This document shows, in pieces, positions 1 to 60,600 of a stretch of 60,600 nucleotides of DNA. Position 1 is the first letter of the stretch. Every line of letters starts with the position of its first letter. This DNA is from Candidatus Hydrogenedentota bacterium (GTDB lineage Bacteria > Hydrogenedentota > Hydrogenedentia > Hydrogenedentales > JAEUWI01), in assembly GCA_016182605.1 (NCBI GenBank), contig JACPGE010000100.1, positions 1-60,600 on the forward strand. The letters run 5' to 3'. The notes beneath the pieces are model-generated. The model saw only the letters and a list, made by a program, of their open reading frames with translations. It was not told where the DNA came from and searched no databases. The translations under genes and the position numbers were made by a program.

Positions 1-128
1 CCATTACTGACTTCATCCATGCACATAATAAAGATCCAAAGCCGTTTGTGTGGAATGCGACCGCAGAAAAAATCATCGAGAAAGTCGGGCGCGCACGCCT
101 CGCACTCAATAATGATCCATTAGCTTAA
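1..128 (+). CDS. IS630-family transposase, C-terminal fragment (cut by window edge)
   Basis: An open frame enters from the left edge and ends at TAA 126-128. It reads as ITDFIHAHNKDPKPF, then VWNATAEKII, and ends RARLALNNDPLA. The 'NKDPKPFVW.ATAE.I..KV.RAR..L' pattern is the usual extreme C-terminus of IS630-superfamily DDE transposases, which cut and paste DNA at TA targets. Only about 41 residues are present, so neither the catalytic residues nor the intactness of the element can be judged. Just after the stop, 131-145 holds a small palindrome with CACTAGTG at its centre; CTAG is the known preferred target of IS630, so the element's right end may lie there (inference). Confidence 0.8.
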   Translation, partial: ITDFIHAHNKDPKPFVWNATAEKIIEKVGRARLALNNDPLA

Positions 129-318
129 ATCACACCACTAGTGTGCCCATTCGTTGCATTGCCACGCGGTTGCCGGGGCCGCAGGGCGCGCCGCACCGGG
201 CACGGCGGCTATACTGGGCAGCGCGGGATCGTGTACATTGGGCGCGGGCCGGAAACCAGGCCGCGGGACGCACCAGCGCTTCCGGCCCCCGGGCGCAGGC
301 GCAGCAAAGGACGGGCAG

Positions 319-1221
319 ATGCAGATAGTGGTCTTGGGGATGCGATCGGGTAGTTCCGTCATCACGCGGCTTATCAACATGCTCGGCGCTTCGGTCGGCC
401 CGTCCGAACAGATGATGAAACCCTCGATCCAGAATCCCAAAGGCTTTTGGGAGCATGAGGCGGTCGTGCTGTTAAACAACCGCTTGCTCAAAACGCAGGG
501 TTGCGTGTGGAATTCCATCGGGCCCTTTGACGGGCGCAACGTGCTCCCCGGCGCCTACCCGGAGCATGCAGACGAGGCCCGCAAGCTCCTGGCGGAACTG
601 GACCAGGCCCGGCCGTGGGTCCTGAAAGATCCCCGGATGAGCCTGCTGATGCCTTTCTGGAGGCCCCTGCTGGAGAAGCCGGTCATCGCGATCATCTACC
701 GCCACCCCCTGGAGGTGGCCCGCTCCCTGAAGACCCACCACACCATGCCCCTGCTCTGCGGGCTCGCCCTGTGGGAACAGTACACGCGCACCCTCCTGCG
801 CGATAGCATCGGCATGCCCCGCCTGCTCGTCTCTTATAATGCGCTCATGCAGGATCCCGTCGCGCAATTGAAGACGATCCACGATCGGCTGACAGCGTAT
901 GGCGCGATCCCTCTCTGCATGCCCGCGACGGAGGCGATCGGGGAGTTCGTCGAACCTGCCTTTTACCGGGAGAAACACGACGCCGCCGAAGTGGCCGCCA
1001 TGATGTGCCCGGAGCAACAGCGCCTTTTCGAAGCGCTCGAAGACGCGTCCGCACTGGCCTGGCCAGAGGTGCCCGAAATCTCCCTGCGCAGCCTGGAAAT
1101 GCTGCGCACCTACGACGAACTCCATCTGCGGCGCTGGAACGAAAGTGTGATGCAGAAGCGCCTCAAAGAGGCAGAGCTACGGGCCGCCGCGCTTGAGCAG
1201 CAACTGGCCCCGAAAGGCTAG
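319..1221 (+). CDS. Sulfotransferase-family protein
   Basis: A protein of 300 residues that begins MQIVVLGMRSGSSV. Residues 7-14 resemble the 5'-PAPS-binding P-loop of sulfotransferases, usually G-M-x-R-S-G-T-S/T; here one residue is missing and Thr is Ser. Further motifs fit the family: 'NPKGFWEH' near residue 45, 'WVLKDPRM' near 100 and 'IIYRHPLEVA' near 125, the last matching the 3'-phosphate-binding Arg/Ser strand. ATG 319 is chosen because the family match starts there and AAAGGA lies about nine bases upstream; the frame stays open further upstream but is low-complexity. The likely role is transfer of sulfate to a glycan or small molecule. It sits 5 bp before a glycosyltransferase and is probably co-transcribed with it, fitting surface polysaccharide modification. 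The substrate is unknown. Confidence 0.75.
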   Translation: MQIVVLGMRSGSSVITRLINMLGASVGPSEQMMKPSIQNPKGFWEHEAVVLLNNRLLKTQGCVWNSIGPFDGRNVLPGAYPEHADEARKLLAELDQARPWVLKDPRMSLLMPFWRPLLEKPVIAIIYRHPLEVARSLKTHHTMPLLCGLALWEQYTRTLLRDSIGMPRLLVSYNALMQDPVAQLKTIHDRLTAYGAIPLCMPATEAIGEFVEPAFYREKHDAAEVAAMMCPEQQRLFEALEDASALAWPEVPEISLRSLEMLRTYDELHLRRWNESVMQKRLKEAELRAAALEQQLAPKG

Positions 1222-1226
1222 CCTGC

Positions 1227-2186
1227 ATGACCCAGCCCACACCCCGCTGCTCGATCGTGGTCCCCGCCTATAACGCGGCCGCCTACGTCACACACACCCT
1301 GCGCAGCGTTCAGGCACAGACCCTCACCCAGTGGGAACTGATTCTCGTGGACGACGGTTCCACGGACGTCACCGCCGCAGTCGTGGCCGGCCTGGGCGAG
1401 CCGCGCGTGCGCATCCTGAAGCAGGCCAACGGCGGGCCCTCCGTCGCGCGCAACACCGGCCTCGCCGCGGCCACTGGAGACTACGTGCTCTTCCTGGACA
1501 GCGACGATCAACTCGTGCCTTCCGCCCTCGCGCGCCTGATCGGGGCCCTCGACGCCCAGCCCGCTTGTGTCGCGGCTTACGGCGAAGCCCTGGCAATCGA
1601 GGAGGGCCAACAAACTGGCGTTTCGGGCAAACCCCTCTTCGCCCAGCGGCCCTCCGGCGACGTGCTCGAAAGCCTGGTGTCCCAGAATTTCATCGTCACG
1701 CCTGGCGTCTTGTGTGCGCGCCGCGCCGCGTGCCAGGCCGCCGGCGGATTCGACACCGCCCTGCACGTCGCCGAAGACTGGGAGTTCTGGTGCCGCCTTG
1801 CCGTCCTCGGCCCCTTCCAGCACATCGGGCCAGAGCCCGTCCTGCACTACCACCTCCGCGAGACCAGCATTGCACGCTCTCAGGGCCTCGATCCCGCGCA
1901 TGCCCTCCGCTGTGCCGGGGCCATCTTCAGCAATCCCCAGATAACGGCAAGACTGGGGGAGAGGCGGCACCGGCTCTACCGCCGCGCGCAGGCCGCCGTC
2001 TTCAGCTTCACGGCCACGCAACACCTGCGCCAAGGCCACTGGGCCGCCGCCCGAAACGGCCTGCTTCAGGCCCTGAAACGCGACCCCGCGCGCCTTCGCG
2101 ACCCCGCGCGCCTTCGCGACCTCGTGCTCCTCGGACTGTCAGTGCTACGCTGGCTTCCCCCGTCCGTGCGCCGCAGACTCAAATAA
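1227..2186 (+). CDS. Family 2 glycosyltransferase
   Basis: A 319-residue GT2 (GT-A fold) enzyme. 'CSIVVPAYNAAAYV' at residues 8-21 is the classic nucleotide-sugar-binding start, 'ILVDDGSTD' near 38-46 is the uridine-binding Asp region, and 'LFLDSDD' with Asp91/Asp93 is the DxD metal-binding motif. 'AEDWEFWCRL' near 185 is the acceptor/catalytic ED motif. The C-terminal 80 residues are basic and helical with no clear membrane segment, so the enzyme is probably cytoplasmic and adds sugars to a lipid-linked or surface glycan. It follows the sulfotransferase by 5 bp. Near the C-terminus a tandem DNA duplication repeats RDPARL. The gene ends 2 bp from the oppositely oriented next gene, with no visible terminator between them. 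Confidence 0.88.
   Translation: MTQPTPRCSIVVPAYNAAAYVTHTLRSVQAQTLTQWELILVDDGSTDVTAAVVAGLGEPRVRILKQANGGPSVARNTGLAAATGDYVLFLDSDDQLVPSALARLIGALDAQPACVAAYGEALAIEEGQQTGVSGKPLFAQRPSGDVLESLVSQNFIVTPGVLCARRAACQAAGGFDTALHVAEDWEFWCRLAVLGPFQHIGPEPVLHYHLRETSIARSQGLDPAHALRCAGAIFSNPQITARLGERRHRLYRRAQAAVFSFTATQHLRQGHWAAARNGLLQALKRDPARLRDPARLRDLVLLGLSVLRWLPPSVRRRLK
2081..2116 (+). repeat. 18-bp perfect tandem duplication inside the GT2 gene
   Basis: The unit CGACCCCGCGCGCCTTCG occurs twice back to back (2081-2098 and 2099-2116) and a third partial copy begins CGACC. It keeps the reading frame and adds six residues (RDPARL twice). Replication slippage is the simplest explanation. Confidence 0.9.
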
Positions 2187-2188
2187 GC

Positions 2189-2863
2189 TCAAATGCCCGG
2201 CGCCACACACCAGGCCACCGGCGCCGCCACCAGCAGCGGAGCATTCACGGCATCCCCCCGGATCTGAATGAACAGCGCAGAAAGATTCTGAAATTCCGCC
2301 TCCTGCACCGCCCACGAAACGTTCAGCTTCTGCCACGTCCCGTCCATCGCATACGTTTGCGAACGGTGCTCAATATTGCGGCTCACTTCATTCTCCGTAT
2401 ACTGCCGCAGAATGCGCAGCACCACCGCGCCCTTCCCCGTGCCCTTCACCCAGATACTCGCACCCAGCACGTCCCCGCTGCGTAGCAGGCTGAAATCCAA
2501 CTGATAGCCCAGCCCAAATCCCGCCACCTCCGGCTGGCACTGGATCTCCAGCACCCGCCGCTCCTCATGCCGCTCCTCCAGCACCTTCAACCCCAGATCC
2601 CTGCCCCACCACCCCTTCGGCAGCGCGTCCTCCCACACTTCAAAATCCGGATCCGGAAAGATATTCTTGCTGAAAAACTGCTTCACAAACTCCGGCGACA
2701 CCTCCGCCCCGCCCGCCAGGAGCCCAACACCAAGCAGCAGCCCCACGCACACCAGGAACCGGGCCGCAACGCGCCACACCCGCCGCAACGCCCCGGCTTC
2801 CCTCACAAAAGACTCAGAACTTGGCCCCGACTGCATCCGGGGTACGGGAAAAATGTGATTCAT
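2189..2863 (-). CDS. Secreted or membrane-anchored beta-sandwich (CBM-like) protein of unknown role
   Basis: A 224-residue product from ATG 2863, chosen because GAGGAAG lies six bases upstream; the frame remains open for ten more codons. Residues about 1-30 are basic, then a strongly hydrophobic stretch ('FLVCVGLLLGVGLLAGGAEV', about 36-55) forms a signal peptide or a single anchor. The remainder begins 'NIFPDPDFEVWEDALPKGW' and contains 'GASIWVKGTGKGAVVLRI' and 'DGTWQKLNVSW'. This is the layout of carbohydrate-binding-type galactose-binding-like domains (CBM4/9-like 'F..G...W' and 'g.W..v.w' strands). I do not recognise a specific family. It converges on the glycosyltransferase gene. Ligand binding to carbohydrate is inference. 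Confidence 0.6.
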   Translation of the reverse strand: MNHIFPVPRMQSGPSSESFVREAGALRRVWRVAARFLVCVGLLLGVGLLAGGAEVSPEFVKQFFSKNIFPDPDFEVWEDALPKGWWGRDLGLKVLEERHEERRVLEIQCQPEVAGFGLGYQLDFSLLRSGDVLGASIWVKGTGKGAVVLRILRQYTENEVSRNIEHRSQTYAMDGTWQKLNVSWAVQEAEFQNLSALFIQIRGDAVNAPLLVAAPVAWCVAPGI

Positions 2864-3060
2864 GCTCAACTTCCTCGAATTGCCGAAACCCAAACTGTGC
2901 GCAGGTGTCTATCCTCGCACACTGCACCCAGCGCTTCCAACACGCCAACCCCACAATACGCATATCCCGCATAACGCTCACTCACGCGTGTCGTTGGCCA
3001 AAGCTTGGATCCGGAAATAACAGACAGCCCGTGATTTAGCCTGCCCGATGAACGCCAGCA

Positions 3061-3144
3061 CCATCGTCACGCTGAGCCTATTTCACCACGTCTCAAGAGG
3101 AGCGTGGTGTAAGAAAGCCTTGAAGTGGTGGAATAGGCGAGCTA
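3061..3144. repeat. Inverted-repeat element, copy A (see 29728-29810)
   Basis: The first 28 bases (3061-3088) match 29728-29755 at 26 positions, including the shared CACGCTGAGC core. Arms 3076-3089 and 3125-3138 form a 14-bp inverted repeat with one mismatch around a 35-nt loop. The right flank GCGAGCTA matches GCGGGCTA in copy B. Where the copies differ in the arm (C here, A in copy B), the partner base differs accordingly (G here, T in B). Confidence 0.7.
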
Positions 3145-3369
3145 CCCACGCAGCAGGCATCGAGCCTCGAAGCGGATTCTGGCGGTCCCGAAAAGTATAG
3201 AATGCATTACCCGGCGCTTGTCGACCGATGGAGACGAGGAGCTGCCGGAACTCTCCGGCTGTCGCATATCCTTTCGCGGCAGGGCAGGCTTGAAAGCATA
3301 GGGCCAATTTCACTTGACAGCGGACCCCTGTTGAGCGCATCTTAAGAAGTGCTGTAAAGAATAAATCGA

Positions 3370-3414
3370 CCACCATATGCAGACACGGTTTGGGGCCCAA
3401 ACGCCCATATGTGG
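3370..3414. repeat. Compound palindrome / hairpin upstream of ftsK
   Basis: The inner palindrome GTTTGGGGCCCAAAC is flanked by outer arms CCACCATATG and CATATGTGG, which pair with one bulge. A TTTT run follows on the plus strand, so it could terminate rightward transcripts or be a protein-binding site. Confidence 0.5.
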
Positions 3415-3444
3415 TTTTCAGGACGCAAAAACCACAACATTTAG

Positions 3445-3473
3445 TTGCAGTCCTGTAAACTCTTTGCTACCAT
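3445..3473 (+). promoter_or_regulatory. Possible weak sigma70 promoter for ftsK
   Basis: TTGCAG (3445-3450), a 17-bp spacer and TACCAT (3468-3473). The match is only partial (3/6 and 4/6). The ribosome-binding site GGAGGT follows at 3497-3502, which would leave a short leader. Confidence 0.3.
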
Positions 3474-3507
3474 ACGAAAAAGAGCCCCACCCTGTTGGAG
3501 GTCTGGT

Positions 3508-6309
3508 GTGATTGTGAACCGTTCCCGTTCCATGACATCCGAACGTATGTACGAAATCGCAGGGATTGTCGTGCTCGCCCTCACCCTGCTCGTTTGCTTC
3601 GCCCTGGCCACCGACGGCTATGACGCAGCCAAGCATCAGGAGCGAAATCTCGACCACATCGCCGAGTTCCCGAATATGCTCCAGACCCCGGGCGCCATTC
3701 TGGCCGGGATATTGGCCCTGCTTCTGGGGGATGCCTCCCACGTGATCTATGCGGTGACCTTCATCTGGGGGATCATGCTGTTTTCGCACCGGCCCCTGGA
3801 TCGCCTCTTCACCCGCTTGCTCGGTCTGTTCATATTGATTGCCGCCGCGGCCGCGATGCTCCAGGTCGACATGCAACAGGGCACCTCGAACACCCAGGCG
3901 GGTGGCATCCTGGGCGCCTTCCTGGCCGACAAATTTCTCGTGGGCAATTTTGGCCTCATTGGGGCCAACATCATCGTGTGCACGCTGGGCACGATCGGCA
4001 TTCTGCTGGCAACCGATTTTCTGTTCATCCACGTCGCGATACTCGCGCAACATGCAACGGTGCACGTGCTTCGCGGCAGCCTCGCGCTGGCCGACACCAG
4101 CTACAACTTCTACGCGGATTACCGCGAGCGCAGCGAAAAGCGCGGCTACGGGCGGCTGGCGAAAGAGCGGGAACGCCTCAAGCTCGCCAAGGTGCAGATG
4201 CTGGAGACAAAGAAGGAACTCAAGGACGCGACCCGCGAGATGGAACGGCTGCGCCAGATGTCCCTGCCGGAGGTGTATGAAGAGGGCGAACCTGCGATGC
4301 CCACGGCGAAGCATGTGAACGTGTACGGCCCGGCGGAAGAGGTCTATGCGCAGGAAGAAGATTACGAAGACGATGCCGCGGATGTCGAGCCCGATCCGGT
4401 GGTGGAGCCGCCGCTGGAGCGCATGCGCATTCGCAACAGCGCCGCGCCGAAAGTGGTGGAAGAAGAGGATTCGGTTCCCTTTGATGTGGTGCCTGATGTG
4501 ACGGCAAAGCGCAATGGCAACGGCCACGCCCATGCGGTGGCGCTGGATCTGGAATTCACGGCGGCGCCTGAAGAAGAAGTTTTCGAAGCGGGAGAAGGCT
4601 GGGAGGGCGAATCGGAGGACTACGAGGCGAGAGAGACTCGGGATGAATCCGCGGCCGCGTACGATATGCCCGCGACGAAGGTGGTGGAAGAATTGAACGC
4701 GCGCTCCCCCGTGGCGCCGGCGATTCCGCAGCAGCAGTTTATTCCCGTGGTGGACGTGATCACGGCAAAGCCTGTGCGCCGCCTGCGCCGCAGAACGAGC
4801 CTGGAAGAGATGGAAGAGCTGCCGCCGGATTATGAGTACCCCAAGCGCTATACCAAGCCGCCCATCACCATGTTTGATGAGCCCGAAAATCAGGCCATTC
4901 CGAATCTCGAAGAGCAGTTGCGCAGCACCGGCCTCCTGCTGGAAGAGACCCTGCTGACCTTCAACATCGAGGCGCGCGTCACCGATGTGACCCGTGGCCC
5001 GACGATTACGCGCTTTGAACTCGAACCCGCGCCGGGCATCAAGGTGAGCCGCTTCCTCAGCCTGGCCGATGACATTGCGCTGAAGCTGCGCGCGCACCGC
5101 GTGCGCGTGGAAGCGCCCATTCCCGGCAAGGATCGTATCGGCATTGAAGTGCCCAATCTCACGCGGGATCAGGTGCTCATCCGCGAGCTGCTTGAGAACC
5201 GCGTCTTCCTCAAGGGCAAGGGCAAATTGAACCTGGCCCTCGGCAAAGACATCGCGGGCGATGTGAACATTGCCGACCTGGCCACCATGCCGCACCTGCT
5301 TGTGGCCGGCGCCACGGGCGCGGGCAAAACCGTTTGCGTGAAATCCATCCTGGCGAGCCTCCTTTACAAACACACGCCCGACGAACTGCAGCTCATTCTC
5401 ATCGATCCCAAGATGGTCGAACTGTCGATCTTCAACGATATTCCCCACCTCATCACGCCCGTGGTCACGGAGCCGAAGAAAGCTTCGGTGGCGCTCTCGT
5501 GGCTCATCACGGAAATGGAAGAGCGCTACCGGCTCTTCGCCGATCTCCGGGTGCGCAATATCGAGGTGTACAACAAGAGCGTGGAGAACGGCGAGATTGA
5601 AGTGGAGGGGGACGACGATCACGAGGCGCAATCGGTGCACGTCATCCGCAAGCTGCCCTACATCGTCTGCGTCATCGACGAGCTGGCGGACCTCATGATG
5701 CTGGCGCGCGCGGAAGTGGAAGATTCGATCGGCCGCCTGGCCCAGCTCGCGCGCGCCGTCGGCATCCACCTCATCATTGCCACACAGCGCCCGTCGGTGG
5801 ACGTGCTCACGGGGGTCATCAAGGCCAACTTCCCGGCGCGCCTTTCCTTCCAGGTTTCCTCCCGGGTCGACTCGCGGTGCATCCTCGACGAGATCGGCGC
5901 GGAACGCCTTATCGGCATGGGCGACATGCTCTATCTGCCCGCGGGCCAGAGCAAGCCCCAGCGCATCCAGGGGGCCTTCGTGAGCGACGACGAGATGTTT
6001 GCGCTCATCGCGCATCTGAAGCGCCAGGCCCCGCCCCAATACCGGGACGAGATCGAAAACTTCGGCCAGAAAAAGGATGCCTTCGACGAATTCGGGGACG
6101 AGGGAGACGAGCTTTTCGACGACGCGGTCCGGACGGTGATGGAAACCGGACAGGCCTCAATTTCGATGGTGCAACGGCGGCTCCGAGTAGGGTACACTAG
6201 GGCCGCGCGATTGATCGATATGATGGAGATGAAAGGTATCGTTGGGCCGCATACGGGGAGCAAGGCGCGGGAGATTCTCGTGGCCGCCCCGATGAAGGAT
6301 GCTGATTGA
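3508..6309 (+). CDS. ftsK: DNA translocase FtsK/SpoIIIE
   Basis: A 933-residue ring ATPase that pumps DNA at the division septum to resolve and segregate chromosome termini. Order: N-terminal membrane segments (four or five hydrophobic stretches within about the first 190 residues), a long acidic Glu-rich linker (about 220-470), then the motor. Walker A is GATGAGKT at 601-608; Walker B is 'YIVCVIDELADLMM' near 715-728, followed by 'IATQRPSVDVLTGVIKANFPAR'-like FtsK motifs. The C-terminal winged-helix gamma domain ('QRRLRVGYTRAARLIDMME') binds polar DNA guide sequences. The start is set at GTG 3508, five bases after GGAGGT; GTG 3514 and ATG 3532 are alternatives. The stop overlaps the next gene by one base, implying translational coupling. 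Identity is very secure; the exact start is not. Confidence 0.96.
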   Translation: MIVNRSRSMTSERMYEIAGIVVLALTLLVCFALATDGYDAAKHQERNLDHIAEFPNMLQTPGAILAGILALLLGDASHVIYAVTFIWGIMLFSHRPLDRLFTRLLGLFILIAAAAAMLQVDMQQGTSNTQAGGILGAFLADKFLVGNFGLIGANIIVCTLGTIGILLATDFLFIHVAILAQHATVHVLRGSLALADTSYNFYADYRERSEKRGYGRLAKERERLKLAKVQMLETKKELKDATREMERLRQMSLPEVYEEGEPAMPTAKHVNVYGPAEEVYAQEEDYEDDAADVEPDPVVEPPLERMRIRNSAAPKVVEEEDSVPFDVVPDVTAKRNGNGHAHAVALDLEFTAAPEEEVFEAGEGWEGESEDYEARETRDESAAAYDMPATKVVEELNARSPVAPAIPQQQFIPVVDVITAKPVRRLRRRTSLEEMEELPPDYEYPKRYTKPPITMFDEPENQAIPNLEEQLRSTGLLLEETLLTFNIEARVTDVTRGPTITRFELEPAPGIKVSRFLSLADDIALKLRAHRVRVEAPIPGKDRIGIEVPNLTRDQVLIRELLENRVFLKGKGKLNLALGKDIAGDVNIADLATMPHLLVAGATGAGKTVCVKSILASLLYKHTPDELQLILIDPKMVELSIFNDIPHLITPVVTEPKKASVALSWLITEMEERYRLFADLRVRNIEVYNKSVENGEIEVEGDDDHEAQSVHVIRKLPYIVCVIDELADLMMLARAEVEDSIGRLAQLARAVGIHLIIATQRPSVDVLTGVIKANFPARLSFQVSSRVDSRCILDEIGAERLIGMGDMLYLPAGQSKPQRIQGAFVSDDEMFALIAHLKRQAPPQYRDEIENFGQKKDAFDEFGDEGDELFDDAVRTVMETGQASISMVQRRLRVGYTRAARLIDMMEMKGIVGPHTGSKAREILVAAPMKDAD

Positions 6310-6785
6310 TGAACACCATCACATTTCCGGGGACTGCCCTGGCCGAAGCGCGCAAGGCCCAAGGCAAGACCCTGCAAGACGTCTATGAGGACATCCATGT
6401 CCCCATGGAGCACATCCATGCCCTGGAAGGCGCCCGGCTCCATGAGCTGCCCGGAGTTACCTACGGCTTGGGCTTTCTCCGCACCTACTGCGAATATCTG
6501 GGGCTGGACCCCGCCCCCTATGTGGACCAGTACCGGCTCTTTACCGCCGTGCACCCGCCCCGCCGCATTTCCATTGGCGGATTGCCCCAACTTGAAGTGC
6601 CGTCCCGCTGGATGGGCGAAGCCCTCACCTGGGGCACCCTGTGCGCCGTCCTCTTGCTTGGCTGGGTCACCTATTCCATGATCATGCAGCCTTGGGTCGA
6701 AAGCAGCGAGACCCGCGTCGAGGCCGGCACCTTCGAAGTCGCCCCTGAAACCCTTTGGGACGTCGACACGGGCGCCCGGAACTAG
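6309..6785 (+). CDS. RodZ-like helix-turn-helix membrane protein, short form
   Basis: A product of 158 residues. The N-terminal 'LAEARKAQGKTLQDVYEDIHVP' through 'YGLGFLRTYCEYLGLDP' is the HTH_25 cytoskeleton-binding helix-turn-helix of RodZ, which links MreB to the cell-wall elongation machinery. A single membrane segment follows ('WGTLCAVLLLGWVTYSMIM', about 108-126). Only about 30 residues lie beyond it, so the large periplasmic DUF4115 domain of E. coli RodZ is absent. ATG 6309 overlaps the ftsK TGA by one base. The position after ftsK and before pgsA fits envelope and division functions. The start could also be TTG 6306, one codon earlier. Confidence 0.75.
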   Translation: MNTITFPGTALAEARKAQGKTLQDVYEDIHVPMEHIHALEGARLHELPGVTYGLGFLRTYCEYLGLDPAPYVDQYRLFTAVHPPRRISIGGLPQLEVPSRWMGEALTWGTLCAVLLLGWVTYSMIMQPWVESSETRVEAGTFEVAPETLWDVDTGARN

Positions 6786-6839
6786 CCTTTCCGTTTCCCG
6801 ATGCGGCTCGGCCAGGGTATCTGATAGAATACGGGCGTC

Positions 6840-7451
6840 ATGAATCTACCGAACAAACTAACAGTGGCGCGCTCTATCATGGCCCTGATCTTTGTGGGCC
6901 TCATGTCCATCGAGCATGTCTCCACGTATTTCCTGGGCTTTGTCACCTTTGCCGCCGCCTCCATTACAGACTACTATGACGGGAAGATCGCGCGCGCGCG
7001 CAATATCGAAACGAACTTCGGGAAACTCCTCGACCCGGTGGCGGATAAAGTACTTGTAGTGGCGGCCTTTATCATGCTTATGACCATCGAAGAGCTGCGC
7101 GTGCCCGGATGGGCCATCGTGCTGATCATTGCCCGGGAGTTTCTCGTTACGGGCCTGCGCGCACTGGCCGCGGCCGATGGCATCGTCATCTCCGCCAATA
7201 ACTGGGGCAAGACCAAGACCGTGCTGCAAATGGTCTATGTGTGCACCTTTCTCTTTTTCACGGTGATCATCACCTTGATGAAGGATTATCCGGGCGCCTT
7301 CCTCTGGCTGCCCTTTCCGGCGGAGTACGTGACGTACGCCGTGGGCGTTGCCTCTCAGGCCATCGTTATTCTGGTTGCCCTCTACACGGTGTACTCGGGC
7401 ATTCAGTTCACCCGGTTTAATTGGACCACCCTCGGCCTGGACCATACCTGA
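6840..7451 (+). CDS. pgsA: CDP-diacylglycerol--glycerol-3-phosphate 3-phosphatidyltransferase
   Basis: A 203-residue integral membrane enzyme making phosphatidylglycerol phosphate from CDP-diacylglycerol and glycerol-3-phosphate, the entry to PG and cardiolipin. The CDP-alcohol phosphotransferase signature is complete: D44..D47-G48, A51-R52, G61, D65 and D69 in the exact spacing DGxxARx8Gx3Dx3D. The N-terminal 'MNLPNKLTVARSIMALIFV' is the amphipathic entry typical of PgsA, and four or more hydrophobic helices follow. The stop TGA 7449-7451 overlaps the alr ATG by one base, so the two are translationally coupled. A cardiolipin synthase gene about 11 kb downstream would use its product after dephosphorylation. 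Confidence 0.95.
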   Translation: MNLPNKLTVARSIMALIFVGLMSIEHVSTYFLGFVTFAAASITDYYDGKIARARNIETNFGKLLDPVADKVLVVAAFIMLMTIEELRVPGWAIVLIIAREFLVTGLRALAAADGIVISANNWGKTKTVLQMVYVCTFLFFTVIITLMKDYPGAFLWLPFPAEYVTYAVGVASQAIVILVALYTVYSGIQFTRFNWTTLGLDHT

Positions 7452-8572
7452 TGTCTTCCCTTCATGCATCCAGGGTGATCGTTGACGGGGCTGCGTACCG
7501 GCACAATCTCGACATGGTGCGCCAACTGGCCGGCCCATCCGCAAAGATCATGGCAGTTATCAAAGCCGATGCCTATGGGCATGGCCTGGTCCCGATGGCG
7601 CGTTACGCCGAACAGTGGGGCGTGGGCATGCTCGGCGTGGCCACGGTGGACGAGGGCGCGCAGTTGCGCGAAGCGGGCCTCTCTCTGCCCGTGCTGGTGC
7701 TGGTGCAGCCCAGCCGCGATGCCTTGCCCGCGGTAATCGAGCACCGCCTTACCCTGGCCATTGCGGATGTGGCCACGGCGGAACTGCTGGGCGAACTGGC
7801 GCGCAAGGCGGGCAAGGTGGTGCCCGTCCACTGCAAGATCGACACGGGCATGGGCCGCCAGGGCTTTCCGCAGGAATCGGCCGTGCAGGATATTCAGTTC
7901 ATCACCCGGATTTCCCACATCGATATCGAGGGCCTGCTCACGCATTTCCCCTCGGCGGATCTCCCGGAGGATCCCTTCACCTACAATCAGATTCGAAGCT
8001 TCCGGCAGATACTGCGCCGCCTCGACAAAGAAGGCATTCCCTACGAGATGGCCCACGCGGCCAACAGCGCAGGCATTGTCAATTACCGTAGCGCGATATT
8101 CGACCTCGTGCGCGCGGGCATCATGACTTATGGGGTTTGGCCGTCGGTCAGCCGGGACGGTCACACCTTGCTAAAGCCGGTTATGCAGTGGGAAAGCACC
8201 GTCACACAGGTGCGCCATTTGGATCCGGGCGCCACGGTCGGCTATGGCCGCACCTACACCACGCCAGGCCACATGCACAGCGCGATTGTCCCCGTGGGCT
8301 ATGCCGACGGCTACCCGCATGCGCTCTCCAATCAGGCCGAGGTGCTCATTCAGGGCAAGCGCTGCCCGGTGCGCGGTTCCGTCTGTATGGACCAGATCGT
8401 GGTGGACATTTCCGCGTTGAACAACGTGCGCGTGGGCGACCCCTGTGTGCTGCTTGGCCGGCAGGACAACGAGACGATCGCGGCGGAGGAGCTTGCGCAG
8501 CGCGCAGGCACCATTCCCTATGAGATTTTTACCGGCATCGGCGCGCGTTCCGCGCGTGAATACCGGAATTGA
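7451..8572 (+). CDS. alr: Alanine racemase
   Basis: A 373-residue PLP enzyme converting L-alanine to D-alanine for peptidoglycan. Lys38 in 'MAVIKADAYGHG' is the PLP Schiff-base lysine and Tyr265 in 'VGYGRTY' is the opposite-face catalytic base; both sit at or within one position of the Bacillus stearothermophilus numbering (K39, Y265). 'HCKIDTGMGRQG' and 'VCMDQIVVDIS' are also typical. An in-frame extension to 7421 exists, but ATG 7451 overlaps the pgsA stop and matches the family N-terminus. The NYN-domain gene begins 4 bp after its stop. Likely constitutive within the ftsK-rodZ-pgsA-alr envelope cluster. Confidence 0.97.
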   Translation: MSSLHASRVIVDGAAYRHNLDMVRQLAGPSAKIMAVIKADAYGHGLVPMARYAEQWGVGMLGVATVDEGAQLREAGLSLPVLVLVQPSRDALPAVIEHRLTLAIADVATAELLGELARKAGKVVPVHCKIDTGMGRQGFPQESAVQDIQFITRISHIDIEGLLTHFPSADLPEDPFTYNQIRSFRQILRRLDKEGIPYEMAHAANSAGIVNYRSAIFDLVRAGIMTYGVWPSVSRDGHTLLKPVMQWESTVTQVRHLDPGATVGYGRTYTTPGHMHSAIVPVGYADGYPHALSNQAEVLIQGKRCPVRGSVCMDQIVVDISALNNVRVGDPCVLLGRQDNETIAAEELAQRAGTIPYEIFTGIGARSAREYRN

Positions 8573-8576
8573 TGCC

Positions 8577-9095
8577 ATGGCCTCCGTCTACTACGTCGAT
8601 GCCTACAACGTGCTGCACAAGTCGAAACGGCTTCGGCCACTGGCCAGCCGCGATCTCGAAACGGCGCGTGAAGCGCTGATCGACAAGGTGGCGCTCTTTT
8701 GCACGCAAACAGGGAAGCGGGTATGCGTTGTGTTCGACGGGCAGAGCAAGCAGCTTGCGGAAAAGCAGGCGCACTACCGCGGCGTGCCCAGCCTCACCGT
8801 GCTTTTCTCTCCCGGGCACACGAGCGCCGATACGGAGATAGAGCGCCGTGTGTATCTGGAGCGCGATCGTCTTGATGTGGTGGTGGTGAGCAACGATCAG
8901 GGCCTGCGCGATCTGTGCCGGGGCATGGGCAGTCTCGTGATGGAGGCCGACTACTTTCTCGCCGAGATCGAAGACACGCGATCCGAAGTGATGGAAACGC
9001 TCCAGCGCACCCAGTCACACCGCGCCGCCAGTATCGAGGAGTGCCTCGACAGCGGCACGCTCGCCCGCCTGAAGGCCCTGCGCGACAAGCTTTGA
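8577..9095 (+). CDS. NYN (PIN-like) domain protein, YacP/Rae1-like
   Basis: A 172-residue cytoplasmic protein. It begins 'MASVYYVDAYNVLHKSKRL' with the first conserved Asp of PIN/NYN nucleases. It continues with 'VCVVFDGQ' (second acidic site), 'LFSPGHTSADTEIERRV' (third, the Asp in 'SADTEIE') and 'VVVVSNDQGLRDLCR' (fourth). This matches the YacP/DUF901 group, whose Bacillus member Rae1 is a ribosome-associated mRNA endonuclease; whether this protein acts the same way is inference. The last 45 residues are charged and helical. The start ATG 8577 is 4 bp after the alr stop. A strong hairpin follows the gene. Confidence 0.8.
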   Translation: MASVYYVDAYNVLHKSKRLRPLASRDLETAREALIDKVALFCTQTGKRVCVVFDGQSKQLAEKQAHYRGVPSLTVLFSPGHTSADTEIERRVYLERDRLDVVVVSNDQGLRDLCRGMGSLVMEADYFLAEIEDTRSEVMETLQRTQSHRAASIEECLDSGTLARLKALRDKL

Positions 9096-9142
9096 CGCGT
9101 GTGCTGCACGGTCACGGAATGCTTGCGCTCATCAAGAAAAAT

Positions 9143-9174
9143 GCCCCGCTGCGCATTTCCATGCGTTGCGGGGC
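9143..9174. terminator. Bidirectional terminator hairpin
   Basis: Arms of 14 bases with a two-base mismatch (left GCCCCGCTGCGCAT, loop TTCC, right ATGCGTTGCGGGGC) lie between two converging genes. AAAAA at 9137-9141 supplies a U-run for minus-strand transcripts. Confidence 0.75.
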
Positions 9175-9197
9175 GCTATGACGGTCCATTCTATCGA

Positions 9198-10391
9198 TCA
9201 GACGGCGAGGGGCTCTTCCACGATGTCGCGCATGAGCCGGCTGATGTCGATCTGGGAACCGGGGGCTTCATCGAGCAGGAGGCCCTGAAGCTTGCAGCCA
9301 AAGGCGCCTTCCCAGTCTTGCGCGCGGGCGAATTCGAGCATTTTGGTGAGCAATTCTCCGGTAATGCGCGGACAGGGCAGGGCGCTGCCCAAGACCCGGT
9401 CGGTATTCGTGCGGTCGTAAAGCGGTTCACTTTGCAGATAGGCCCGGTAGAGCATGAGCGATGCGTTGGCCACTTTTTCCGCGAGCGTGATTTCCCCCTT
9501 GAGCACATTCGTGAAGCCAAGCGCGCCGCCCTTGGGCGCCAGATGACTGGTGGCCCAGTCAGTGAGTTCCTGCTGTGCGCAAGGCGCGGGATTGGTGAGG
9601 TGATAGGTCTGGCCGGATGCGCCCTCGGACTCGAGGATGCGCCACAGCGCTTCGCTGACCCAATCGACAGTGACAAGATTCAAGGTGGAACTGGGATTGC
9701 CCTGCAGGCGCAACTTGCGGCTGCCTTCGATCTTGCCGTGTTCGAGCACGTCGACCATGCGCAGGATACTGTAGAAATTAAAGAACTGGCTGATGGAGCC
9801 ATCGGTGCTGGCCCCCACGATGATGGCCGGCCGGAACGTGGCGCCTTTGACGCGCCCCGAGGCCATGGCTTCGTCGATCAGGGATTCCGCTTCGCGCTTG
9901 GTCTGTTCGTAGGTGGTCTTGCAAGGCGTGTCGAGCAGCCCCGATTCCAGCGCAAGCCCCTGGTGGTTGCCCGCAACATAGGCGGTGCTCACATGGTAAA
10001 GCGGGATGCCGGTGCCATCGAGCAGCTCGATCATGCTTACGACGGAATCCACGTTGGCCGCTTTCAGCGTGGCGGATTTGCGGGGCGAAAAACTGATGCA
10101 GGCGGCGCTGTGAATTACGAACTCTGCCGTATCGCGGATGTACTGGCGCTGCGCATCGCTCAGGCCAAAATTGGGTTCCGCAGTGTCGCCCAACAGGATC
10201 TCGACTTTGTCAGCGGCGTCCTCCGGCATGCCGGCAATCGCCAATACGGCCTTCAGACGTAGACGCGCCTTGGCTTCGTTTTCATCACGCGTGAGCACGA
10301 TGGGGGAATAACCGCGCTGGAGGGCCTTTGCGAGGACCCAACTTCCGAGAATTCCGGTGGCGCCGGTAATGAAGATAGAACGGGTGGTCAT
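9198..10391 (-). CDS. NAD(P)-dependent thioester-reductase / male-sterility-type SDR
   Basis: A 397-residue extended short-chain dehydrogenase. 'IFITGATGILGSWVLAKAL' near residues 5-23 is the GxxGxxG dinucleotide-binding loop; 'VIHSAACISFS' follows; 'YHVSTAYVAG' carries the catalytic Ser/Thr-Tyr region, and 'YEQTKREAE' holds YxxxK. This is the pattern of the NAD_binding_4 (male sterility/Lys2-type carboxyl reductase) group, which reduces acyl-thioesters to aldehydes or alcohols. The C-terminal 130 residues ('LLYRAYLQSEPLYDRTNT') resemble the sterile domain. ATG 10391 has AAAGG six bases upstream. There is no adenylation or carrier domain nearby, so the acyl donor (perhaps acyl-CoA or acyl-ACP) is unknown. 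Confidence 0.78.
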   Translation of the reverse strand: MTTRSIFITGATGILGSWVLAKALQRGYSPIVLTRDENEAKARLRLKAVLAIAGMPEDAADKVEILLGDTAEPNFGLSDAQRQYIRDTAEFVIHSAACISFSPRKSATLKAANVDSVVSMIELLDGTGIPLYHVSTAYVAGNHQGLALESGLLDTPCKTTYEQTKREAESLIDEAMASGRVKGATFRPAIIVGASTDGSISQFFNFYSILRMVDVLEHGKIEGSRKLRLQGNPSSTLNLVTVDWVSEALWRILESEGASGQTYHLTNPAPCAQQELTDWATSHLAPKGGALGFTNVLKGEITLAEKVANASLMLYRAYLQSEPLYDRTNTDRVLGSALPCPRITGELLTKMLEFARAQDWEGAFGCKLQGLLLDEAPGSQIDISRLMRDIVEEPLAV

Positions 10392-10825
10392 GCCTAACCT
10401 TTCAGAAGTTGTTTGCATGTGGACTCAGGAAGAAATAGAGTGCGGGTTGTGCCAGGTATGAAACCCCTCACATGCAACACATCGGGGATAATACAATTGG
10501 CGGGATGCATCGTTACGCTGCCCAAGCATAACGCACCCATGTTGCCAAACGATTACATTCAAGGGCGAAGAACGGGTTGCTGTGTCAACGCGTGCACCGG
10601 AACAGCCATCTCAATGCTGGCTTCCAGTGCGGTGCCTTTCTGGTAAATGCTTTGCACTGCATAAGTTGCAGCACAATTGATCCTCTGAGAGGAGCTGCCA
10701 GCATGTCCATGTGGCCCGGCCAGAAACCAATCGGCACATCAGGCGGCGGACACCCTCGGCATCATGGACAGGAGAGAGTATAGCAATTCCCCGCTCCGGT
10801 TCCCAAATTTTATCCGGAGTCTGCT
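10392..10825. other. Intergenic region, no gene recognised
   Basis: About 430 bp between two minus-strand genes. Base composition is more AT-rich than the flanks. Short frames exist on both strands but none resembles a protein. It probably holds the promoter of the reductase gene; I see no convincing -35/-10 pair. Confidence 0.5.
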
Positions 10826-11821
10826 TCAGGAGGGTACAGCGCCGAATTGGCGCATGGATTCTTCTATATCCCGGTGCCACACGGTCTTGTAGGGCTCGTG
10901 TTCCCCTTTTTCTGCAAACGGGCGCGCTTTTTCCAGCAGCGCAAGGCGGGCGGTTTCCTCCAGTGGCATGAAGGCACGCGCCGTGGCGAGGTTCTTCTGG
11001 AGAATCTCCAGGGAGTCCATTCCCGAGAGCACCGTGGAGACGGGCAGGTTCATCGCGTAGTGCAGGCATTCCGCGTGGGTTACGGCGCCAGTGGCGGGCA
11101 AATTGCCGGGGCTGCCGCCCTGAGTCTTCATGGCGATGATCCCCATGTTGCGTTCGACGGCCTTGGGGAGCACCTTCAACTGGAAGCTGCGGAAATGCGC
11201 ATCGAAGACGTTGAGCGGCATCTGGAGCGTGTCCCAGTCGAAATCGCCCGCGAGCATTTCCAGATGGGTGGACGTGAGGTGGTGGCCGGTGAAACCGATG
11301 AAGCGGACCTTGCCCTCTTCGCGCGCTTTCAGAATGTACTCGATGGCATCCCCGCTGTAGATTTTTCGGGGCTCGCCGGGGTGCACAATCTCGTGGAACT
11401 GCCATAGATCGAGGCGATCGACCTGCAAGCGGCGCAGACTCTCTTCCAACTGTTCCTGAACCTGCTTCCGGTCGCGGCCCTGGTTCTTGGTCATCAGGAA
11501 GACCTTGTCGCGGTATCCGTCTTTCAGGGCCTTGCCCATACGGCGTTCGCTCTCACCGCCGTTGTAGTGCCAGGCGTTGTCAAAAAAGTTGACGCCCTCG
11601 TCCACGGCCGTGCGCATGAGCTTGATGCTGTCGCTCTCGGTCAGGTTGCTCTGCCCAATGTGCGCGCCGCCCAGTCCAAGCAGGGAAACGGCCTGCCCGG
11701 TCTTGCCGAGGACGCGGTAAGGAATGCCATTGCGCTTCTCCGGTTCCGCTTGGCCGGGCGTGCCTGCGGCGAGCAATGCAGCCGCGGCCCCTGCGATAAA
11801 TGCGCGTCGTGATGGTTGCAT
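10826..11821 (-). CDS. Tat-exported aldo/keto reductase
   Basis: A 331-residue product. 'MQPSRRAFIAGAAAALLAAG' is a twin-arginine signal (SRRAFIAG), so a folded, cofactor-loaded enzyme is exported to the periplasm. The (beta/alpha)8 aldo/keto reductase core follows: 'VSLLGLGGAHIG', 'FFDNAWHYNGGESERRMGKAL' (catalytic Asp and Tyr), 'KVFLMTKNQGRD' (Lys) and 'DLWQFHEI' (His), the full D-Y-K-H tetrad. The reaction is NADPH-dependent carbonyl reduction; how cofactor is recycled outside the cytoplasm is unclear. ATG 11821 has AAAGGAG eight bases upstream; the same frame stays open much further but only as antisense-shifted ispE sequence. It lies 23 bp after ispE, in an ubiB-ispE-AKR operon. Confidence 0.87.
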   Translation of the reverse strand: MQPSRRAFIAGAAAALLAAGTPGQAEPEKRNGIPYRVLGKTGQAVSLLGLGGAHIGQSNLTESDSIKLMRTAVDEGVNFFDNAWHYNGGESERRMGKALKDGYRDKVFLMTKNQGRDRKQVQEQLEESLRRLQVDRLDLWQFHEIVHPGEPRKIYSGDAIEYILKAREEGKVRFIGFTGHHLTSTHLEMLAGDFDWDTLQMPLNVFDAHFRSFQLKVLPKAVERNMGIIAMKTQGGSPGNLPATGAVTHAECLHYAMNLPVSTVLSGMDSLEILQKNLATARAFMPLEETARLALLEKARPFAEKGEHEPYKTVWHRDIEESMRQFGAVPS

Positions 11822-11844
11822 TGGGCGGGCTCCTTTCCTGGGGT

Positions 11845-12726
11845 CTATTCCACGTGTTCGATACCCGCGGGCACGCTGTGCACCACGGAAACCGGCACAC
11901 CGGTAATGCGCTTGGCGATGGTTTGCGCCTGCTCTTTCGATTCGCAAAGGCCAAAGAGGGTCGATCCGCTGCCGCTCATGGCAGCGGCGCTGCAGCCCAT
12001 CTCCACCAGCTTCAATTTCATGGTGTTCAACTCCGGATGATCGAAGAAAACCGCGCTTTCCATGCGGTTGAAGACGATCGGCCGGATCTCGTTTTCCTCC
12101 AGGCTGGCGATGGCGCCGCGAAAACTTGCGGTGCGCCCGCCGATCATGGTCTCGCGGTTCCGCGAGAGCCGCTCGTGATGGTATACGCTTCGCGCCAGGA
12201 TGGCCAAGGGCGGGTGAACCAGCACAAACCAAGTTTCCTGGATGGCGGGCAGGGACTGGAGCTTTTCCCCGCGGCCCGTGGCGGCCACGGTGCCGCCGAT
12301 GGTGCAGAAGGGCACGTCGGATCCGAGATCCTGCGCGAGTTCCTGGAGGCGCTCGATGGGCCATTGCAGTTCCCACAGTGAATTGAGCGCGAGGAGTGTG
12401 GCGGCGGCATTGCTGGATCCGCCGGCGAGGCCCGCCGCAATGGGGACCCGCTTCTGCGCGTGAATGCGCACCCCGAAATCGCTCTGGGCCCATTCCCGCA
12501 TGAGGCGCGCGGCGCGGTAGATCAGATTTTCTTCATTCACGGGAAGCGAGGGATGGTCGCACGTGAGGGAAATGCCGCTGGGTTGCCTCTGGAACGTGAG
12601 CTGATCGCACAGACTTATCGATTGCAGGATGGTTTCGATATTCGTGAAGCCATCGGGCCGCTCGTTGAGTATATCCAGATAGAGATTGATCTTCGCGTGG
12701 GATCGATACACAAATTTCTCTGACAC
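11845..12726 (-). CDS. ispE: 4-diphosphocytidyl-2-C-methyl-D-erythritol kinase
   Basis: A 293-residue GHMP-family kinase phosphorylating CDP-methylerythritol in the non-mevalonate isoprenoid pathway. 'SHAKINLYLDILNERPDGFTNIET' at the N-terminus and the glycine-rich ATP loop 'PIAAGLAGGSSNAAATLLAL' near residues 88-107 are diagnostic; 'GCSAAAMSGSGSTLFGL' near 255 is the third GHMP motif. Length is normal. The start is GTG 12726 with AGGAGG eight bases upstream; an ATG within the spacer is out of frame. It lies 12 bp after the UbiB-like gene, which acts on isoprenoid quinones in other bacteria, so the pairing is functionally sensible. Confidence 0.96.
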   Translation of the reverse strand: MSEKFVYRSHAKINLYLDILNERPDGFTNIETILQSISLCDQLTFQRQPSGISLTCDHPSLPVNEENLIYRAARLMREWAQSDFGVRIHAQKRVPIAAGLAGGSSNAAATLLALNSLWELQWPIERLQELAQDLGSDVPFCTIGGTVAATGRGEKLQSLPAIQETWFVLVHPPLAILARSVYHHERLSRNRETMIGGRTASFRGAIASLEENEIRPIVFNRMESAVFFDHPELNTMKLKLVEMGCSAAAMSGSGSTLFGLCESKEQAQTIAKRITGVPVSVVHSVPAGIEHVE

Positions 12727-12738
12727 CCGGCCATCCTC

Positions 12739-14415
12739 CTAGAATTTCCTGGACCATAGTATAGAGAGAACGAGGATGCAACCCAAAACGGCCGCAAAGA
12801 TGAATCCGGCAACGCCCAGGCGGCTAATACTCGATTCCACGGTAATCAGCAGACTGGAACCGACGATGAGGGCGGCCACGATCAGGCCCACCGTATTGCG
12901 GCTGCTGGATCGGTCGATGGTGGCTGCCAGACCCTCCAGATGCTCGTGGTGTATCTGGAACTTGAGCCTGCCCGAGCGAAGCAGTTGCAGCAGATACGAG
13001 AAATCGCCGGGCATGCGCCGGGTCAGCCGGAGCATGGAATGGGCATTGTTCCTTGCTTCCCGCCACAGGTGCTGCGGCTGATAGCGCTGGGTCAGCAGGT
13101 TTTCCACGTAGGGTTGGATGATGGGCACCATGTCCAGGTGGGGATCGAGGCGGCGGCCGACCATTTCAATGGTGGCGAGGGCCTTGAGCAGCAGCGAAAA
13201 CCGGGGGGCAAGTTCGAGACCCACGCGATGCAGGATTTCGGTGGCGCGCTCGATGCCCCGCGCCACGTGGCCGCCGCTTACAATGGCCTGCGCCTCAAAG
13301 GCGATGAATTCGGCGATCTCCCGCTCGAGCTGGACGCGATCGGTCATCTCGGTATGCGTTGTCAGTGTGAGAATGGCATTGGCGCACTCCAGCGAATCGG
13401 TCTGAAACATGGCATAGAAGAGATCGGCGATGGCCGCCACGTCGATGCGTTCGAGGTGGCCGGCCATGCCCAGATCGAGGAAAGCCAGGCGATTGCCGTG
13501 GGTGAGAAAAATGTTTCCAGGATGGGGATCCGCATGAAAGAGGTGGTGCTCGAAAACCATCTTGCAGAGTGCGTCACACCCGTGAATGGCGACCACGCGC
13601 GGATCGCTGCCCCGTTCGCTGTAGGCCTCGAGCCGGTCGACGCGCACCCCGTCCACCCAATCCATGGTTATAATGCGCCGCGCGGAAAGGTGGGGGAAGA
13701 CCCTCGGAATGATGACGTTTTCCTGGCCCTCAAAGTTGCGGCGGAATTGCTCGATGACGTGGGCCTCGATCGTGAAATCGAGTTCCCGCCGGATGGATCG
13801 GGAGAATTCATCCACGATGCCGCGCGGATCGAGCCCCTTGGTGTCGTCCACGTGATCGGCGATCCAGTCACCGAGTTGTTGGAGCAGGCTCAAATCAGAC
13901 TCGATGGTGCGCTCGATCCCGGGCCGCTGCACCTTGATCGCCACGATCTCGCCAGTGGTCAGGGTGGCCTTGTAGACCTGGCTGAGCGAGGCCGCCGCTG
14001 CCGCTTCCCGCTCAAGCGCGGCAAAATGCAGCATGCAGTCGTCGCCCAGCTCCGAATAGAAGACCGGCTCCACCACGCTGAAGGGCACTTGGTGCACCTG
14101 ATCCTGAAGCAGGCTGAGTTCGGTGGCTATGGCATGGCCCACCAGATCGGGGCGCGTACTCAAGACCTGTCCCATTTTCACAAAGGCCGGCCCCAATTCC
14201 GTGAGGGCCGAACGCAGACGGTAACCGAAGGTCTCTGGAGGCCCCTCCTGCAGGCGTTTCGTCCCGGGATGCAAGAGCCCCTTGAGATTTTTTGCGATGC
14301 CGGTGCGTCCGAGCAGATCGGCAAAGCCGTGGCGCGCAAAGACCTGGATCACTTCGGCCAGGCGCACGGCATTCACCGTGTGCTTGCCGAGTTTGGTGTA
14401 GTTCATCGCATGCAT
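12739..14415 (-). CDS. UbiB/AarF/ABC1-family atypical kinase
   Basis: About 558 residues with two C-terminal membrane helices (the last about 50 residues, 'GLIVAALIVGSSLLI' and 'GVAGFIFAAVLGCILVLSI'). The family marks are all present: the KxGQ motif in 'PAFVKMGQVLSTRPDL', the Ala-rich nucleotide loop 'AAAAASLSQVYKA', the ion-pair Lys in 'VAIKVQRPG', the catalytic 'HADPHPGNIF' and the metal site 'FLDLGMAGHL'. UbiB proteins are ATPases that help extract or channel isoprenoid quinone intermediates at the membrane. The start is uncertain: ATG 14415, ATG 14406 or GTG 14433, none with a clear ribosome-binding site because a GC-rich hairpin lies just upstream. It heads the ubiB-ispE-AKR operon. Confidence 0.92.
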   Translation of the reverse strand: MHAMNYTKLGKHTVNAVRLAEVIQVFARHGFADLLGRTGIAKNLKGLLHPGTKRLQEGPPETFGYRLRSALTELGPAFVKMGQVLSTRPDLVGHAIATELSLLQDQVHQVPFSVVEPVFYSELGDDCMLHFAALEREAAAAASLSQVYKATLTTGEIVAIKVQRPGIERTIESDLSLLQQLGDWIADHVDDTKGLDPRGIVDEFSRSIRRELDFTIEAHVIEQFRRNFEGQENVIIPRVFPHLSARRIITMDWVDGVRVDRLEAYSERGSDPRVVAIHGCDALCKMVFEHHLFHADPHPGNIFLTHGNRLAFLDLGMAGHLERIDVAAIADLFYAMFQTDSLECANAILTLTTHTEMTDRVQLEREIAEFIAFEAQAIVSGGHVARGIERATEILHRVGLELAPRFSLLLKALATIEMVGRRLDPHLDMVPIIQPYVENLLTQRYQPQHLWREARNNAHSMLRLTRRMPGDFSYLLQLLRSGRLKFQIHHEHLEGLAATIDRSSSRNTVGLIVAALIVGSSLLITVESSISRLGVAGFIFAAVLGCILVLSILWSRKF

Positions 14416-14434
14416 CGAAGCCCGCCCTGGCACG

Positions 14435-14458
14435 CCCGCCGGCCCGGTTGCCGGCGGG
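14435..14458. terminator. GC-rich hairpin between GH36-like gene and ubiB-like gene
   Basis: Arms CCCGCCGGC and GCCGGCGGG (9 bp, perfect) surround a 6-nt loop. No T-run follows on the minus strand, so it may only attenuate, or may act at the ubiB translation start some 20 bases away. Confidence 0.5.
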
Positions 14459-14477
14459 GCAAATCAGCGGTCAGCCG

Positions 14478-16616
14478 TCATGACTGGCGCTTGAACTGGA
14501 GGTCAAAGGTGGCTCCACCGGCCTCGATGGGGAGCGCCAGTGTATTGCCATTCACGGCTTTCTTTACGGAGGAAGACCCCACTTTCCCGGAGGTCAATTG
14601 CCAGGAGGCAGGAACAAACACATACGCAATGGCGCCTTCGTTGATGGGGCCCTCGATCTTGCCGGACAATTCCCCCTCCTGTTCATTCCAGGAGAGGTTT
14701 GCGATCCGGTCGAGGTAGAGACTGGAATCGCTTGAAATGCCCAGAAGCACCGGGTGATCCATCACGGGAGATGCGCCGATGATGAGCGGCGCGGTCTGAT
14801 TGGAGGAAAGCTGTTCCGAGAGTTTCAACTCCGACCCATCGTTGCTCCGCCAGAAGCGGTGGGGCGTCTTCTGCTCCAGTACCACATCGGAAAGCAGGTG
14901 GGTGCCCTGACCCTGGAAAGCGAGGATGGCGGATCCGACATAGCCCATCTCGCCACGGGTGTGGCTCAGTTGCCAAAGGCGCGGGCTTTGCGTACCGGCA
15001 TCCACCGGCAGGGCCGCCATGGCGCTGCGGCCAAAGATCTCGCCGCAGGCCTTTTGAACGCTGCCGGGCGATTTCCCCTGGATTTCCAGCGGTCCCGGCC
15101 AGATGCGCAATGCGGCCACGAGATCTTCGCTGGGTTTCTTCAACGAATTGGCGTCCAGCGGCAGCGGGCCCACATTCACGCCAAACCGGGCCATCCGGCT
15201 GACGGCCGCGGAGGCTTCCAGCCATTCATCGCAGGTGTGGAGCGCAGCCCTTCGAGCTTGCGGATATACGGCCATATCACCCGCAGCTTTCAGCACGGCA
15301 TTGATGGCCGCACAATTGGCCGCCGAACGTGTGGCGTTGAACGACTTCAGCGCGTCGTCGGGAATACGGGAGGGTTCCAGCACAATGAAGGCGAAACCCT
15401 GCTGGCGCAATTCCGCCACATTCCCCCCAATGACTTCCACGGCAGCCGGATCCAGCGGATTGAGCCACTTCAGACCATCGGCCGATTCGGCGTTGTAACC
15501 CTTGTCCCGGCCCCAGAAAAGCAAGGGGTCGATGGTTATGCCCGGTTCAAGACCCGCGTCACGCAGCGTCTTGGCCGCTGCCTGGATCCGCTTGGGATAG
15601 CGCGGTGAGGCGCCTTCAAAGGAGCCCGGCTTGCTTTCCCAGCCTGCGGGAATCAGGGCATGGCGCACTCCGGCAGCCAGCCAATCGTTCCCTTGGGCCA
15701 CCAGGCCGTCCAAATTGCCATCTTCGGGAACGGTGACCCAGGCACGAATCTCCGGAAGCGATTCGGGCTGGGGATTCAATTCGCTGAGCGACCAAGAATA
15801 ATAGAGATCGATATCGGAGGCGCTCTGGATGCCGTAGCCTATCCAGACCGTGTCTGAAACCACCTGAGAACCGGCTTCGATATTGAGTCCGGGTTTGTAG
15901 TCGCACACGGCGGCGCCCTGCCAGTGCCCGTTCGCCGGGGTAAATTCGAGGGTGCTCTCCGATTGGCCCGTGGGCAGCAGGCCCAATGCGAAGCGGAGAT
16001 CGTGCTTCACCACATTGAAGATGGCCAATTGACGCTGCGGCAAATCCCCGTACACGGGGAAGGCCCCCTGGTACGTGAGTTCACGGACTGCATACTGCAC
16101 CCCTTCCGAGGCGAGCCCGTTGCCATCTCCCTGGAACACGAGCGGCTTGATGGTGCTCAAGCGGACGGGCTTCTCGCCCTTGTTTTCAATGACAATCCGT
16201 GCGAGCAGAAAGGGCCGGTCGCTGAAGCGCGTCAGTTCATAGTGGACGACGATGCCGTCTTTGGGCGGGAAATGCACGGCATACAGGGTGCCATCCCCCA
16301 AGGGGCTTTCGATGGCGTCCCGGGATTTCGATGCCACGCCTAAATCCTTCTGGGTCCAGACGGCGCCGTCTTCAAAGGCGATGGAAAACCCGGTGTCGGT
16401 CAAGAGAGGGACGTTTGCGCCGTTCAGCAGGCGCCACTCCGCCAGCTCATTGTCGATCTCGAAAGTGCCGTTGCCATAAGGAAAGGCATAGGTGCCCCGG
16501 AGCGTCCATGGCTTGGGTTCGGCCGCGCCAGCATGGCCAGCCTGAACCGATGCCAGTAGGGCGGCCGCGAGCAGGCACCGTGCCACGGAAACACGAAGGG
16601 CGGCGAAGGAAAGCAT
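14478..16616 (-). CDS. Secreted GH36-like (alpha-galactosidase-fold) protein, possibly inactive
   Basis: A 712-residue product with an N-terminal signal peptide (residues about 1-32, 'CLLAAALLASVQAGHAGA'). Residues 35-280 look like the GH36 beta-supersandwich ('FEIDNELAEWRL', 'IVIENKGEKPVRLSTI'). A TIM-barrel follows: 'ALIPAGWESKPGSF', 'RIQAAAKTLRDAGLEPGITIDPLLF', 'WLNPLDPAAVEVIGG', in the strand order of clan GH-D alpha-galactosidases ('GW..', 'GLk.G.w..P'). Where GH36 has the KWD-type nucleophile Asp, this protein reads 'FAFIVLEPSRIPDD', so the nucleophile is altered to Glu or lost. A C-terminal beta domain ends 'ATFDLQFKRQS'. It may be a divergent glycosidase or a carbohydrate-binding remnant. 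ATG 16616 has GAGG about seven bases upstream. Confidence 0.65.
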   Translation of the reverse strand: MLSFAALRVSVARCLLAAALLASVQAGHAGAAEPKPWTLRGTYAFPYGNGTFEIDNELAEWRLLNGANVPLLTDTGFSIAFEDGAVWTQKDLGVASKSRDAIESPLGDGTLYAVHFPPKDGIVVHYELTRFSDRPFLLARIVIENKGEKPVRLSTIKPLVFQGDGNGLASEGVQYAVRELTYQGAFPVYGDLPQRQLAIFNVVKHDLRFALGLLPTGQSESTLEFTPANGHWQGAAVCDYKPGLNIEAGSQVVSDTVWIGYGIQSASDIDLYYSWSLSELNPQPESLPEIRAWVTVPEDGNLDGLVAQGNDWLAAGVRHALIPAGWESKPGSFEGASPRYPKRIQAAAKTLRDAGLEPGITIDPLLFWGRDKGYNAESADGLKWLNPLDPAAVEVIGGNVAELRQQGFAFIVLEPSRIPDDALKSFNATRSAANCAAINAVLKAAGDMAVYPQARRAALHTCDEWLEASAAVSRMARFGVNVGPLPLDANSLKKPSEDLVAALRIWPGPLEIQGKSPGSVQKACGEIFGRSAMAALPVDAGTQSPRLWQLSHTRGEMGYVGSAILAFQGQGTHLLSDVVLEQKTPHRFWRSNDGSELKLSEQLSSNQTAPLIIGASPVMDHPVLLGISSDSSLYLDRIANLSWNEQEGELSGKIEGPINEGAIAYVFVPASWQLTSGKVGSSSVKKAVNGNTLALPIEAGGATFDLQFKRQS

Positions 16617-16872
16617 ATGCGTACCTCGTTCTTGACTGGTGACAGGTTGTGTTTGAAGGGGGATTATACCAGCGGGGCTTCACCCGGGGACAATTATTTG
16701 CACGCGGGGAGAAACCGGGAGCGCCGGGAGCGCGCATTCTCCGGGATGATGGGTCTTTTCAAATATTGTCTTGGAATGGTATGCTCTGGTGGCCGCACAC
16801 ATTTTCCATCAGGCCGGCACTGCCTCTTTTGTGCCGGGAGAGCCCCGGGGGCATCGGCGGGAGATCGGTTTC
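16617..16872. promoter_or_regulatory. Divergent intergenic region with a minus-strand -10
   Basis: About 256 bp separate two divergent genes. On the minus strand 16663-16668 reads TATAAT, a perfect -10 about 45 bases before the GH36-like ATG; the best -35 (TTGTCC, 16693-16688) is 19 bases away, so it is weak. No clear promoter is seen for the response regulator. Confidence 0.4.
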
Positions 16873-17301
16873 ATGAAGGCGCGCATATTGGTCGTGGATG
16901 ACGACCCGGTAAGCCGGAAGATTCTCAGCCGGCATTTTTCAAAGGTCGGCTTTGATGTTGTCTCGGTCGAATCCGGGAAACACGCCCTGGAGGAATTGGC
17001 CGGGCGCCGCTACGACATCGTAATCTCCGACATCGTCATGCCCGATATGAGCGGCATTGACTTGCTGAAGTCTATCCGCAAGGAATATCAGATGGTGCAT
17101 GTGATCATGATGACGGGCGTTGTCACCCTGGATCATGCGCTTTCTTGCATGCGTCTGGGCGCCGACACCATTTGTTTCAAGCCGGTGAATCTTGGGGAAC
17201 TCGATACTGCGGTCGAGAAAGCCATAGACTCCATCAAGCGCTGGCTGGAGATACTTGAGCGTATGACGGCCATGAAGGCGGCGTCCGGCGGGGATGCATA
17301 G
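16873..17301 (+). CDS. Single-domain response regulator (CheY-like receiver)
   Basis: A 142-residue receiver domain with no output domain. Acidic pocket D9-D10-D11, phosphoacceptor D53 ('VISDIVMPDMSG'), T81 ('MMTGVVT') and K103 ('FKPV') are all in place, so it should accept phosphate from a histidine kinase. The extra 25 C-terminal residues are helical ('EKAIDSIKRWLEILERMTAM'). ATG 16873 was chosen because the receiver fold begins there, with GGGAG upstream; the open frame begins earlier in low-complexity sequence. No kinase is encoded in the window, so its partner is elsewhere. The type IV pilus ATPase 2.5 kb downstream is a possible target, but that is speculation. It converges with the next gene, 19 bp apart. 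Confidence 0.88.
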   Translation: MKARILVVDDDPVSRKILSRHFSKVGFDVVSVESGKHALEELAGRRYDIVISDIVMPDMSGIDLLKSIRKEYQMVHVIMMTGVVTLDHALSCMRLGADTICFKPVNLGELDTAVEKAIDSIKRWLEILERMTAMKAASGGDA

Positions 17302-17320
17302 CCGGTGGATCGCCCCGCCG

Positions 17321-17983
17321 TCAAAAGGTGCTGTGGTAGATCTCGCCTTCCAGAAAATAACGGATGGGGTAGGCCGCGAAATTGGCAAAGCCCGCCACCG
17401 CGAACAGGTAGATGGCGCCGGACAGCAACAGGTGATGCCATACGGCTTGGCCGCGCAGGTGGAAGACCCGCCGGTGCGCGTGCACCTGCAAGGCCAAGGC
17501 AATCAACGCGAGCACAACATAGAGCGGCGTAATCCACGCTAGCGGCGGGTGGCCATCCTGCCGGAACGCCACCTGCATCATCGATTGAAAACCCCAATGG
17601 CCATGCCGCGCGCCCGCGGCCCAGGCGAGGTAGGGGCCGGGCAGGCTTAGGGGCAGGCTGGCGAGGGAGAAGCGCCACAGGGCCCATGTGAACGATTCGC
17701 AGCGGCCGCCAAAGTAGGGCGCGGTCACACTCAGGAGGTACACCCAAGCCACGCCAGCGAGGGGGAAGAGTATCAGCCAATGCAGTACCTGAAGCGGCGC
17801 GTGGGTGCTTGCCTGGGAAAAGTAGTAGGCGGTGAAGCCCGCGAGCGCTTCTGGCAACGGCAGCGGCCAGGCGCCACCGGCGAAATAGGTGACCGCGTAG
17901 TACCAGCCCACGCTGAAAGCCAGCACGAGCCACAAGACGATGGCGTTGAATACGTCAAGCAGGGTTTGCCGGGGCACAGTCAT
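17321..17983 (-). CDS. Multi-pass membrane protein of unknown function
   Basis: A 220-residue very hydrophobic protein with five or six likely membrane helices: 'AIVLWLVLAFSVGWYYAVTY', 'VLHWLILFPLAGVAWVYLL', 'WALWRFSLASLPLSL', 'ITPLYVVLALIALALQV' and 'LLLSGAIYLFAVAGFANFA'. I do not recognise the family; the helix count and short polar loops resemble Yip1-like proteins but there is no diagnostic motif. ATG 17983 is used; only a weak ribosome-binding site is visible. It converges on the response regulator and diverges from cls, with a 205-bp gap between the two start codons. Confidence 0.65.
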   Translation of the reverse strand: MTVPRQTLLDVFNAIVLWLVLAFSVGWYYAVTYFAGGAWPLPLPEALAGFTAYYFSQASTHAPLQVLHWLILFPLAGVAWVYLLSVTAPYFGGRCESFTWALWRFSLASLPLSLPGPYLAWAAGARHGHWGFQSMMQVAFRQDGHPPLAWITPLYVVLALIALALQVHAHRRVFHLRGQAVWHHLLLSGAIYLFAVAGFANFAAYPIRYFLEGEIYHSTF

Positions 17984-18188
17984 AAAGTGGGGCCGATCCT
18001 TCCCGAGTTGCCCGCGTACTCTACGGGTTCGCCCCTGGAGCCGTCAACCCGTGCGCAGCAACAGGACTTATGCACTGGGCCGCTTGCGCTGGCGCGACCG
18101 GGCGAGTTCCATTCCGGTGCGGCAAACCAGCTATACTCGGCGTAGCGGACGATGATGTAAACCTGTGGCGCAATCCTCCCGGTGAATC

Positions 18189-19589
18189 ATGAACTCTGGC
18201 GTGCTGGTGACATTCCTCTTTGAGCATCTCCTGACCATCGCTGGATTCCTCCTTGCCATGGCGTTGATACTTCAGCTCATTCGTGAACACCGCAGGCCCG
18301 GCGGTACGCTGGCCTGGATCCTGGCCATCGTGCTGATACCCTATATCGGTGTGCCCCTCTATCTGCTCATTGGCGGCCGAAAACTGCAGGAGCGGGTAAA
18401 GCGCAAGGAGGATCTCTACGCAGCCGCAGGTTTAGTGGCAGACCACGGGCCCTTGAGCAAGAGCGCACGGGCGCTCTGCGCCGGCGGGATGCCTCCGCTT
18501 CGCAGTGGCAACCGGGTGGTGATGGAGCATTCCGGAGAACGGGCCTACCGCGAATTGATGGCCATGTTGTCCCGCGCCGAGACCTCCATCGAGATCAACA
18601 CCTTCATACTGGGCCGGGATATCGTGGGCGAGACCATTGTGGAATCTCTTGCCCGCAAAGCACGGGAGGGCGTGCGGGTACGGCTGCTGCTCGACAGCCT
18701 TGGCTGCATGTGGGTTTCCCGCCACTTCCTGAAGCCTCTGCGGGATGCCGGCGGCCAGGTGGGATTCTTCCTGCCCGTGCTCCCGCTGCAGCGGCGCTGG
18801 TCCGCCAACTTGCGCAACCACCGGAAGATCGTGGTGGTGGACGGCCGCCATGCGATGGTTGGCGGCATGAATCTCAGCATGCTGTTCATGGGGCCACGGC
18901 CGCACGCCAAGCGCTTTCTCGATTCAGCGGTCTTCTTTGAGGGTCCCGCGGTTAACGACGTGCGGGACATTTTCGAGAATGACTGGCACTACACCACCCA
19001 GGAAACGCCGCCCTCCGAGGCCGCGCCCGCTGCACAGGCCCCTGCGGAATCGGGGGTGGTTCAAGTCGCGGCGAGCGGGCCCGACGTGCCCGACGATGTA
19101 TTGCACGACGCCCTGCTCATGGCCATCTTCGAGGCGCAACACCGGATCTGGATTCTTACGCCGTATTTTGTGCCCGATGAGACCATGACCGAGGCCCTGG
19201 CCCTCCAGGCGCGCATGGGGATCGAAGTGCGCGTGCTGGTGCCGCGCCGATCCAATCACCGTCTGGCCGATATCGCGCGGGTGCCCGCCCTGCGCAGGCT
19301 TTCCGAAGCCGGCGCAAAGATTTACGCCTACCGCAAGGGCATGATCCATGCCAAGCTGCTCGTGTTCGACAATCAGGTTGCCGTTACCGGTTCCCCCAAT
19401 CTGGACATGCGCAGCATGTACCTCAATTTCGAAATCGCCCTCTTTCATTACTCTGCCACTGAAATTGACGAAGTTGCGGGCCGTATCGATACCCTGATTC
19501 GCCAATCCGAGGAACTCCAATTCGCACCGCCCAACCTGCTGGACAGTTGCCGCGAGGGCGTGGGTTCGCTGCTATCTCCACTGCTTTGA
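18189..19589 (+). CDS. cls: Cardiolipin synthase (phospholipase D family)
   Basis: A 466-residue membrane enzyme joining two phosphatidylglycerol molecules into cardiolipin and glycerol. Two N-terminal membrane helices carry the PLDc_N signature ('GGTLAWILAIVLIPYIGVPL'). Both HKD motifs are complete: H211-K213-D218 ('NHRKIVVVD') and H387-K389-D394 ('IHAKLLVFD'), each followed by the expected Gly-Gly/Gly-Ser and Asn. Length matches bacterial Cls. A possible -10 TATACT lies at 18132-18137, but the nearest -35 (TTCCAT) is 19 bases away. The precursor would come from the pgsA product. Confidence 0.94.
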   Translation: MNSGVLVTFLFEHLLTIAGFLLAMALILQLIREHRRPGGTLAWILAIVLIPYIGVPLYLLIGGRKLQERVKRKEDLYAAAGLVADHGPLSKSARALCAGGMPPLRSGNRVVMEHSGERAYRELMAMLSRAETSIEINTFILGRDIVGETIVESLARKAREGVRVRLLLDSLGCMWVSRHFLKPLRDAGGQVGFFLPVLPLQRRWSANLRNHRKIVVVDGRHAMVGGMNLSMLFMGPRPHAKRFLDSAVFFEGPAVNDVRDIFENDWHYTTQETPPSEAAPAAQAPAESGVVQVAASGPDVPDDVLHDALLMAIFEAQHRIWILTPYFVPDETMTEALALQARMGIEVRVLVPRRSNHRLADIARVPALRRLSEAGAKIYAYRKGMIHAKLLVFDNQVAVTGSPNLDMRSMYLNFEIALFHYSATEIDEVAGRIDTLIRQSEELQFAPPNLLDSCREGVGSLLSPLL

Positions 19590-19754
19590 GGGGCACCCTC
19601 GACCGAAACCCGGGGGCCGCCATGCTTAAACCATGAATTATGCATTGTTGTCAATATACTTGTATTTGGCCAAGGCCCATGCTAGGCTTGTTCCCGTGCG
19701 CCGCAACAGCCGTACCGGCCGCTCAAGGCCCGGCTTCGTGAGGAGGAAAACGCG

Positions 19755-20846
19755 ATGGCGGAAATGGATCGTTTCTTCAAGCTGATGGTCGAACATGGCA
19801 CCTCGGACTTGCACCTTTGCACGGGCTGCAAGCCCATGTTCCGCAAGGATGGGTCCATTGTGCCGCTGCGCAATGACGATGTACTCACGGCAGAACGGGC
19901 GGAGCAACTGCTCTTTGAGATCGTGCCGGAGAAGAACCGCAAAGAATTTGACGCCTGCAACGACACCGACTTTGCCTATGAACTGGAGGGCTTTGGGCGC
20001 TACCGGGCCAACATATTCCGGGATCACAAGGGTGTGGGTGGCGTGTTTCGTTTGATCCCGTCGGAGATTCTCACGTTTGAACAGCTCAACCTGCCCAAAG
20101 CGTTGAAGAGGTTCTGCCAATTGCACAAGGGGCTGGTGCTGGTGACAGGGCCTACGGGGAGCGGCAAGTCGACGACCCTGGCCGCAATGATCGACTTCAT
20201 TAACAAATCCCGGTCGGACCATATCATCACGATTGAAGACCCGATCGAATTCGTGCACCAGAATCAGCGTTGCCTGCTCAATCAACGCGAAGTGCATTCG
20301 CACACGGCGAGTTTCAAGGCGGCGCTGCGTGCGGCGCTCCGTGAAGATCCCGATATTGTGCTGGTGGGTGAAATGCGCGACCTGGAGACGACCCACATCG
20401 CCATTGAGACGGCGGAAACGGGGCACTTGGTATTCGGCACCTTGCACACCACCACCGCGGTATCGACGGTGGATCGCCTCATCGATCAGTTCCCCTCCAG
20501 TCAGCAACAGCAGATCCGCACGATGCTGTCCGCCGCGCTCAAGGGAGTGGTGGCGCAGAACCTGATCAAGAAGAAAGGCGGGGGCCGTGTGGCCGCGCTG
20601 GAAGTGCTGATCGTCAATGCGGCGGTGGCATCCCTGATTCGCGACGGGAAGACCTCACAGGTGATGAGCATCATGCAGACCGCGAAGAAGGAAGGCATGA
20701 CCCTGCTGAACGACGAGCTTGCGCGGCTGTGCAAGGAAGATTTGATCGAGCCTGCCGAAGCGTTTTCGAAGGCCGTGGACAAGGAAGGTTTCATGAACGC
20801 GTTGGAAACGACCGGCATCAAGTTTACCCGGCCCGTGGAAGACTGA
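19755..20846 (+). CDS. pilT: Type IV pilus retraction ATPase (PilT family)
   Basis: A 363-residue hexameric secretion ATPase that depolymerises type IV pili for twitching. N-terminal PAS-like region ('MDRFFKLMVEHGTSDLHLCTG'), Walker A 'GPTGSGKST' near 132, the Asp box 'ITIEDPIEFVH', Walker B 'DPDIVLVGEMRD' and the His box 'HLVFGTLHTTTA' are in canonical order; 'GEMRD' and the absence of an N1 domain and tetracysteine separate it from PilB/GspE. AGGAGG lies eight bases before ATG 19755. PilT versus PilU cannot be decided by eye. No other pilus genes are in the window. It converges with the sialidase gene, leaving only 5 bp between stops. Confidence 0.93.
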   Translation: MAEMDRFFKLMVEHGTSDLHLCTGCKPMFRKDGSIVPLRNDDVLTAERAEQLLFEIVPEKNRKEFDACNDTDFAYELEGFGRYRANIFRDHKGVGGVFRLIPSEILTFEQLNLPKALKRFCQLHKGLVLVTGPTGSGKSTTLAAMIDFINKSRSDHIITIEDPIEFVHQNQRCLLNQREVHSHTASFKAALRAALREDPDIVLVGEMRDLETTHIAIETAETGHLVFGTLHTTTAVSTVDRLIDQFPSSQQQQIRTMLSAALKGVVAQNLIKKKGGGRVAALEVLIVNAAVASLIRDGKTSQVMSIMQTAKKEGMTLLNDELARLCKEDLIEPAEAFSKAVDKEGFMNALETTGIKFTRPVED

Positions 20847-20851
20847 GTTCT

Positions 20852-21991
20852 TTACCGGCTGCCGGCACGCCCGGTGAGGGAGTCCAAGGCGACACGTTGA
20901 AACACGATCGTCTCGTAAGGATTCTGGCCGCCGCATTCGTAGAGACACGCAAAAACGCCGTCTTGCAGCGGCGCCAGCGCAGAGTAGGCCGAGGGCCCCT
21001 CGTGCAGCACCCTGCTGTGTGCCCAGGTCTTGCCATCGTCTTCACTGAGCCGTACCGTCATCCGAACGCGTTTCTTGTGGTCCGCCGGATTTGAAAAGAG
21101 CACGAGCGGCCGGCCGGCGCCGACGGTTTTGATCAGACTGGCTTGACACTTGGGCTCTGGCAGTGCAGCATCGTGCGTGAGGGCGCTCCAGGTCATACCG
21201 CCATCATTGCTGGTGCTCAATACGCGATTCTCCAATTCGTTTCGTGAGGACCGCCGCATGTTCAACAAGAGCGAGCCGTCTTCCCGTTCGATCGCCTGAC
21301 ACTCATCCACACCGTCTTGCGTGCGGCCACCCAATTGCCATGAGGCGCCCTGATCGCCGGAGTAGATGACGTGCGAGAAGTACCCAAGGGCGTCTCCACG
21401 TGTCTTGTGGTCGCAGGGGATGATCATACGCCCCGCCTGCGCGCCGTAACGCAGTTGGATACCCACGCCGGGGCCGGTGGCGTACCAGGTCCATTCCGGG
21501 AGCTTCGTGGTGGACGTGATCTCCTTCGGCGGCGCCCAGGTTGCCCCTTCATCCGTGCTGTGAGCAACCCACACGGTGCGTGTGCCCTCGCTGGTTCCTC
21601 CGATGATCTCGCTTTCCTTGTCCTGGCCCAGATTGTGGGTGAGGAGCAGCCAGATGGTGCCTGTGCGCTCGTCCACCACGGGGCAGGGGTTGCCGCACGT
21701 GTTGCCGCCGTCATCCCACACCACCTGCACGGGCCCCCAGGTTTCCCCATAGTCCGAAGAACGGCGCAGCAAGAGATCGATATCCCCGGTGTCGGACTGA
21801 GCGCCCTTGCGGCCTTCGCAAAAGGCGAGCACCGTGCCCTGGGGTGTGGCGAGGAGCGACGGGATGCGGTAGGTATGATAGCCGCCTTCGCCGCTTGTGA
21901 ATACGGCCTGCCGATCGGGCGCGGCCCCGGCGGTAGCGTGCATACTCCAAGCCACTATCAGGACCGGAACGAATCGCCAGCAACCGCGCAT
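20852..21991 (-). CDS. Secreted exo-alpha-sialidase (GH33-like)
   Basis: A 379-residue six-bladed propeller that should release terminal sialic acids. A signal peptide ('[23 protein letters not shown]') precedes the '[10 protein letters not shown]' FRIP-type motif carrying the first catalytic Arg. Five Asp boxes follow: [32 protein letters not shown] and SEDDGKTW. '[12 protein letters not shown]' and 'CQASLI' match bacterial sialidases. ATG 21991 has AAGGAG eight bases upstream; the frame stays open 15 codons further without a better start. No sialic-acid uptake or NAN genes are nearby, so it may feed on host or algal glycans, or act with the sulfatase at 57.8 kb (inference). Confidence 0.88.
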
Positions 21992-22128
21992 CGATACTCT
22001 CCTTTTGATCCAGGGTTTGCGATCACGATACTGCATTGTCCCCTGCCACGCAAGGGGAGGTTGAGCTTGTGCGGTGGGATGGCATAAGGTAGTCGAAAGA
22101 CCGCATTCATTGTGTTGGAAGGATTTCC

Positions 22129-23250
22129 ATGGGCAAGAAAGACAAGGGCGCGGCGGAGCGCCCCAAGGTTGACTCTATCCGGCTTGGACTCGGCGTGCTT
22201 GTAGTGCTCTTGATCGGCAGCAACCTGGTGTTCTGGTCTGCGAGCCGCCCCACGCCACTTGGATCGGCCGGGCCGCAGGCCGCGGCGGCTTCGAATCCAG
22301 GATCGCCCGCGATGACGCCGCGCAAGGCATTTCGGATCGTCAATGGCCACGATCACCTCTACATGATGGAGCACCTGGACCGGTACATGAAGGCCGCGGA
22401 AGTGATGGGGGTGGAGAAGACGCTTTTCGTGGCCAGTTCCGAGTTTACGTTTCTGGGCAAGGGCAGCAAGGAGAAGCTGAACGACTGGAGCACCAATGTG
22501 GTGCTGGAAGCGGCGGACGCGTATCCGGGAAAGATCATACCCTTTGCCACGCTTCACCCGAATGACAAGGACAAAGTAACCTTGTTGGAGGGCTATATGG
22601 CCCGGGGCATCAAAGGCCTCAAACTCTATACGGGGCACAGCAATTTCTACGATCGCTCGCTTTACGATGAGTCCATGTTTCCAGTCTATGCGTTCTGTCA
22701 GGAGAAGGGCCTGCCCATACTCTGGCACGTGAACATGTCGAAGTATCTGGACGACCTGAACCAGGTCTTGCTGAACTATCCGAAACTGAAGTTGCTTATC
22801 CCCCATTTTGGCGTGGGTTTCTGGAACCCGCAGGATGGCACCATGGCGGCGCTGGGCAAGATGATGGACACGTATCCCAATGTCTATGTGGACTCCAGTT
22901 TTGGCACGCGGGAAATACTCGTGGGCGGCCTGGGCCGGGTGAGCCAGTTCAATGACTACTTTCGGGACTACTACGAGAAGTACCAGGATCGCATTATCTG
23001 GGGGACGGACATGGTGGTGACGGGCAACAGCGAGAAGACGCAGGAATGGATCGAGTCGGTCCTTCGCGCCTGCCGCGACGTGCACGAACAGGACACGTAT
23101 TACTACTGGATGGCGGCGAAGGGTTCCAAATACGCGGATGCGAAGACTGCGACGCCCTACGGCCAACTCCGTGGCCTCGACCTCTCCGATGCCATTCTGG
23201 AAAAGGTGTATTGGACGAACTTCCACCGCTTTCTCGGCCTGCCCGAGTAG
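22129..23250 (+). CDS. Membrane-anchored amidohydrolase (amidohydrolase_2 TIM barrel)
   Basis: A 373-residue protein. An N-terminal anchor ('[18 protein letters not shown]', about 19-36) follows a basic start and has no clear cleavage site, so the barrel sits outside the membrane. '[12 protein letters not shown]' is the HxH metal pair at the first strand, '[12 protein letters not shown]' and '[12 protein letters not shown]' give the next two His ligands, and '[10 protein letters not shown]' the final Asp. This is the amidohydrolase_2 (ACMSD/dihydroorotase-like) layout. The substrate is unknown; decarboxylation or hydrolysis are both known in the family. GGAAGGA lies five bases before ATG 22129. 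It diverges from the sialidase gene. Confidence 0.8.
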
Positions 23251-23344
23251 GCGGTTCCGGCCCCGCTCCACGGAAAGTGGCCGCTGGCCGCCGCCGGGAG
23301 CTTTCTGGCAGGCTCCAGCGGGCGTGTGCTATCCTATCTCCTTC

Positions 23345-23373
23345 CCTCTCACGCCTTTATCCGGCGTGAGAGG
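23345..23373. terminator. Perfect 11-bp hairpin before proS
   Basis: CCTCTCACGCC and GGCGTGAGAGG flank a 7-nt loop. No T-run follows; it may terminate the amidohydrolase transcript or sit in the proS leader. Confidence 0.5.
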
Positions 23374-23427
23374 TGCATGTAAAACCCCCGCCGGCAGCGA
23401 AATCGGCAGATGAATAACGGAGCGGTC

Positions 23428-24855
23428 ATGGCCAAAGGCATAACGAGTCGTTCGGAAGACTATTCCCAGTGGTATATCGATGTGGTGCGGAAGGCGGAGA
23501 TGGCCGAGCACTCGCCGGTGAAGGGCTGCATGGTAATCAAGCCGACGGGCTATGGGATCTGGGAAAAGATTCAGGCGAACCTGGACCGCATGTTCAAGGA
23601 AACAGGCCACGTCAACGCGTACTTCCCCATGTTGATCCCGGAGAGTTTTTTGAAGCGGGAGGCGGAGCACGTGGAAGGCTTCGCACCGGAGTGCGCGGTG
23701 GTGACGCATGGCGGCGGCAAGAAACTGGAAGAGCCTCTGGTGTTGCGGCCCACGTCGGAGACGATTATTTGGGACAGCTACCGCAACTGGATCAGCAGCT
23801 ACCGCGATCTTCCGTTGCTTATCAACCAGTGGGCGAACGTGGTGCGGTGGGAGATGCGCACGCGGCTTTTCCTGCGCACGACGGAATTTCTGTGGCAGGA
23901 AGGGCACACGGCCCACGCGACACATGAGGAGGCGGAGGAAGAGGCCTACAAGATGGTTCACGTGTACCGGCGCTTCGCGGAGGAGTTCCTTGCGATGCCG
24001 GTGCTGGTGGGCAAGAAAACGAACAAGGAAAAGTTTGCGGGCGCGCTGCACACGTATTGCATTGAGGCGCTGATGCAGGATGGCAAGGCGCTCCAGGCGG
24101 GGACTTCGCATCACCTGGGCCAGAACTTTGCCAAGGCCTTCGACGTGAAATTTCAGGACAAGGACAAGGAACTGAAATACGTCTATGCCACGAGCTGGGG
24201 CGTTTCCACCCGGCTTATCGGCGGCATGATCATGACGCACAGCGACGACAATGGCCTGGTGACACCGCCGCGCCTGGCGCCGCTGCCTGTGGTGATTGTT
24301 CCCATTTACCGCGATGACGCGCAGATGGCGGCGGTGGTGGGCAAGGCGCGCGAGATGACGAAGGGGTGGGATCCGCTTTCGTACAAGATTGACGATCGCG
24401 ATCACTACAAGCCCGGCTACAAGTTCAATGAGTGGGAGTTGAAGGGTATTCCGATCCGCATTGAGATCGGTCCGCGCGACGTGGAGAACAACGAAGTGGT
24501 TGTGGCGCGCCGCGACACGGGCGAGAAGGTCACGCTTCCGATGGAAGGGCTGCGCGAAAAGCTCGACACGTTGTTGGACGCTATTCAGGCGAACCTTTTC
24601 GCCGTGGCCCAGGCGCGCACCGAAGCGAACACCCACACGGTCGACGATTACAACGAGTACAAGACCCGCATCAAAGACGGCGGCTTCTTCCGGGTCTTCC
24701 TCGATCACGAGAATCCCGAGGTGGAAAACCGCCTGCAGGAAGACACCAAGTCCACCGTGCGTTGTATCCCGTTCGATGCGCCGGAAGAGGAAGGCCCCTG
24801 CATGATCACGGGCAAGCTCTGTAAGTACCGGGTCTACACTGCCCAGTCGTACTGA
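23428..24855 (+). CDS. proS: Prolyl-tRNA synthetase, archaeal/eukaryote-type short form
   Basis: A 475-residue class II synthetase charging tRNA-Pro. '[22 protein letters not shown]' and '[17 protein letters not shown]' start the catalytic core; '[20 protein letters not shown]' is motif 2 with its loop, and '[20 protein letters not shown]' is motif 3. The roughly 180-residue editing insertion of typical bacterial ProRS is absent, and the protein ends in '..[11 protein letters not shown]', the C-terminal Tyr of the archaeal/eukaryote-type enzymes. ATG 23428 is preferred because GGAG lies five bases upstream; ATG 23410 would add six residues. Without the insertion, mischarged Ala-tRNA-Pro would need a separate editing factor. 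Confidence 0.96.
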
Positions 24856-24924
24856 GGGCTTCTCTGCATACTAACATCGTGTAATGGAGCATGGGCGAGA
24901 AGCCCGTGTTCCGGCGCGTTAGTA
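24856..24924 (+). other. Interlocked inverted repeats (pseudoknot-like) directly after proS
   Basis: GGGCTTCTC (24856-24864) pairs with GAGAAGCCC (24897-24905), and TACTAAC (24869-24875) pairs with GTTAGTA (24918-24924). The order A-B-A'-B' is that of an H-type pseudoknot. It begins at the base after the proS stop. It may be a 3' end structure or coincidence. The rest of the gap to 25131 shows nothing clear. Confidence 0.4.
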
Positions 24925-25131
24925 CGCGGCCAAAGTGATAATTCTTCCATGCGTGGCGGGCATGGAAAACCCATGGTATACTCCTAGCACTGGGAAGTGT
25001 GGGCCGGCTTCTGATTCGCGCCTTGCGGCAGTTTCAGCGCCTTTGGCGATCGGATGGATGGTCTCGTTGTGTAGGTGTGCAAACAACTTTACTGTCTAGC
25101 ATTATGCCAGGCGGAGCGGATCAATCACGCA

Positions 25132-28100
25132 ATGAAAAGCCCCGTTCTTTTTCCGTTCGGTTCTGTATTGGCGTGCTGGAACCTGCGGGCGACGGGAACG
25201 CGCATGTTCCTTCCCCTATTGCTGGCCGCCATCGCACACACGGCGCACGGCCAGGGCTTCCCCAATGTGGCCCGCACACCGGGGGACCTGCTGGCGGGAC
25301 CCATCGCGCCGGAGCAGGGCCGCACCGCCATTGTGGGCTGGCATGGCGAGCGCATTGTGTCTGTGCCGGAAGCCCCAGGGAGCCAGGTGGGCGCGGACCT
25401 GCAAATACGAATCGTCAGTCTGGAAAATCTGGATGGCACGGGCCCTGAGGTGACGGTGGTCCCCGCGCCAGCGAGCGGTTTCCACGCGCATGGCTACTAT
25501 CAAACCGGTCCCTACATGTTTGTGGGTCCGCATTGCCTGGGCGATGCACTGGATCCCTGCAACAGCACCTATCCCCATGATGTGTGGGCCAATGCGTTTC
25601 GCATTGGGGGAGCGGGCACACCCATTGGCGATTCGCAATTGCGGCGGGGCACAATCGACGACGAGATCGGGCTGTTGCTCGGCAGCGTGCAGCGTGCGGG
25701 CGCCCAATCCCCCTGGGGCCTGAACGATTTCTGGACCTACAACGACATCAGCGGCGACATGTTCCTCGCGGTGCGGCGGAACAATGAATGGGTCTATGAC
25801 TGGGGCAATGGCGGAGCGACAACGGGACCGGCCATCAAGGCCACGTGGGATCATCTGGGCCTTACGGGTGTGACCGGCTTTCCCTTCATCATGGGGAACA
25901 TCCTCGTGGTGGCTTCCGACCAAGCCGGGAGCGGCGTGGCCACGTACGACATTTCCGATCTCTCCAATCCCGTTCTACTGGATGTATTGAAGGATGGGAA
26001 TCCGGGCGGGTACTGGCCGGAAATCTACGGTCACTACATCTTCTTTCCGCGGCGGGATGGGGAAGGTGGCGTGGGCAGCCAGGCGGGTTACATGGTGGTC
26101 GATTTCGAGGACCCGGCGGACCTGAAGATCGTGGCCAACCGGAACGTAGCCGGCTCGAATCAATACGTGACGTTCCAGGACGAGTTCGCTTTCATGAACC
26201 GCTACAAGATTGACATGCGCACCTTCGATGTCGCCCTTGAACTGAACACGATTCCGGGCGTCATCGATGCGAGTCAATTTGCGCTGCCCGTGGGCAATCT
26301 GGTCATCACCGGCGGCTACGGGAGCGACGGACCGGGGCTGGCCGTGTGGGCGCATCAGGCGGCGCCCGATACCCGCGGGCCGTACGTGGCCTACCACGTA
26401 CCGGTGCCCGATCAGACCAATTTTTCGATCGACTGCCCCATCACCCTTTCGATTCCCGAGTCATTGAAAACGGAGACGATTGTCGACGGGACATCGCTCA
26501 TCCTGCGGCCGGTTGGGGGCATGTCCGTCGCTACGTGGCACGCGTTTGGTCAGGGCAAGCTGTTGACTGTCACGCCGCAGCAGCCCCTGCAAGCGGAAAC
26601 GACCTATGAACTGATCCTGACCAGCGATATTGAGGACGCGGCCGGCAATGGCCTGGAACCGTACAGCTTCCGCTTTTCCACCGGAGGCGGCCTCAGCGGC
26701 GGCAACCAGCCGCCTGTTGTGACGTCGGTTACCGTCGCCCCCGAAACGCCCGCGCCCGGGCAGCTCGTGACGATTTCGTGGGCGGGCAACGACCCCGATT
26801 CGGACCCCATCGAGTTTCGGGTCGATTATGGCGATGGCTCTCCCCTTGGCGGGTGGTCGAGCAGCACCAGTGCCATGCGCAGCTATACCGATCCGGGCCA
26901 CTATCAACTGACTGTGCAAATTCGCGATGCCCTCGGTGCGGTCTCTGCCGTTTCGCGCAAGATCACGGTCACCAATCTTCCCGCTGCGCCGGGCGCCACC
27001 GCGAGCAGTCTGCTTGCGCTGGACAGCGCGGGCGGCTTCGTCTATGCGGTCAATCCGGACAACGATACCGTCAGCGCCGTAGACACGGCCGCCGGTGCGA
27101 AATTGTGGGAGGCGCCGGTGGGCGCGCATCCGCAGGGCATCGCGCGCGCTGGCGACGGAAATCTGTGGGTGGTTTGCCGTGACTCCGATGAGATCTACAT
27201 TCTGGATTCCGGCAACGGCGCCACGCTGTCGGTGCTGGATCTCGACTACGGCGCGCGGCCCGTGGCCATTGCCCCGGTTCCTGGCGGCGCCTCGATGCTG
27301 ATCAGTTTGGAAGGCACGGGCGAACTCGCGCGCTTCGATGTGTCGCCGCCCGCTCCGGACGGCACGGTGCAACTCGGACCCTACCCGCGCGCGATTGCCG
27401 TGTCGGATGATGGCACGCGCGCGCTGGTCACGCGTTTTATCTCCGGCGAACATGCGGGATCGATATACGATGTCGATCTTTCCGGCGCGATGACGTTCAT
27501 GGGCGCCATACCGCTGCGGCGCGATCAGTCGGAGGATGGATCGGCCTCCGGACGCGGCGTGCCCAACTATCTATCCGCCGTTCATATCACCCCCGACGGG
27601 CAATGGGCCTGGGTCGTGGGGAAGAAAGACAACACCACCCGGGGCACGTTTTTCGGGCCCAACATGGCGCCTGGTCAGGACAGCACGGTGCGCGCGCTGC
27701 TCATGCTCATCGATCTCGGCGCGAACAGCGAAGACCTCTCGCTCCGCCTCGACCTCGACAACAGCGACTCGCCAAGCGCCATTGCGTTCAGCCCGTTGGG
27801 CGACTACGCGTTCATCGCGTTGCAGGGCAACAACCAGGTTGGGGTGATCGATGTTTTCGATCTGATGCAGCAGGCGAGCCCTGGCACGCTGCAAAGCCGC
27901 TGGGGCACCGGGCTCGCCCCGCAGGCCATCGTCATGGATCCGGCCTCGGGCGCCTTGATCAGCAAGGATTTCATGGGCCGCAGCGTAACCCTTTTCGACG
28001 CCGCGAATTTTATCAGCAGCGGGTCGTTGAATATTCCGTCGGCTGCGGTGGACACCGTTGCGACGGAACAACTGGCGCCGCAGGTGCTGCTCGGCAAACG

Positions 28101-29640
28101 GATTTTCTACAACGCCGCCGATACGCGCATGAGTGCGGAGGGGTATATCAGTTGTGCTTCCTGCCACCTGGACGGCGGGCACGACGGACGCACCTGGGAC
28201 TTCACCAGCCGGGGCGAAGGCTTCCGCAATACGACTGACCTGCGGGGCCGCTCCGGCTTGGCGCATGGCAATGTGCATTGGACGGCGAACTTCGATGAGA
28301 TTCAGGATTTCGAGAACGACATCCGCGCGTTCTTCGGCGGGTCGGGCTTTCTCTCGAATGCCGAGCACACCGCCACGGCCGACCCGCTCGGCGCGCCGAA
28401 GGCCGGTCTCGACAATGAACTCGATGCGCTGGCGGCCTACGTCAGATCGCTGGGCGCCGCCACGCTGCCCCGCAGCCCGGGGCGCGCGCCCGATGGCACG
28501 GAAAGTGCCGCTGCGGTGCGCGGACAGGCGGTGTTCAACGCGCAGAATTGCGATACGTGTCACATCCCCGAGGAAGGGTTCACCGACCGGCTATTGCACA
28601 ACGTGGGCACGTTGCGCGCCTCCTCTGGCCAGCGCCTGGGCGGGCCGCTCACGGGTATCGAGACGCCGACCCTGCTCGGCATTCACGCCGCTGCGCCTTA
28701 TTTCCACGATGGCAGCGCCGCCACGCTGGAGGAGGTCTTCTCCCTTACCGGAGGGCGGATGGTGCAGGCCGAGGATGCGGTCCTCGGTGGCGGGGCTTTT
28801 GCCGAGGACATTCCGTGGTTCCCCATGAAGGAATGGCACCAGAGTGAACTTGTTCATGTGAATACGACGGAGACGGTGACCTTTGACGATGTGGAGTCGA
28901 ACGGCGCGGGCAGTGGCTACGTGGAAATCCGCTACAGTCTGCTCTATGCCAACGGCGCCCTGAACGTGTCGATCAATGGCGGGGCGCCCCAGGAAGTGCC
29001 GCTGACCATGAGCCCCAACAACCCCTCTTACGTGCCCACGGAGTGGCGGCGGGTGCGGGTGCCGGTCGATTACGTGGACGGCACGAACAGCGTCACCATC
29101 AGCAAGGCCTGGGGCGGCACCTTCTACCTCGACGATGCGCTCTTCTCCACGCCGGAAGATGCGGCGCTTGCCGATGCGCACGTGCGCGGCCTTTCGATGG
29201 GCGATCTTGAAGACCTGAGCGCCTACCTCATCTCGCTGGATTCCCAGTCTGCGCCACCGGATCCCGTCGGCGAGGGTGAGGGACTGGTCGTGGTGACGGA
29301 GGGCACCAACGTGGTCTATGCCGGGCTGGGCGATTCCATTGCCTTGCGGGTGACGGTGGACGGCACCCCGCCCTATGGCTACCAGTGGTATTCCGGGTAT
29401 GAGGGCAAGATGGATGCCATTATCACGGGCGCCACAGGGCCTTCGCTCGTGCTGAGCAACATCGATTTCGACGACGCTGGCTATTACTATTGCGTGGTGG
29501 AGGACGCCAATGAAACGGCGGAGAGCCCCCTTTTCCAGGTCCTGGTCTTTACCAATGTGCCGGTGACAGGCACTGCGGGGCTGCTCCTGCTTATCCTTGG
29601 GGCCGCGGCGCTGGGAATGTTGCGGCACCGCAGGGAGTAG
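25132..29640 (+). CDS. Giant secreted multidomain protein with two c-type heme motifs and a C-terminal sorting tail
   Basis: About 1502 residues. The N-terminus gives a long signal ('MKSPVLFPFG..' then 'MFLPLLLAAIAHTAHG'), so the true start may be ATG 25132 or ATG 25204. Order: a beta-propeller-like region with LVIVD-type phrases; a Big_5-type Ig domain ending 'SYRFRF'-like near 515; a PKD domain ('DPDSDPIEFRVDYGDG', about 525-615); YVTN-like propeller repeats (about 620-960); a cytochrome module with CASCH at 1008-1012 and CDTCH at 1140-1144, spaced as in MauG/di-heme peroxidase-like proteins; a sugar-binding-like beta domain; an Ig-like domain ('GYQWYSG..', 'DDAGYYYCVV'); and a tail 'VPVTGTAGLLLLI' ending RHRRE. 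The tail resembles exosortase/rhombosortase-type signals. It is probably an exported redox protein at the cell surface. Substrate unknown. Confidence 0.8.
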   Translation: MKSPVLFPFGSVLACWNLRATGTRMFLPLLLAAIAHTAHGQGFPNVARTPGDLLAGPIAPEQGRTAIVGWHGERIVSVPEAPGSQVGADLQIRIVSLENLDGTGPEVTVVPAPASGFHAHGYYQTGPYMFVGPHCLGDALDPCNSTYPHDVWANAFRIGGAGTPIGDSQLRRGTIDDEIGLLLGSVQRAGAQSPWGLNDFWTYNDISGDMFLAVRRNNEWVYDWGNGGATTGPAIKATWDHLGLTGVTGFPFIMGNILVVASDQAGSGVATYDISDLSNPVLLDVLKDGNPGGYWPEIYGHYIFFPRRDGEGGVGSQAGYMVVDFEDPADLKIVANRNVAGSNQYVTFQDEFAFMNRYKIDMRTFDVALELNTIPGVIDASQFALPVGNLVITGGYGSDGPGLAVWAHQAAPDTRGPYVAYHVPVPDQTNFSIDCPITLSIPESLKTETIVDGTSLILRPVGGMSVATWHAFGQGKLLTVTPQQPLQAETTYELILTSDIEDAAGNGLEPYSFRFSTGGGLSGGNQPPVVTSVTVAPETPAPGQLVTISWAGNDPDSDPIEFRVDYGDGSPLGGWSSSTSAMRSYTDPGHYQLTVQIRDALGAVSAVSRKITVTNLPAAPGATASSLLALDSAGGFVYAVNPDNDTVSAVDTAAGAKLWEAPVGAHPQGIARAGDGNLWVVCRDSDEIYILDSGNGATLSVLDLDYGARPVAIAPVPGGASMLISLEGTGELARFDVSPPAPDGTVQLGPYPRAIAVSDDGTRALVTRFISGEHAGSIYDVDLSGAMTFMGAIPLRRDQSEDGSASGRGVPNYLSAVHITPDGQWAWVVGKKDNTTRGTFFGPNMAPGQDSTVRALLMLIDLGANSEDLSLRLDLDNSDSPSAIAFSPLGDYAFIALQGNNQVGVIDVFDLMQQASPGTLQSRWGTGLAPQAIVMDPASGALISKDFMGRSVTLFDAANFISSGSLNIPSAAVDTVATEQLAPQVLLGKRIFYNAADTRMSAEGYISCASCHLDGGHDGRTWDFTSRGEGFRNTTDLRGRSGLAHGNVHWTANFDEIQDFENDIRAFFGGSGFLSNAEHTATADPLGAPKAGLDNELDALAAYVRSLGAATLPRSPGRAPDGTESAAAVRGQAVFNAQNCDTCHIPEEGFTDRLLHNVGTLRASSGQRLGGPLTGIETPTLLGIHAAAPYFHDGSAATLEEVFSLTGGRMVQAEDAVLGGGAFAEDIPWFPMKEWHQSELVHVNTTETVTFDDVESNGAGSGYVEIRYSLLYANGALNVSINGGAPQEVPLTMSPNNPSYVPTEWRRVRVPVDYVDGTNSVTISKAWGGTFYLDDALFSTPEDAALADAHVRGLSMGDLEDLSAYLISLDSQSAPPDPVGEGEGLVVVTEGTNVVYAGLGDSIALRVTVDGTPPYGYQWYSGYEGKMDAIITGATGPSLVLSNIDFDDAGYYYCVVEDANETAESPLFQVLVFTNVPVTGTAGLLLLILGAAALGMLRHRRE

Positions 29641-29868
29641 TCATTGACCGGCCCCGATTTACTGTGACGCACAGGAACGCCTGAGTTGCGGCGCGCCGCC
29701 CTGCCGGCTCGATCCTGCCAGGGAGCGCCATCGCCACGCTGAGCATATTTCACCATCTTGCCAATCCTGATGTAATCTCGAGGCCACAGAGTGGTGAAAT
29801 ATGCGGGCTAAGAAGGAGCTACGGAACAGATGCTTGGAGCCCGTGATTTATCCAGACTAAAGCCAAAA
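29641..29868. other. Intergenic gap upstream of the rpsU promoter
   Basis: About 230 bp. It holds repeat copy B (29728-29810) and the block AGCCCGTGATTTA (29838-29850), which also occurs at 3026-3038. No gene or clear terminator for the preceding long gene was found. Confidence 0.6.
29728..29810. repeat. Inverted-repeat element, copy B (see 3061-3144)
   Basis: GCATATTTCACCA (29743-29755) and TGGTGAAATATGC (29792-29804) are a perfect 13-bp inverted repeat around a 36-nt loop, nearly the same loop length as copy A. The loop sequences themselves differ between copies. It lies 59 bp before the rpsU -35 box. Confidence 0.75.
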
Positions 29869-29897
29869 TTGACACTTGGGCCCCTGTTTGCTATACT
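29869..29897 (+). promoter_or_regulatory. Near-consensus sigma70 promoter for rpsU
   Basis: TTGACA (29869-29874), an exact 17-bp spacer and TATACT (29892-29897; 5/6 to TATAAT). Transcription would start near 29904, leaving a leader of about 90 nt. The -35 lies in a block shared with 3314-3332. Confidence 0.75.
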
Positions 29898-29904
29898 TAC
29901 TGAC

Positions 29905-29916
29905 TGCCACGTGGCA
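29905..29916. promoter_or_regulatory. 12-bp perfect palindrome at the expected rpsU transcription start
   Basis: TGCCACGTGGCA begins about eight bases after the -10. A dimeric repressor bound here would block initiation; it could also be the first bases of the leader RNA. Confidence 0.5.
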
Positions 29917-29936
29917 TGTGAATGGACGTGTTAACT

Positions 29937-29963
29937 GTTCTGCGGCGGGCTGCCGTACAGAAC
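29937..29963 (+). promoter_or_regulatory. Leader hairpin of rpsU
   Basis: GTTCTG-CGGC, loop, GCCG-(TA)-CAGAAC: ten base pairs with a 2-nt bulge, ending 11 bases before the GGGGAGG ribosome-binding site. It could be an autoregulatory S21 target; this is inference. Confidence 0.45.
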
Positions 29964-29991
29964 GCTCAGGTTGAGGGGAGGTTGAATCTTC

Positions 29992-30177
29992 GTGACGAAA
30001 GTCCGCGTTAAATCCGATGAACCCTTCGAAAAGGCCCTGCGCCGTTTCAAAAAGAAATGCAACAAGGAAGGGCTGATGCAGCGCTTGAAAGAAATCAAGC
30101 ACTTCGAGAAGCCCAGCGAACGCCGCCGCCGCAAGCTTGCAAAAGCCATGGCCCGCGCCGTACTCGAACAAAAATAA
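29992..30177 (+). CDS. rpsU: 30S ribosomal protein bS21
   Basis: A 61-residue very basic protein. 'VKSDEPFEKALRRFKKKCNKEGLMQRLKEIKHFEKPSERRRRK' is the bS21 pattern; it binds the 30S platform next to the anti-Shine-Dalgarno helix and aids initiation on structured mRNAs. The start is GTG 29992 with GGGGAGG about nine bases upstream. It is transcribed alone: a near-consensus promoter precedes it and a hairpin terminator follows. Confidence 0.95.
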   Translation: MTKVRVKSDEPFEKALRRFKKKCNKEGLMQRLKEIKHFEKPSERRRRKLAKAMARAVLEQK

Positions 30178-30474
30178 CCTTGTCCCAATCGATTTCATTC
30201 CGCGGGGGCCGCTTCGGTGGCTCCCGCGTTCCATTTCCTGGCGCGCCCCCGTTTTCAAGCGTCCTGTCGCGCGCCCCGCGCCGGATTGGGCAGCTTTTTG
30301 GCCCAGCGCCCCCATCTGGTATAAAATACCCCGGAAGATGCTGGGGAGGGTGTGTTTGACAAACACCCCAGGCTCGATCGCGCAGCGATTTCCGCTGGCA
30401 GCGCATCGCGAGACTATCCCGTACTGGAACGACAAAACACGGTCTGGCAGTTTCAGATCAGGAGCAAACGACCC
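30178..30474. other. Gap between rpsU and surA-like gene
   Basis: Apart from the terminator at 30201-30228 I see no gene. A frame to the next gene stays open from 30352 but lacks protein-like features before ATG 30475. A TATAAAAT sequence lies at 30311-30318, with no good -35. Confidence 0.5.
30201..30228 (+). terminator. rpsU terminator hairpin
   Basis: CGCGGGGGCC, loop GCTTCGGT, GGCTCCCGCG: ten pairs with one mismatch, followed by a weak T-rich stretch (TTCCATTTCC). Confidence 0.65.
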
Positions 30475-31452
30475 ATGCTGCGACAAGTGTGTACCGCCGG
30501 CGCCATCCTGCTGTGTATTCTCGGCGTGACCTCCGCGCGGGCGGCAATGGTGGATTCCATCGTCGCGACGGTGGACACGGAAGTCATTCTTTATAGCGAA
30601 TTGATGGAAGAGTTGGCGCCCTACCTGGCCTCGCTGCAACAGGGCGGCGCCGACGCCGCATCCTACGAACGCGATGCGCGCAAAGCGCTCGAAGATACCC
30701 TCGCCAAGGCCATCGAACAGCGCATCCTTTACCGGGAAGCCCAGTTGGCCGGCCACAGCATTCCCGACGACGTGGTCGAGGATCGCCTCGCCACCTACAA
30801 GCAGCAGTATGGCAGCGAAGAAGAGTTCAACCAGGCGCTGACCGAAACCGGCCAGACCCTCAGTGAATTCCGCGACAACCTGAAGCGGCAAATCCTGGCG
30901 ATATCCATGGGGTTGAACAAGCGCCGCGCCCTGGAAGCGGAAGCCGTGGTCTCCGCCGCGGACATGGCCCAGTATTACCAAGACAACACAGAGTCGTTCC
31001 GGCGCCCGGAACGGGTACTATTGCGCCGGATCTTTCTGGCCTGCGGCGCGGAACAGCCCGAAGCCGAGCAGGCCAAGGTGCGCGCCCGCCTGGATGCGAT
31101 ACGCGACGAACTCAATGCGGGGGCGTCGTTTGAAGATCTGGCCACGAAATATTCTGAGGGGCCGGCATCGGAAGTGGGCGGACTCGTGGGCTGGCAAGCC
31201 CGCGGCGAACTGGTCCCCGAACTGGAGTCGGTGGCCTTCTCGCTGCAGCCTGGGGAAGTCAGCGCGCCGGTACAGACCCAGTTTGGCTTCGCCCTGATGA
31301 CCGTCGATCAACGCGAGGAGGCCGGGCTGGCCAGTCTCGATGAAGTGCGTACGGAGATTGAACCGCTCTTGCGCAGCAATTATGCCGAAGAGCGCTACCA
31401 GCTTTGGATGGATGACCTTAAGAAACGCAGCCGCGTCCAAGTGTTCCTGTAA
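30475..31452 (+). CDS. Periplasmic SurA-like chaperone / PpiC-type peptidyl-prolyl isomerase
   Basis: A 325-residue product. A signal peptide 'MLRQVCTAGAILLCILGVTSARA' precedes a SurA-N helical chaperone region ('DSIVATVDTEVILYSEL', 'ALEDTLAKAIEQRILYREA', 'EFRDNLKRQILAI') and one parvulin domain ('RVLLRRIFLACG', 'GASFEDLATKYSEGPASEVGGLVGWQARGELVPELESVAF'). Classical SurA has two parvulin domains; this has one. It should help outer-membrane proteins fold. ATG 30475 has AGGAG ten bases upstream; the earlier frame (from 30352) is not protein-like. It reads into the YesL-like gene. Confidence 0.88.
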   Translation: MLRQVCTAGAILLCILGVTSARAAMVDSIVATVDTEVILYSELMEELAPYLASLQQGGADAASYERDARKALEDTLAKAIEQRILYREAQLAGHSIPDDVVEDRLATYKQQYGSEEEFNQALTETGQTLSEFRDNLKRQILAISMGLNKRRALEAEAVVSAADMAQYYQDNTESFRRPERVLLRRIFLACGAEQPEAEQAKVRARLDAIRDELNAGASFEDLATKYSEGPASEVGGLVGWQARGELVPELESVAFSLQPGEVSAPVQTQFGFALMTVDQREEAGLASLDEVRTEIEPLLRSNYAEERYQLWMDDLKKRSRVQVFL

Positions 31453-31483
31453 ACCCGGAGGAGTGTTGCACAGCAGCCGCCCC

Positions 31484-32269
31484 ATGCTTTCGCGAACGAT
31501 GAGAATGGCCTTCTGGGTCACTTACGATCATGCCGGCAAGCTGTTGCTCGCCAACTTGGCAGCGGTATTGGCGTTTCTCCTCCTCATGAGCGGCATTGCC
31601 ATCCTGATCGGGCGGTGGCCGGGCGGGCTGACATTGATCCCGGCTCTGGCGCTTGGCGGCGTGCTTTTCGCCGCCGCCTTGGCGGTCGTTTCCTTCCTGG
31701 CGGCCTGGATCAGCGCGCTGATTGATCGGCCCGAAAGCCGCCGGCACTCCCTGCACGATTACCTCGCGACGGCGCTGAAACATGCCGCTGTGCTTTGCGT
31801 GCCCATGTACCTGGCGGTCGTTGCCGTGGTTTGCAGCGCCTGGTTCTATCCGGTGCATTGGGGACTTACGATGCCCTGGCTCGGTTATCCCCTCGGGGCC
31901 ATCGCCCTGTGGTCCGGCGTGATGGGAATACTCGCCCTGCATGTGCTCGTGCCTGCGCTCACCTATCCCCACCCCTCCTTCTGGCGGCCCTTCCGCATTG
32001 CGCTCCTGCTCACGCTGGACAATCCCGGCTATACGGTGGGCATCGCCGCAGTGGCCTTCCTGGGGCTGGCGATCAGCACCATTGCCACGCCCCTCCTGCT
32101 GGTCTACCCCCTGTTCTGGGCGGCGCTTACCAGCAGTGGTTACGAGTTGCTCGCCCGCAAGTATGAGGCGGCGGCGTGCGGCGCGTCTGCCGTGGAAACG
32201 CCCGACGACACGAAAGACGACTATCTGAATCGGGGGCTCCAAGATCTTCTGTTTCCCTGGAAAGGGTAA
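31484..32269 (+). CDS. YesL-like (DUF624) integral membrane protein
   Basis: About 261 residues with six hydrophobic segments. 'MAFWVTYDHAGKLLLANLAAVLAFLLLMSG' has the N-terminal layout of YesL/DUF624 proteins, where a 'W..yd.lG.l...NLlW' start precedes helices; 'RIALLLTLDNPGYTVGIAAVAFLGL' repeats it near residue 165. Function in this family is unknown. The start is unclear: a strong GGAGGAG lies at 31457-31463, too close to TTG 31466 and too far from ATG 31484, so the true start may be TTG 31466 or ATG 31499/31505. It follows the SurA-like gene by about 30 bp. Confidence 0.7.
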   Translation: MLSRTMRMAFWVTYDHAGKLLLANLAAVLAFLLLMSGIAILIGRWPGGLTLIPALALGGVLFAAALAVVSFLAAWISALIDRPESRRHSLHDYLATALKHAAVLCVPMYLAVVAVVCSAWFYPVHWGLTMPWLGYPLGAIALWSGVMGILALHVLVPALTYPHPSFWRPFRIALLLTLDNPGYTVGIAAVAFLGLAISTIATPLLLVYPLFWAALTSSGYELLARKYEAAACGASAVETPDDTKDDYLNRGLQDLLFPWKG

Positions 32270-32281
32270 CCCTGTATTAAT

Positions 32282-33642
<1,361 letters not shown>

Positions 33643-33664
33643 TGCAAGGAGTGAACCCCGTTCA

Positions 33665-34009
33665 GTGAAACGGCATCGCAATCGTTTGATCTATGGGCTC
33701 ACGCTAATGGGCGTTACCGCGTTGGCGTGGGCCTATGTGCAGCGCTTCGAACTGGTGGAGCGCTATCACGCATTCATGCAGGACAAGGCGGCCATCGCGC
33801 AGGCACAGGAGGAATTGAAAAGCCTCCAGGCCGAGTACGCCCGCCTGAAAGAACAGAACCACCAATTGGGCTCCGACCCTCTGGCGCGGGAATCGTCCAT
33901 CCGCCGGATTCAGCGGAAGGCACGAATCGGAGACACCGTCTACCACTTCGAAGACGGCGTCGCACAACCGGCCCCCGCGCCGGCCCCCGTGGCAGCACCG
34001 CCGGAGTAA
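33665..34009 (+). CDS. FtsB/DivIC-type septum formation initiator
   Basis: A 114-residue bitopic membrane protein. A helix at about residues 7-25 ('LIYGLTLMGVTALAWAYV') leads into a coiled coil ('AIAQAQEELKSLQAEYARLKEQN') and ends in a Pro/Ala-rich tail. The family 'DP..RE..IRRIQRKARIGDTVYHF' pattern after the coil (compare 'D...iE..AR...gmi..gE') supports FtsB/DivIC, which joins FtsL and FtsQ in the divisome. The start is GTG 33665 with AAGGAG about 12 bases upstream. The position immediately after eno is the classical FtsB locus. Confidence 0.82.
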   Translation: MKRHRNRLIYGLTLMGVTALAWAYVQRFELVERYHAFMQDKAAIAQAQEELKSLQAEYARLKEQNHQLGSDPLARESSIRRIQRKARIGDTVYHFEDGVAQPAPAPAPVAAPPE

Positions 34010-34020
34010 CATAAGGACAA

Positions 34021-34074
34021 ATGAAAAACCCTGAGTCACGTCTTACATCTACAAAATCAGGACGAAGCACTTAA
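34021..34074 (+). other. 17-codon ORF overlapping the start of phoH in another frame
   Basis: ATG 34021 to TAA 34072-34074 reads MKNPESRLTSTKSGRST. AAGGA (34013-34017) lies three bases before it. It is the only ATG with a ribosome-binding site in this junction but is out of frame with phoH. It may be a leader peptide, the first part of phoH before a +1 shift, or a sequencing artefact. Confidence 0.4.
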
Positions 34075-35038
34075 GCTATTTGGAAACAACGGCGAACTGC
34101 GCAGGCATCTGCAAGATGAACTGAAAGTTCGCATCATCGACCGGGGCGAACAGGTCTCCATTCTGGGCGCCGAGGAAGATGTGCGTATGAGTCACGCGCT
34201 CTTGAGCGATCTGCTCGCGGCCGTCAGAAAAGGCCACTCCCCCACGGTGCAGGAGATCAGCAATATCATCCTGGACCACCGGGAGCATGTGAACCGCAAT
34301 GCCCCCGCCCGGCAGCACGACACTCCCAGTGCAATCCGGAGGGATATCCCCATTCGTCCGCGGACCACAGGGCAGGAGCACTATCTCAGCACGATCGCTT
34401 CCAAAGAAATGACGTTCGTAATCGGTCCTGCGGGCACGGGGAAAACCTATCTGGCCATGGCTGCGGCCGTCTCTGCCCTTTTGAACAAGAAGGTGCAGCG
34501 CCTTGTGCTCACGCGGCCTGCCGTGGAGGCTGGAGAAAACCTCGGCTTCCTGCCCGGAGACCTCGAGCAAAAAGTGAATCCCTACCTGCGCCCGCTTTAC
34601 GACGCCCTGTATTCCATGGTGGAAGTGGACAAGGTCCGCCGTTTTATCGATCAGCAACTTATCGAGGTGGCCCCCCTCGCCTTCATGCGCGGGCGCACCC
34701 TCGACAAGGCCTTCGTCATTCTCGACGAGGCGCAGAACACGACCACCGAACAGATGAAGATGTTTCTCACCCGGCTCGGCCAGGGCTCTCACGCCGTGAT
34801 TACCGGCGACGTGACCCAGCGGGATCTGCCCCATGGTGTCCAATCGGGCCTCGTGGAGGCGACGCGCATTCTCGCCGGCGTGCCCGATATCGGCATCGTG
34901 CGCCTCACCAAGCGCGACGTGGTGCGCAATCCCCTTGTGCAGAAAATTGTGGATGCCTACGAAGACGAAACGGAACGGCGTCAGGCCCATGTCAGCGGCA
35001 TTCACCCCATAGGGCCGGCGGAATCCGGCACATGTTAA
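34031..35038 (+). CDS. phoH: PhoH-like ATPase (YbeZ)
   Basis: About 335 residues if started at CTG 34031. The P-loop ATPase core is complete: 'FVIGPAGTGKTYLAMAAAV' (Walker A), 'LVLTRPAVEAGENLGFLPGDLEQKV', 'AFVILDEAQNTTTEQMKMFLTRLG' (Walker B) and 'VITGDVTQRDLP'. The N-terminal KH-like domain ('LKLFGNNGELRRHLQDELKV', 'GEQVSILGAEEDV', 'ISNIILDHRE') is clearly in frame from about 34031, but the first ATG in frame is 34181, within that domain. The only upstream stop is TGA 34022-34024. A CTG start, a frameshift from ATG 34021, or an error must be invoked. The next gene overlaps its end by 7 bp; YbeZ usually sits with YbeY, as here. Confidence 0.9.
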   Translation: MSHVLHLQNQDEALKLFGNNGELRRHLQDELKVRIIDRGEQVSILGAEEDVRMSHALLSDLLAAVRKGHSPTVQEISNIILDHREHVNRNAPARQHDTPSAIRRDIPIRPRTTGQEHYLSTIASKEMTFVIGPAGTGKTYLAMAAAVSALLNKKVQRLVLTRPAVEAGENLGFLPGDLEQKVNPYLRPLYDALYSMVEVDKVRRFIDQQLIEVAPLAFMRGRTLDKAFVILDEAQNTTTEQMKMFLTRLGQGSHAVITGDVTQRDLPHGVQSGLVEATRILAGVPDIGIVRLTKRDVVRNPLVQKIVDAYEDETERRQAHVSGIHPIGPAESGTC

Positions 35039-37518
35039 GCCGTATTGGCCAGCGCAAGGGGAAACTGGACCCCTTCGTACAGCGTGGAGCCCTGCGCCGC
35101 AAGGCGGAAGGGCGCGCCGTCGTGCGCCAAACCATCATCACTTCGCTCGCCTTCGTGGTGCTTGTCGCCGCGCTCACGCGGGAACCCAAGCGCAACGCCC
35201 TGGTTTCCGTCGACCTGAGCGAGGCCGTGAGCCGCCAGGAAGTCCGCGCGGAAATCCCCTTTGACTCGGTCGATCTCGAAGCCACCGAGGCAGAGCGCGC
35301 CCGCGCCTCCTCGTCGGTGCCCGGCCTCTACTACATCGACCAGGAGCGGGTAAGCACCCAGTTGAACAGCCTGCGATCGCGCATCGCCTGGATCACCGGG
35401 CAGCGCGATACCGTGCGGCAGGCCGTCTTGGGCGCATTGAAGAACGCGCGCCCTGAAGACGATCCAGACGTGCTGGTGGAAAAAACGATCCTCCAAACGG
35501 TTACCGATCTGCGCACACAAAACCAGGATGCGGAACTGCCCGAGCCCGCCGTGCTCGCCTTATGGCTGATGCCCGACGCCCAGAGCCTGCCCGCGGTGGT
35601 ATTTACACCGGCGCAGGGCGATGCCGCGGATCCGGCAACACCGGTTGTGGCTTTCGATCCGCCGGAACCCAGACCGCTTACCTTCTCGACGGGAGACGGC
35701 CTCGCGCGGCTCGCACTGGAAGGTCTGGAGTTTGTGTTGATGGAGGGGATTCGCCCCCGGGGCGCGGCGCCCGGTGCGGCCGCCCAGCAAGTGGCCATTT
35801 TACGGAACAACCGCTTGCCCGACGTTCAGGTGGGCGCCACGCAGGCCTTTGCCGATGTACCCGATATCGAGACGGCCGCGGTCATGCTGCGGGAGCGTCT
35901 GCGCACCACCACACCAGCCGTCGCCCGCGAGTTGGGCGTGCCCGATGCCTGGGCGAAACTGCACGAAGCCGCCGTGGCCATGGCGGAGCCGGGTGTGAGC
36001 GACACCCTGCGTTACGACATGGTGAGCACCGCCAGTGCGCGCGAGCGGGCGCGCGAAGCCGTGCCTCCCGTTGCGCGGCCCATACACGCCGGACAGATCA
36101 TTCAGGACGACGGCAAGTTGTGGACCGAGCAGTCGCGTGAAGACGTGAAGATCTACGTGTCCAAACTGGAAAATGAAGAGAATCCCTTGAAACGCCTCGT
36201 GGGCGCCCTCGTGGCCCATGTGATTCTTGCCGGGCTTGTGCTCGTGGGACTCAGCCGTTCGGTATCCCTGCTCAAGGGTGAGACCTCCGGCATGGCGTTG
36301 CAGTACTTCAATCTCGCCCTGCTCATTCTCTGCGTTACCCTGATCGTGGGGCGCGTCATCTCCTATTTCGAGCCCACCGGCTTCATCGTTCCCATGGCCA
36401 CCGGCTCCATCCTCTTCGCCATTTTGGCCAACATGCGCCTGGCCTCCCTCTTCGGCATTTTTCTGGCCGTGCTCCTTTCCGCACAGTACGGCTACGATTG
36501 GCGGGTGCTCGTCGCGGGAATCGGCATGTCGCTTGCCGGCACCTTCAGTATCTTCCATGTCCGCCGCCGCAGTGAAATGGCCGCGGCCTCCATTAAGGCC
36601 ACCGTCGTCGGATTGGTGATCATGGTGGCCATCTCGCTGACGATGGATTCCATGCTCAGCGAAGCGGCCTGGCGGCGCATGCTGCTTATCGCCTTCAATG
36701 GCGGCATCTGCCTGCTCGCGGTGCCTGCCCTGCTCTCCCCGCTCGAACGCCTGTTCAGCATCACCACCGACATCCAGCTCCTCGAGTACTCCGATCTGAA
36801 CAATCCGCTCCTGCGCCAGTTGGCCATCGAGGCGCCGGGCACCTACGCCCACAGCCAGACCCTGGGCCAGCTTGCCGAGGCGGCCGCCGATGCCATCGGC
36901 GCAAACGGTCTCATGGCCCGCGTGTGCGCCTATTACCACGACATCGGGAAGATGCGGCGATCGGAATATTTCACCGAGAATCAGACCGGCTACAATGTGC
37001 ACGACGATCTGAGCCCGCGGCTGAGCGCGCGCGCGATTGCGGCGCACGTGGTTCAGGGCGCGGAAATGGCCCGGGAGTTTCACCTGCCCAAGCCCATCAT
37101 CGACGGGATCCTCGAGCATCACGGCACCTGCCTCATCGGCTTCTTCTACGAGCAGGCCAAGAAGCAGAACAAGCACGGTGACCTCTCCGAGCAGGATTTC
37201 CGTTATCCCGGCCCGAAGCCGCAACGGCCGGAGACGGCCATCCTCATGATTTGCGACGCGGCGGAATCGGGCGTGCGCTCCATCAAGAATCCCAACGAAG
37301 AGCGCGTTCGCGAATTCGTCGACAGCATCGTGGCAAGCCGCTCGGCCGACCGCCAGTTTGACGATTGCGACCTGACCCTCAAACAGCTCAACGTGATTGC
37401 GGAAGTGGTGACGCAGCGCGTGCTCACCAATCTCCACACCCGTATCGCGTATCCCGACCTGAAGCAGGAAAAGAAGGTGGCCAACGTCATTCCCATGCCC
37501 AGCGGCGGTGAGCCGTGA
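35032..37518 (+). CDS. pgpH: 7TM-HD (PgpH-type) cyclic-di-AMP phosphodiesterase family protein
   Basis: An 828-residue membrane protein. An N-terminal helix (about 33-48) is followed by a large extracytoplasmic 7TMR-HDED domain (about 50-385), seven membrane helices ('LVAHVILAGLVLVGLSRSVS' onward, about 395-590) and a cytoplasmic HD domain. The HD ligands are visible: 'GTYAHSQTLGQL', 'CAYYHDIGKM', 'AIAAHVVQGAEMAREFHLP' and 'LEHHGT'. In Listeria and Bacillus this family cleaves c-di-AMP. No diadenylate cyclase is in the window. ATG 35032 overlaps phoH by 7 bp and its stop overlaps ybeY by 4 bp. Confidence 0.92.
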   Translation: MLSRIGQRKGKLDPFVQRGALRRKAEGRAVVRQTIITSLAFVVLVAALTREPKRNALVSVDLSEAVSRQEVRAEIPFDSVDLEATEAERARASSSVPGLYYIDQERVSTQLNSLRSRIAWITGQRDTVRQAVLGALKNARPEDDPDVLVEKTILQTVTDLRTQNQDAELPEPAVLALWLMPDAQSLPAVVFTPAQGDAADPATPVVAFDPPEPRPLTFSTGDGLARLALEGLEFVLMEGIRPRGAAPGAAAQQVAILRNNRLPDVQVGATQAFADVPDIETAAVMLRERLRTTTPAVARELGVPDAWAKLHEAAVAMAEPGVSDTLRYDMVSTASARERAREAVPPVARPIHAGQIIQDDGKLWTEQSREDVKIYVSKLENEENPLKRLVGALVAHVILAGLVLVGLSRSVSLLKGETSGMALQYFNLALLILCVTLIVGRVISYFEPTGFIVPMATGSILFAILANMRLASLFGIFLAVLLSAQYGYDWRVLVAGIGMSLAGTFSIFHVRRRSEMAAASIKATVVGLVIMVAISLTMDSMLSEAAWRRMLLIAFNGGICLLAVPALLSPLERLFSITTDIQLLEYSDLNNPLLRQLAIEAPGTYAHSQTLGQLAEAAADAIGANGLMARVCAYYHDIGKMRRSEYFTENQTGYNVHDDLSPRLSARAIAAHVVQGAEMAREFHLPKPIIDGILEHHGTCLIGFFYEQAKKQNKHGDLSEQDFRYPGPKPQRPETAILMICDAAESGVRSIKNPNEERVREFVDSIVASRSADRQFDDCDLTLKQLNVIAEVVTQRVLTNLHTRIAYPDLKQEKKVANVIPMPSGGEP

Positions 37519-38024
37519 TACAACTGGCCATTCGCAACGAATCCACGCGCCGGTGGCTCTACCGGCGCGACGCATTACAGGCCATCGCCGGCAGAATCGC
37601 CGAGGGAGAGGGTCTATTGCCGAAGCGCAAAAAGGGCCTGGTGCAAGGCCTTGAAGTGAGCCTGCTCTTCTGCGATGATGCCTTCATACGCGAATTGAAC
37701 CGGCAGTACCGCGATGTCGACAAGCCCACCGATGTGCTTTCCTTCGGGCAGGACGGCCAGTCCGGCGCGGTTACCCGCTCCCTGGGGGACATTGTGATCT
37801 CGCTGGAGACTGTGGAGCGCAGGAACGGCAGCGATCGCGCCGCCATGCGCGACGAGGTTCAACTTTTGTTTTGTCATGGCATGCTCCACCTCGCCGGGCA
37901 CGATCACCGTACCCGGATCGAGCGTGAGCGCATGCACCACCTTCAAGCTGTGTACTTGAAGCGCAATCTGGATGCCGCGTGGCTCTCCGAGCAGTCCTAT
38001 CAACCAGTGACTGAACTCGCGTAA
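37515..38024 (+). CDS. ybeY: Endoribonuclease YbeY (rRNA maturation factor)
   Basis: A 169-residue metal-dependent RNase needed for 16S rRNA 3'-end maturation and ribosome quality control. The zinc motif H3xH5xH is exact: H121, H125 and H131 in 'HGMLHLAGHDH'. 'NRQYRDVDKPTDVLSF' and 'LGDIVISLETV' are the other family signatures. The start GTG 37515 overlaps the pgpH stop (GTGA), so translation is coupled. Conserved linkage phoH-ybeY-corC is preserved here with pgpH inserted, as in several Gram-positive and deep-branching lineages. Confidence 0.97.
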   Translation: MIQLAIRNESTRRWLYRRDALQAIAGRIAEGEGLLPKRKKGLVQGLEVSLLFCDDAFIRELNRQYRDVDKPTDVLSFGQDGQSGAVTRSLGDIVISLETVERRNGSDRAAMRDEVQLLFCHGMLHLAGHDHRTRIERERMHHLQAVYLKRNLDAAWLSEQSYQPVTELA

Positions 38025-38041
38025 GCCCGAGGTGGAGTTAA

Positions 38042-39535
38042 ATGTACTTGGACGGCGATGGCAGCGATCTACGATACCGATCTCTTTGGAAAGTTGGCAT
38101 CAGCGCGTGCTGGATTGCGCTAACGCTCGCGCTCGTTTCCACCTTCAGCGCCTCGGGTTCCGGATCGAGTGATGCGGCGGCCTCGTCTGGCGTATTCTCC
38201 TTCGGCGGGAACGCCCTGCCCACGGAACATTTCACCGCTGTGTTCGTGCTTCTCGCGTTTTCCGCGTTCTTCTCCGCATCGGAGGTGGCCTTCTTCTCCC
38301 TCCACAAACTGGAGTTGCGATCCCTCCGCGAAAGCACCCGCCCGCTCGACCGGCTCGCGGCGCGGCTCATGGAATCGCCCGGGAACCTGCTCACCGCAAT
38401 ACTCATGGGTAATTCCATCGCCAACGTCCTCCTCAGCGTCGTACTCGCGGCACCCGTCGAACATCTCTTTGCACGCGCGCTTCCCGCGGTGCTGCCCGCC
38501 GATTGGCCCGTGTCGATTGCGGCCACCCTCGCCTATCTGCTTGCTGTGGCCTGTTGCACCTTCTTGCTGGTCTTCTTTGGCGAGATCACGCCCAAGCTGC
38601 TCGTGGTCCGCAACAGCACCGGTTTCGTGCGCGCCGCGGCCGTGCCCCTGTACCTTGCCTACGGTCTGCTCTCGCCGTTGCGGGCCGTGCTCATGAGCTT
38701 CACCGGTTTGCTCTTCCGCGTCACCCGCTTCAGCGAGATGAAGCCTGCCCCCTTCATGACCGACGACGAGTTCAAGTCCCTCTTGTCCGAGGGCGAGGCG
38801 ACCGGCGCCATCGAGAAGGAAGAGCGCGAGATGATCCAGGGCATCCTCGAGTTCAGCGATGTTTCCCTGCGCGAAATCCTCATTCCCCGGCCCGACATTA
38901 TTGCGTTGCCCGCGGAAGCCACCGTGAGGGAAGCCCTGCTGACCTTCCGCGAACATGAATACGCCCGCATGCCGGTATACCGCGAAGACCTCGACCACAT
39001 CACGGGCATCCTTTTCGCCAAAGATTTGCTCCGCGTGGTGGAGCGGGGCGATCTCGATACTTCCATACAGCCGTTGCTGCGCAAGGTGCACTATGTGCCG
39101 GAAATCATGACCGTGTCGGAATTCATCAAACTCGCCCAGCAGCTTCGCACGCACATGACCATCGTCGTCGATGAATTCGGCGGCACCGAAGGGCTCGTGA
39201 CCCTGCAAGACGCCATTCGCGAGGTGGTGGGAGACATCGGCGAAGAGGATGATGACGAACAGCCGTTGTGGGAAGAAGTGCGGCCGGGCGTGTACCTGGC
39301 AGACGGCAGCCTTTCCCTCTACGAACTGGAAAAGAATCTCGGCATCTCCGTGGATGAAGGCGAGCACACCACCATCGCGGGTTTCCTCATGGAGCAGACC
39401 GACAAGGTGCTCGAAGTGGGCGACGAACTGGAGCATGACAGTGTGCGCTTCAAGGTGGAAGCGATGGAGGGACGGCGGGTATCGCGTTTGCGCATTCAGG
39501 TGAAGCCCCCTGTGGCGAACGAGGTGCCATCATGA
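38042..39535 (+). CDS. CNNM/CorC-type transporter-associated protein (DUF21-CBS-CorC)
   Basis: A 497-residue membrane protein. An N-terminal hydrophobic segment and Ser/Gly-rich stretch (about 1-60) come before the DUF21 domain ('AFFSASEVAFFSLHKLELRSL', 'NLLTAILMGNSIANVLLSVVLA', 'FFGEITPKLLVVRN'), a CBS pair ('LREILIPRPDIIAL', 'ARMPVYREDLDHITGILFAKDLL') and the C-terminal CorC_HlyC domain ('TIVVDEFGGTEGLVTLQDAIREVVGDI', 'GVYLADGSLSLYELE'). Family members export Mg2+ or related cations; some are called hemolysins, which is misleading. ATG 38042 has GGAG five bases upstream. It overlaps its paralogue downstream by 4 bp. Confidence 0.92.
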   Translation: MYLDGDGSDLRYRSLWKVGISACWIALTLALVSTFSASGSGSSDAAASSGVFSFGGNALPTEHFTAVFVLLAFSAFFSASEVAFFSLHKLELRSLRESTRPLDRLAARLMESPGNLLTAILMGNSIANVLLSVVLAAPVEHLFARALPAVLPADWPVSIAATLAYLLAVACCTFLLVFFGEITPKLLVVRNSTGFVRAAAVPLYLAYGLLSPLRAVLMSFTGLLFRVTRFSEMKPAPFMTDDEFKSLLSEGEATGAIEKEEREMIQGILEFSDVSLREILIPRPDIIALPAEATVREALLTFREHEYARMPVYREDLDHITGILFAKDLLRVVERGDLDTSIQPLLRKVHYVPEIMTVSEFIKLAQQLRTHMTIVVDEFGGTEGLVTLQDAIREVVGDIGEEDDDEQPLWEEVRPGVYLADGSLSLYELEKNLGISVDEGEHTTIAGFLMEQTDKVLEVGDELEHDSVRFKVEAMEGRRVSRLRIQVKPPVANEVPS

Positions 39536-40761
39536 TGACCGGCCTGCTCCTGTTTTTTGTTGCCGGCGTTATGGTGAATGCCTTCTTCGCGGGTTACGAA
39601 ACCGGCTACCTCTCGTGCAATCCCATTCGGGTGCGCAACCTGGCGGAAAAGAACGAACATCCCAACGCGCGCCGCTTGCTCCATTTCATGGACAACCCCG
39701 AGCGGATGCTCACCCTCGTGCTCGTCGGCACCAACCTGGCCCTCGTCGCCGGGACCATCGCCTTGACGAAGGCCACGAACCCCATCGTGGCCTCCGCCAT
39801 CGCCACACTTGCCTTCCTTGTCTTTGGCGAAGTGGTGCCAAAGAGCATGTTCCGCACGCACCCCACACGCTTTTCGCTCATGCTGCTTCCGCTGATCTCC
39901 TTCTTCGATCTCCTGCTCGCGCCGCTCGTGGCGCCGCTGCAATGGCTGAGCGTGCTGCTCATCCGCTGGTTCCCAAAAGACAAGTCGAAAAAACGCGTTT
40001 ACATGCAGACCGAGGAAGACGTGCGCGTGCTCGTGAACGAGAGCGCGGATCAGGGCACCATCGAGCAGTCGGAACGCGAAATGATCCACAACGTCATGGA
40101 TCTCCAGCGTCAGAACGCCAACGAAGCCATGATCCCCCGAATCAATATCAAGGCCCTCCCGGAATCCTCCACCCGCAAGGAAGTGCTCGCGCTCTTTGTT
40201 TCCAGCGGCCATACCCGTGTGCCTATCTTCCGCGATTCCATAGATTATGTCGTGGGCGAGATCAACGCCTTCGACGTGTTGCGCGACGAAGACCCCGAAA
40301 ATCAGGACATCAACCGCTTCATCAAGCCCATTCTGCACGTGCCCGACACCATGAAGCTTGACGATGTCCTGCGGATCATGCGCGACAAGAAGCAGTCCAC
40401 CGCCATCGTGACCGACGAGTACGGCGGCACCGACGGTTTGATTACCCTGGAGGACATCCTCGAAGAGATCTTCGGGGAAATCCATGATGAGTACGACAAG
40501 ACCGAGACACCCATTCGCAGGGTAGGGCCAGACGCGTATGTCATCGACGCGCGCACGGAACTGGAAACGGTCGCGGAAACCATTGGCATGCCCATCGTCG
40601 ATGAAGAAGTGGAGACCATTGGCGGCTGGGTCATGCGCGTTGCCGGGCGCATTCCCGAGCGCGGCGCGGTGATCGAGCACGCGCCCTTCCGCATAACGAT
40701 CCTCAGCGGCGGCGCGAACTACCTTTCCAGCATCCGGCTGGAAGTGCTCACCCGGCTCTAA
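39532..40761 (+). CDS. Second CNNM/CorC-type protein (paralogue)
   Basis: A 409-residue protein with the same domain order: DUF21 ('NAFFAGYETGYLSCNPIRVRNL', 'ERMLTLVLVGTNLALVAGTIAL', 'LVFGEVVPKSMFR'), CBS pair ('NEAMIPRINIKALP', 'TRVPIFRDSIDYVVGEINAFDVL') and CorC_HlyC ('IVTDEYGGTDGLITLEDILEEIFGEI', 'DAYVIDARTELETVAETIGMPI'). It lacks the extra N-terminal segment of its neighbour and begins directly with the first helix. ATG 39532 overlaps the preceding stop (ATGA). The two adjacent paralogues may form a heterodimer, since these proteins dimerise through the CBS and DUF21 domains; this is inference. Confidence 0.92.
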   Translation: MMTGLLLFFVAGVMVNAFFAGYETGYLSCNPIRVRNLAEKNEHPNARRLLHFMDNPERMLTLVLVGTNLALVAGTIALTKATNPIVASAIATLAFLVFGEVVPKSMFRTHPTRFSLMLLPLISFFDLLLAPLVAPLQWLSVLLIRWFPKDKSKKRVYMQTEEDVRVLVNESADQGTIEQSEREMIHNVMDLQRQNANEAMIPRINIKALPESSTRKEVLALFVSSGHTRVPIFRDSIDYVVGEINAFDVLRDEDPENQDINRFIKPILHVPDTMKLDDVLRIMRDKKQSTAIVTDEYGGTDGLITLEDILEEIFGEIHDEYDKTETPIRRVGPDAYVIDARTELETVAETIGMPIVDEEVETIGGWVMRVAGRIPERGAVIEHAPFRITILSGGANYLSSIRLEVLTRL

Positions 40762-40762
40762 T

Positions 40763-41548
40763 ATGGCGAAGAAGAAGCCCATGGAAACCACTTCGTCTTC
40801 CAGCCTCCCAGATCCACCCCGGATACCTGCGCCGCAGTTGGCGAGTCCTGCTGGCGCCGGCCCGCCCGGTTTTCTGCGCACGTATGTCCGCCAGCTCCGC
40901 CGCGACTTCGTGACCGGACTCTTCGTCTGGGTGCCACTCTTCACCACGATTTGGGTGGTGCTCTGGGTGATGACGAAGATCTCTACCACCATAGAAAGCC
41001 TCATGGGCAGCCTCGAAGCGTACACGCACAAGCTCGTCGAGCGCTTTCCCAGTCTGGCCCTGCTCGATGCCTTCGAATACAACATCTTCATGGGCGTCTT
41101 GCTCATGATCTTGATCTTTCTCACCACCGGGTTCTTCACCCGCTACATCATCGGCAGAAAGATCATCGCCGCCGGTGAACGGCTGGTTGCGCGGATCCCC
41201 CTGATCAATATGGTCTATACCTCCGTGCAGCAGATTCGTGATGTCTTCATGAACCGTGACGGCGCCGTCATTCAACAGGTCGTCTTGATCGAGTACCCGC
41301 GGAAGGGGATGTGGTGTGTGGGGTTTGTCATGAGCGATGAGGGTGGCATCGTGCAAGAAGCCATCGGGACCGATCTGGTGGCCGTTTTCGTTCCGACCAC
41401 CCCCAATCCCACGTCGGGCTTTCTGCTTTACGTGGTGCGCGAGGAAGTTATCCGGCTGGACATGAGCGTGGAAGAAGCCATGAAGCTCATCGTAAGCGGC
41501 GGCGCCTATAGCCCGGGAAAAAAGACCCGCACGCCAGCCGCAACCTAA
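40763..41548 (+). CDS. DUF502 family membrane protein
   Basis: A 261-residue protein with two or three membrane helices ('FVTGLFVWVPLFTTIWVVLWVM', 'IFMGVLLMILIFLTTGFFTRYI') and a soluble C-terminal part. 'VPTTPNPTSGFLLYV' is the DUF502 signature and 'RIPLINMVYTSVQQIRDVF' is also typical. The function is unknown; plant relatives (LCV-like) and bacterial ones are membrane proteins with no assigned reaction. The first 35 residues are Pro/Ser-rich and low-complexity. It starts one base after the stop of the CorC paralogue and is probably the last gene of the eno run. It converges with the YidR-like gene 15 bp away, with no visible terminator. Confidence 0.88.
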   Translation: MAKKKPMETTSSSSLPDPPRIPAPQLASPAGAGPPGFLRTYVRQLRRDFVTGLFVWVPLFTTIWVVLWVMTKISTTIESLMGSLEAYTHKLVERFPSLALLDAFEYNIFMGVLLMILIFLTTGFFTRYIIGRKIIAAGERLVARIPLINMVYTSVQQIRDVFMNRDGAVIQQVVLIEYPRKGMWCVGFVMSDEGGIVQEAIGTDLVAVFVPTTPNPTSGFLLYVVREEVIRLDMSVEEAMKLIVSGGAYSPGKKTRTPAAT

Positions 41549-41563
41549 GCCCGCCCTGTTTGC

Positions 41564-42916
41564 TCAACCCTCCAGGCTCACCATGTAGATCTGCAGCGGG
41601 TCGGTGCCATCATGCAGAATTACCCGGCTGCCCTCCGCATCGTAGGATGGAATCGGCCGGTTGTACACGATCCGCGTTGCATCGGGGGAAAGCGCCATCT
41701 TCAGGCGCGCTGGCGCGTCCCCTCGCGGCGTGAGAAACACACTCTTGCCGAAGTTGGGACCGTCCTCCACACAGGTGGCCACAATGGCGTTGTCTGCCAC
41801 GCAAAAAATCGTATTGCCCGAAGGATGCCACCGGATGCTGTTGTCCACGCCTTGTGGAATCGACGTCACCTGACGTGGCCGCTTCGCCGGATCTTCCGCG
41901 CGATCGCTGCCATCGGAGGCTATAACAAAGATCTGTGTGCTGCCGTCTTCGGCATGGCCCAGATAGGCAATCCGATCCCCCTCCAGCGTGCCGCGCACAA
42001 TGCCCCCTGCCCACGTATGGGTGAGCCGCCGTATCGCCGTCCCTTTTGGCGGCGTGGGGAAGCGCGTGGCCGAGCCGGAATCCGCCGTCGTAATGTCCGT
42101 ATCCAGTGGAACGTCCACCACGAACAGACTCTCTTCGTAGGTTTCGCCGTCGTCGTTGCGCACCTTCCCGATAAAAGCGCGCATGGCGCCGTGCCGCCCG
42201 ACCCAGGAATCGCCCGCCGCCTTCTCGATCTCACCCGGCTTGGAGGCCCCGATCAGAGCGACCGGCACCAGGATCACAAAGTAGTGGCTTGCGCCGCCCG
42301 GCGCCTTCGCATGCGCCTCCATATACCCCACCGTGCGATCGTACTGCGTCAGAAGAAAATCGTTGTAGGTAAACCCCACGCGTTTGCCGTCCACGGTGTA
42401 CTCGTGCCGGTGCGTGCCCCCCCGGTGCGCGCCCGGCAGCGTATCCCGATCGGTGGCCGCGTCGCGGTGATCCATCCAGTGAAACGCACGGGCGCCATCG
42501 GCCAGCACTTCCATTCCGTTGCGATTGGGTATTGCGTAGGGGCCCCGTTCCGGCACCTCGGCCAGGAGCGGGCCATGAATAAAGACAATGCGATTCGAGT
42601 CGCCCGCGAAGGAACACGCGCCCACGCCCGGCGCCGGGCGCTCGCCCGTTACAAAATGCTCCGGGGTATAGACCACGATCTCCTCGCCCGTCTCCAGATC
42701 CAGCACCTCGATCGTCGTGCCATTGCCGATGCCCGCACCAAGCATCTCCCGGGTGTCGTAACACAGCAGCCGCCCATCTGGCGAGAAGTTGTCGTTGTTG
42801 TCCATGTCATGGTTCTTTGCCGAATGGGTGAGTTGCCGCTCCTCTAAAGGTCCGGCTTCGAGCAACCCCGGTGTTCCCGCCCAATTCGCAAAACTACCCG
42901 CGCCCAGTCGTGTCAT
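41564..42916 (-). CDS. YidR/DUF3748-like beta-propeller protein
   Basis: A 450-residue WD40/TolB-like propeller. 'RQLTHSAKNHDMDNNDNFSPDGRLLCYDTRE' and 'NGTTIEVLDLETGEEIVVYTP' match the opening of E. coli YidR (DUF3748), whose role is unknown. Repeats of 'FSPDGR', 'WHPSGNTIFCV' and 'LSPDATRIVY' mark the blades. There is no obvious signal peptide from ATG 42916, chosen because GGAG lies seven bases upstream; the open frame extends 30 codons further. In glycan-using bacteria such proteins sit near Gfo/Idh/MocA genes, as here (the next gene is divergent, 156 bp away). Confidence 0.75.
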   Translation of the reverse strand: MTRLGAGSFANWAGTPGLLEAGPLEERQLTHSAKNHDMDNNDNFSPDGRLLCYDTREMLGAGIGNGTTIEVLDLETGEEIVVYTPEHFVTGERPAPGVGACSFAGDSNRIVFIHGPLLAEVPERGPYAIPNRNGMEVLADGARAFHWMDHRDAATDRDTLPGAHRGGTHRHEYTVDGKRVGFTYNDFLLTQYDRTVGYMEAHAKAPGGASHYFVILVPVALIGASKPGEIEKAAGDSWVGRHGAMRAFIGKVRNDDGETYEESLFVVDVPLDTDITTADSGSATRFPTPPKGTAIRRLTHTWAGGIVRGTLEGDRIAYLGHAEDGSTQIFVIASDGSDRAEDPAKRPRQVTSIPQGVDNSIRWHPSGNTIFCVADNAIVATCVEDGPNFGKSVFLTPRGDAPARLKMALSPDATRIVYNRPIPSYDAEGSRVILHDGTDPLQIYMVSLEG

Positions 42917-43072
42917 GACCGATCTCCAATGTAGAATCCCCCGCAGTGTCTTCAGTATACGGCCCCGCGCTGCCGCGAACAAGTTGCGTTCCCGGCTCAC
43001 TTGCATTATTCCCCCTTAAATGGGTACTTTGGCGGGTACTGTCTGCCGGCACGCAGACCCAAAAGGAGAGTT

Positions 43073-44371
43073 ATGAAGAACACCCTCTCGCGGCGCGCCT
43101 TCCTCGGGCGCACCGCCAAGACCGCCGCACTCACCGCAATCGCCGGCGCCTTCTCCGTTCCCCCGGCCCGCGCCCGCATCGTGGGCGCCAACGACGCCGT
43201 CAATGTGGCCGTGATTGGCACCGGCGGCATGGGCTCGCGCCATGTGGAAGCCCTGGCAAAGAATCCCAATTGCCGGCTCGTCGCGCTCTGCGACGTTGGC
43301 AAGTCGCGCTACGTGCGCGCCGCCGAGATCGCCAAAGGCGTGAGCGGCGCCGACATTCCCACCTACCAGGATTTCCGTGAAGTGCTCCCGCGCGAAGACG
43401 TCGATGCCATCTTCATCGCCACCCCCGATCATTGGCATCCGCTGCTCGCCATGCTCGGTTGCGAGGCGGGCAAAGATGTTTACGTGGAAAAGCCCGCCAG
43501 CCCTACTGTGGCCGAGGGCCGTGCCATGGTGAACGCCGCGCGCCGTTACGGCCGCGTCATGCAACTCGGCACCCAACAGCGATCCATGCCCGTCTTCCAA
43601 AAAGCCATTGAAGTCGTCCACAGTGGCCGCATCGGTCAAGTCACTTCCGCCAGCGCCTGGGTGGACACCAACGGGTTTGGCCTGGGCGAGAATCCCGAGC
43701 CCGTGCCCAAAGGACTCGATTGGGATCTCTGGCTCGGACCCGCCCCCTTCGTGCCCTACGCTCCGGAGCGCTATTTCGGGTTCATGGGATGGCACGATTA
43801 CGCCCGCGGCGGCCAGCTCACGAACTGGGGCGTGCACCTCATGGACATCGTGCACTGGGGCATCCAGCAGGACACGCCCCTCAGCATACAGGCCCTCGGC
43901 GGCAGCTATCAGGGCGGCGCAGGCGCGGACAACTACGAAACCATCGACGCGATCCTCGAGTATCCCGGCGTCTCGGTCACCTGGGAACAGCGCCACTCCA
44001 ACACCCAGGAAGGCAAGGGCTACGGCATCCACTTCCAGGGCACGAAAGGGGAACTTTTCGTCGATCGTGGCAGCTTTGTCGTGCGGCCCAACGGCCTGGG
44101 CATCGCGGAATACGTTGGCGCGCCCGAACTCTCCTGGGCCAACGACGATCACCACAACAACTTCTTTCACTGCGTGCGCACGCGGCAGAAGCCCGCGGCC
44201 GATATTGAACAGGGTCACCGTTCCACGAGCGCCGTCCTCCTTGCGGGCATTGCATTGAAGGCGCGCCGCAAACTCTTCTGGGACGGCGCCAACGAAAAGT
44301 TCTTCAACGATCCCGCGGCAGACAGCTACCTCACCCGCGCGTACCGGCCGCCTTGGCGCATCCCGGGCTGA
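43073..44371 (+). CDS. Tat-exported Gfo/Idh/MocA-family oxidoreductase
   Basis: A 432-residue NAD(P)-dependent sugar dehydrogenase-like protein. 'MKNTLSRRAFLGRTAKTAAL' is a twin-arginine signal, so it is exported folded with its cofactor. 'NVAVIGTGGMGSRHVEAL' is the dinucleotide-binding loop, and 'DAIFIATPDHWHPLLAML' and 'DVYVEKPASPTVAEGRAM' carry the EKP motif with the catalytic Lys. The C-terminal part ('WDLWLGPAPFVPYAPERYF', 'NWGVHLMDIVHWG') matches the planctomycete/Hydrogenedentes-type secreted subfamily. AGGAG lies five bases before ATG 43073. Such exported enzymes may oxidise C3 of glycosides as part of oxidation-assisted deglycosylation; for this protein that is inference. Confidence 0.92.
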   Translation: MKNTLSRRAFLGRTAKTAALTAIAGAFSVPPARARIVGANDAVNVAVIGTGGMGSRHVEALAKNPNCRLVALCDVGKSRYVRAAEIAKGVSGADIPTYQDFREVLPREDVDAIFIATPDHWHPLLAMLGCEAGKDVYVEKPASPTVAEGRAMVNAARRYGRVMQLGTQQRSMPVFQKAIEVVHSGRIGQVTSASAWVDTNGFGLGENPEPVPKGLDWDLWLGPAPFVPYAPERYFGFMGWHDYARGGQLTNWGVHLMDIVHWGIQQDTPLSIQALGGSYQGGAGADNYETIDAILEYPGVSVTWEQRHSNTQEGKGYGIHFQGTKGELFVDRGSFVVRPNGLGIAEYVGAPELSWANDDHHNNFFHCVRTRQKPAADIEQGHRSTSAVLLAGIALKARRKLFWDGANEKFFNDPAADSYLTRAYRPPWRIPG

Positions 44372-44426
44372 CCTCACGTGCGCCGTCCGTACATACCGAA
44401 TCTCCGAACCTCGTGAAAGACGGTCT

Positions 44427-46481
44427 ATGAACACCCTTCGAACTTCCTGTCTCGTTGCCCTGCTGATTGCAGGATGGCTCACTTCTGCGCAGGCACACGC
44501 CTCGCAGGCCGATGCGCTGCTGCTCGACCTGAGCAGCGACAATGCCGTCGCCCAGGTGCATGCCCGGCAGTTGCTGCCCCGGCTGGGCATGGAGCCCGTG
44601 CCCGGACTCTTGAACCTGTTGGAACACCCGAAAGAAGCCGTGTGGCGCGCCGCCAGAAACACCCTCGCGGATATTGCCAACGAGACGGGCGCTCCCGGCC
44701 ACGAAACGGATCGCGCCCATCTGAGCAACGCCTTTCTCAAGAATATTGCGGCGGGTGACCATGCCACCGCGCGCCGTGAACTCTTGCGCCTCCTGCCGAT
44801 CCTGGCGCGCGAAGGCGACGACATCGCCGCATTGGGGCCCCTCTTGCAAGACCTGGGCTGGCGCGAAGACGCCCGCATGACGCTCTCCAGCATCAACACC
44901 CCCCAGGCCCACGCCCTGTTGATCGGTGGATTGGAATCACCGGATCAGGAGTTTCGTGTTGCCTTGATGAACACCTTGGCGCAACTCCGTTACAAGGGCG
45001 ATATGACGGCGATCCTGCAGCAGATGGGCAAGGGTCCCGACGAAACTCAGTACGCCGCGGTTCGCGTGCTCTTTGGTTCCGGCGGCATCAGCCAGATCAA
45101 TCTCATCGAAAATGTCCTCGGTGCGCAGGACAACGGCTACAACACGGGAGAACTCATACTGGACTATGCCGATCGGCTCTACGATGCCGGTGGGCAGTGG
45201 CAGGCCGCGATGAAGGTCTACGCCCTCCTGCTCAAGCGGAGCAACAACCCGGCGATCAAGGGCGCCGCCATGGCCCGCCTTGGTCAGCGCGGCGACGAGA
45301 CCGTGATTCCCCTCATCATCGAGGCGATGAAGCAAGACGAAAACCTGGTGGCCCCGGCGGTTGCCGGCCTCATCGCACTGCGCGGTCCCGCCCGGCACGA
45401 GGCACTGGAAACCGGTTTTGCCGCCGTCCCGGAATTGGCCAAGCCCATGTTCTACGCGCCCATGGCAGAGGAAGGCAGCGAGGCCTTCCTCAAGCGCGTT
45501 GCGGAAGAAGCGCAGTCCGGAAAGCCCAATGCAGAATTGGCGCTGGCTGCCTTGATTCACGCCGCCTCCCCGGTGGCCGTGGGCCAATTGGTGGCCCGCA
45601 TTCAGGGCGATGCGGCCGAAGCCACGGCCTGGCTCGACAAGTTGCAGCAGTTGGCCCTGCGCCTGGAACAGAAAGGCAATGGCGCCGCCGCAGGCGATGC
45701 CTGGCTGAATGTCTATCAATACGGAAAGGAACCTGCTCTTCGCGCCACTGCGCTGGAGGGCATCAAACGCAATCCCGCACCCGGCGCCTTCAAGCTGGTC
45801 TTTGACAATTCCTCCGAGGAAGAGTTGAAGGCGGTGCCTGCCGCCCTGCTCGTGAGTGTGGTCATGCAGTCCGAAGAAAACGCGCCTGAACGCGCAAAGG
45901 CCCTTTCTCTGCTCCAGGGCAGGCTCAATGAAAGCGCCGCGGTGCAGGCTCTGTGCAGCGCCGCCAACGCCGCCGGCCAGGCAGCGTGGGGCGCGCAGAT
46001 GGTGGGCGCCATTCGCAGTTGGCAGATTGCCGGTCCCTTCCCCTGGGTCCATGAAGGCAACTTCGGATCGGCCGCGATCGATCCGGCAAAGGTGGATACA
46101 GCGCAACCCGTGCAGAGCGAAGGAAAGACCTTCGAGTGGAAACCCTTCGAGAGCGGCGATGCCGCGGGCCTCGTGGACCTGATGGGGCCACTTGGCGGCG
46201 AACACGTCTGCGCCTATGCCGTGGCGCGCATCCGCGTGGAAGCCGCGACTGCAGCCCAGCTCAAGGTGGGCAGCGACGACGCCGTGAAGGCCTGGCTCAA
46301 CGGCGCCGTGGTCCATGAAAACCTCATCGATCGCGGCTATGCGCTCGACTCGGATACCGCACCGCTTCAACTCAACGCGGGCGAAAATGTGCTCGTGCTG
46401 AAACTGGGCCAGAATGCCGGTGGATGGAACTTCGGCGCGCGGCTGACCGGCGCCGATGGATTCCCGTTGCCGTTCAAGTAA
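44427..46481 (+). CDS. Secreted HEAT-repeat protein with C-terminal sugar-binding-like domain
   Basis: A 684-residue product. A signal peptide ('MNTLRTSCLVALLIAGWLTSAQAHA') precedes helical HEAT-like repeats ('VPGLLNLLEHPKEAVWRAARNTLADI', 'LIGGLESPDQEFRVALMNTLAQL', 'VIPLIIEAMKQDENLVAPAVAGLI'). The last about 145 residues form a different domain: 'IRSWQIAGPFPW', 'GSDDAVKAWLNGAVVHENL', 'LNAGENVLVLKLGQNAGGW'. That pattern recurs in planctomycete-type proteins as a beta-sandwich that probably binds a glycan. No enzyme motif is seen. It lies 55 bp after the oxidoreductase and 45 bp before the VCBS protein, so the three are probably one operon. Confidence 0.78.
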   Translation: MNTLRTSCLVALLIAGWLTSAQAHASQADALLLDLSSDNAVAQVHARQLLPRLGMEPVPGLLNLLEHPKEAVWRAARNTLADIANETGAPGHETDRAHLSNAFLKNIAAGDHATARRELLRLLPILAREGDDIAALGPLLQDLGWREDARMTLSSINTPQAHALLIGGLESPDQEFRVALMNTLAQLRYKGDMTAILQQMGKGPDETQYAAVRVLFGSGGISQINLIENVLGAQDNGYNTGELILDYADRLYDAGGQWQAAMKVYALLLKRSNNPAIKGAAMARLGQRGDETVIPLIIEAMKQDENLVAPAVAGLIALRGPARHEALETGFAAVPELAKPMFYAPMAEEGSEAFLKRVAEEAQSGKPNAELALAALIHAASPVAVGQLVARIQGDAAEATAWLDKLQQLALRLEQKGNGAAAGDAWLNVYQYGKEPALRATALEGIKRNPAPGAFKLVFDNSSEEELKAVPAALLVSVVMQSEENAPERAKALSLLQGRLNESAAVQALCSAANAAGQAAWGAQMVGAIRSWQIAGPFPWVHEGNFGSAAIDPAKVDTAQPVQSEGKTFEWKPFESGDAAGLVDLMGPLGGEHVCAYAVARIRVEAATAAQLKVGSDDAVKAWLNGAVVHENLIDRGYALDSDTAPLQLNAGENVLVLKLGQNAGGWNFGARLTGADGFPLPFK

Positions 46482-46526
46482 TCCAACTCGCGTGCGGCGT
46501 TCCGCACAGCAAAGGATAGGTTTACC

Positions 46527-47669
46527 ATGATCAGTCTCATTCTCGCCGCGGCCGCAGCCGTGCAGGGCGCGGATGCCCCCATGCTCCACTTTGAGCGGGA
46601 ACGCATCGGCGCCGAAACCTACGAAGCCGCCAGTGTCATGGACGTGGACAAGGACGGCAAGCTGGACATCGTCTCGGGCGGGTTCTGGTATGCCGGCCCG
46701 GACTTCCAGGCAAAACACAAGATCGCCACCATCATGTATGTGAGCGAGTACTACGACGACTTCTCCGATTACCCCATGGATGTGAACGGCGATGGTTATC
46801 TTGACATTGTTGCAGGCGGCTGGTTCGGCATGAAGATGCAGTGGCGGGAAAATCCCAAGGGCGCCACCACCGAATGGACCACCCACGACGTCAAGGAAAC
46901 CGGTAACATCGAGCGCAACTGCTTTTACGACATCGACGGCGATGGCCACGTGGAAGTCTTCTCCACCACGTCGCCGGTGCACTTCTTCCGGCTCAAGCGC
47001 GATGCCGAAGGCAAGGGCACAGGTGAGTTCGAGCACTTCGCCATCAACGAAGGCGGCGGCGGCCACGGCTTTGGCGCAGGCGACCTCAACATGGACGGCC
47101 GCATGGACATGATCTTCGCCACCGGCTGGATGGAAGCCCCCGAGGACCCCTTCAACACCAAGGCGTGGACGTGGCACCCGGAATTCAATCTCGGCATGGC
47201 CAGTGTGCCCATCCTGGTCCTGGATGTGAACAGAGACGGCGTTAACGACTTTATCGTGGGTCAGGGCCACGACTACGGGCTTGCCTGGTATGAACAGGGC
47301 AAGAAGGCCGACGGCACGCGCGACTGGATCAAGCACGACATTGAGACCAAGCGTTCCCAATTCCACGAGATGCAGCTTGCCGATGTGGACAACGATGGAG
47401 AGCCGGAACTGGTCACCGGCAAACGCTGGCGCGCCCACAACGACAACGATCCCGGCGCCTTCGATCCCGTGGGCGTCTATTACTATGAGATCAACGGCGG
47501 CAACTTTGAACGCATCACGCTGGACTACGGCCCTGCCGGTGAAGCCAGCGGCGTTGGCATCTACCTGTGGATCGAAGACGTGGACAACAACGGCTGGAAA
47601 GATATCGTGGCCCCCGGAAAAGACGGCCTCTATCTCTTCCGCAATTTCGGCCCCGTCGAGGCGAAGTGA
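46527..47669 (+). CDS. Secreted FG-GAP/VCBS-repeat protein
   Basis: A 380-residue predicted seven-bladed propeller. A short signal peptide ('MISLILAAAAAVQGADA') is followed by repeats with calcium-binding-like Asp loops: 'MDVDKDGKLDIVSGGFW', 'DVNGDGYLDIVAGGW', 'DIDGDGHVEVFS', 'DLNMDGRMDMIFATGW', 'DVNRDGVNDFIVGQG', 'DVDNDGEPELVTGKRW' and 'DVDNNGWKDIVAPGK'. No catalytic signature is visible. Proteins of this type are common next to sugar epimerases and MocA oxidoreductases in PVC-like bacteria. The start codon has AGGATAGG upstream. It is a likely co-transcribed partner of the epimerase, 44 bp downstream. Confidence 0.85.
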   Translation: MISLILAAAAAVQGADAPMLHFERERIGAETYEAASVMDVDKDGKLDIVSGGFWYAGPDFQAKHKIATIMYVSEYYDDFSDYPMDVNGDGYLDIVAGGWFGMKMQWRENPKGATTEWTTHDVKETGNIERNCFYDIDGDGHVEVFSTTSPVHFFRLKRDAEGKGTGEFEHFAINEGGGGHGFGAGDLNMDGRMDMIFATGWMEAPEDPFNTKAWTWHPEFNLGMASVPILVLDVNRDGVNDFIVGQGHDYGLAWYEQGKKADGTRDWIKHDIETKRSQFHEMQLADVDNDGEPELVTGKRWRAHNDNDPGAFDPVGVYYYEINGGNFERITLDYGPAGEASGVGIYLWIEDVDNNGWKDIVAPGKDGLYLFRNFGPVEAK

Positions 47670-47713
47670 ATCATCCCGAAGCGTAACCAGCGCAAGCTGG
47701 AAGGAGATCGACC

Positions 47714-48565
47714 ATGAAAGCCGGATTTAATCTGTTGCTGTGGACCGGCAACGTCACCGAAGAGCACCTGCCCCTTATCGAGCAACTCGCTTCCTGGGGT
47801 GTGGAAGGCCTGGAGTTTCCCATCTTCGATCCCAACGGTTCGCCCTGGGAAAAACTCGCCGCAAAATTGAAGGAACTCAATCTCGGCAGTACCGCCGTCG
47901 CCGTCATGCCCGAGGGCACGAGCCTGATCAGCGAAGACGCCGCCCAGCGCAAAGCGGGTGTGGAGCATCTCAAGCGCGTCACTGATGCCGCCGCGAAGCT
48001 CGGCGCGGACAACATCTGCGGACCCATCTACAATCCGGTGGGCGCGCTCATTGGCCGCGGACCCAACGCGGACGAGAAAAGCCGCTGTGTGGATTGCCTC
48101 CGCGAGGCGGGTGAGTATGCGGCCCAGGCGCAGATCGATCTGGTCGTCGAGCCGCTCAACCGCTTCGAAACCTTCTTCCTCAACACCCAGGCCGACACCG
48201 TGGCATTGCTGGAGCGCATCGGGCTCGACAACCTGGGCTCGCTCTATGACACCTTCCACGCAAACATCGAAGAGACCGATATCGTCGAAGCGATTCGCAC
48301 CGGCGGCAAATGGATCAAGCATGTGCACACCTGCGCGAACCACCGTGGCACCCCCGGCGACGACCACATCCCATGGACAGACACCTTCAACACCCTCCAG
48401 GAAATTGGTTACGACGGCTGGCTGACGATCGAGTCCTTCGGCCACCGCATCCCCGAACTCGCCGGCGCCACCTGCATCTGGCGTCAGGTCGCCCCGAGCG
48501 AAGAGCACGTGGTGAAAGAAGGCACCCGCCACATCCGGAACGTCTGGAAGGCTTGTAAAGCCTGA
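47714..48565 (+). CDS. Ketose 3-epimerase-like sugar isomerase (DTE family)
   Basis: A 283-residue cytoplasmic TIM-barrel. 'MKAGFNLLLWTGNVTEEHLPLIEQLASWGVEGLEFPIFD' starts like D-tagatose/D-psicose 3-epimerases. The metal ligands and catalytic residues fall at exactly the family spacing: Glu146 ('VVEPLNR'), Asp179, His182, His205, Arg211 and Glu240, each six positions earlier than E152, D185, H188, H211, R217 and E246 of the Pseudomonas cichorii enzyme. It should epimerise C3 of a free ketose, or a related sugar, using Mn2+. The actual substrate may be a 3-keto product of the exported MocA-type enzyme upstream (inference). AAGGAG lies before ATG 47714. Confidence 0.9.
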   Translation: MKAGFNLLLWTGNVTEEHLPLIEQLASWGVEGLEFPIFDPNGSPWEKLAAKLKELNLGSTAVAVMPEGTSLISEDAAQRKAGVEHLKRVTDAAAKLGADNICGPIYNPVGALIGRGPNADEKSRCVDCLREAGEYAAQAQIDLVVEPLNRFETFFLNTQADTVALLERIGLDNLGSLYDTFHANIEETDIVEAIRTGGKWIKHVHTCANHRGTPGDDHIPWTDTFNTLQEIGYDGWLTIESFGHRIPELAGATCIWRQVAPSEEHVVKEGTRHIRNVWKACKA

Positions 48566-48626
48566 TCCCCATTGTACAGCAACCCTCGCCGTTCAAGGCA
48601 TGTTGGGTAAATACGCAGCCGATCTT

Positions 48627-48647
48627 GGCCCGGATAAATCTCGGGCC
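48627..48647 (+). terminator. Hairpin after the epimerase operon
   Basis: GGCCCG and CGGGCC (6 bp) flank a 9-nt loop. No T-run follows within ten bases, so it is a weak terminator at best. Confidence 0.4.
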
Positions 48648-48673
48648 TGTTGCCGTGCCGCATTTTTTCGTGG

Positions 48674-48723
48674 TGGTTGATATTCAGGAAAATCGCAGGG
48701 CATCCCCTGCAAATCATCAACCA
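48674..48723. repeat. Nested hairpin upstream of nadC
   Basis: TGGTTGAT (48674-48681) pairs with ATCAACCA (48716-48723); inside it GCAGGG-CATC-CCCTGC forms a second perfect stem. It lies upstream of the likely nadC promoter, so it is either 3' RNA of the epimerase operon or a DNA site. Confidence 0.45.
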
Positions 48724-48814
48724 AATCAGAAGAAACCACAACCATTCCAAACTCCATGACGCCCGCCCATGGCTGGAGTATACGGCGCCCAAGTCGCATC
48801 AATCCCCGTTTTTA

Positions 48815-48823
48815 TGCTATGAT
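48815..48823 (+). promoter_or_regulatory. Extended -10 promoter of nadC
   Basis: TGC followed by TATGAT (5/6 to TATAAT) is an extended -10; no -35 match is found at 17-18 bases. The transcript would start near 48830, giving a leader of about 20 nt that includes the CGGAG ribosome-binding site. Confidence 0.5.
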
Positions 48824-48850
48824 TCACTGTTTAATCCGGAGATTTTTCCC

Positions 48851-49687
48851 TTGGACATTGCCCTCGAATCGCTCGTGCGGGCCGCGCTCGAAGAAGACAT
48901 CGGCGCCGGCGACCTTACTACCACCAGTACCGTGGACGCCCATGCCCGGTGCCGGGTCCGCCTTGTGGCCAAGGCCGCGGGGGTCCTCAGCGGTATGCAC
49001 CCATTTCGTTTGGCTTTTGAACTCTTGCAGGCCAACGTAGAGCACTGGGAAGCCCGGCACGATGGCGACCGTCTGGATTCCGGCGATATTGCCGCCGCGT
49101 TCACCGGCAAGACCCGGGCCGTGCTCACCGCCGAGCGGACGGCCCTGAATTTTCTTCAGCACCTGTCCGGTGTGGCGACGGAGACCGCGCGTTACACCGC
49201 CGCGCTGACGGGCTTGCCATGCAAGATTTGCGACACGCGCAAGACGACCCCCCTGTTTCGCCACCTGGAAAAGGCCGCCGTGTTGCATGGCGGCGGGATG
49301 AACCACCGGCACCGGCTCGATTCGGGGATGTTGATCAAGGAAAACCACATTACGGCTGCGGGCGGCATTGCCCCGGCGGTGGCGCGGGCACGGCAACGGG
49401 CGCACCTGCTCCAGCGCGTCGAGGTGGAGGTGACCAATCTGGATGAGTTCGAACAGGCCCTGGCCACCGGGGCGGATGTGATCATGCTGGACAATATGCC
49501 CCTGGAGATGATGGCCGAGGCGGCCCGCCGCGCCAAGAGCCACAAGGTATTGCTGGAGGCGAGCGGCAATGCCACCCTGGACCGGGTCCGGGCGATGGCG
49601 GAAACCGGGGTGGATTTCATCTCGGTGGGCGCCCTCACCCATTCCGCCCCCGCGCTCGATTTTTCCCTGCTGATCGAAACCTGCTGA
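48851..49687 (+). CDS. nadC: Nicotinate-nucleotide pyrophosphorylase (carboxylating)
   Basis: A 278-residue enzyme making nicotinate mononucleotide from quinolinate and PRPP in NAD synthesis. 'ALEEDIGAGDLTT', 'LTAERTALNFLQHLSGVATET', 'CDTRKTTPLFRHLEKAAVLHGGGMNHRHRLDSGMLIKENHI', 'VEVEVTNLDEFEQAL' and 'DVIMLDNMP' cover every QPRTase signature, including the Arg/Lys/His cluster for quinolinate. The start is TTG 48851, about ten bases after CGGAG; the open frame extends 67 codons upstream but is not protein-like, and there is no ATG near the family N-terminus. It leads the nadC-birA-coaX-lpt operon. Confidence 0.95.
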   Translation: MDIALESLVRAALEEDIGAGDLTTTSTVDAHARCRVRLVAKAAGVLSGMHPFRLAFELLQANVEHWEARHDGDRLDSGDIAAAFTGKTRAVLTAERTALNFLQHLSGVATETARYTAALTGLPCKICDTRKTTPLFRHLEKAAVLHGGGMNHRHRLDSGMLIKENHITAAGGIAPAVARARQRAHLLQRVEVEVTNLDEFEQALATGADVIMLDNMPLEMMAEAARRAKSHKVLLEASGNATLDRVRAMAETGVDFISVGALTHSAPALDFSLLIETC

Positions 49688-49688
49688 T

Positions 49689-50417
49689 ATGCCGCCGATC
49701 CCCGAGCATAGCGTTAGCGGCGCATTCGCGTACTCTGGTCTCGGCCATACCATTCGTCATTTTGACAGTGTGACCTCCACGAACGACGTGGCCCTCTCGG
49801 AGCGGGAACATGGGGTGGTCTACGTGGCCCGCGCCCAGACCCGGGGCCGGGGCCGGCATGGTCATCATTGGATAAGCGCCCCCGGCCTGGGCCTGTGGTT
49901 CTCGGTGGGGCTCACGATGCCCCCGCAGGGACTGACCTTTGCGGCGGCCCTGGCGGTGCGTGATGGCCTGATGCCGGAGCTGGACGCGGAAATACGCTGG
50001 CCGAACGATCTCTACGCGTCGGGCAAGAAGATCGGTGGCATCCTGGTGGAACACCGGAATGGCCACTCGGCACTGGGAATCGGTGTGAACGTGCACCATC
50101 GCCCGGAAGATTTTCCGCCCGATCTGGAGAAGCCTGCGGCCTCATTGGCCATGCTTTCCGGGGTGGCCTGGGAGGCGGAGGCGGTGTTGCAGCGGATACT
50201 TGGCCCTCTGAATGAATACGTAACCCGTTTACAGCAAGGGTTTTATGCGGAAGTGCACCAGGCCTGGGCGGATGCCCTGGGCCTGCTTGGACGGCGCATC
50301 CAGCGCGGGGAGGTCTCTGGCAAGGTTTGCGCCATTCGCGAGGATGGCGCCCTCCTGGTGGAGACGCCGACAGGCGCCGTCCGAATTGACAGTGGTTTGA
50401 TTGAACAGGTGGATTGA
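49689..50417 (+). CDS. birA: Biotin--[acetyl-CoA-carboxylase] ligase (BirA, no DNA-binding domain)
   Basis: A 242-residue ligase making biotinyl-AMP and attaching biotin to carboxylases. 'HFDSVTSTNDVAL', 'VVYVARAQTRGRGRHGHHWISAPGLGLWFSVGL' (the GRGR biotinyl-AMP loop), 'IRWPNDLYASGKKIGGILVE' and 'LGIGVNVHH' are canonical, and the C-terminal SH3-like cap 'GEVSGKVCAIREDGALLVET' is present. The N-terminal helix-turn-helix of E. coli BirA is missing, so it is group I and should not repress biotin genes. It starts one base after the nadC stop and is probably translated by coupling. Confidence 0.95.
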   Translation: MPPIPEHSVSGAFAYSGLGHTIRHFDSVTSTNDVALSEREHGVVYVARAQTRGRGRHGHHWISAPGLGLWFSVGLTMPPQGLTFAAALAVRDGLMPELDAEIRWPNDLYASGKKIGGILVEHRNGHSALGIGVNVHHRPEDFPPDLEKPAASLAMLSGVAWEAEAVLQRILGPLNEYVTRLQQGFYAEVHQAWADALGLLGRRIQRGEVSGKVCAIREDGALLVETPTGAVRIDSGLIEQVD

Positions 50418-50455
50418 CGTATAGAATGTCCCCCGGAACCGGGAACCCCATAATC

Positions 50456-51232
50456 ATGCTCTTGGTCATTGACGTCGGAAACAGCCACACCGTAATCGGA
50501 CTCTATGAGGATCAACGCCTTGTAGGGCAGTGGCGTGCCGTGACGACGAACTACCGCACGGGCGACGAACTGCGGATTCTGCTCTTGATGCTGCTCCAAA
50601 CTGCGGGTATCCAGCCCGCCGGGATTCGGGGTTGCTGTATTTCCAGCGTGGTGCCGCAGCTCAACCTGGCCCTCCAGCAAATGGCGAAAGACGCCTTCGA
50701 CGTGACGCCCCTGATGGTGGGTCCGGGTGTGAAGACGGGATTGCTCCTCCAGTGCGACAACCCGAAAGAGGTGGGGGCCGACCGGATTGTGAACTCGGTG
50801 GGCGCTCTGGAAGAGCACGAGGGCCCTCTCATTATTATCGATTTTGGCACCGCGACCACCTTCGATGCCGTTACGGCCAACCGTGAATGGCGCGGCGGGG
50901 TGATCGTGCCCGGGGTGCAGCTTTCCGCAGACGCGCTCTTTGAGCGCTGCGCCAAATTGCCCCGTGTGGAACTGAGCACGCCGCCCCACGTCATCGGGCG
51001 GGACACCGTTGGCAACATCCGCAGTGGACTCACCTACGGCTATGCCGACCTGGTGGATGGACTGGTGCGCCGCATGGCCGCGGAAATGGAAGGCAACCCC
51101 AAAGTCATAGCGACGGGCGGTCTGGCCTCCGTCATAGCGAAGGTTGGGAAGTCCATCGACGTTGTGGATCCGGAACTGACCCTGAAGGGCCTGAAAGCCA
51201 TTTACGAACGGAATGAGGGCCTGGTTCCGTGA
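50456..51232 (+). CDS. coaX: Type III pantothenate kinase
   Basis: A 258-residue ASKHA-fold kinase, the first step of coenzyme A synthesis. 'MLLVIDVGNSHTVIGLYED' (phosphate loop 1), 'RIVNSVGALEEH', 'LIIIDFGTATTFDAVT' (phosphate loop 2) and 'RGGVIVPGVQLSADALFERCAKLPRVEL' match CoaX of Thermotoga and Pseudomonas; it is feedback-insensitive and needs a monovalent cation. The start is ATG 50456; the frame stays open 14 codons further upstream without family similarity. GTG of the next gene overlaps its stop. The nadC-birA-coaX grouping joins three cofactor steps, a common arrangement in several phyla. Confidence 0.96.
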   Translation: MLLVIDVGNSHTVIGLYEDQRLVGQWRAVTTNYRTGDELRILLLMLLQTAGIQPAGIRGCCISSVVPQLNLALQQMAKDAFDVTPLMVGPGVKTGLLLQCDNPKEVGADRIVNSVGALEEHEGPLIIIDFGTATTFDAVTANREWRGGVIVPGVQLSADALFERCAKLPRVELSTPPHVIGRDTVGNIRSGLTYGYADLVDGLVRRMAAEMEGNPKVIATGGLASVIAKVGKSIDVVDPELTLKGLKAIYERNEGLVP

Positions 51233-51819
51233 AATATTTATTACTGCCGCTCGTCTTCATGCTGACGGCGGGCTGTGCACAGCCTCCCGTATCCCCGCCG
51301 CCGGCGGTCTATCCGGAAGAAACGCCTGAGGCGCCTGCGGACGCCAGCGGCGAGATCGTGATCCACGGCGCGAACTTTTATCTGTACAGGAACGACGAAT
51401 CCGTGGCAGGCGCCCAGACCCAGACGCTTTCTATTCAGGCAGACACCTTTTCGCTGGTGGGGGGCGAGACGAAACAGTATGCCTTTGAAGGGGCGCACGC
51501 GGTAATCTATGGACGCGGCGAGAACAATGAGCCCGTGGTGATGGAGGCGGCGCGGGGCATCTTTGTGGAGGACGAGCGCGCCGTGCTGCAAGACGGCGTG
51601 ACGGCCACCATGGGAGACCTGACCCTGGAACTGCAAGATTTGGAGTGGAAAAATCCCCAGGCCGACGAGCCCGGTATCGCAATCAGCAACAACCCTGTCC
51701 GTATCATCAACAGCACCCTGAGCCTGGAAGCGGCAACGCTTCGCATTTATCCCGACGAAAAACGCGTGGTCCTCTCGGAAGGATCCGGCTCTTGGCGCTT
51801 TGAGAAGGAGACCCCATGA
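51229..51819 (+). CDS. LptC-like lipoprotein of the LPS export bridge
   Basis: A 196-residue product. 'MKYLLLPLVFMLTAGCAQPP' is a lipoprotein signal with Cys16 in LTAGC, unlike E. coli LptC, which is held by a membrane helix. The rest is beta-rich with periodic strands ('TLSIQADTFSLVGGETKQYAFEGAHAVIYGRGENNEPVVMEAARGIF', 'LQDGVTATMGDLTLELQDLEW') in the OstA/LptC jellyroll style. It would carry LPS from the transporter to LptA. The start GTG 51229 overlaps the coaX stop by 3 bp; its own stop overlaps the lptA ATG. The assignment rests mainly on position next to lptA and lptB. Confidence 0.72.
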   Translation: MKYLLLPLVFMLTAGCAQPPVSPPPAVYPEETPEAPADASGEIVIHGANFYLYRNDESVAGAQTQTLSIQADTFSLVGGETKQYAFEGAHAVIYGRGENNEPVVMEAARGIFVEDERAVLQDGVTATMGDLTLELQDLEWKNPQADEPGIAISNNPVRIINSTLSLEAATLRIYPDEKRVVLSEGSGSWRFEKETP

Positions 51820-52685
51820 AACGCACCTTGTTCGCCGCTCTTCTGCTTGGCATGCCGCTTGTGGCGCAGGCCCAGGGAATGGGCGGCTACGACGACATGA
51901 AGCTGAATTTTTTCGGTAAGCTTGTCGTGGTCAACAACGCCATCCAGGAAATTACCGACGGCCTCGATATCGAACTGCACTCGAACGATCCCGCCAAACC
52001 CTCGCTTCCCATCAAGGCGAACCACGCCAAGTTTGTCTATGCGGAAGGCGGCAAATCGCCCGTGCGCATCCTGCTGGAGGGCAATGTGGACATCAAGCAT
52101 CCTACGGCCAAGGTGATGGCGCAAAAGGCGGATTGGGATTTCGAATCGGGCAACCTGACCTTCACGGGGAACCCCGTGGCCAACACGGAGCAGATACAGG
52201 GGCTCAAGTGCGAGAAGATCGTTATCAACACCAAGGACGACACCTATCAGATTTTCAGCGGCAGCGCAGAGAATATTAAGCTGGGCAGTCCGGATGGCGG
52301 TGGCGGCAGCAGCGATCCATCCCTGTTGACGGAGTCGGCGGTGACGGATTGGAAGGGCTTCCTCACGCAGTTGAAGAGGGAGTCCGCGGCGGACCAGGCT
52401 TCGCCGGGCAAGGCCCTGGTATCGAAGCTGGATCCCAAGCTGCAAGGCGCACTCGCCAGCATGTCCGTGGACCAGTTGTTGGCGGCGAAGGGCGACATCC
52501 TGAAAAACCTGAACAGTGTATTGAAGAAGCCCGATCTCTACGATGCGGCCTCCTGGAAGGGCGTGACCTTGTCCGACGAGACGAAGGCGCTGGCGGAAAA
52601 AGGCGACCGTACCGCGGAAGAGACGACGCGGCTCAACCGGCAGTTGCTTGCGGCGGCGTATCCCAAAGCGATTCTTGGCCTCTAA
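51816..52685 (+). CDS. LptA/OstA-like periplasmic LPS transport protein with extra C-terminal domain
   Basis: A 289-residue product. A signal peptide ('[20 protein letters not shown]') is followed by an OstA-type jellyroll ('[24 protein letters not shown]', '[54 protein letters not shown]'). LptA normally ends about there, near 180 residues. Here about 120 more residues follow ('[23 protein letters not shown]..', '[26 protein letters not shown]'), helical and of unknown role; they may bind an envelope partner. ATG 51816 overlaps the lptC-like stop by 4 bp. lptB starts 32 bp downstream. Confidence 0.75.
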
Positions 52686-52717
52686 CAGCATTTCATCGCA
52701 CGAGGAAACCCTGCCGT

Positions 52718-53455
52718 ATGGCTGATACAACGCTGCTGCGCACCGAGGGCCTGGTCAAGGCCTTCAAGAAACGCGTCGTGGTCAGTGGCGTCTCCATTGA
52801 ACTGAACGGCGGCGAGGTGGTGGGGCTGTTGGGTCCGAACGGCGCCGGGAAGACGACCACCTTCTCCATGGTGGTCGGTCTCTTGCGGCCCGATCAAGGT
52901 ACGATCCATTTTCGCGGCGCGGACGTGACGCGCCAGCCCATGTACAAGCGTGCCCAGGCCGGCATGGCCTATCTTCCGCAGGAGGCCTCGGTCTTCCGCA
53001 ATCTCACTGTGCGCCAGAATGTTCTCGCCGTGCTGGAATATCAGCCGCTCGGCGCAAAGGAGCGCTACACCCGCGCCGACCGGCTGCTCGATGAATTGCA
53101 CATCCGCCATCTGGAGAAGCACCCCGCCTACACGCTCTCCGGCGGGGAGCGGCGGCGCACCGAGATTGCGCGCGCGCTTGCGACCGATCCGGCCATCTTC
53201 CTGCTCGATGAGCCCTTTGCCGGCATTGACCCGATCGCCGTGGCGGACTTGCAGGAGACTGTCGCCCGCCTCAAGGAAAAGGGCATCGGCGTGCTCATCA
53301 CGGATCACAACGTGCGTGAAACCCTGAACATCGCGGACCGGGCCTACATCATCAACGAGGGCAGCGTGCTCAAGACCGGCACCCCCACCGAGATTGCCGC
53401 CGATCCCATGGTGCGCAAGATTTACCTGGGCAAGGATTTCGATTTCAACGGCTAG
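52718..53455 (+). CDS. lptB: LPS export ABC transporter ATP-binding protein
   Basis: A 245-residue ATPase that drives extraction of LPS from the inner membrane with LptF/LptG. Walker A '[21 protein letters not shown]', the Q-loop region '[20 protein letters not shown]', signature '[17 protein letters not shown]' with 'SGGE', Walker B '[14 protein letters not shown]' and H-loop '[12 protein letters not shown]' are all intact. '[14 protein letters not shown]' is a specific LptB mark. ATG 52718 is used; the same frame is open upstream to 52349, but there it only shadows lptA. lptF/lptG are not in the window, and no terminator is seen after the gene. Confidence 0.96.
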
Positions 53456-53496
53456 GCGGCCGGCTTCCCCTCGGATCTTCAAGCTCAGCCACCTCC

Positions 53497-53620
53497 TGTC
53501 ATCCCGACTGAGCCTAAGCGATGGAGGGATCTCCTGCCTCCCGAATCGTTTGAAATCGGAACCCGCACGCATAACGGTGCGTTCCCGAACAAGCGATCTC
53601 TCACTACGCTCGACATGACA
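53497..53620. repeat. Imperfect inverted-repeat intergenic element (MITE/REP-like)
   Basis: The left end TGTCATCCCGACTGAGC and the reverse complement of the right end, TGTCATGTCGAGCGTAGTG, share TGTCAT, CGA and GATC-rich inner parts (GGATCTC left; AGAGATCGC right). The middle is unlike coding DNA. It fills most of the lptB-xylB gap; the rest of 53456-53795 shows nothing else beyond the xylB ribosome-binding site. Confidence 0.5.
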
Positions 53621-53795
53621 AGTGCGCGCGCCTCCCACAGTCCCCCAGGGATCGGCCGTTCGCCTGGTATTCGGCCCTGCGCAGACCGTGGAAATGCAGG
53701 CTCCTTCCGGTGTAAGGTGGAAACTTCCGGCAACGAAACCGCGCGGGTGTTGCGCAGGCCGCCCCGTGCATGCGAAGCGACGAAGGAGACGATTC

Positions 53796-55316
53796 ATGGC
53801 CATCGTGTTGGGATTGGATGTGGGCACCAGCGGTACGAAGGCGATCGCGATGGATGAGACCGGGAAACTGCTGGCCTCCGCGCTGGTGGAATACCCCCTG
53901 TACAGCCCCAAACCGAATTGGGCCGAGCAGGAACCCGCGGACTGGAAGCGCGCGGCGCTGGAGGCGTTGAGCGCGCTGGCGGCCAGGATCGACACGCGCG
54001 ATGTGAAGGCCCTTGGGCTCACGGGGCAGATGCATGGATCCGTTTTCCTCGACGCGGACAACGCCGTAATCCGGCCTGCGCTGCTGTGGTGCGATCAGCG
54101 CACCGCCGCACAATGCGCGGACATCACTTCCAAGGTGGGTGAAGCGCGTTTGCTGGAGATGGTCTCCAACCCCGCGCTCACCGGGTTCACTGCGCCGAAA
54201 ATCCTCTGGCTGCGCGACAACGAACCGCACCACTACGAGCGCGTGCGCAAGGTGCTTCTCCCCAAAGACTACATTCGCTGGGTACTCACAAGCGAGTACG
54301 CCACCGACGTGGCAGACGCCTCGGGCACGCTGCTCTTCGACGTGAAGCACCGGTGCTGGCACCAGGAACTCCTTTCGATCCTCGGCATCGATCCCGCATT
54401 GCTTCCCGCATCTTTTGAGGGACCGGAGATCACCGGTACGCTCAGCAAGGCCGCGGCGGCGGCCACAGGCCTGCCCGAAGGTCTCCCGGTCGTTGCCGGC
54501 GGCGGCGATCAGGCCGCAGGCGGCGTGGGTTGCGGCATTGTGCGATCCGGTGTGATTTCTTCCTCGCTGGGCACGAGCGGCGTGGTCTTTGCCTTCGCCG
54601 ATCAGGTGAGCACGGATCCCAAAGGGCGCGTCCACACGTTTTGCCACAGCGTTCCCGGGAAGTGGCACGTCATGGGCGTCATGCTCAGCGCGGGCGGATC
54701 GTTGCGCTGGTACCGCGACGAACTTTGCGCGCCGGAAAAGGCCGTGGGCGCCGTTTCCGGACGCGATCCCTACGAATACATTACCGAAGAGGCTGCGCGC
54801 GTTCCGATTGGATCGGAGGGACTGCTTTTCCTGCCCTACCTCACGGGAGAGCGCACGCCGCATAAAGATCCCGATGCGAAAGGCGCTTTCATCGGGTTGT
54901 CGCTGCGCCACACGCGCGCCCACATGGCCCGCGCCGTCCTCGAAGGCGTGGCCTTCGGCATGCGCGACAGCCTGGAGATCATCCGCGAGATGGGCGTTTC
55001 GGTTTCCGAGGTGCGGGCCTCGGGCGGCGGCGCCCGCAGCGTGCTCTGGCAGCAGATCCTCGCAGACACTGGCAATGCGCCCATGGTGACCATTAATGTG
55101 GACGAAGGACCTGCCTACGGTGCGGCGATCCTGTCGAGCGTGGCCGCGGGCATGTTCAGCACGGTGGAAGAAGGGTGCGACGCCATCATCCGCGAGGTCT
55201 CGCGCCGCAACCCCGACCCTGCCGCCGTGACGGCCTATGAACCCTGGTACCAGGAATTCAAGTCCACCTACACCGCCTGCGCGCCGGGCTTCAAACGCGT
55301 GGCCAAACTCTTGTAG
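53796..55316 (+). CDS. xylB: Xylulokinase-type FGGY carbohydrate kinase
   Basis: A 506-residue sugar kinase. 'VLGLDVGTSGTKAIAMDETG' (phosphate 1), 'ALGLTGQMHGSVFLD' (the family's GQMHG substrate loop with the likely catalytic region following), 'LLWCDQRTAAQC', 'GGGDQAAGGVGCGIVRSGVISSSLGTSGVVFAF' and 'ASGGGARSVLWQQILAD' (FGGY motif 2, adenosine) are present in order. The substrate is probably D-xylulose, but related ketoses cannot be excluded. ATG 53796 has AAGGAG seven bases upstream; the frame is open further but repeats the intergenic element. It lies 3 bp before the glycosyltransferase gene. Confidence 0.92.
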   Translation: MAIVLGLDVGTSGTKAIAMDETGKLLASALVEYPLYSPKPNWAEQEPADWKRAALEALSALAARIDTRDVKALGLTGQMHGSVFLDADNAVIRPALLWCDQRTAAQCADITSKVGEARLLEMVSNPALTGFTAPKILWLRDNEPHHYERVRKVLLPKDYIRWVLTSEYATDVADASGTLLFDVKHRCWHQELLSILGIDPALLPASFEGPEITGTLSKAAAAATGLPEGLPVVAGGGDQAAGGVGCGIVRSGVISSSLGTSGVVFAFADQVSTDPKGRVHTFCHSVPGKWHVMGVMLSAGGSLRWYRDELCAPEKAVGAVSGRDPYEYITEEAARVPIGSEGLLFLPYLTGERTPHKDPDAKGAFIGLSLRHTRAHMARAVLEGVAFGMRDSLEIIREMGVSVSEVRASGGGARSVLWQQILADTGNAPMVTINVDEGPAYGAAILSSVAAGMFSTVEEGCDAIIREVSRRNPDPAAVTAYEPWYQEFKSTYTACAPGFKRVAKLL

Positions 55317-55319
55317 CCC

Positions 55320-56651
55320 ATGGACAGCACCACGCCCACCATCAGCGCCGTGCTCATCGTGCGCGACGAGGCCAGGCACCTGGCCAACTGCCTGCGGGCG
55401 CTGCGTGGCGTGGTGGATGAAATTGTGGTGGCGGACACCGGCTCCACCGATGACAGTGTGGCGATCGCGGAAGCGGCCGGCGCACGCGTGGTGCATTTCC
55501 CCTGGTGCAACGATTTTGCCGCGGCACGGAATGCCGCCCTTGCTGCCGCGAGCGGCGCCTACGCCCTGGCGATCGATGCCGACGAGTATCTGGATCAGCC
55601 GGAATCGGCCCGGGAAAAGCTGATCGCCCATGTTGCCGCATATGATCGGCACACCGTCGGCACGATCACGATTCGCAGTTACACCGCCGCGAAGACGTGG
55701 GTACACGACGAGACCGAGCGCCTCTTCTGCCGCGAGGCCTTCGAATACGGCGGCGCCATCCACGAACAGATTACCCCGCGCGAAGGCGTGAAGCGATCCG
55801 CGCCCACGGGGCTTTCTGTGCTGCACCACGGTTACGCGCAATCGCCCGAAGACCCCAGCCACAAGGCACGGCGCAACATCCCCATCCTGAAGCGCGCCCT
55901 CGCAGCCTACCCGAATGACGAGTACTTCTGGTTTCAGCTCGGCAAGGCGCGCTACAGCATCGAAGAGTACGCGGAATCCGTCACGGCGCTTCAGCGTGCC
56001 CTGGCGTGCATGCAGTTTCGCGAAGATGGTGTGGTGATGGGCCGCTTGGGACCCGTCTCCCGCGACGTGCTTACCGACGCGGTGGTGACCCTGGCCTATG
56101 CGCTGGTAAACACGAAACAGATCGACGCGGCATTACACCTGATTGAAGAGCATGCCGCACTGAATCATGCCGGCGTGTTATGGGCGGATTTTCCACATGT
56201 GCAGGGCTATGTGCATCTGATGAAGGGGCACCTGGACGCCGCACGCGCGGCGTACAACACCGCCCTCGCCATTGGCCCCGAAAAGGAAGACGTGCTTGGA
56301 ACGGGATCTTTCGCGAGCCTCTATCACCTGGGGCTGCTGGACGAGGCCAACGAAAACATCGACGCGGCCGAGGCCTGTTACCTGGAAGCCATCGCGCAGC
56401 GCTCCGACTACGCCCCCGCCCTGGCGCGCCTCATCGATCTGGTGGTGGAACAGGATCGTTCCCTGCCCGCAGATGTCTGGACCACGGTGGATCGCGAGAC
56501 CTTTACCGCAATCTACCAGGACAAGCTGGAGTCCACCGTGCGCCAGCGCGGCGCCCAGAGCGCCCAGGGACTCCTCAAGGAAGCCCAGCGCATCGCACCC
56601 GAACTGGTCGATGCCTGCCGCGTGCGCCTGAAGGCCATGCAGGAGGTGTAG
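55320..56651 (+). CDS. GT2 glycosyltransferase with TPR-like C-terminal repeats
   Basis: A 443-residue protein. The N-terminal 230 residues are a GT2 domain of the SunS/WaaE-like type: 'ISAVLIVRDEARHLANCLRAL', 'EIVVADTGSTDDSV', 'FPWCNDFAAARNAALAAASGAYALAIDADEYLD' (DAD metal motif) and 'VHDETERLFCRE'. From about residue 195 onward helical repeats follow ('EYFWFQLGKARYSIEEYAESVTALQRAL', 'GYVHLMKGHLDAARAAYNTAL', 'GLLDEANENIDAAEACYLEAI'), typical TPR motifs. This fusion is common in Firmicutes and deep-branching phyla and modifies surface glycans or proteins. It is 3 bp from xylB. Confidence 0.9.
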   Translation: MDSTTPTISAVLIVRDEARHLANCLRALRGVVDEIVVADTGSTDDSVAIAEAAGARVVHFPWCNDFAAARNAALAAASGAYALAIDADEYLDQPESAREKLIAHVAAYDRHTVGTITIRSYTAAKTWVHDETERLFCREAFEYGGAIHEQITPREGVKRSAPTGLSVLHHGYAQSPEDPSHKARRNIPILKRALAAYPNDEYFWFQLGKARYSIEEYAESVTALQRALACMQFREDGVVMGRLGPVSRDVLTDAVVTLAYALVNTKQIDAALHLIEEHAALNHAGVLWADFPHVQGYVHLMKGHLDAARAAYNTALAIGPEKEDVLGTGSFASLYHLGLLDEANENIDAAEACYLEAIAQRSDYAPALARLIDLVVEQDRSLPADVWTTVDRETFTAIYQDKLESTVRQRGAQSAQGLLKEAQRIAPELVDACRVRLKAMQEV

Positions 56652-56842
56652 GAGTCAGTCCTGACTATCGCTTGTCCGTCTTGGGATCAGTGCATAGCAT
56701 ATTCTTGTTCGGCTATTTGACATGCAGTGTCACACCCAGTACGCTGGTTGGCAGTATATTTCTCTTTGGAGTAAGTAAATCGCGAACAACAGGCCGCAAG
56801 TGCGCAGGCTTCTTGAGTCCAGACACCCTGGTGAGGTTGATT

Positions 56843-57667
56843 GTGAATGACGAAGCTTACAGATTGACGAATTGTTCCACCGTGGACGAGGAACTTGTTT
56901 TTAACAGCAGGCGGAGTGCCGTTTATTTGCTCTCCGCGGGTGCCTTGACGGGACTGCTATTGACGTTGCCTCCGGTATTGAGGAAACTTGAATCGGCTTG
57001 GGAGCAAGAAGATTTCTTGTGGCTGATCGGCGCGTTAATTTTGCTCTTGGCATATACAGCCCTGTGTACCCGCAAAATTTGGAATGTTTGGCGCAATTCA
57101 GTGCGTCTGACGGAGGATGGCTTGATTGTACGTGGCGCCGACGGTGTGGAGCGGGAGATCTTCAAAGAGGATGTCTTGCGTGTGAATCTGGAAACGTCTG
57201 ACTCGGGGACGCCAAGGCGAATTGTGGTTGTTACGAAAGGCGGGCGGGAAACGGACTTGGGCCCGCTGGAAGACTTGCCGATACTCTACTTCTGCCTTCA
57301 GGACATGGTGGGTGGACATCGTTGCGTTCAGCGTGAGCCGGGTTCCACCTATCTTGAATCGCAGGATAAGCTTCCCGACTTGTCCGCACCTGAGAAGAGT
57401 GCGCACTTGCGTCTGCTTATCTCAAATGCAGCCGCAACCGTTGGCCTTTTAGTGATCGTAAACGTGCTCATAATGTCCTCTACACCCTGGCTGGGTCTGC
57501 CCCTTGTTTTCGTGAGTCTGGCCATAGCCATCAATTTACTTCGTAAAGGGGCAGAGTCGCGCCAGACACAGGCCCGCAGTATTTTGGTACTTGCACAACT
57601 ACTGCTCGTTTTCGAATGTATGGTGGCAATTCTGGTAATGGCATTGGACATCCTGGTGGCTTTTTGA
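56843..57667 (+). CDS. Four-helix membrane protein with PH-like cytoplasmic loop
   Basis: A 274-residue product. Start at GTG 56843, six bases after GAGG; the frame stays open far upstream, but that part is antisense-free shadow of the GT2-TPR gene. Two N-terminal helices ('AVYLLSAGALTGLLLTLPPVL', 'FLWLIGALILLLAYTALCT'), a soluble beta part ('RLTEDGLIVRGADGVEREIFKEDVLRVNLET' then 'IVVVTKGGRETDLGPLEDLPIL'), and two more helices near the C-terminus. The beta part resembles bacterial PH (bPH) domains; no family is certain. Codons are more AT-rich than in neighbours (many TTA, TTT and TTG), suggesting a different history. Confidence 0.55.
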   Translation: MNDEAYRLTNCSTVDEELVFNSRRSAVYLLSAGALTGLLLTLPPVLRKLESAWEQEDFLWLIGALILLLAYTALCTRKIWNVWRNSVRLTEDGLIVRGADGVEREIFKEDVLRVNLETSDSGTPRRIVVVTKGGRETDLGPLEDLPILYFCLQDMVGGHRCVQREPGSTYLESQDKLPDLSAPEKSAHLRLLISNAAATVGLLVIVNVLIMSSTPWLGLPLVFVSLAIAINLLRKGAESRQTQARSILVLAQLLLVFECMVAILVMALDILVAF

Positions 57668-57807
57668 GTCGCTTGAGAAACGAATCCCGACGAACCGCTG
57701 CCTTGTAGCAGCCGAGTCTGTCGATGCTCCTACCTGTGCTGCGCAGTTGACCCCGCGCGCCTGTTCTGCCATCGTGGTGCTTCAACTCCAGGCAGGAGCA
57801 GGTATAC

Positions 57808-59223
57808 ATGAAACGTAGAACGTTCTTACAATGTGGTGCGGTGGCCGCCCTCACGGCGGGCGCGCGCATCCATGCGGCGCCGGTGCGGCCCAATATCGTG
57901 TTCGTGTTTGCGGATCAGTGGCGGGCGCAGGCGCTGGGTTATACGGGCGATCCGAATGTTTACACGCCGCACCTCGATCGCCTCGCTGCGGCGAGCGTGA
58001 AGCTCACCAACATGATCTCCGGGTGGCCCGTGTGTTCGCCCTATCGCGGCACCTTGCTCACGGGGCAGCATCCCGATCGGCACGGCATCTTCTTGAACGA
58101 CGTGCCACTCGCGCCGGAGCGGCCCACCATTGGCGATGCGTTGCAGAGCGCGGGGTATCACACGGGCTACATCGGCAAGTGGCATCTCGACGGCCATGGG
58201 CGATCGAGTTTTATTCCGCGCGAACGGCGCCAGGGTTTTGATCACTGGAAAGTACTGGAGTGCACGCACGACTACAACCGCTCTTTCTATTACGCCGATG
58301 GCGATACCAAGCTGGAGTGGGAGGGCTACGACGCCTTTGCGCAAACGGCGGACGCGGTGCAGTATATCGAAGCGCGCGCGAAAGCGTCCGAACCCTTTGC
58401 GCTTTTTCTCTCGTGGGGCCCGCCGCACAACCCGTATGAAACCGCGCCCGAACGATTCAAGGCGCTGTATAATCCCGCGGCGTTGCGACTGCGCGCCAAC
58501 GTGCCGGGCGATTGGGAGGAGCGCGCCCGCACCGATCTCGCGGGTTACTATGCCCACTGCTCCGCCCTCGACGAGAGCGTGGGCGTCCTTTGGGAAACCC
58601 TGCAGCGCACGGGCATCGAAGACAACACGGTCTTCGTTTTCACGAGCGATCACGGCGACATGCTCGGCTCACAGGGCGAGCAACGCAAACAACGGCCGTG
58701 GGACGAGTCCATCCGGGTGCCGTTCCTGATTCGCTATCCCCGCGGGCTTGGAAATCACGGACGCACGCTGGACGGGGTGATGAATTCCCCCGATATTCTG
58801 CCCACGCTGCTCGATTTCTGCGATGTGGATCTCCCGCCGGGCGTGCAGGGGCGCAGCCATGCAGCCTGGCTGTACGGCGAAGGGCCTTCGCCCAGCGAGA
58901 GCGCATTGCTGGCCTGTTACTCGCCCTTTGGCGAATGGACGCGCGCCATGGGCGGGCGGGAGTTTCGCGGTGTGCGCAACGAGCGTTTCACCTACGTGGA
59001 ATCGCTGGAGGGACCCTGGCTGCTTTACGACAACCACACCGATCCCTTTCAGATGAAGAATCTTGCCGTTGCGCCGGGCCACGAAAAGTTGCGCGCGTCG
59101 TTGCAAGGGGATCTGAGGCGGCACCTCGATCGCGCGGAGGACAGCTTTTCACCGGGCGCGCACTATGTGCAGCAGTGGGGTTACTCGGTGGACGAAAGCG
59201 GTACCGCGTCCTATGCGCCCTGA
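57808..59223 (+). CDS. Tat-exported type I sulfatase
   Basis: A 471-residue arylsulfatase-family enzyme. 'MKRRTFLQCGAVAALTAGARIHA' is a twin-arginine signal. 'NIVFVFADQWRAQALG' gives the first metal Asp, and 'CSPYRGTLLTG' with Cys76 is the C-x-P-x-R motif whose Cys becomes formylglycine. 'TGYIGKWHLDG' and 'VFTSDHGDMLGSQGEQRK' supply the Lys/His and second metal sites; all are intact. It removes sulfate esters from an unknown polysaccharide or sugar. The formylglycine-generating enzyme is not in the window. The gene is followed by a strong bidirectional terminator. Confidence 0.95.
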   Translation: MKRRTFLQCGAVAALTAGARIHAAPVRPNIVFVFADQWRAQALGYTGDPNVYTPHLDRLAAASVKLTNMISGWPVCSPYRGTLLTGQHPDRHGIFLNDVPLAPERPTIGDALQSAGYHTGYIGKWHLDGHGRSSFIPRERRQGFDHWKVLECTHDYNRSFYYADGDTKLEWEGYDAFAQTADAVQYIEARAKASEPFALFLSWGPPHNPYETAPERFKALYNPAALRLRANVPGDWEERARTDLAGYYAHCSALDESVGVLWETLQRTGIEDNTVFVFTSDHGDMLGSQGEQRKQRPWDESIRVPFLIRYPRGLGNHGRTLDGVMNSPDILPTLLDFCDVDLPPGVQGRSHAAWLYGEGPSPSESALLACYSPFGEWTRAMGGREFRGVRNERFTYVESLEGPWLLYDNHTDPFQMKNLAVAPGHEKLRASLQGDLRRHLDRAEDSFSPGAHYVQQWGYSVDESGTASYAP

Positions 59224-59235
59224 GTAGAAAAAGCG

Positions 59236-59261
59236 AAAGGCCGGAAGTGCTTCCGGCCTTT
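59236..59261. terminator. Bidirectional intrinsic terminator
   Basis: AAAGGCCGGAAG, loop TG, CTTCCGGCCTTT: twelve perfect pairs with A-rich and T-rich ends, between the converging sulfatase and ankyrin genes. Confidence 0.9.
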
Positions 59262-59338
59262 GGCATCGCCTGGTTTGGGTGGTGTACTTGGGTGGGTGCG
59301 CGAGACAGGATACCCAGGCCCGGCGTTGAAACCTTTAT

Positions 59339-59851
59339 CTAAACCCGGCAGGCGGCGTCCATCATGTAATAGAGGTCATCGTATTCCATGACCCGCGCCA
59401 TTTCCTTCGGGCTCAGTCCATCGATACTCAAATCGGACATGCTTGGATCCGCGCCGTGCGCCAGGAGTTTTTCCGCGATGATCGTGTCTCCCGTGATCGC
59501 CGCCCAGTGCAAGGGCGTGAGGCCCACGCCACTGACCGCGTTCACGTTGCTCGCTGGCAGAAGCGCTTCCACAATCTCCTTGTGCCCTTCGCGGACGGCC
59601 CGGTGCAGGGGGGTCTCCATCGACTCGTCAAAGGTCGGCGCGCCGTTGCTATAGCGCAACAAGGTCTTTACTGCGTCCGTCAGGCCAAGATAGGTCGCCC
59701 GGTGAATGGGCGACGCGGACTTGAGCGCCGATTGATCTTCCTGTTCCTGGCGCAGGAGGACCTCTGCGAGTCCCCGGTGTCCGGAGTTCAGTGCGCGGTC
59801 GAGGGGTGTGCGTCCGCGTTCATCCATGATATTGAGCCACGTTGTTTTCAT
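59339..59851 (-). CDS. Ankyrin-repeat protein
   Basis: A 170-residue product with four or five ankyrin repeats: 'MDERGRTPLDRALNSGHRGLAEVLLRQ', 'SPIHRATYLGLTDAVKTLLRY', 'METPLHRAVREGHKEIVEALL' and 'GLTPLHWAAITGDTIIAEKLLAHGADP'. No signal peptide, so it is probably a cytoplasmic protein-binding scaffold. Start ATG 59851 has GGAGG eight bases upstream; the frame is open 29 codons further without similarity. It converges on the sulfatase gene. Partner unknown. Confidence 0.88.
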   Translation of the reverse strand: MKTTWLNIMDERGRTPLDRALNSGHRGLAEVLLRQEQEDQSALKSASPIHRATYLGLTDAVKTLLRYSNGAPTFDESMETPLHRAVREGHKEIVEALLPASNVNAVSGVGLTPLHWAAITGDTIIAEKLLAHGADPSMSDLSIDGLSPKEMARVMEYDDLYYMMDAACRV

Positions 59852-60246
59852 TGATACTACCTCCACAGCTTCTTCGAGTAGACACGCATATCCCGTGCCC
59901 AAAATCGAAGCGACACCAATCGCACAAAACAGATACAAACCGCCCGCACGGGCTTCGGAATCGGGCTTGTGGGGCGGCAGCTTTTTGCCACTTCGTCGAA
60001 GTTCCGGCCAAACTTACGCACCTTGTCTTTTTTCGACGCATGTGGGCGCGCCACACCAGCCCGTATAGAAACGAACCGATTTGGGCAGGCCTGGCATTCC
60101 CGGAAAAGTAGCAGGCCTGTTAGCCCGAAGTTCATACCCGATTTGATTGCTTCCCGCTTCTATCACCCCTATGGATACAGGCGTTTGCAAAGGAATGGGC
60201 CAAGATTTTGATGCTATATGTACCCATGTAAATGTAATTATTGTGC
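59852..60246. other. Gap between the ankyrin gene and the IS1634-type element
   Basis: About 395 bp with no convincing gene; several overlapping frames on both strands share no protein pattern. A 13-base palindrome (ACTTCGTCGAAGT) lies at 59990-60002. From about 60195 the sequence turns AT-rich, so the left end of the insertion element probably lies near 60195-60240. Confidence 0.5.
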
Positions 60247-60275
60247 TTGATTTTACGCAGTATTTGCGATAGTAT
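60247..60275 (+). promoter_or_regulatory. Likely promoter of the IS1634 transposase
   Basis: TTGATT (60247-60252), a 17-bp spacer and TAGTAT (60270-60275), four of six matches each. The ATG is seven bases after the -10, so the transcript would be almost leaderless. Confidence 0.4.
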
Positions 60276-60281
60276 AAGGAC

Positions 60282-60600
60282 ATGTACATCGACATCGTCC
60301 CCAACCGGAAGTCACCGCCCGCCGTCCTCTTGCGCGAGTCACGGCGCGAAGGCGGAAAAATGGTCAAGACCACCCTCGCCAATCTTTCTCATTGGCCTGA
60401 AGAGCGCATAGAAGCCTTGAGGCAGCTCTTGCGTGGCGGCGCCGTTGGCGTGGACAAGTTCGCCATCGAACGCTCGACGCCGCACGGCCATGTGCAGGCG
60501 GTGCTGGGCCTGATGCGCAAACTGGGCATGGAGCAGTTGCTTTCGTCCCGCCCGTGCCGCGAGCGCGGCGTGGTGCTGGCGATGCTGGCGCAGCGCCTGC
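60282..60600 (+). CDS. IS1634-family transposase, N-terminal part (cut by window edge)
   Basis: The frame begins MYIDIVPNRKSPPAVLLRES and continues 'KMVKTTLANLSHWPEERIEALRQLLRG' and 'AFIERSTPHGHVQAVLGLMRKLGMEQLL'-like residues to the edge. The 'P.R.S.PA.LLRES.REGGKV.K.TLANLS.WP' opening is characteristic of IS1634 (IS4 superfamily) DDE transposases. About 106 residues are visible; the catalytic domain lies outside. AAGG precedes ATG 60282. Confidence 0.88.
   Translation, partial: MYIDIVPNRKSPPAVLLRESRREGGKMVKTTLANLSHWPEERIEALRQLLRGGAVGVDKFAIERSTPHGHVQAVLGLMRKLGMEQLLSSRPCRERGVVLAMLAQRL

What the first reader, a model, noticed from the sequence alone, without database searches (positions are those of the whole stretch)
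3061..3144. Two-copy intergenic inverted-repeat element with a compensatory base-pair change
Seen directly: 3061-3088 and 29728-29755 match at 26 of 28 bases and both loci carry a partner arm 35-36 nt further on. In copy A the arm has GCCTATT pairing with AATAGGC; in copy B GCATATT pairs with AATATGC. The C:G pair of one copy is A:T in the other, so pairing was kept while sequence changed, and the loop length is kept though the loop sequence is not. That suggests selected structure: a non-autonomous mobile element (MITE/REP-like), a solo transposon end, or a structured RNA. Only two copies are in the window, so genome-wide spread is unknown.
Basis: seen in the sequence. Interest (0 to 1): 0.62.

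Follow-up and report, generated by a model that had tools for sequence, protein, structure and literature searches.

The report
IS1380-driven double-hairpin MITE family
The two hairpins are broken copies of a short parasitic DNA element with no genes of its own, present about 160-180 times in this bacterium's genome and most likely moved by the enzyme of an IS1380-type (piggyBac-related) jumping gene; it is a new family of a familiar kind, and its matching base change is not good evidence of a selected structure.

Summary
3061-3088 and 29728-29755 lie in the right half of a ~204/205-bp element with about 160-180 copies in this 6.76-Mb Hydrogenedentota genome. The full element is two hairpins joined by a short linker, with terminal inverted repeats CCCGGATAAATCAC and CCCGCATATTTCACCAC. 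It is flanked by 4-bp target duplications of form YTAR: 68 of 100 copies have identical flanks, against 14 expected. Most copies lie between genes. It is therefore a MITE. The left ends and transposase N-terminus of an IS1380-family insertion sequence sit at two broken contig edges of the same genome. Complete IS1380 elements in relatives carry nearly the same ends; one right end matches the MITE's at 16 of 17 bases. IS1380 is therefore the likely mobiliser. Rarer 108-bp left-only and 68-69-bp right-only elements, some with duplications, suggest the 204-bp form is a fusion of two palindromic mini-elements. The 'compensatory' change is not a family property: across 92 hairpins, 81 pairs changed on one side only and 3 on both. 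Both window copies are truncated, so probably dead. The family appears undescribed, but the kind is known.

The parts
2967..3141 (+). Copy A: 5'-truncated MITE (consensus positions ~31-204; first ~31 bp with the left terminal repeat missing), upstream of ftsK
   Evidence: nhmmer with a profile of 100 full-length copies, E 1.7e-39; alignment
3026..3041 (+). Copy A: inner arm of the left hairpin (AGCCCGTGATTTAGCC); its outer partner is lost in this copy
   Evidence: sequence and alignment to the family consensus
3076..3089 (+). Copy A: inner arm of the right hairpin, GCCTATTTCACCAC (consensus GCATATTTCACCAC)
3125..3141 (+). Copy A: outer arm of the right hairpin and right terminal repeat, GTGGTGGAATAGGCGAG (consensus GTGGTGAAATATGCGGG); CTAC at 3142-3145 is in the place of the target duplication but cannot be tested because the left end is lost
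29712..29807 (+). Copy B: right half only of the MITE (consensus ~102-204), between a large secreted-type protein gene and rpsU; CTAA follows at 29808-29811
   Evidence: nhmmer E 1.2e-22; Ribosomal_S21 downstream
29743..29756 (+). Copy B: inner arm of the right hairpin
29791..29807 (+). Copy B: outer arm of the right hairpin and intact right terminal repeat GTGGTGAAATATGCGGG
29808..29855 (-). Inverted fragment of the left end of another copy (consensus 2-49) abutting copy B
   Evidence: nhmmer E 6.7e-9
48629..48646 (+). Isolated left-end-like 18-mer CCCGGATAAATCTCGGGC (17/18), possible remnant, weak
   Evidence: nhmmer E 0.16; sequence

Best explanation
The feature is a MITE: a short gene-less transposable element of ~204/205 bp, made of two hairpins joined by a linker of about 30 nt, ending in CCCG... 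terminal inverted repeats and flanked by a 4-bp YTAR target duplication. Shown: anatomy, target duplication, copy number, intergenic bias, and ends shared with IS1380-family insertion sequences, one of which is in the same genome. Inferred: an IS1380 transposase (DDE, the bacterial counterpart of piggyBac) binds the terminal repeats in trans, cuts the element out and inserts it at YTAR (TTAA-like) tetranucleotides. The target sites made by one insertion can serve as targets for the next, which would give the tandem copies at ~208-bp spacing. Also inferred: the 204-bp form arose by fusion of two smaller palindromic elements (108 bp and 68 bp), both still found alone, after the two ends facing the junction lost their CCCG tips. 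Copies A and B of the window are truncated descendants.
For: ~160-180 copies in the own genome: 158 right-half and 180 left-half pattern hits against 2 and 0 for reversed controls. 68 of 100 full-length copies have identical 4-bp flanks against 14.3 (max 25) when flanks are shuffled; lengths 1-3 and 5-8 show no excess; consensus YTAR. Terminal pattern TANCCCGNATANNTCAC: 245 hits in G000, 249 in G047, 94 in G022, 80 in G048, with reversed control ~0. Full-length IS1380 elements (NCBIfam NF033539 E 1e-118; PF13701 E 2e-152) of 1,691-1,712 bp in G006 and G038 carry these ends; the G006 right end matches the MITE right end at 16/17, and G038 has TTAG on both sides. In the host itself the IS1380 left end plus transposase N-terminus lies at the edges of contigs C99 and C118, both broken at the same base as expected for an unresolved repeat, and a third left end is interrupted by an IS630. 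Only 11/83 full copies fall in a predicted gene (31% of control YTAR sites do; coding fraction of the window 87%). 108-bp left-only and 68/69-bp right-only elements exist, three of them with identical target duplications. Literature pairs piggyBac with IS1380-like elements (PMC5718144).
Against: The interior and right end of the host IS1380 were not recovered, so matching of both ends within one genome is not shown; its left end matches the MITE left end at only 11/14 and the MITE right end at 14/17. No empty site in a close relative could be examined: no other genome of the genus is held and no 204-bp copy was found in 39 relatives. No transposition has been observed. The two full-length IS copies in G006 lack identical flanking tetranucleotides. 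The fusion origin is inferred from few small elements, which could instead be deletion products.
Confidence: 0.88

Rival explanations
1. REP/BIME elements: short palindromes spread by a RAYT (IS200/IS605-like TnpA-REP) transposase, acting as single-stranded hairpins without target duplication.
For: Intergenic, many copies, hairpins, mosaic left/right modules, tandem copies; the genome has 10 Y1-transposase matches.
Against: A clear 4-bp target duplication, which tyrosine HUH transposases do not make (own knowledge). None of the 10 Y1 loci carries the element in the flanks fetched, up to 1.5 kb on each side. Terminal repeats resemble IS1380 ends.
Confidence: 0.04
2. A structured RNA or regulatory hairpin (terminator, attenuator, protein-binding RNA) kept by selection on base pairing.
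For: Both window copies fold better than all shuffles. All 3 double changes are complementary. The inner arm of the left hairpin changes about three times less than the loops within subfamilies (0.93% against 3.1%).
Against: No Rfam match. 81 of 84 changed pairs are changed on one side only. Permuting arms leaves pairing unchanged. The inner arm of the right hairpin drifts as fast as the loops (2.5% against 2.9%). Copies lie between genes in all relative orientations.
Confidence: 0.05
3. The MITE is mobilised by another transposase family with a 4-bp YTAR target (IS5 group, IS701, IS630) rather than by IS1380.
For: YTAR or NTAN targets are also described for such families (own knowledge); one IS630 and four DDE_Tnp_1 proteins are in the genome.
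Against: The IS630 and the IS1634-like element examined have unrelated ends. No IS701 (DDE_5) is found. IS1380 elements have nearly the same ends in relatives and in the host.
Confidence: 0.07

Closest known systems
IS1380 family insertion sequences (PF13701 / NF033539), bacterial counterpart of piggyBac
   Same: CCCG-type terminal inverted repeats nearly identical to the MITE ends; YTAR/TTAA-like flanks; present in host and relatives
   Different: 1.7 kb with a 476-486 aa transposase. The MITE keeps no recognisable transposase sequence; apart from the ends no similarity was noticed. IS1247 (IS1380 family, Paracoccus) is listed with a 5-bp duplication (PMC3281130), here 4 bp
Chunjie MITE of Geobacter uraniireducens
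   Same: 178-235 bp, dozens of copies, many partial copies lacking ends, intergenic (review PMC10969869)
   Different: Not compared at sequence level; original paper not held. Double-hairpin architecture not reported in the passages read
MITEPye1 (Paracoccus yeei) and other prokaryotic MITEs with a named parent
   Same: Terminal repeats shared with an IS family, duplications, hairpin folding, intergenic (PMC11578231)
   Different: Parent is IS1182; 1-3 copies per chromosome rather than ~160-180
Truncated QMITE2 copies of Coxiella burnetii
   Same: Loss of one end turns MITE copies into REP-like hairpins (PMC10969869), as in window copies A and B
   Different: Sequences were not compared

Membership tests
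MITE (non-autonomous DNA transposon) | Short (<~500 bp), no transposase gene | tested here: met
   87 of the 100 paired copies are 204 or 205 bp; far too short for a transposase
MITE (non-autonomous DNA transposon) | Terminal inverted repeats | tested here: met
   CCCGGATAAATCAC / CCCGCATATTTCAC, 11 of 14 identical; terminal columns 94-100% conserved
MITE (non-autonomous DNA transposon) | Target site duplication | tested here: met
   4-bp YTAR, 68/100 exact against 14.3 shuffled
MITE (non-autonomous DNA transposon) | High copy number, mainly intergenic | tested here: met
   158-180 hits; 72 of 83 outside predicted genes
MITE mobilised by IS1380 (type I MITE) | Ends shared with an IS present in the same genome | tested here: inconclusive
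   Host IS1380 left end found (11/14 and 14/17 against the MITE ends); right end not recovered
MITE mobilised by IS1380 (type I MITE) | Ends shared with IS1380 elements of relatives | tested here: met
   G006 right end 16/17, left end 11/14; G038 13/17 (right) and 12/14 (left)
MITE mobilised by IS1380 (type I MITE) | Transposition in trans by the IS1380 transposase | not testable with these tools
   needs an experiment
REP/BIME with RAYT | No target duplication; RAYT gene flanked by the palindromes | tested here: not met
   duplication present; no element near any of 10 Y1 transposases
Structured RNA family | Rfam match or covariation across copies | tested here: not met
   no Rfam hit; no clear excess of paired cells over permuted arms, and 2 double changes against a permuted mean of 0.38, reached in 14 of 300 permutations

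The most novel reading that the evidence does not exclude
The two-hairpin layout is functional, not accidental: each hairpin is an independently mobile palindromic unit, and the conserved inner arm of the left hairpin (0.93% change against 3.1% in loops) is needed for IS1380 transposition, for example as a second transposase site or a hairpin/cruciform intermediate, giving a composite MITE class common across Hydrogenedentota.
Probability: 0.15. Interest if true: 0.5.

Novelty: new member of a known kind. Interest (0 to 1): 0.3.

Why it matters
It explains a conspicuous repeat of an uncultured phylum and likely contig breaks in its genomes, and links a high-copy MITE burst to the IS1380/piggyBac lineage; no IS1380-derived MITE family turned up in the papers searched. 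The same terminal signature is greatly enriched in several Hydrogenedentota genomes and found in Thioalkalivibrio, Rariglobus, Sideroxydans and Phycisphaerales, so one rule, CCCG-type ends plus a YTAR duplication, could annotate many unexplained repeats. It also warns that one complementary change between two copies is not evidence of selected structure.

Tried and rejected
RAYT/REP origin: PF01797 gave 10 loci, none with the element nearby. IS630 (PF13358), IS1634-like (PF01609) and IS701 (PF13546) as parents: different ends or absent. An exact 20-base scan of GTDB genomes for the right end found only scattered records. A viral contig scan gave one hit with a poor terminal match (2 mismatches), not pursued. 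Text search for the terminal sequences in papers: none. A first test of insertion sites by open-frame length was biased by stop codons inside YTAR and was replaced by codon-usage gene prediction. Contig starts and ends were fetched to find the right end of the host IS1380, without success. The original Chunjie paper is not held.

Full report
Check of the observation. The 26/28 match and the two partner arms are real, and both hairpins fold better than every shuffle. Rfam has nothing in the window.

Copy number and extent. A 98-bp query from copy A gave 40 scored matches in the own genome, all with E below 1e-17. The 19-base arm pattern gave 158 hits against 2 for the reversed pattern. Aligning flanks showed that the finding is only the right half of a longer unit whose left half starts CCCGGATAAATCACGGGCTCC; that left end has 180 hits, control 0. 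In 463 kb of own-genome sequence gathered around the hits, 100 left/right pairs were found, 87 of them 204 or 205 bp; five of the 100 (177-181 bp) fall below the length cut and were dropped from the later 95-copy alignment, most of them pairings with the wrong arm. A profile of these copies maps copy A to 2967-3139, copy B to 29712-29807, and an inverted left-end fragment to 29855-29808. Both window copies are therefore truncated. No 204-bp copy was found in the 39 relatives searched, none of which is of the same genus.

Target duplication. In the 100 pairs, the 4 bases on the two sides are identical in 68, against 14.3 (maximum 25) in 1,000 shuffles of right flanks; other lengths show no excess. 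The matched tetranucleotides are TTAG 23, CTAA 16, CTAG 11, TTAA 7, CTAT 5 and a few others, that is YTAR. Tandem copies share the duplication, giving the ~208-bp spacing seen. One element sits inside another at ATAG (C29).

Location. With a simple codon-usage gene finder, 11 of 83 full copies fall within predicted genes, against 31% of other YTAR sites in the same flanks; genes cover 87% of the window. Copy A lies upstream of ftsK and copy B upstream of rpsU.

Parent. IS200-like, IS630, IS1634-like and IS701 candidates were excluded. The terminal pattern TANCCCGNATANNTCAC is strongly enriched in several genomes of the phylum, with the reversed pattern as control. A contig of the same phylum set (G045:C268, 14,031 bases) has the same length and nearly the same match position as JAKLHG010000034.1, Candidatus Hydrogenedentota RA.bin58, which names the phylum. 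A search for IS1380 transposases (PF13701) found full-length elements in G006 (same family) and G038 whose ends carry the pattern. The protein is an IS1380 transposase. Left and right ends even share the asymmetry of the MITE: TCACG at the left, TCACCA at the right. The own genome gave no PF13701 hit, but a protein search found the first 30 residues at the very edges of contigs C99 and C118. Just upstream lies TA[AG]CCCGGAAATTTCACC, and both contigs break at the same base, as an unresolved multi-copy IS would. In C99 this IS has inserted into a MITE copy. A third left end on C108 is interrupted by the IS630. Its right end was not found.

Architecture. Conserved blocks are the two terminal repeats, the two inner arms and the linker; the two loops fall into subfamilies that combine with each other in several ways. 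Left-only 108-bp and right-only 68-69-bp elements occur, three with identical 4-bp flanks. 108 + ~28 + 68 equals 204, so the common form is probably a fusion of two palindromic mini-elements whose inward-facing CCCG tips have decayed. This is inference. The small forms might instead be deletion products.

Compensatory change. Across 92 distinct right hairpins: 57 inner and 30 outer changes, 3 pairs changed on both sides (all complementary, 1.45 expected), 58 pairs broken and 23 reduced to wobble. On the aligned full-length copies, permuting arms leaves pairing unchanged, with 2 double changes against a mean of 0.38, reached in 14 of 300 permutations. Within tight subfamilies the right inner arm changes about as fast as the loop (2.5% against 2.9%). 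The terminal repeats (0.3 to 1.0%, partly biased by how copies were selected) and the left inner arm (0.9%, not biased) change less. Constraint therefore follows the transposon ends and, less expectedly, the left inner arm, not base pairing in the finding's own hairpin.

Mechanism. IS1380-like transposases are the prokaryotic counterparts of piggyBac (PMC5718144), which uses TTAA targets (PMC7351741 abstract). The YTAR target and CCC-type ends here fit that mechanism. Trans mobilisation, cut-and-paste and preference for YTAR sites left by earlier copies are inferred.

Novelty. No IS1380-derived MITE was found in the papers searched; the prokaryotic MITE review does not mention IS1380. The library is incomplete and ISfinder could not be searched. 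This is a new family of a known kind.

Noticed in passing
L256:1416-1588 and L252:1-160 (C118 and C99 edges): The host IS1380 has a long, near-perfect hairpin between its left end and the transposase ATG, the kind of structure that could block transposase translation from read-through transcripts.
   Followed up: no
L148:912-2272 (G047:C93): Two 175-bp IS1380-type MITEs in opposite orientation flank an epimerase-like gene; the outer flanks are CTAA on both sides, so this may be a composite MITE-gene-MITE unit.
   Followed up: no
L139:4999-5174 (Thioalkalivibrio NZ_KB898963.1): A 176-bp IS1380-type MITE with CTAG on both sides lies inside a 943-aa uvrA-like reading frame that stays open through it.
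   Followed up: no
L153 and many contig edges of G022: G022 has about 90 terminal-repeat hits (TA[AG]CCCGGATATCTCACC), many of those listed within ~55 bases of contig starts: a high-copy IS1380-type repeat probably breaks that assembly.
   Followed up: partly
L120:3149-3557 (C29): One MITE has inserted into the inner arm of another at ATAG, a nested insertion.
   Followed up: partly
window 48629-48646: Isolated 18-mer 17/18 identical to the MITE left end between two predicted genes; remnant or chance.
   Followed up: partly
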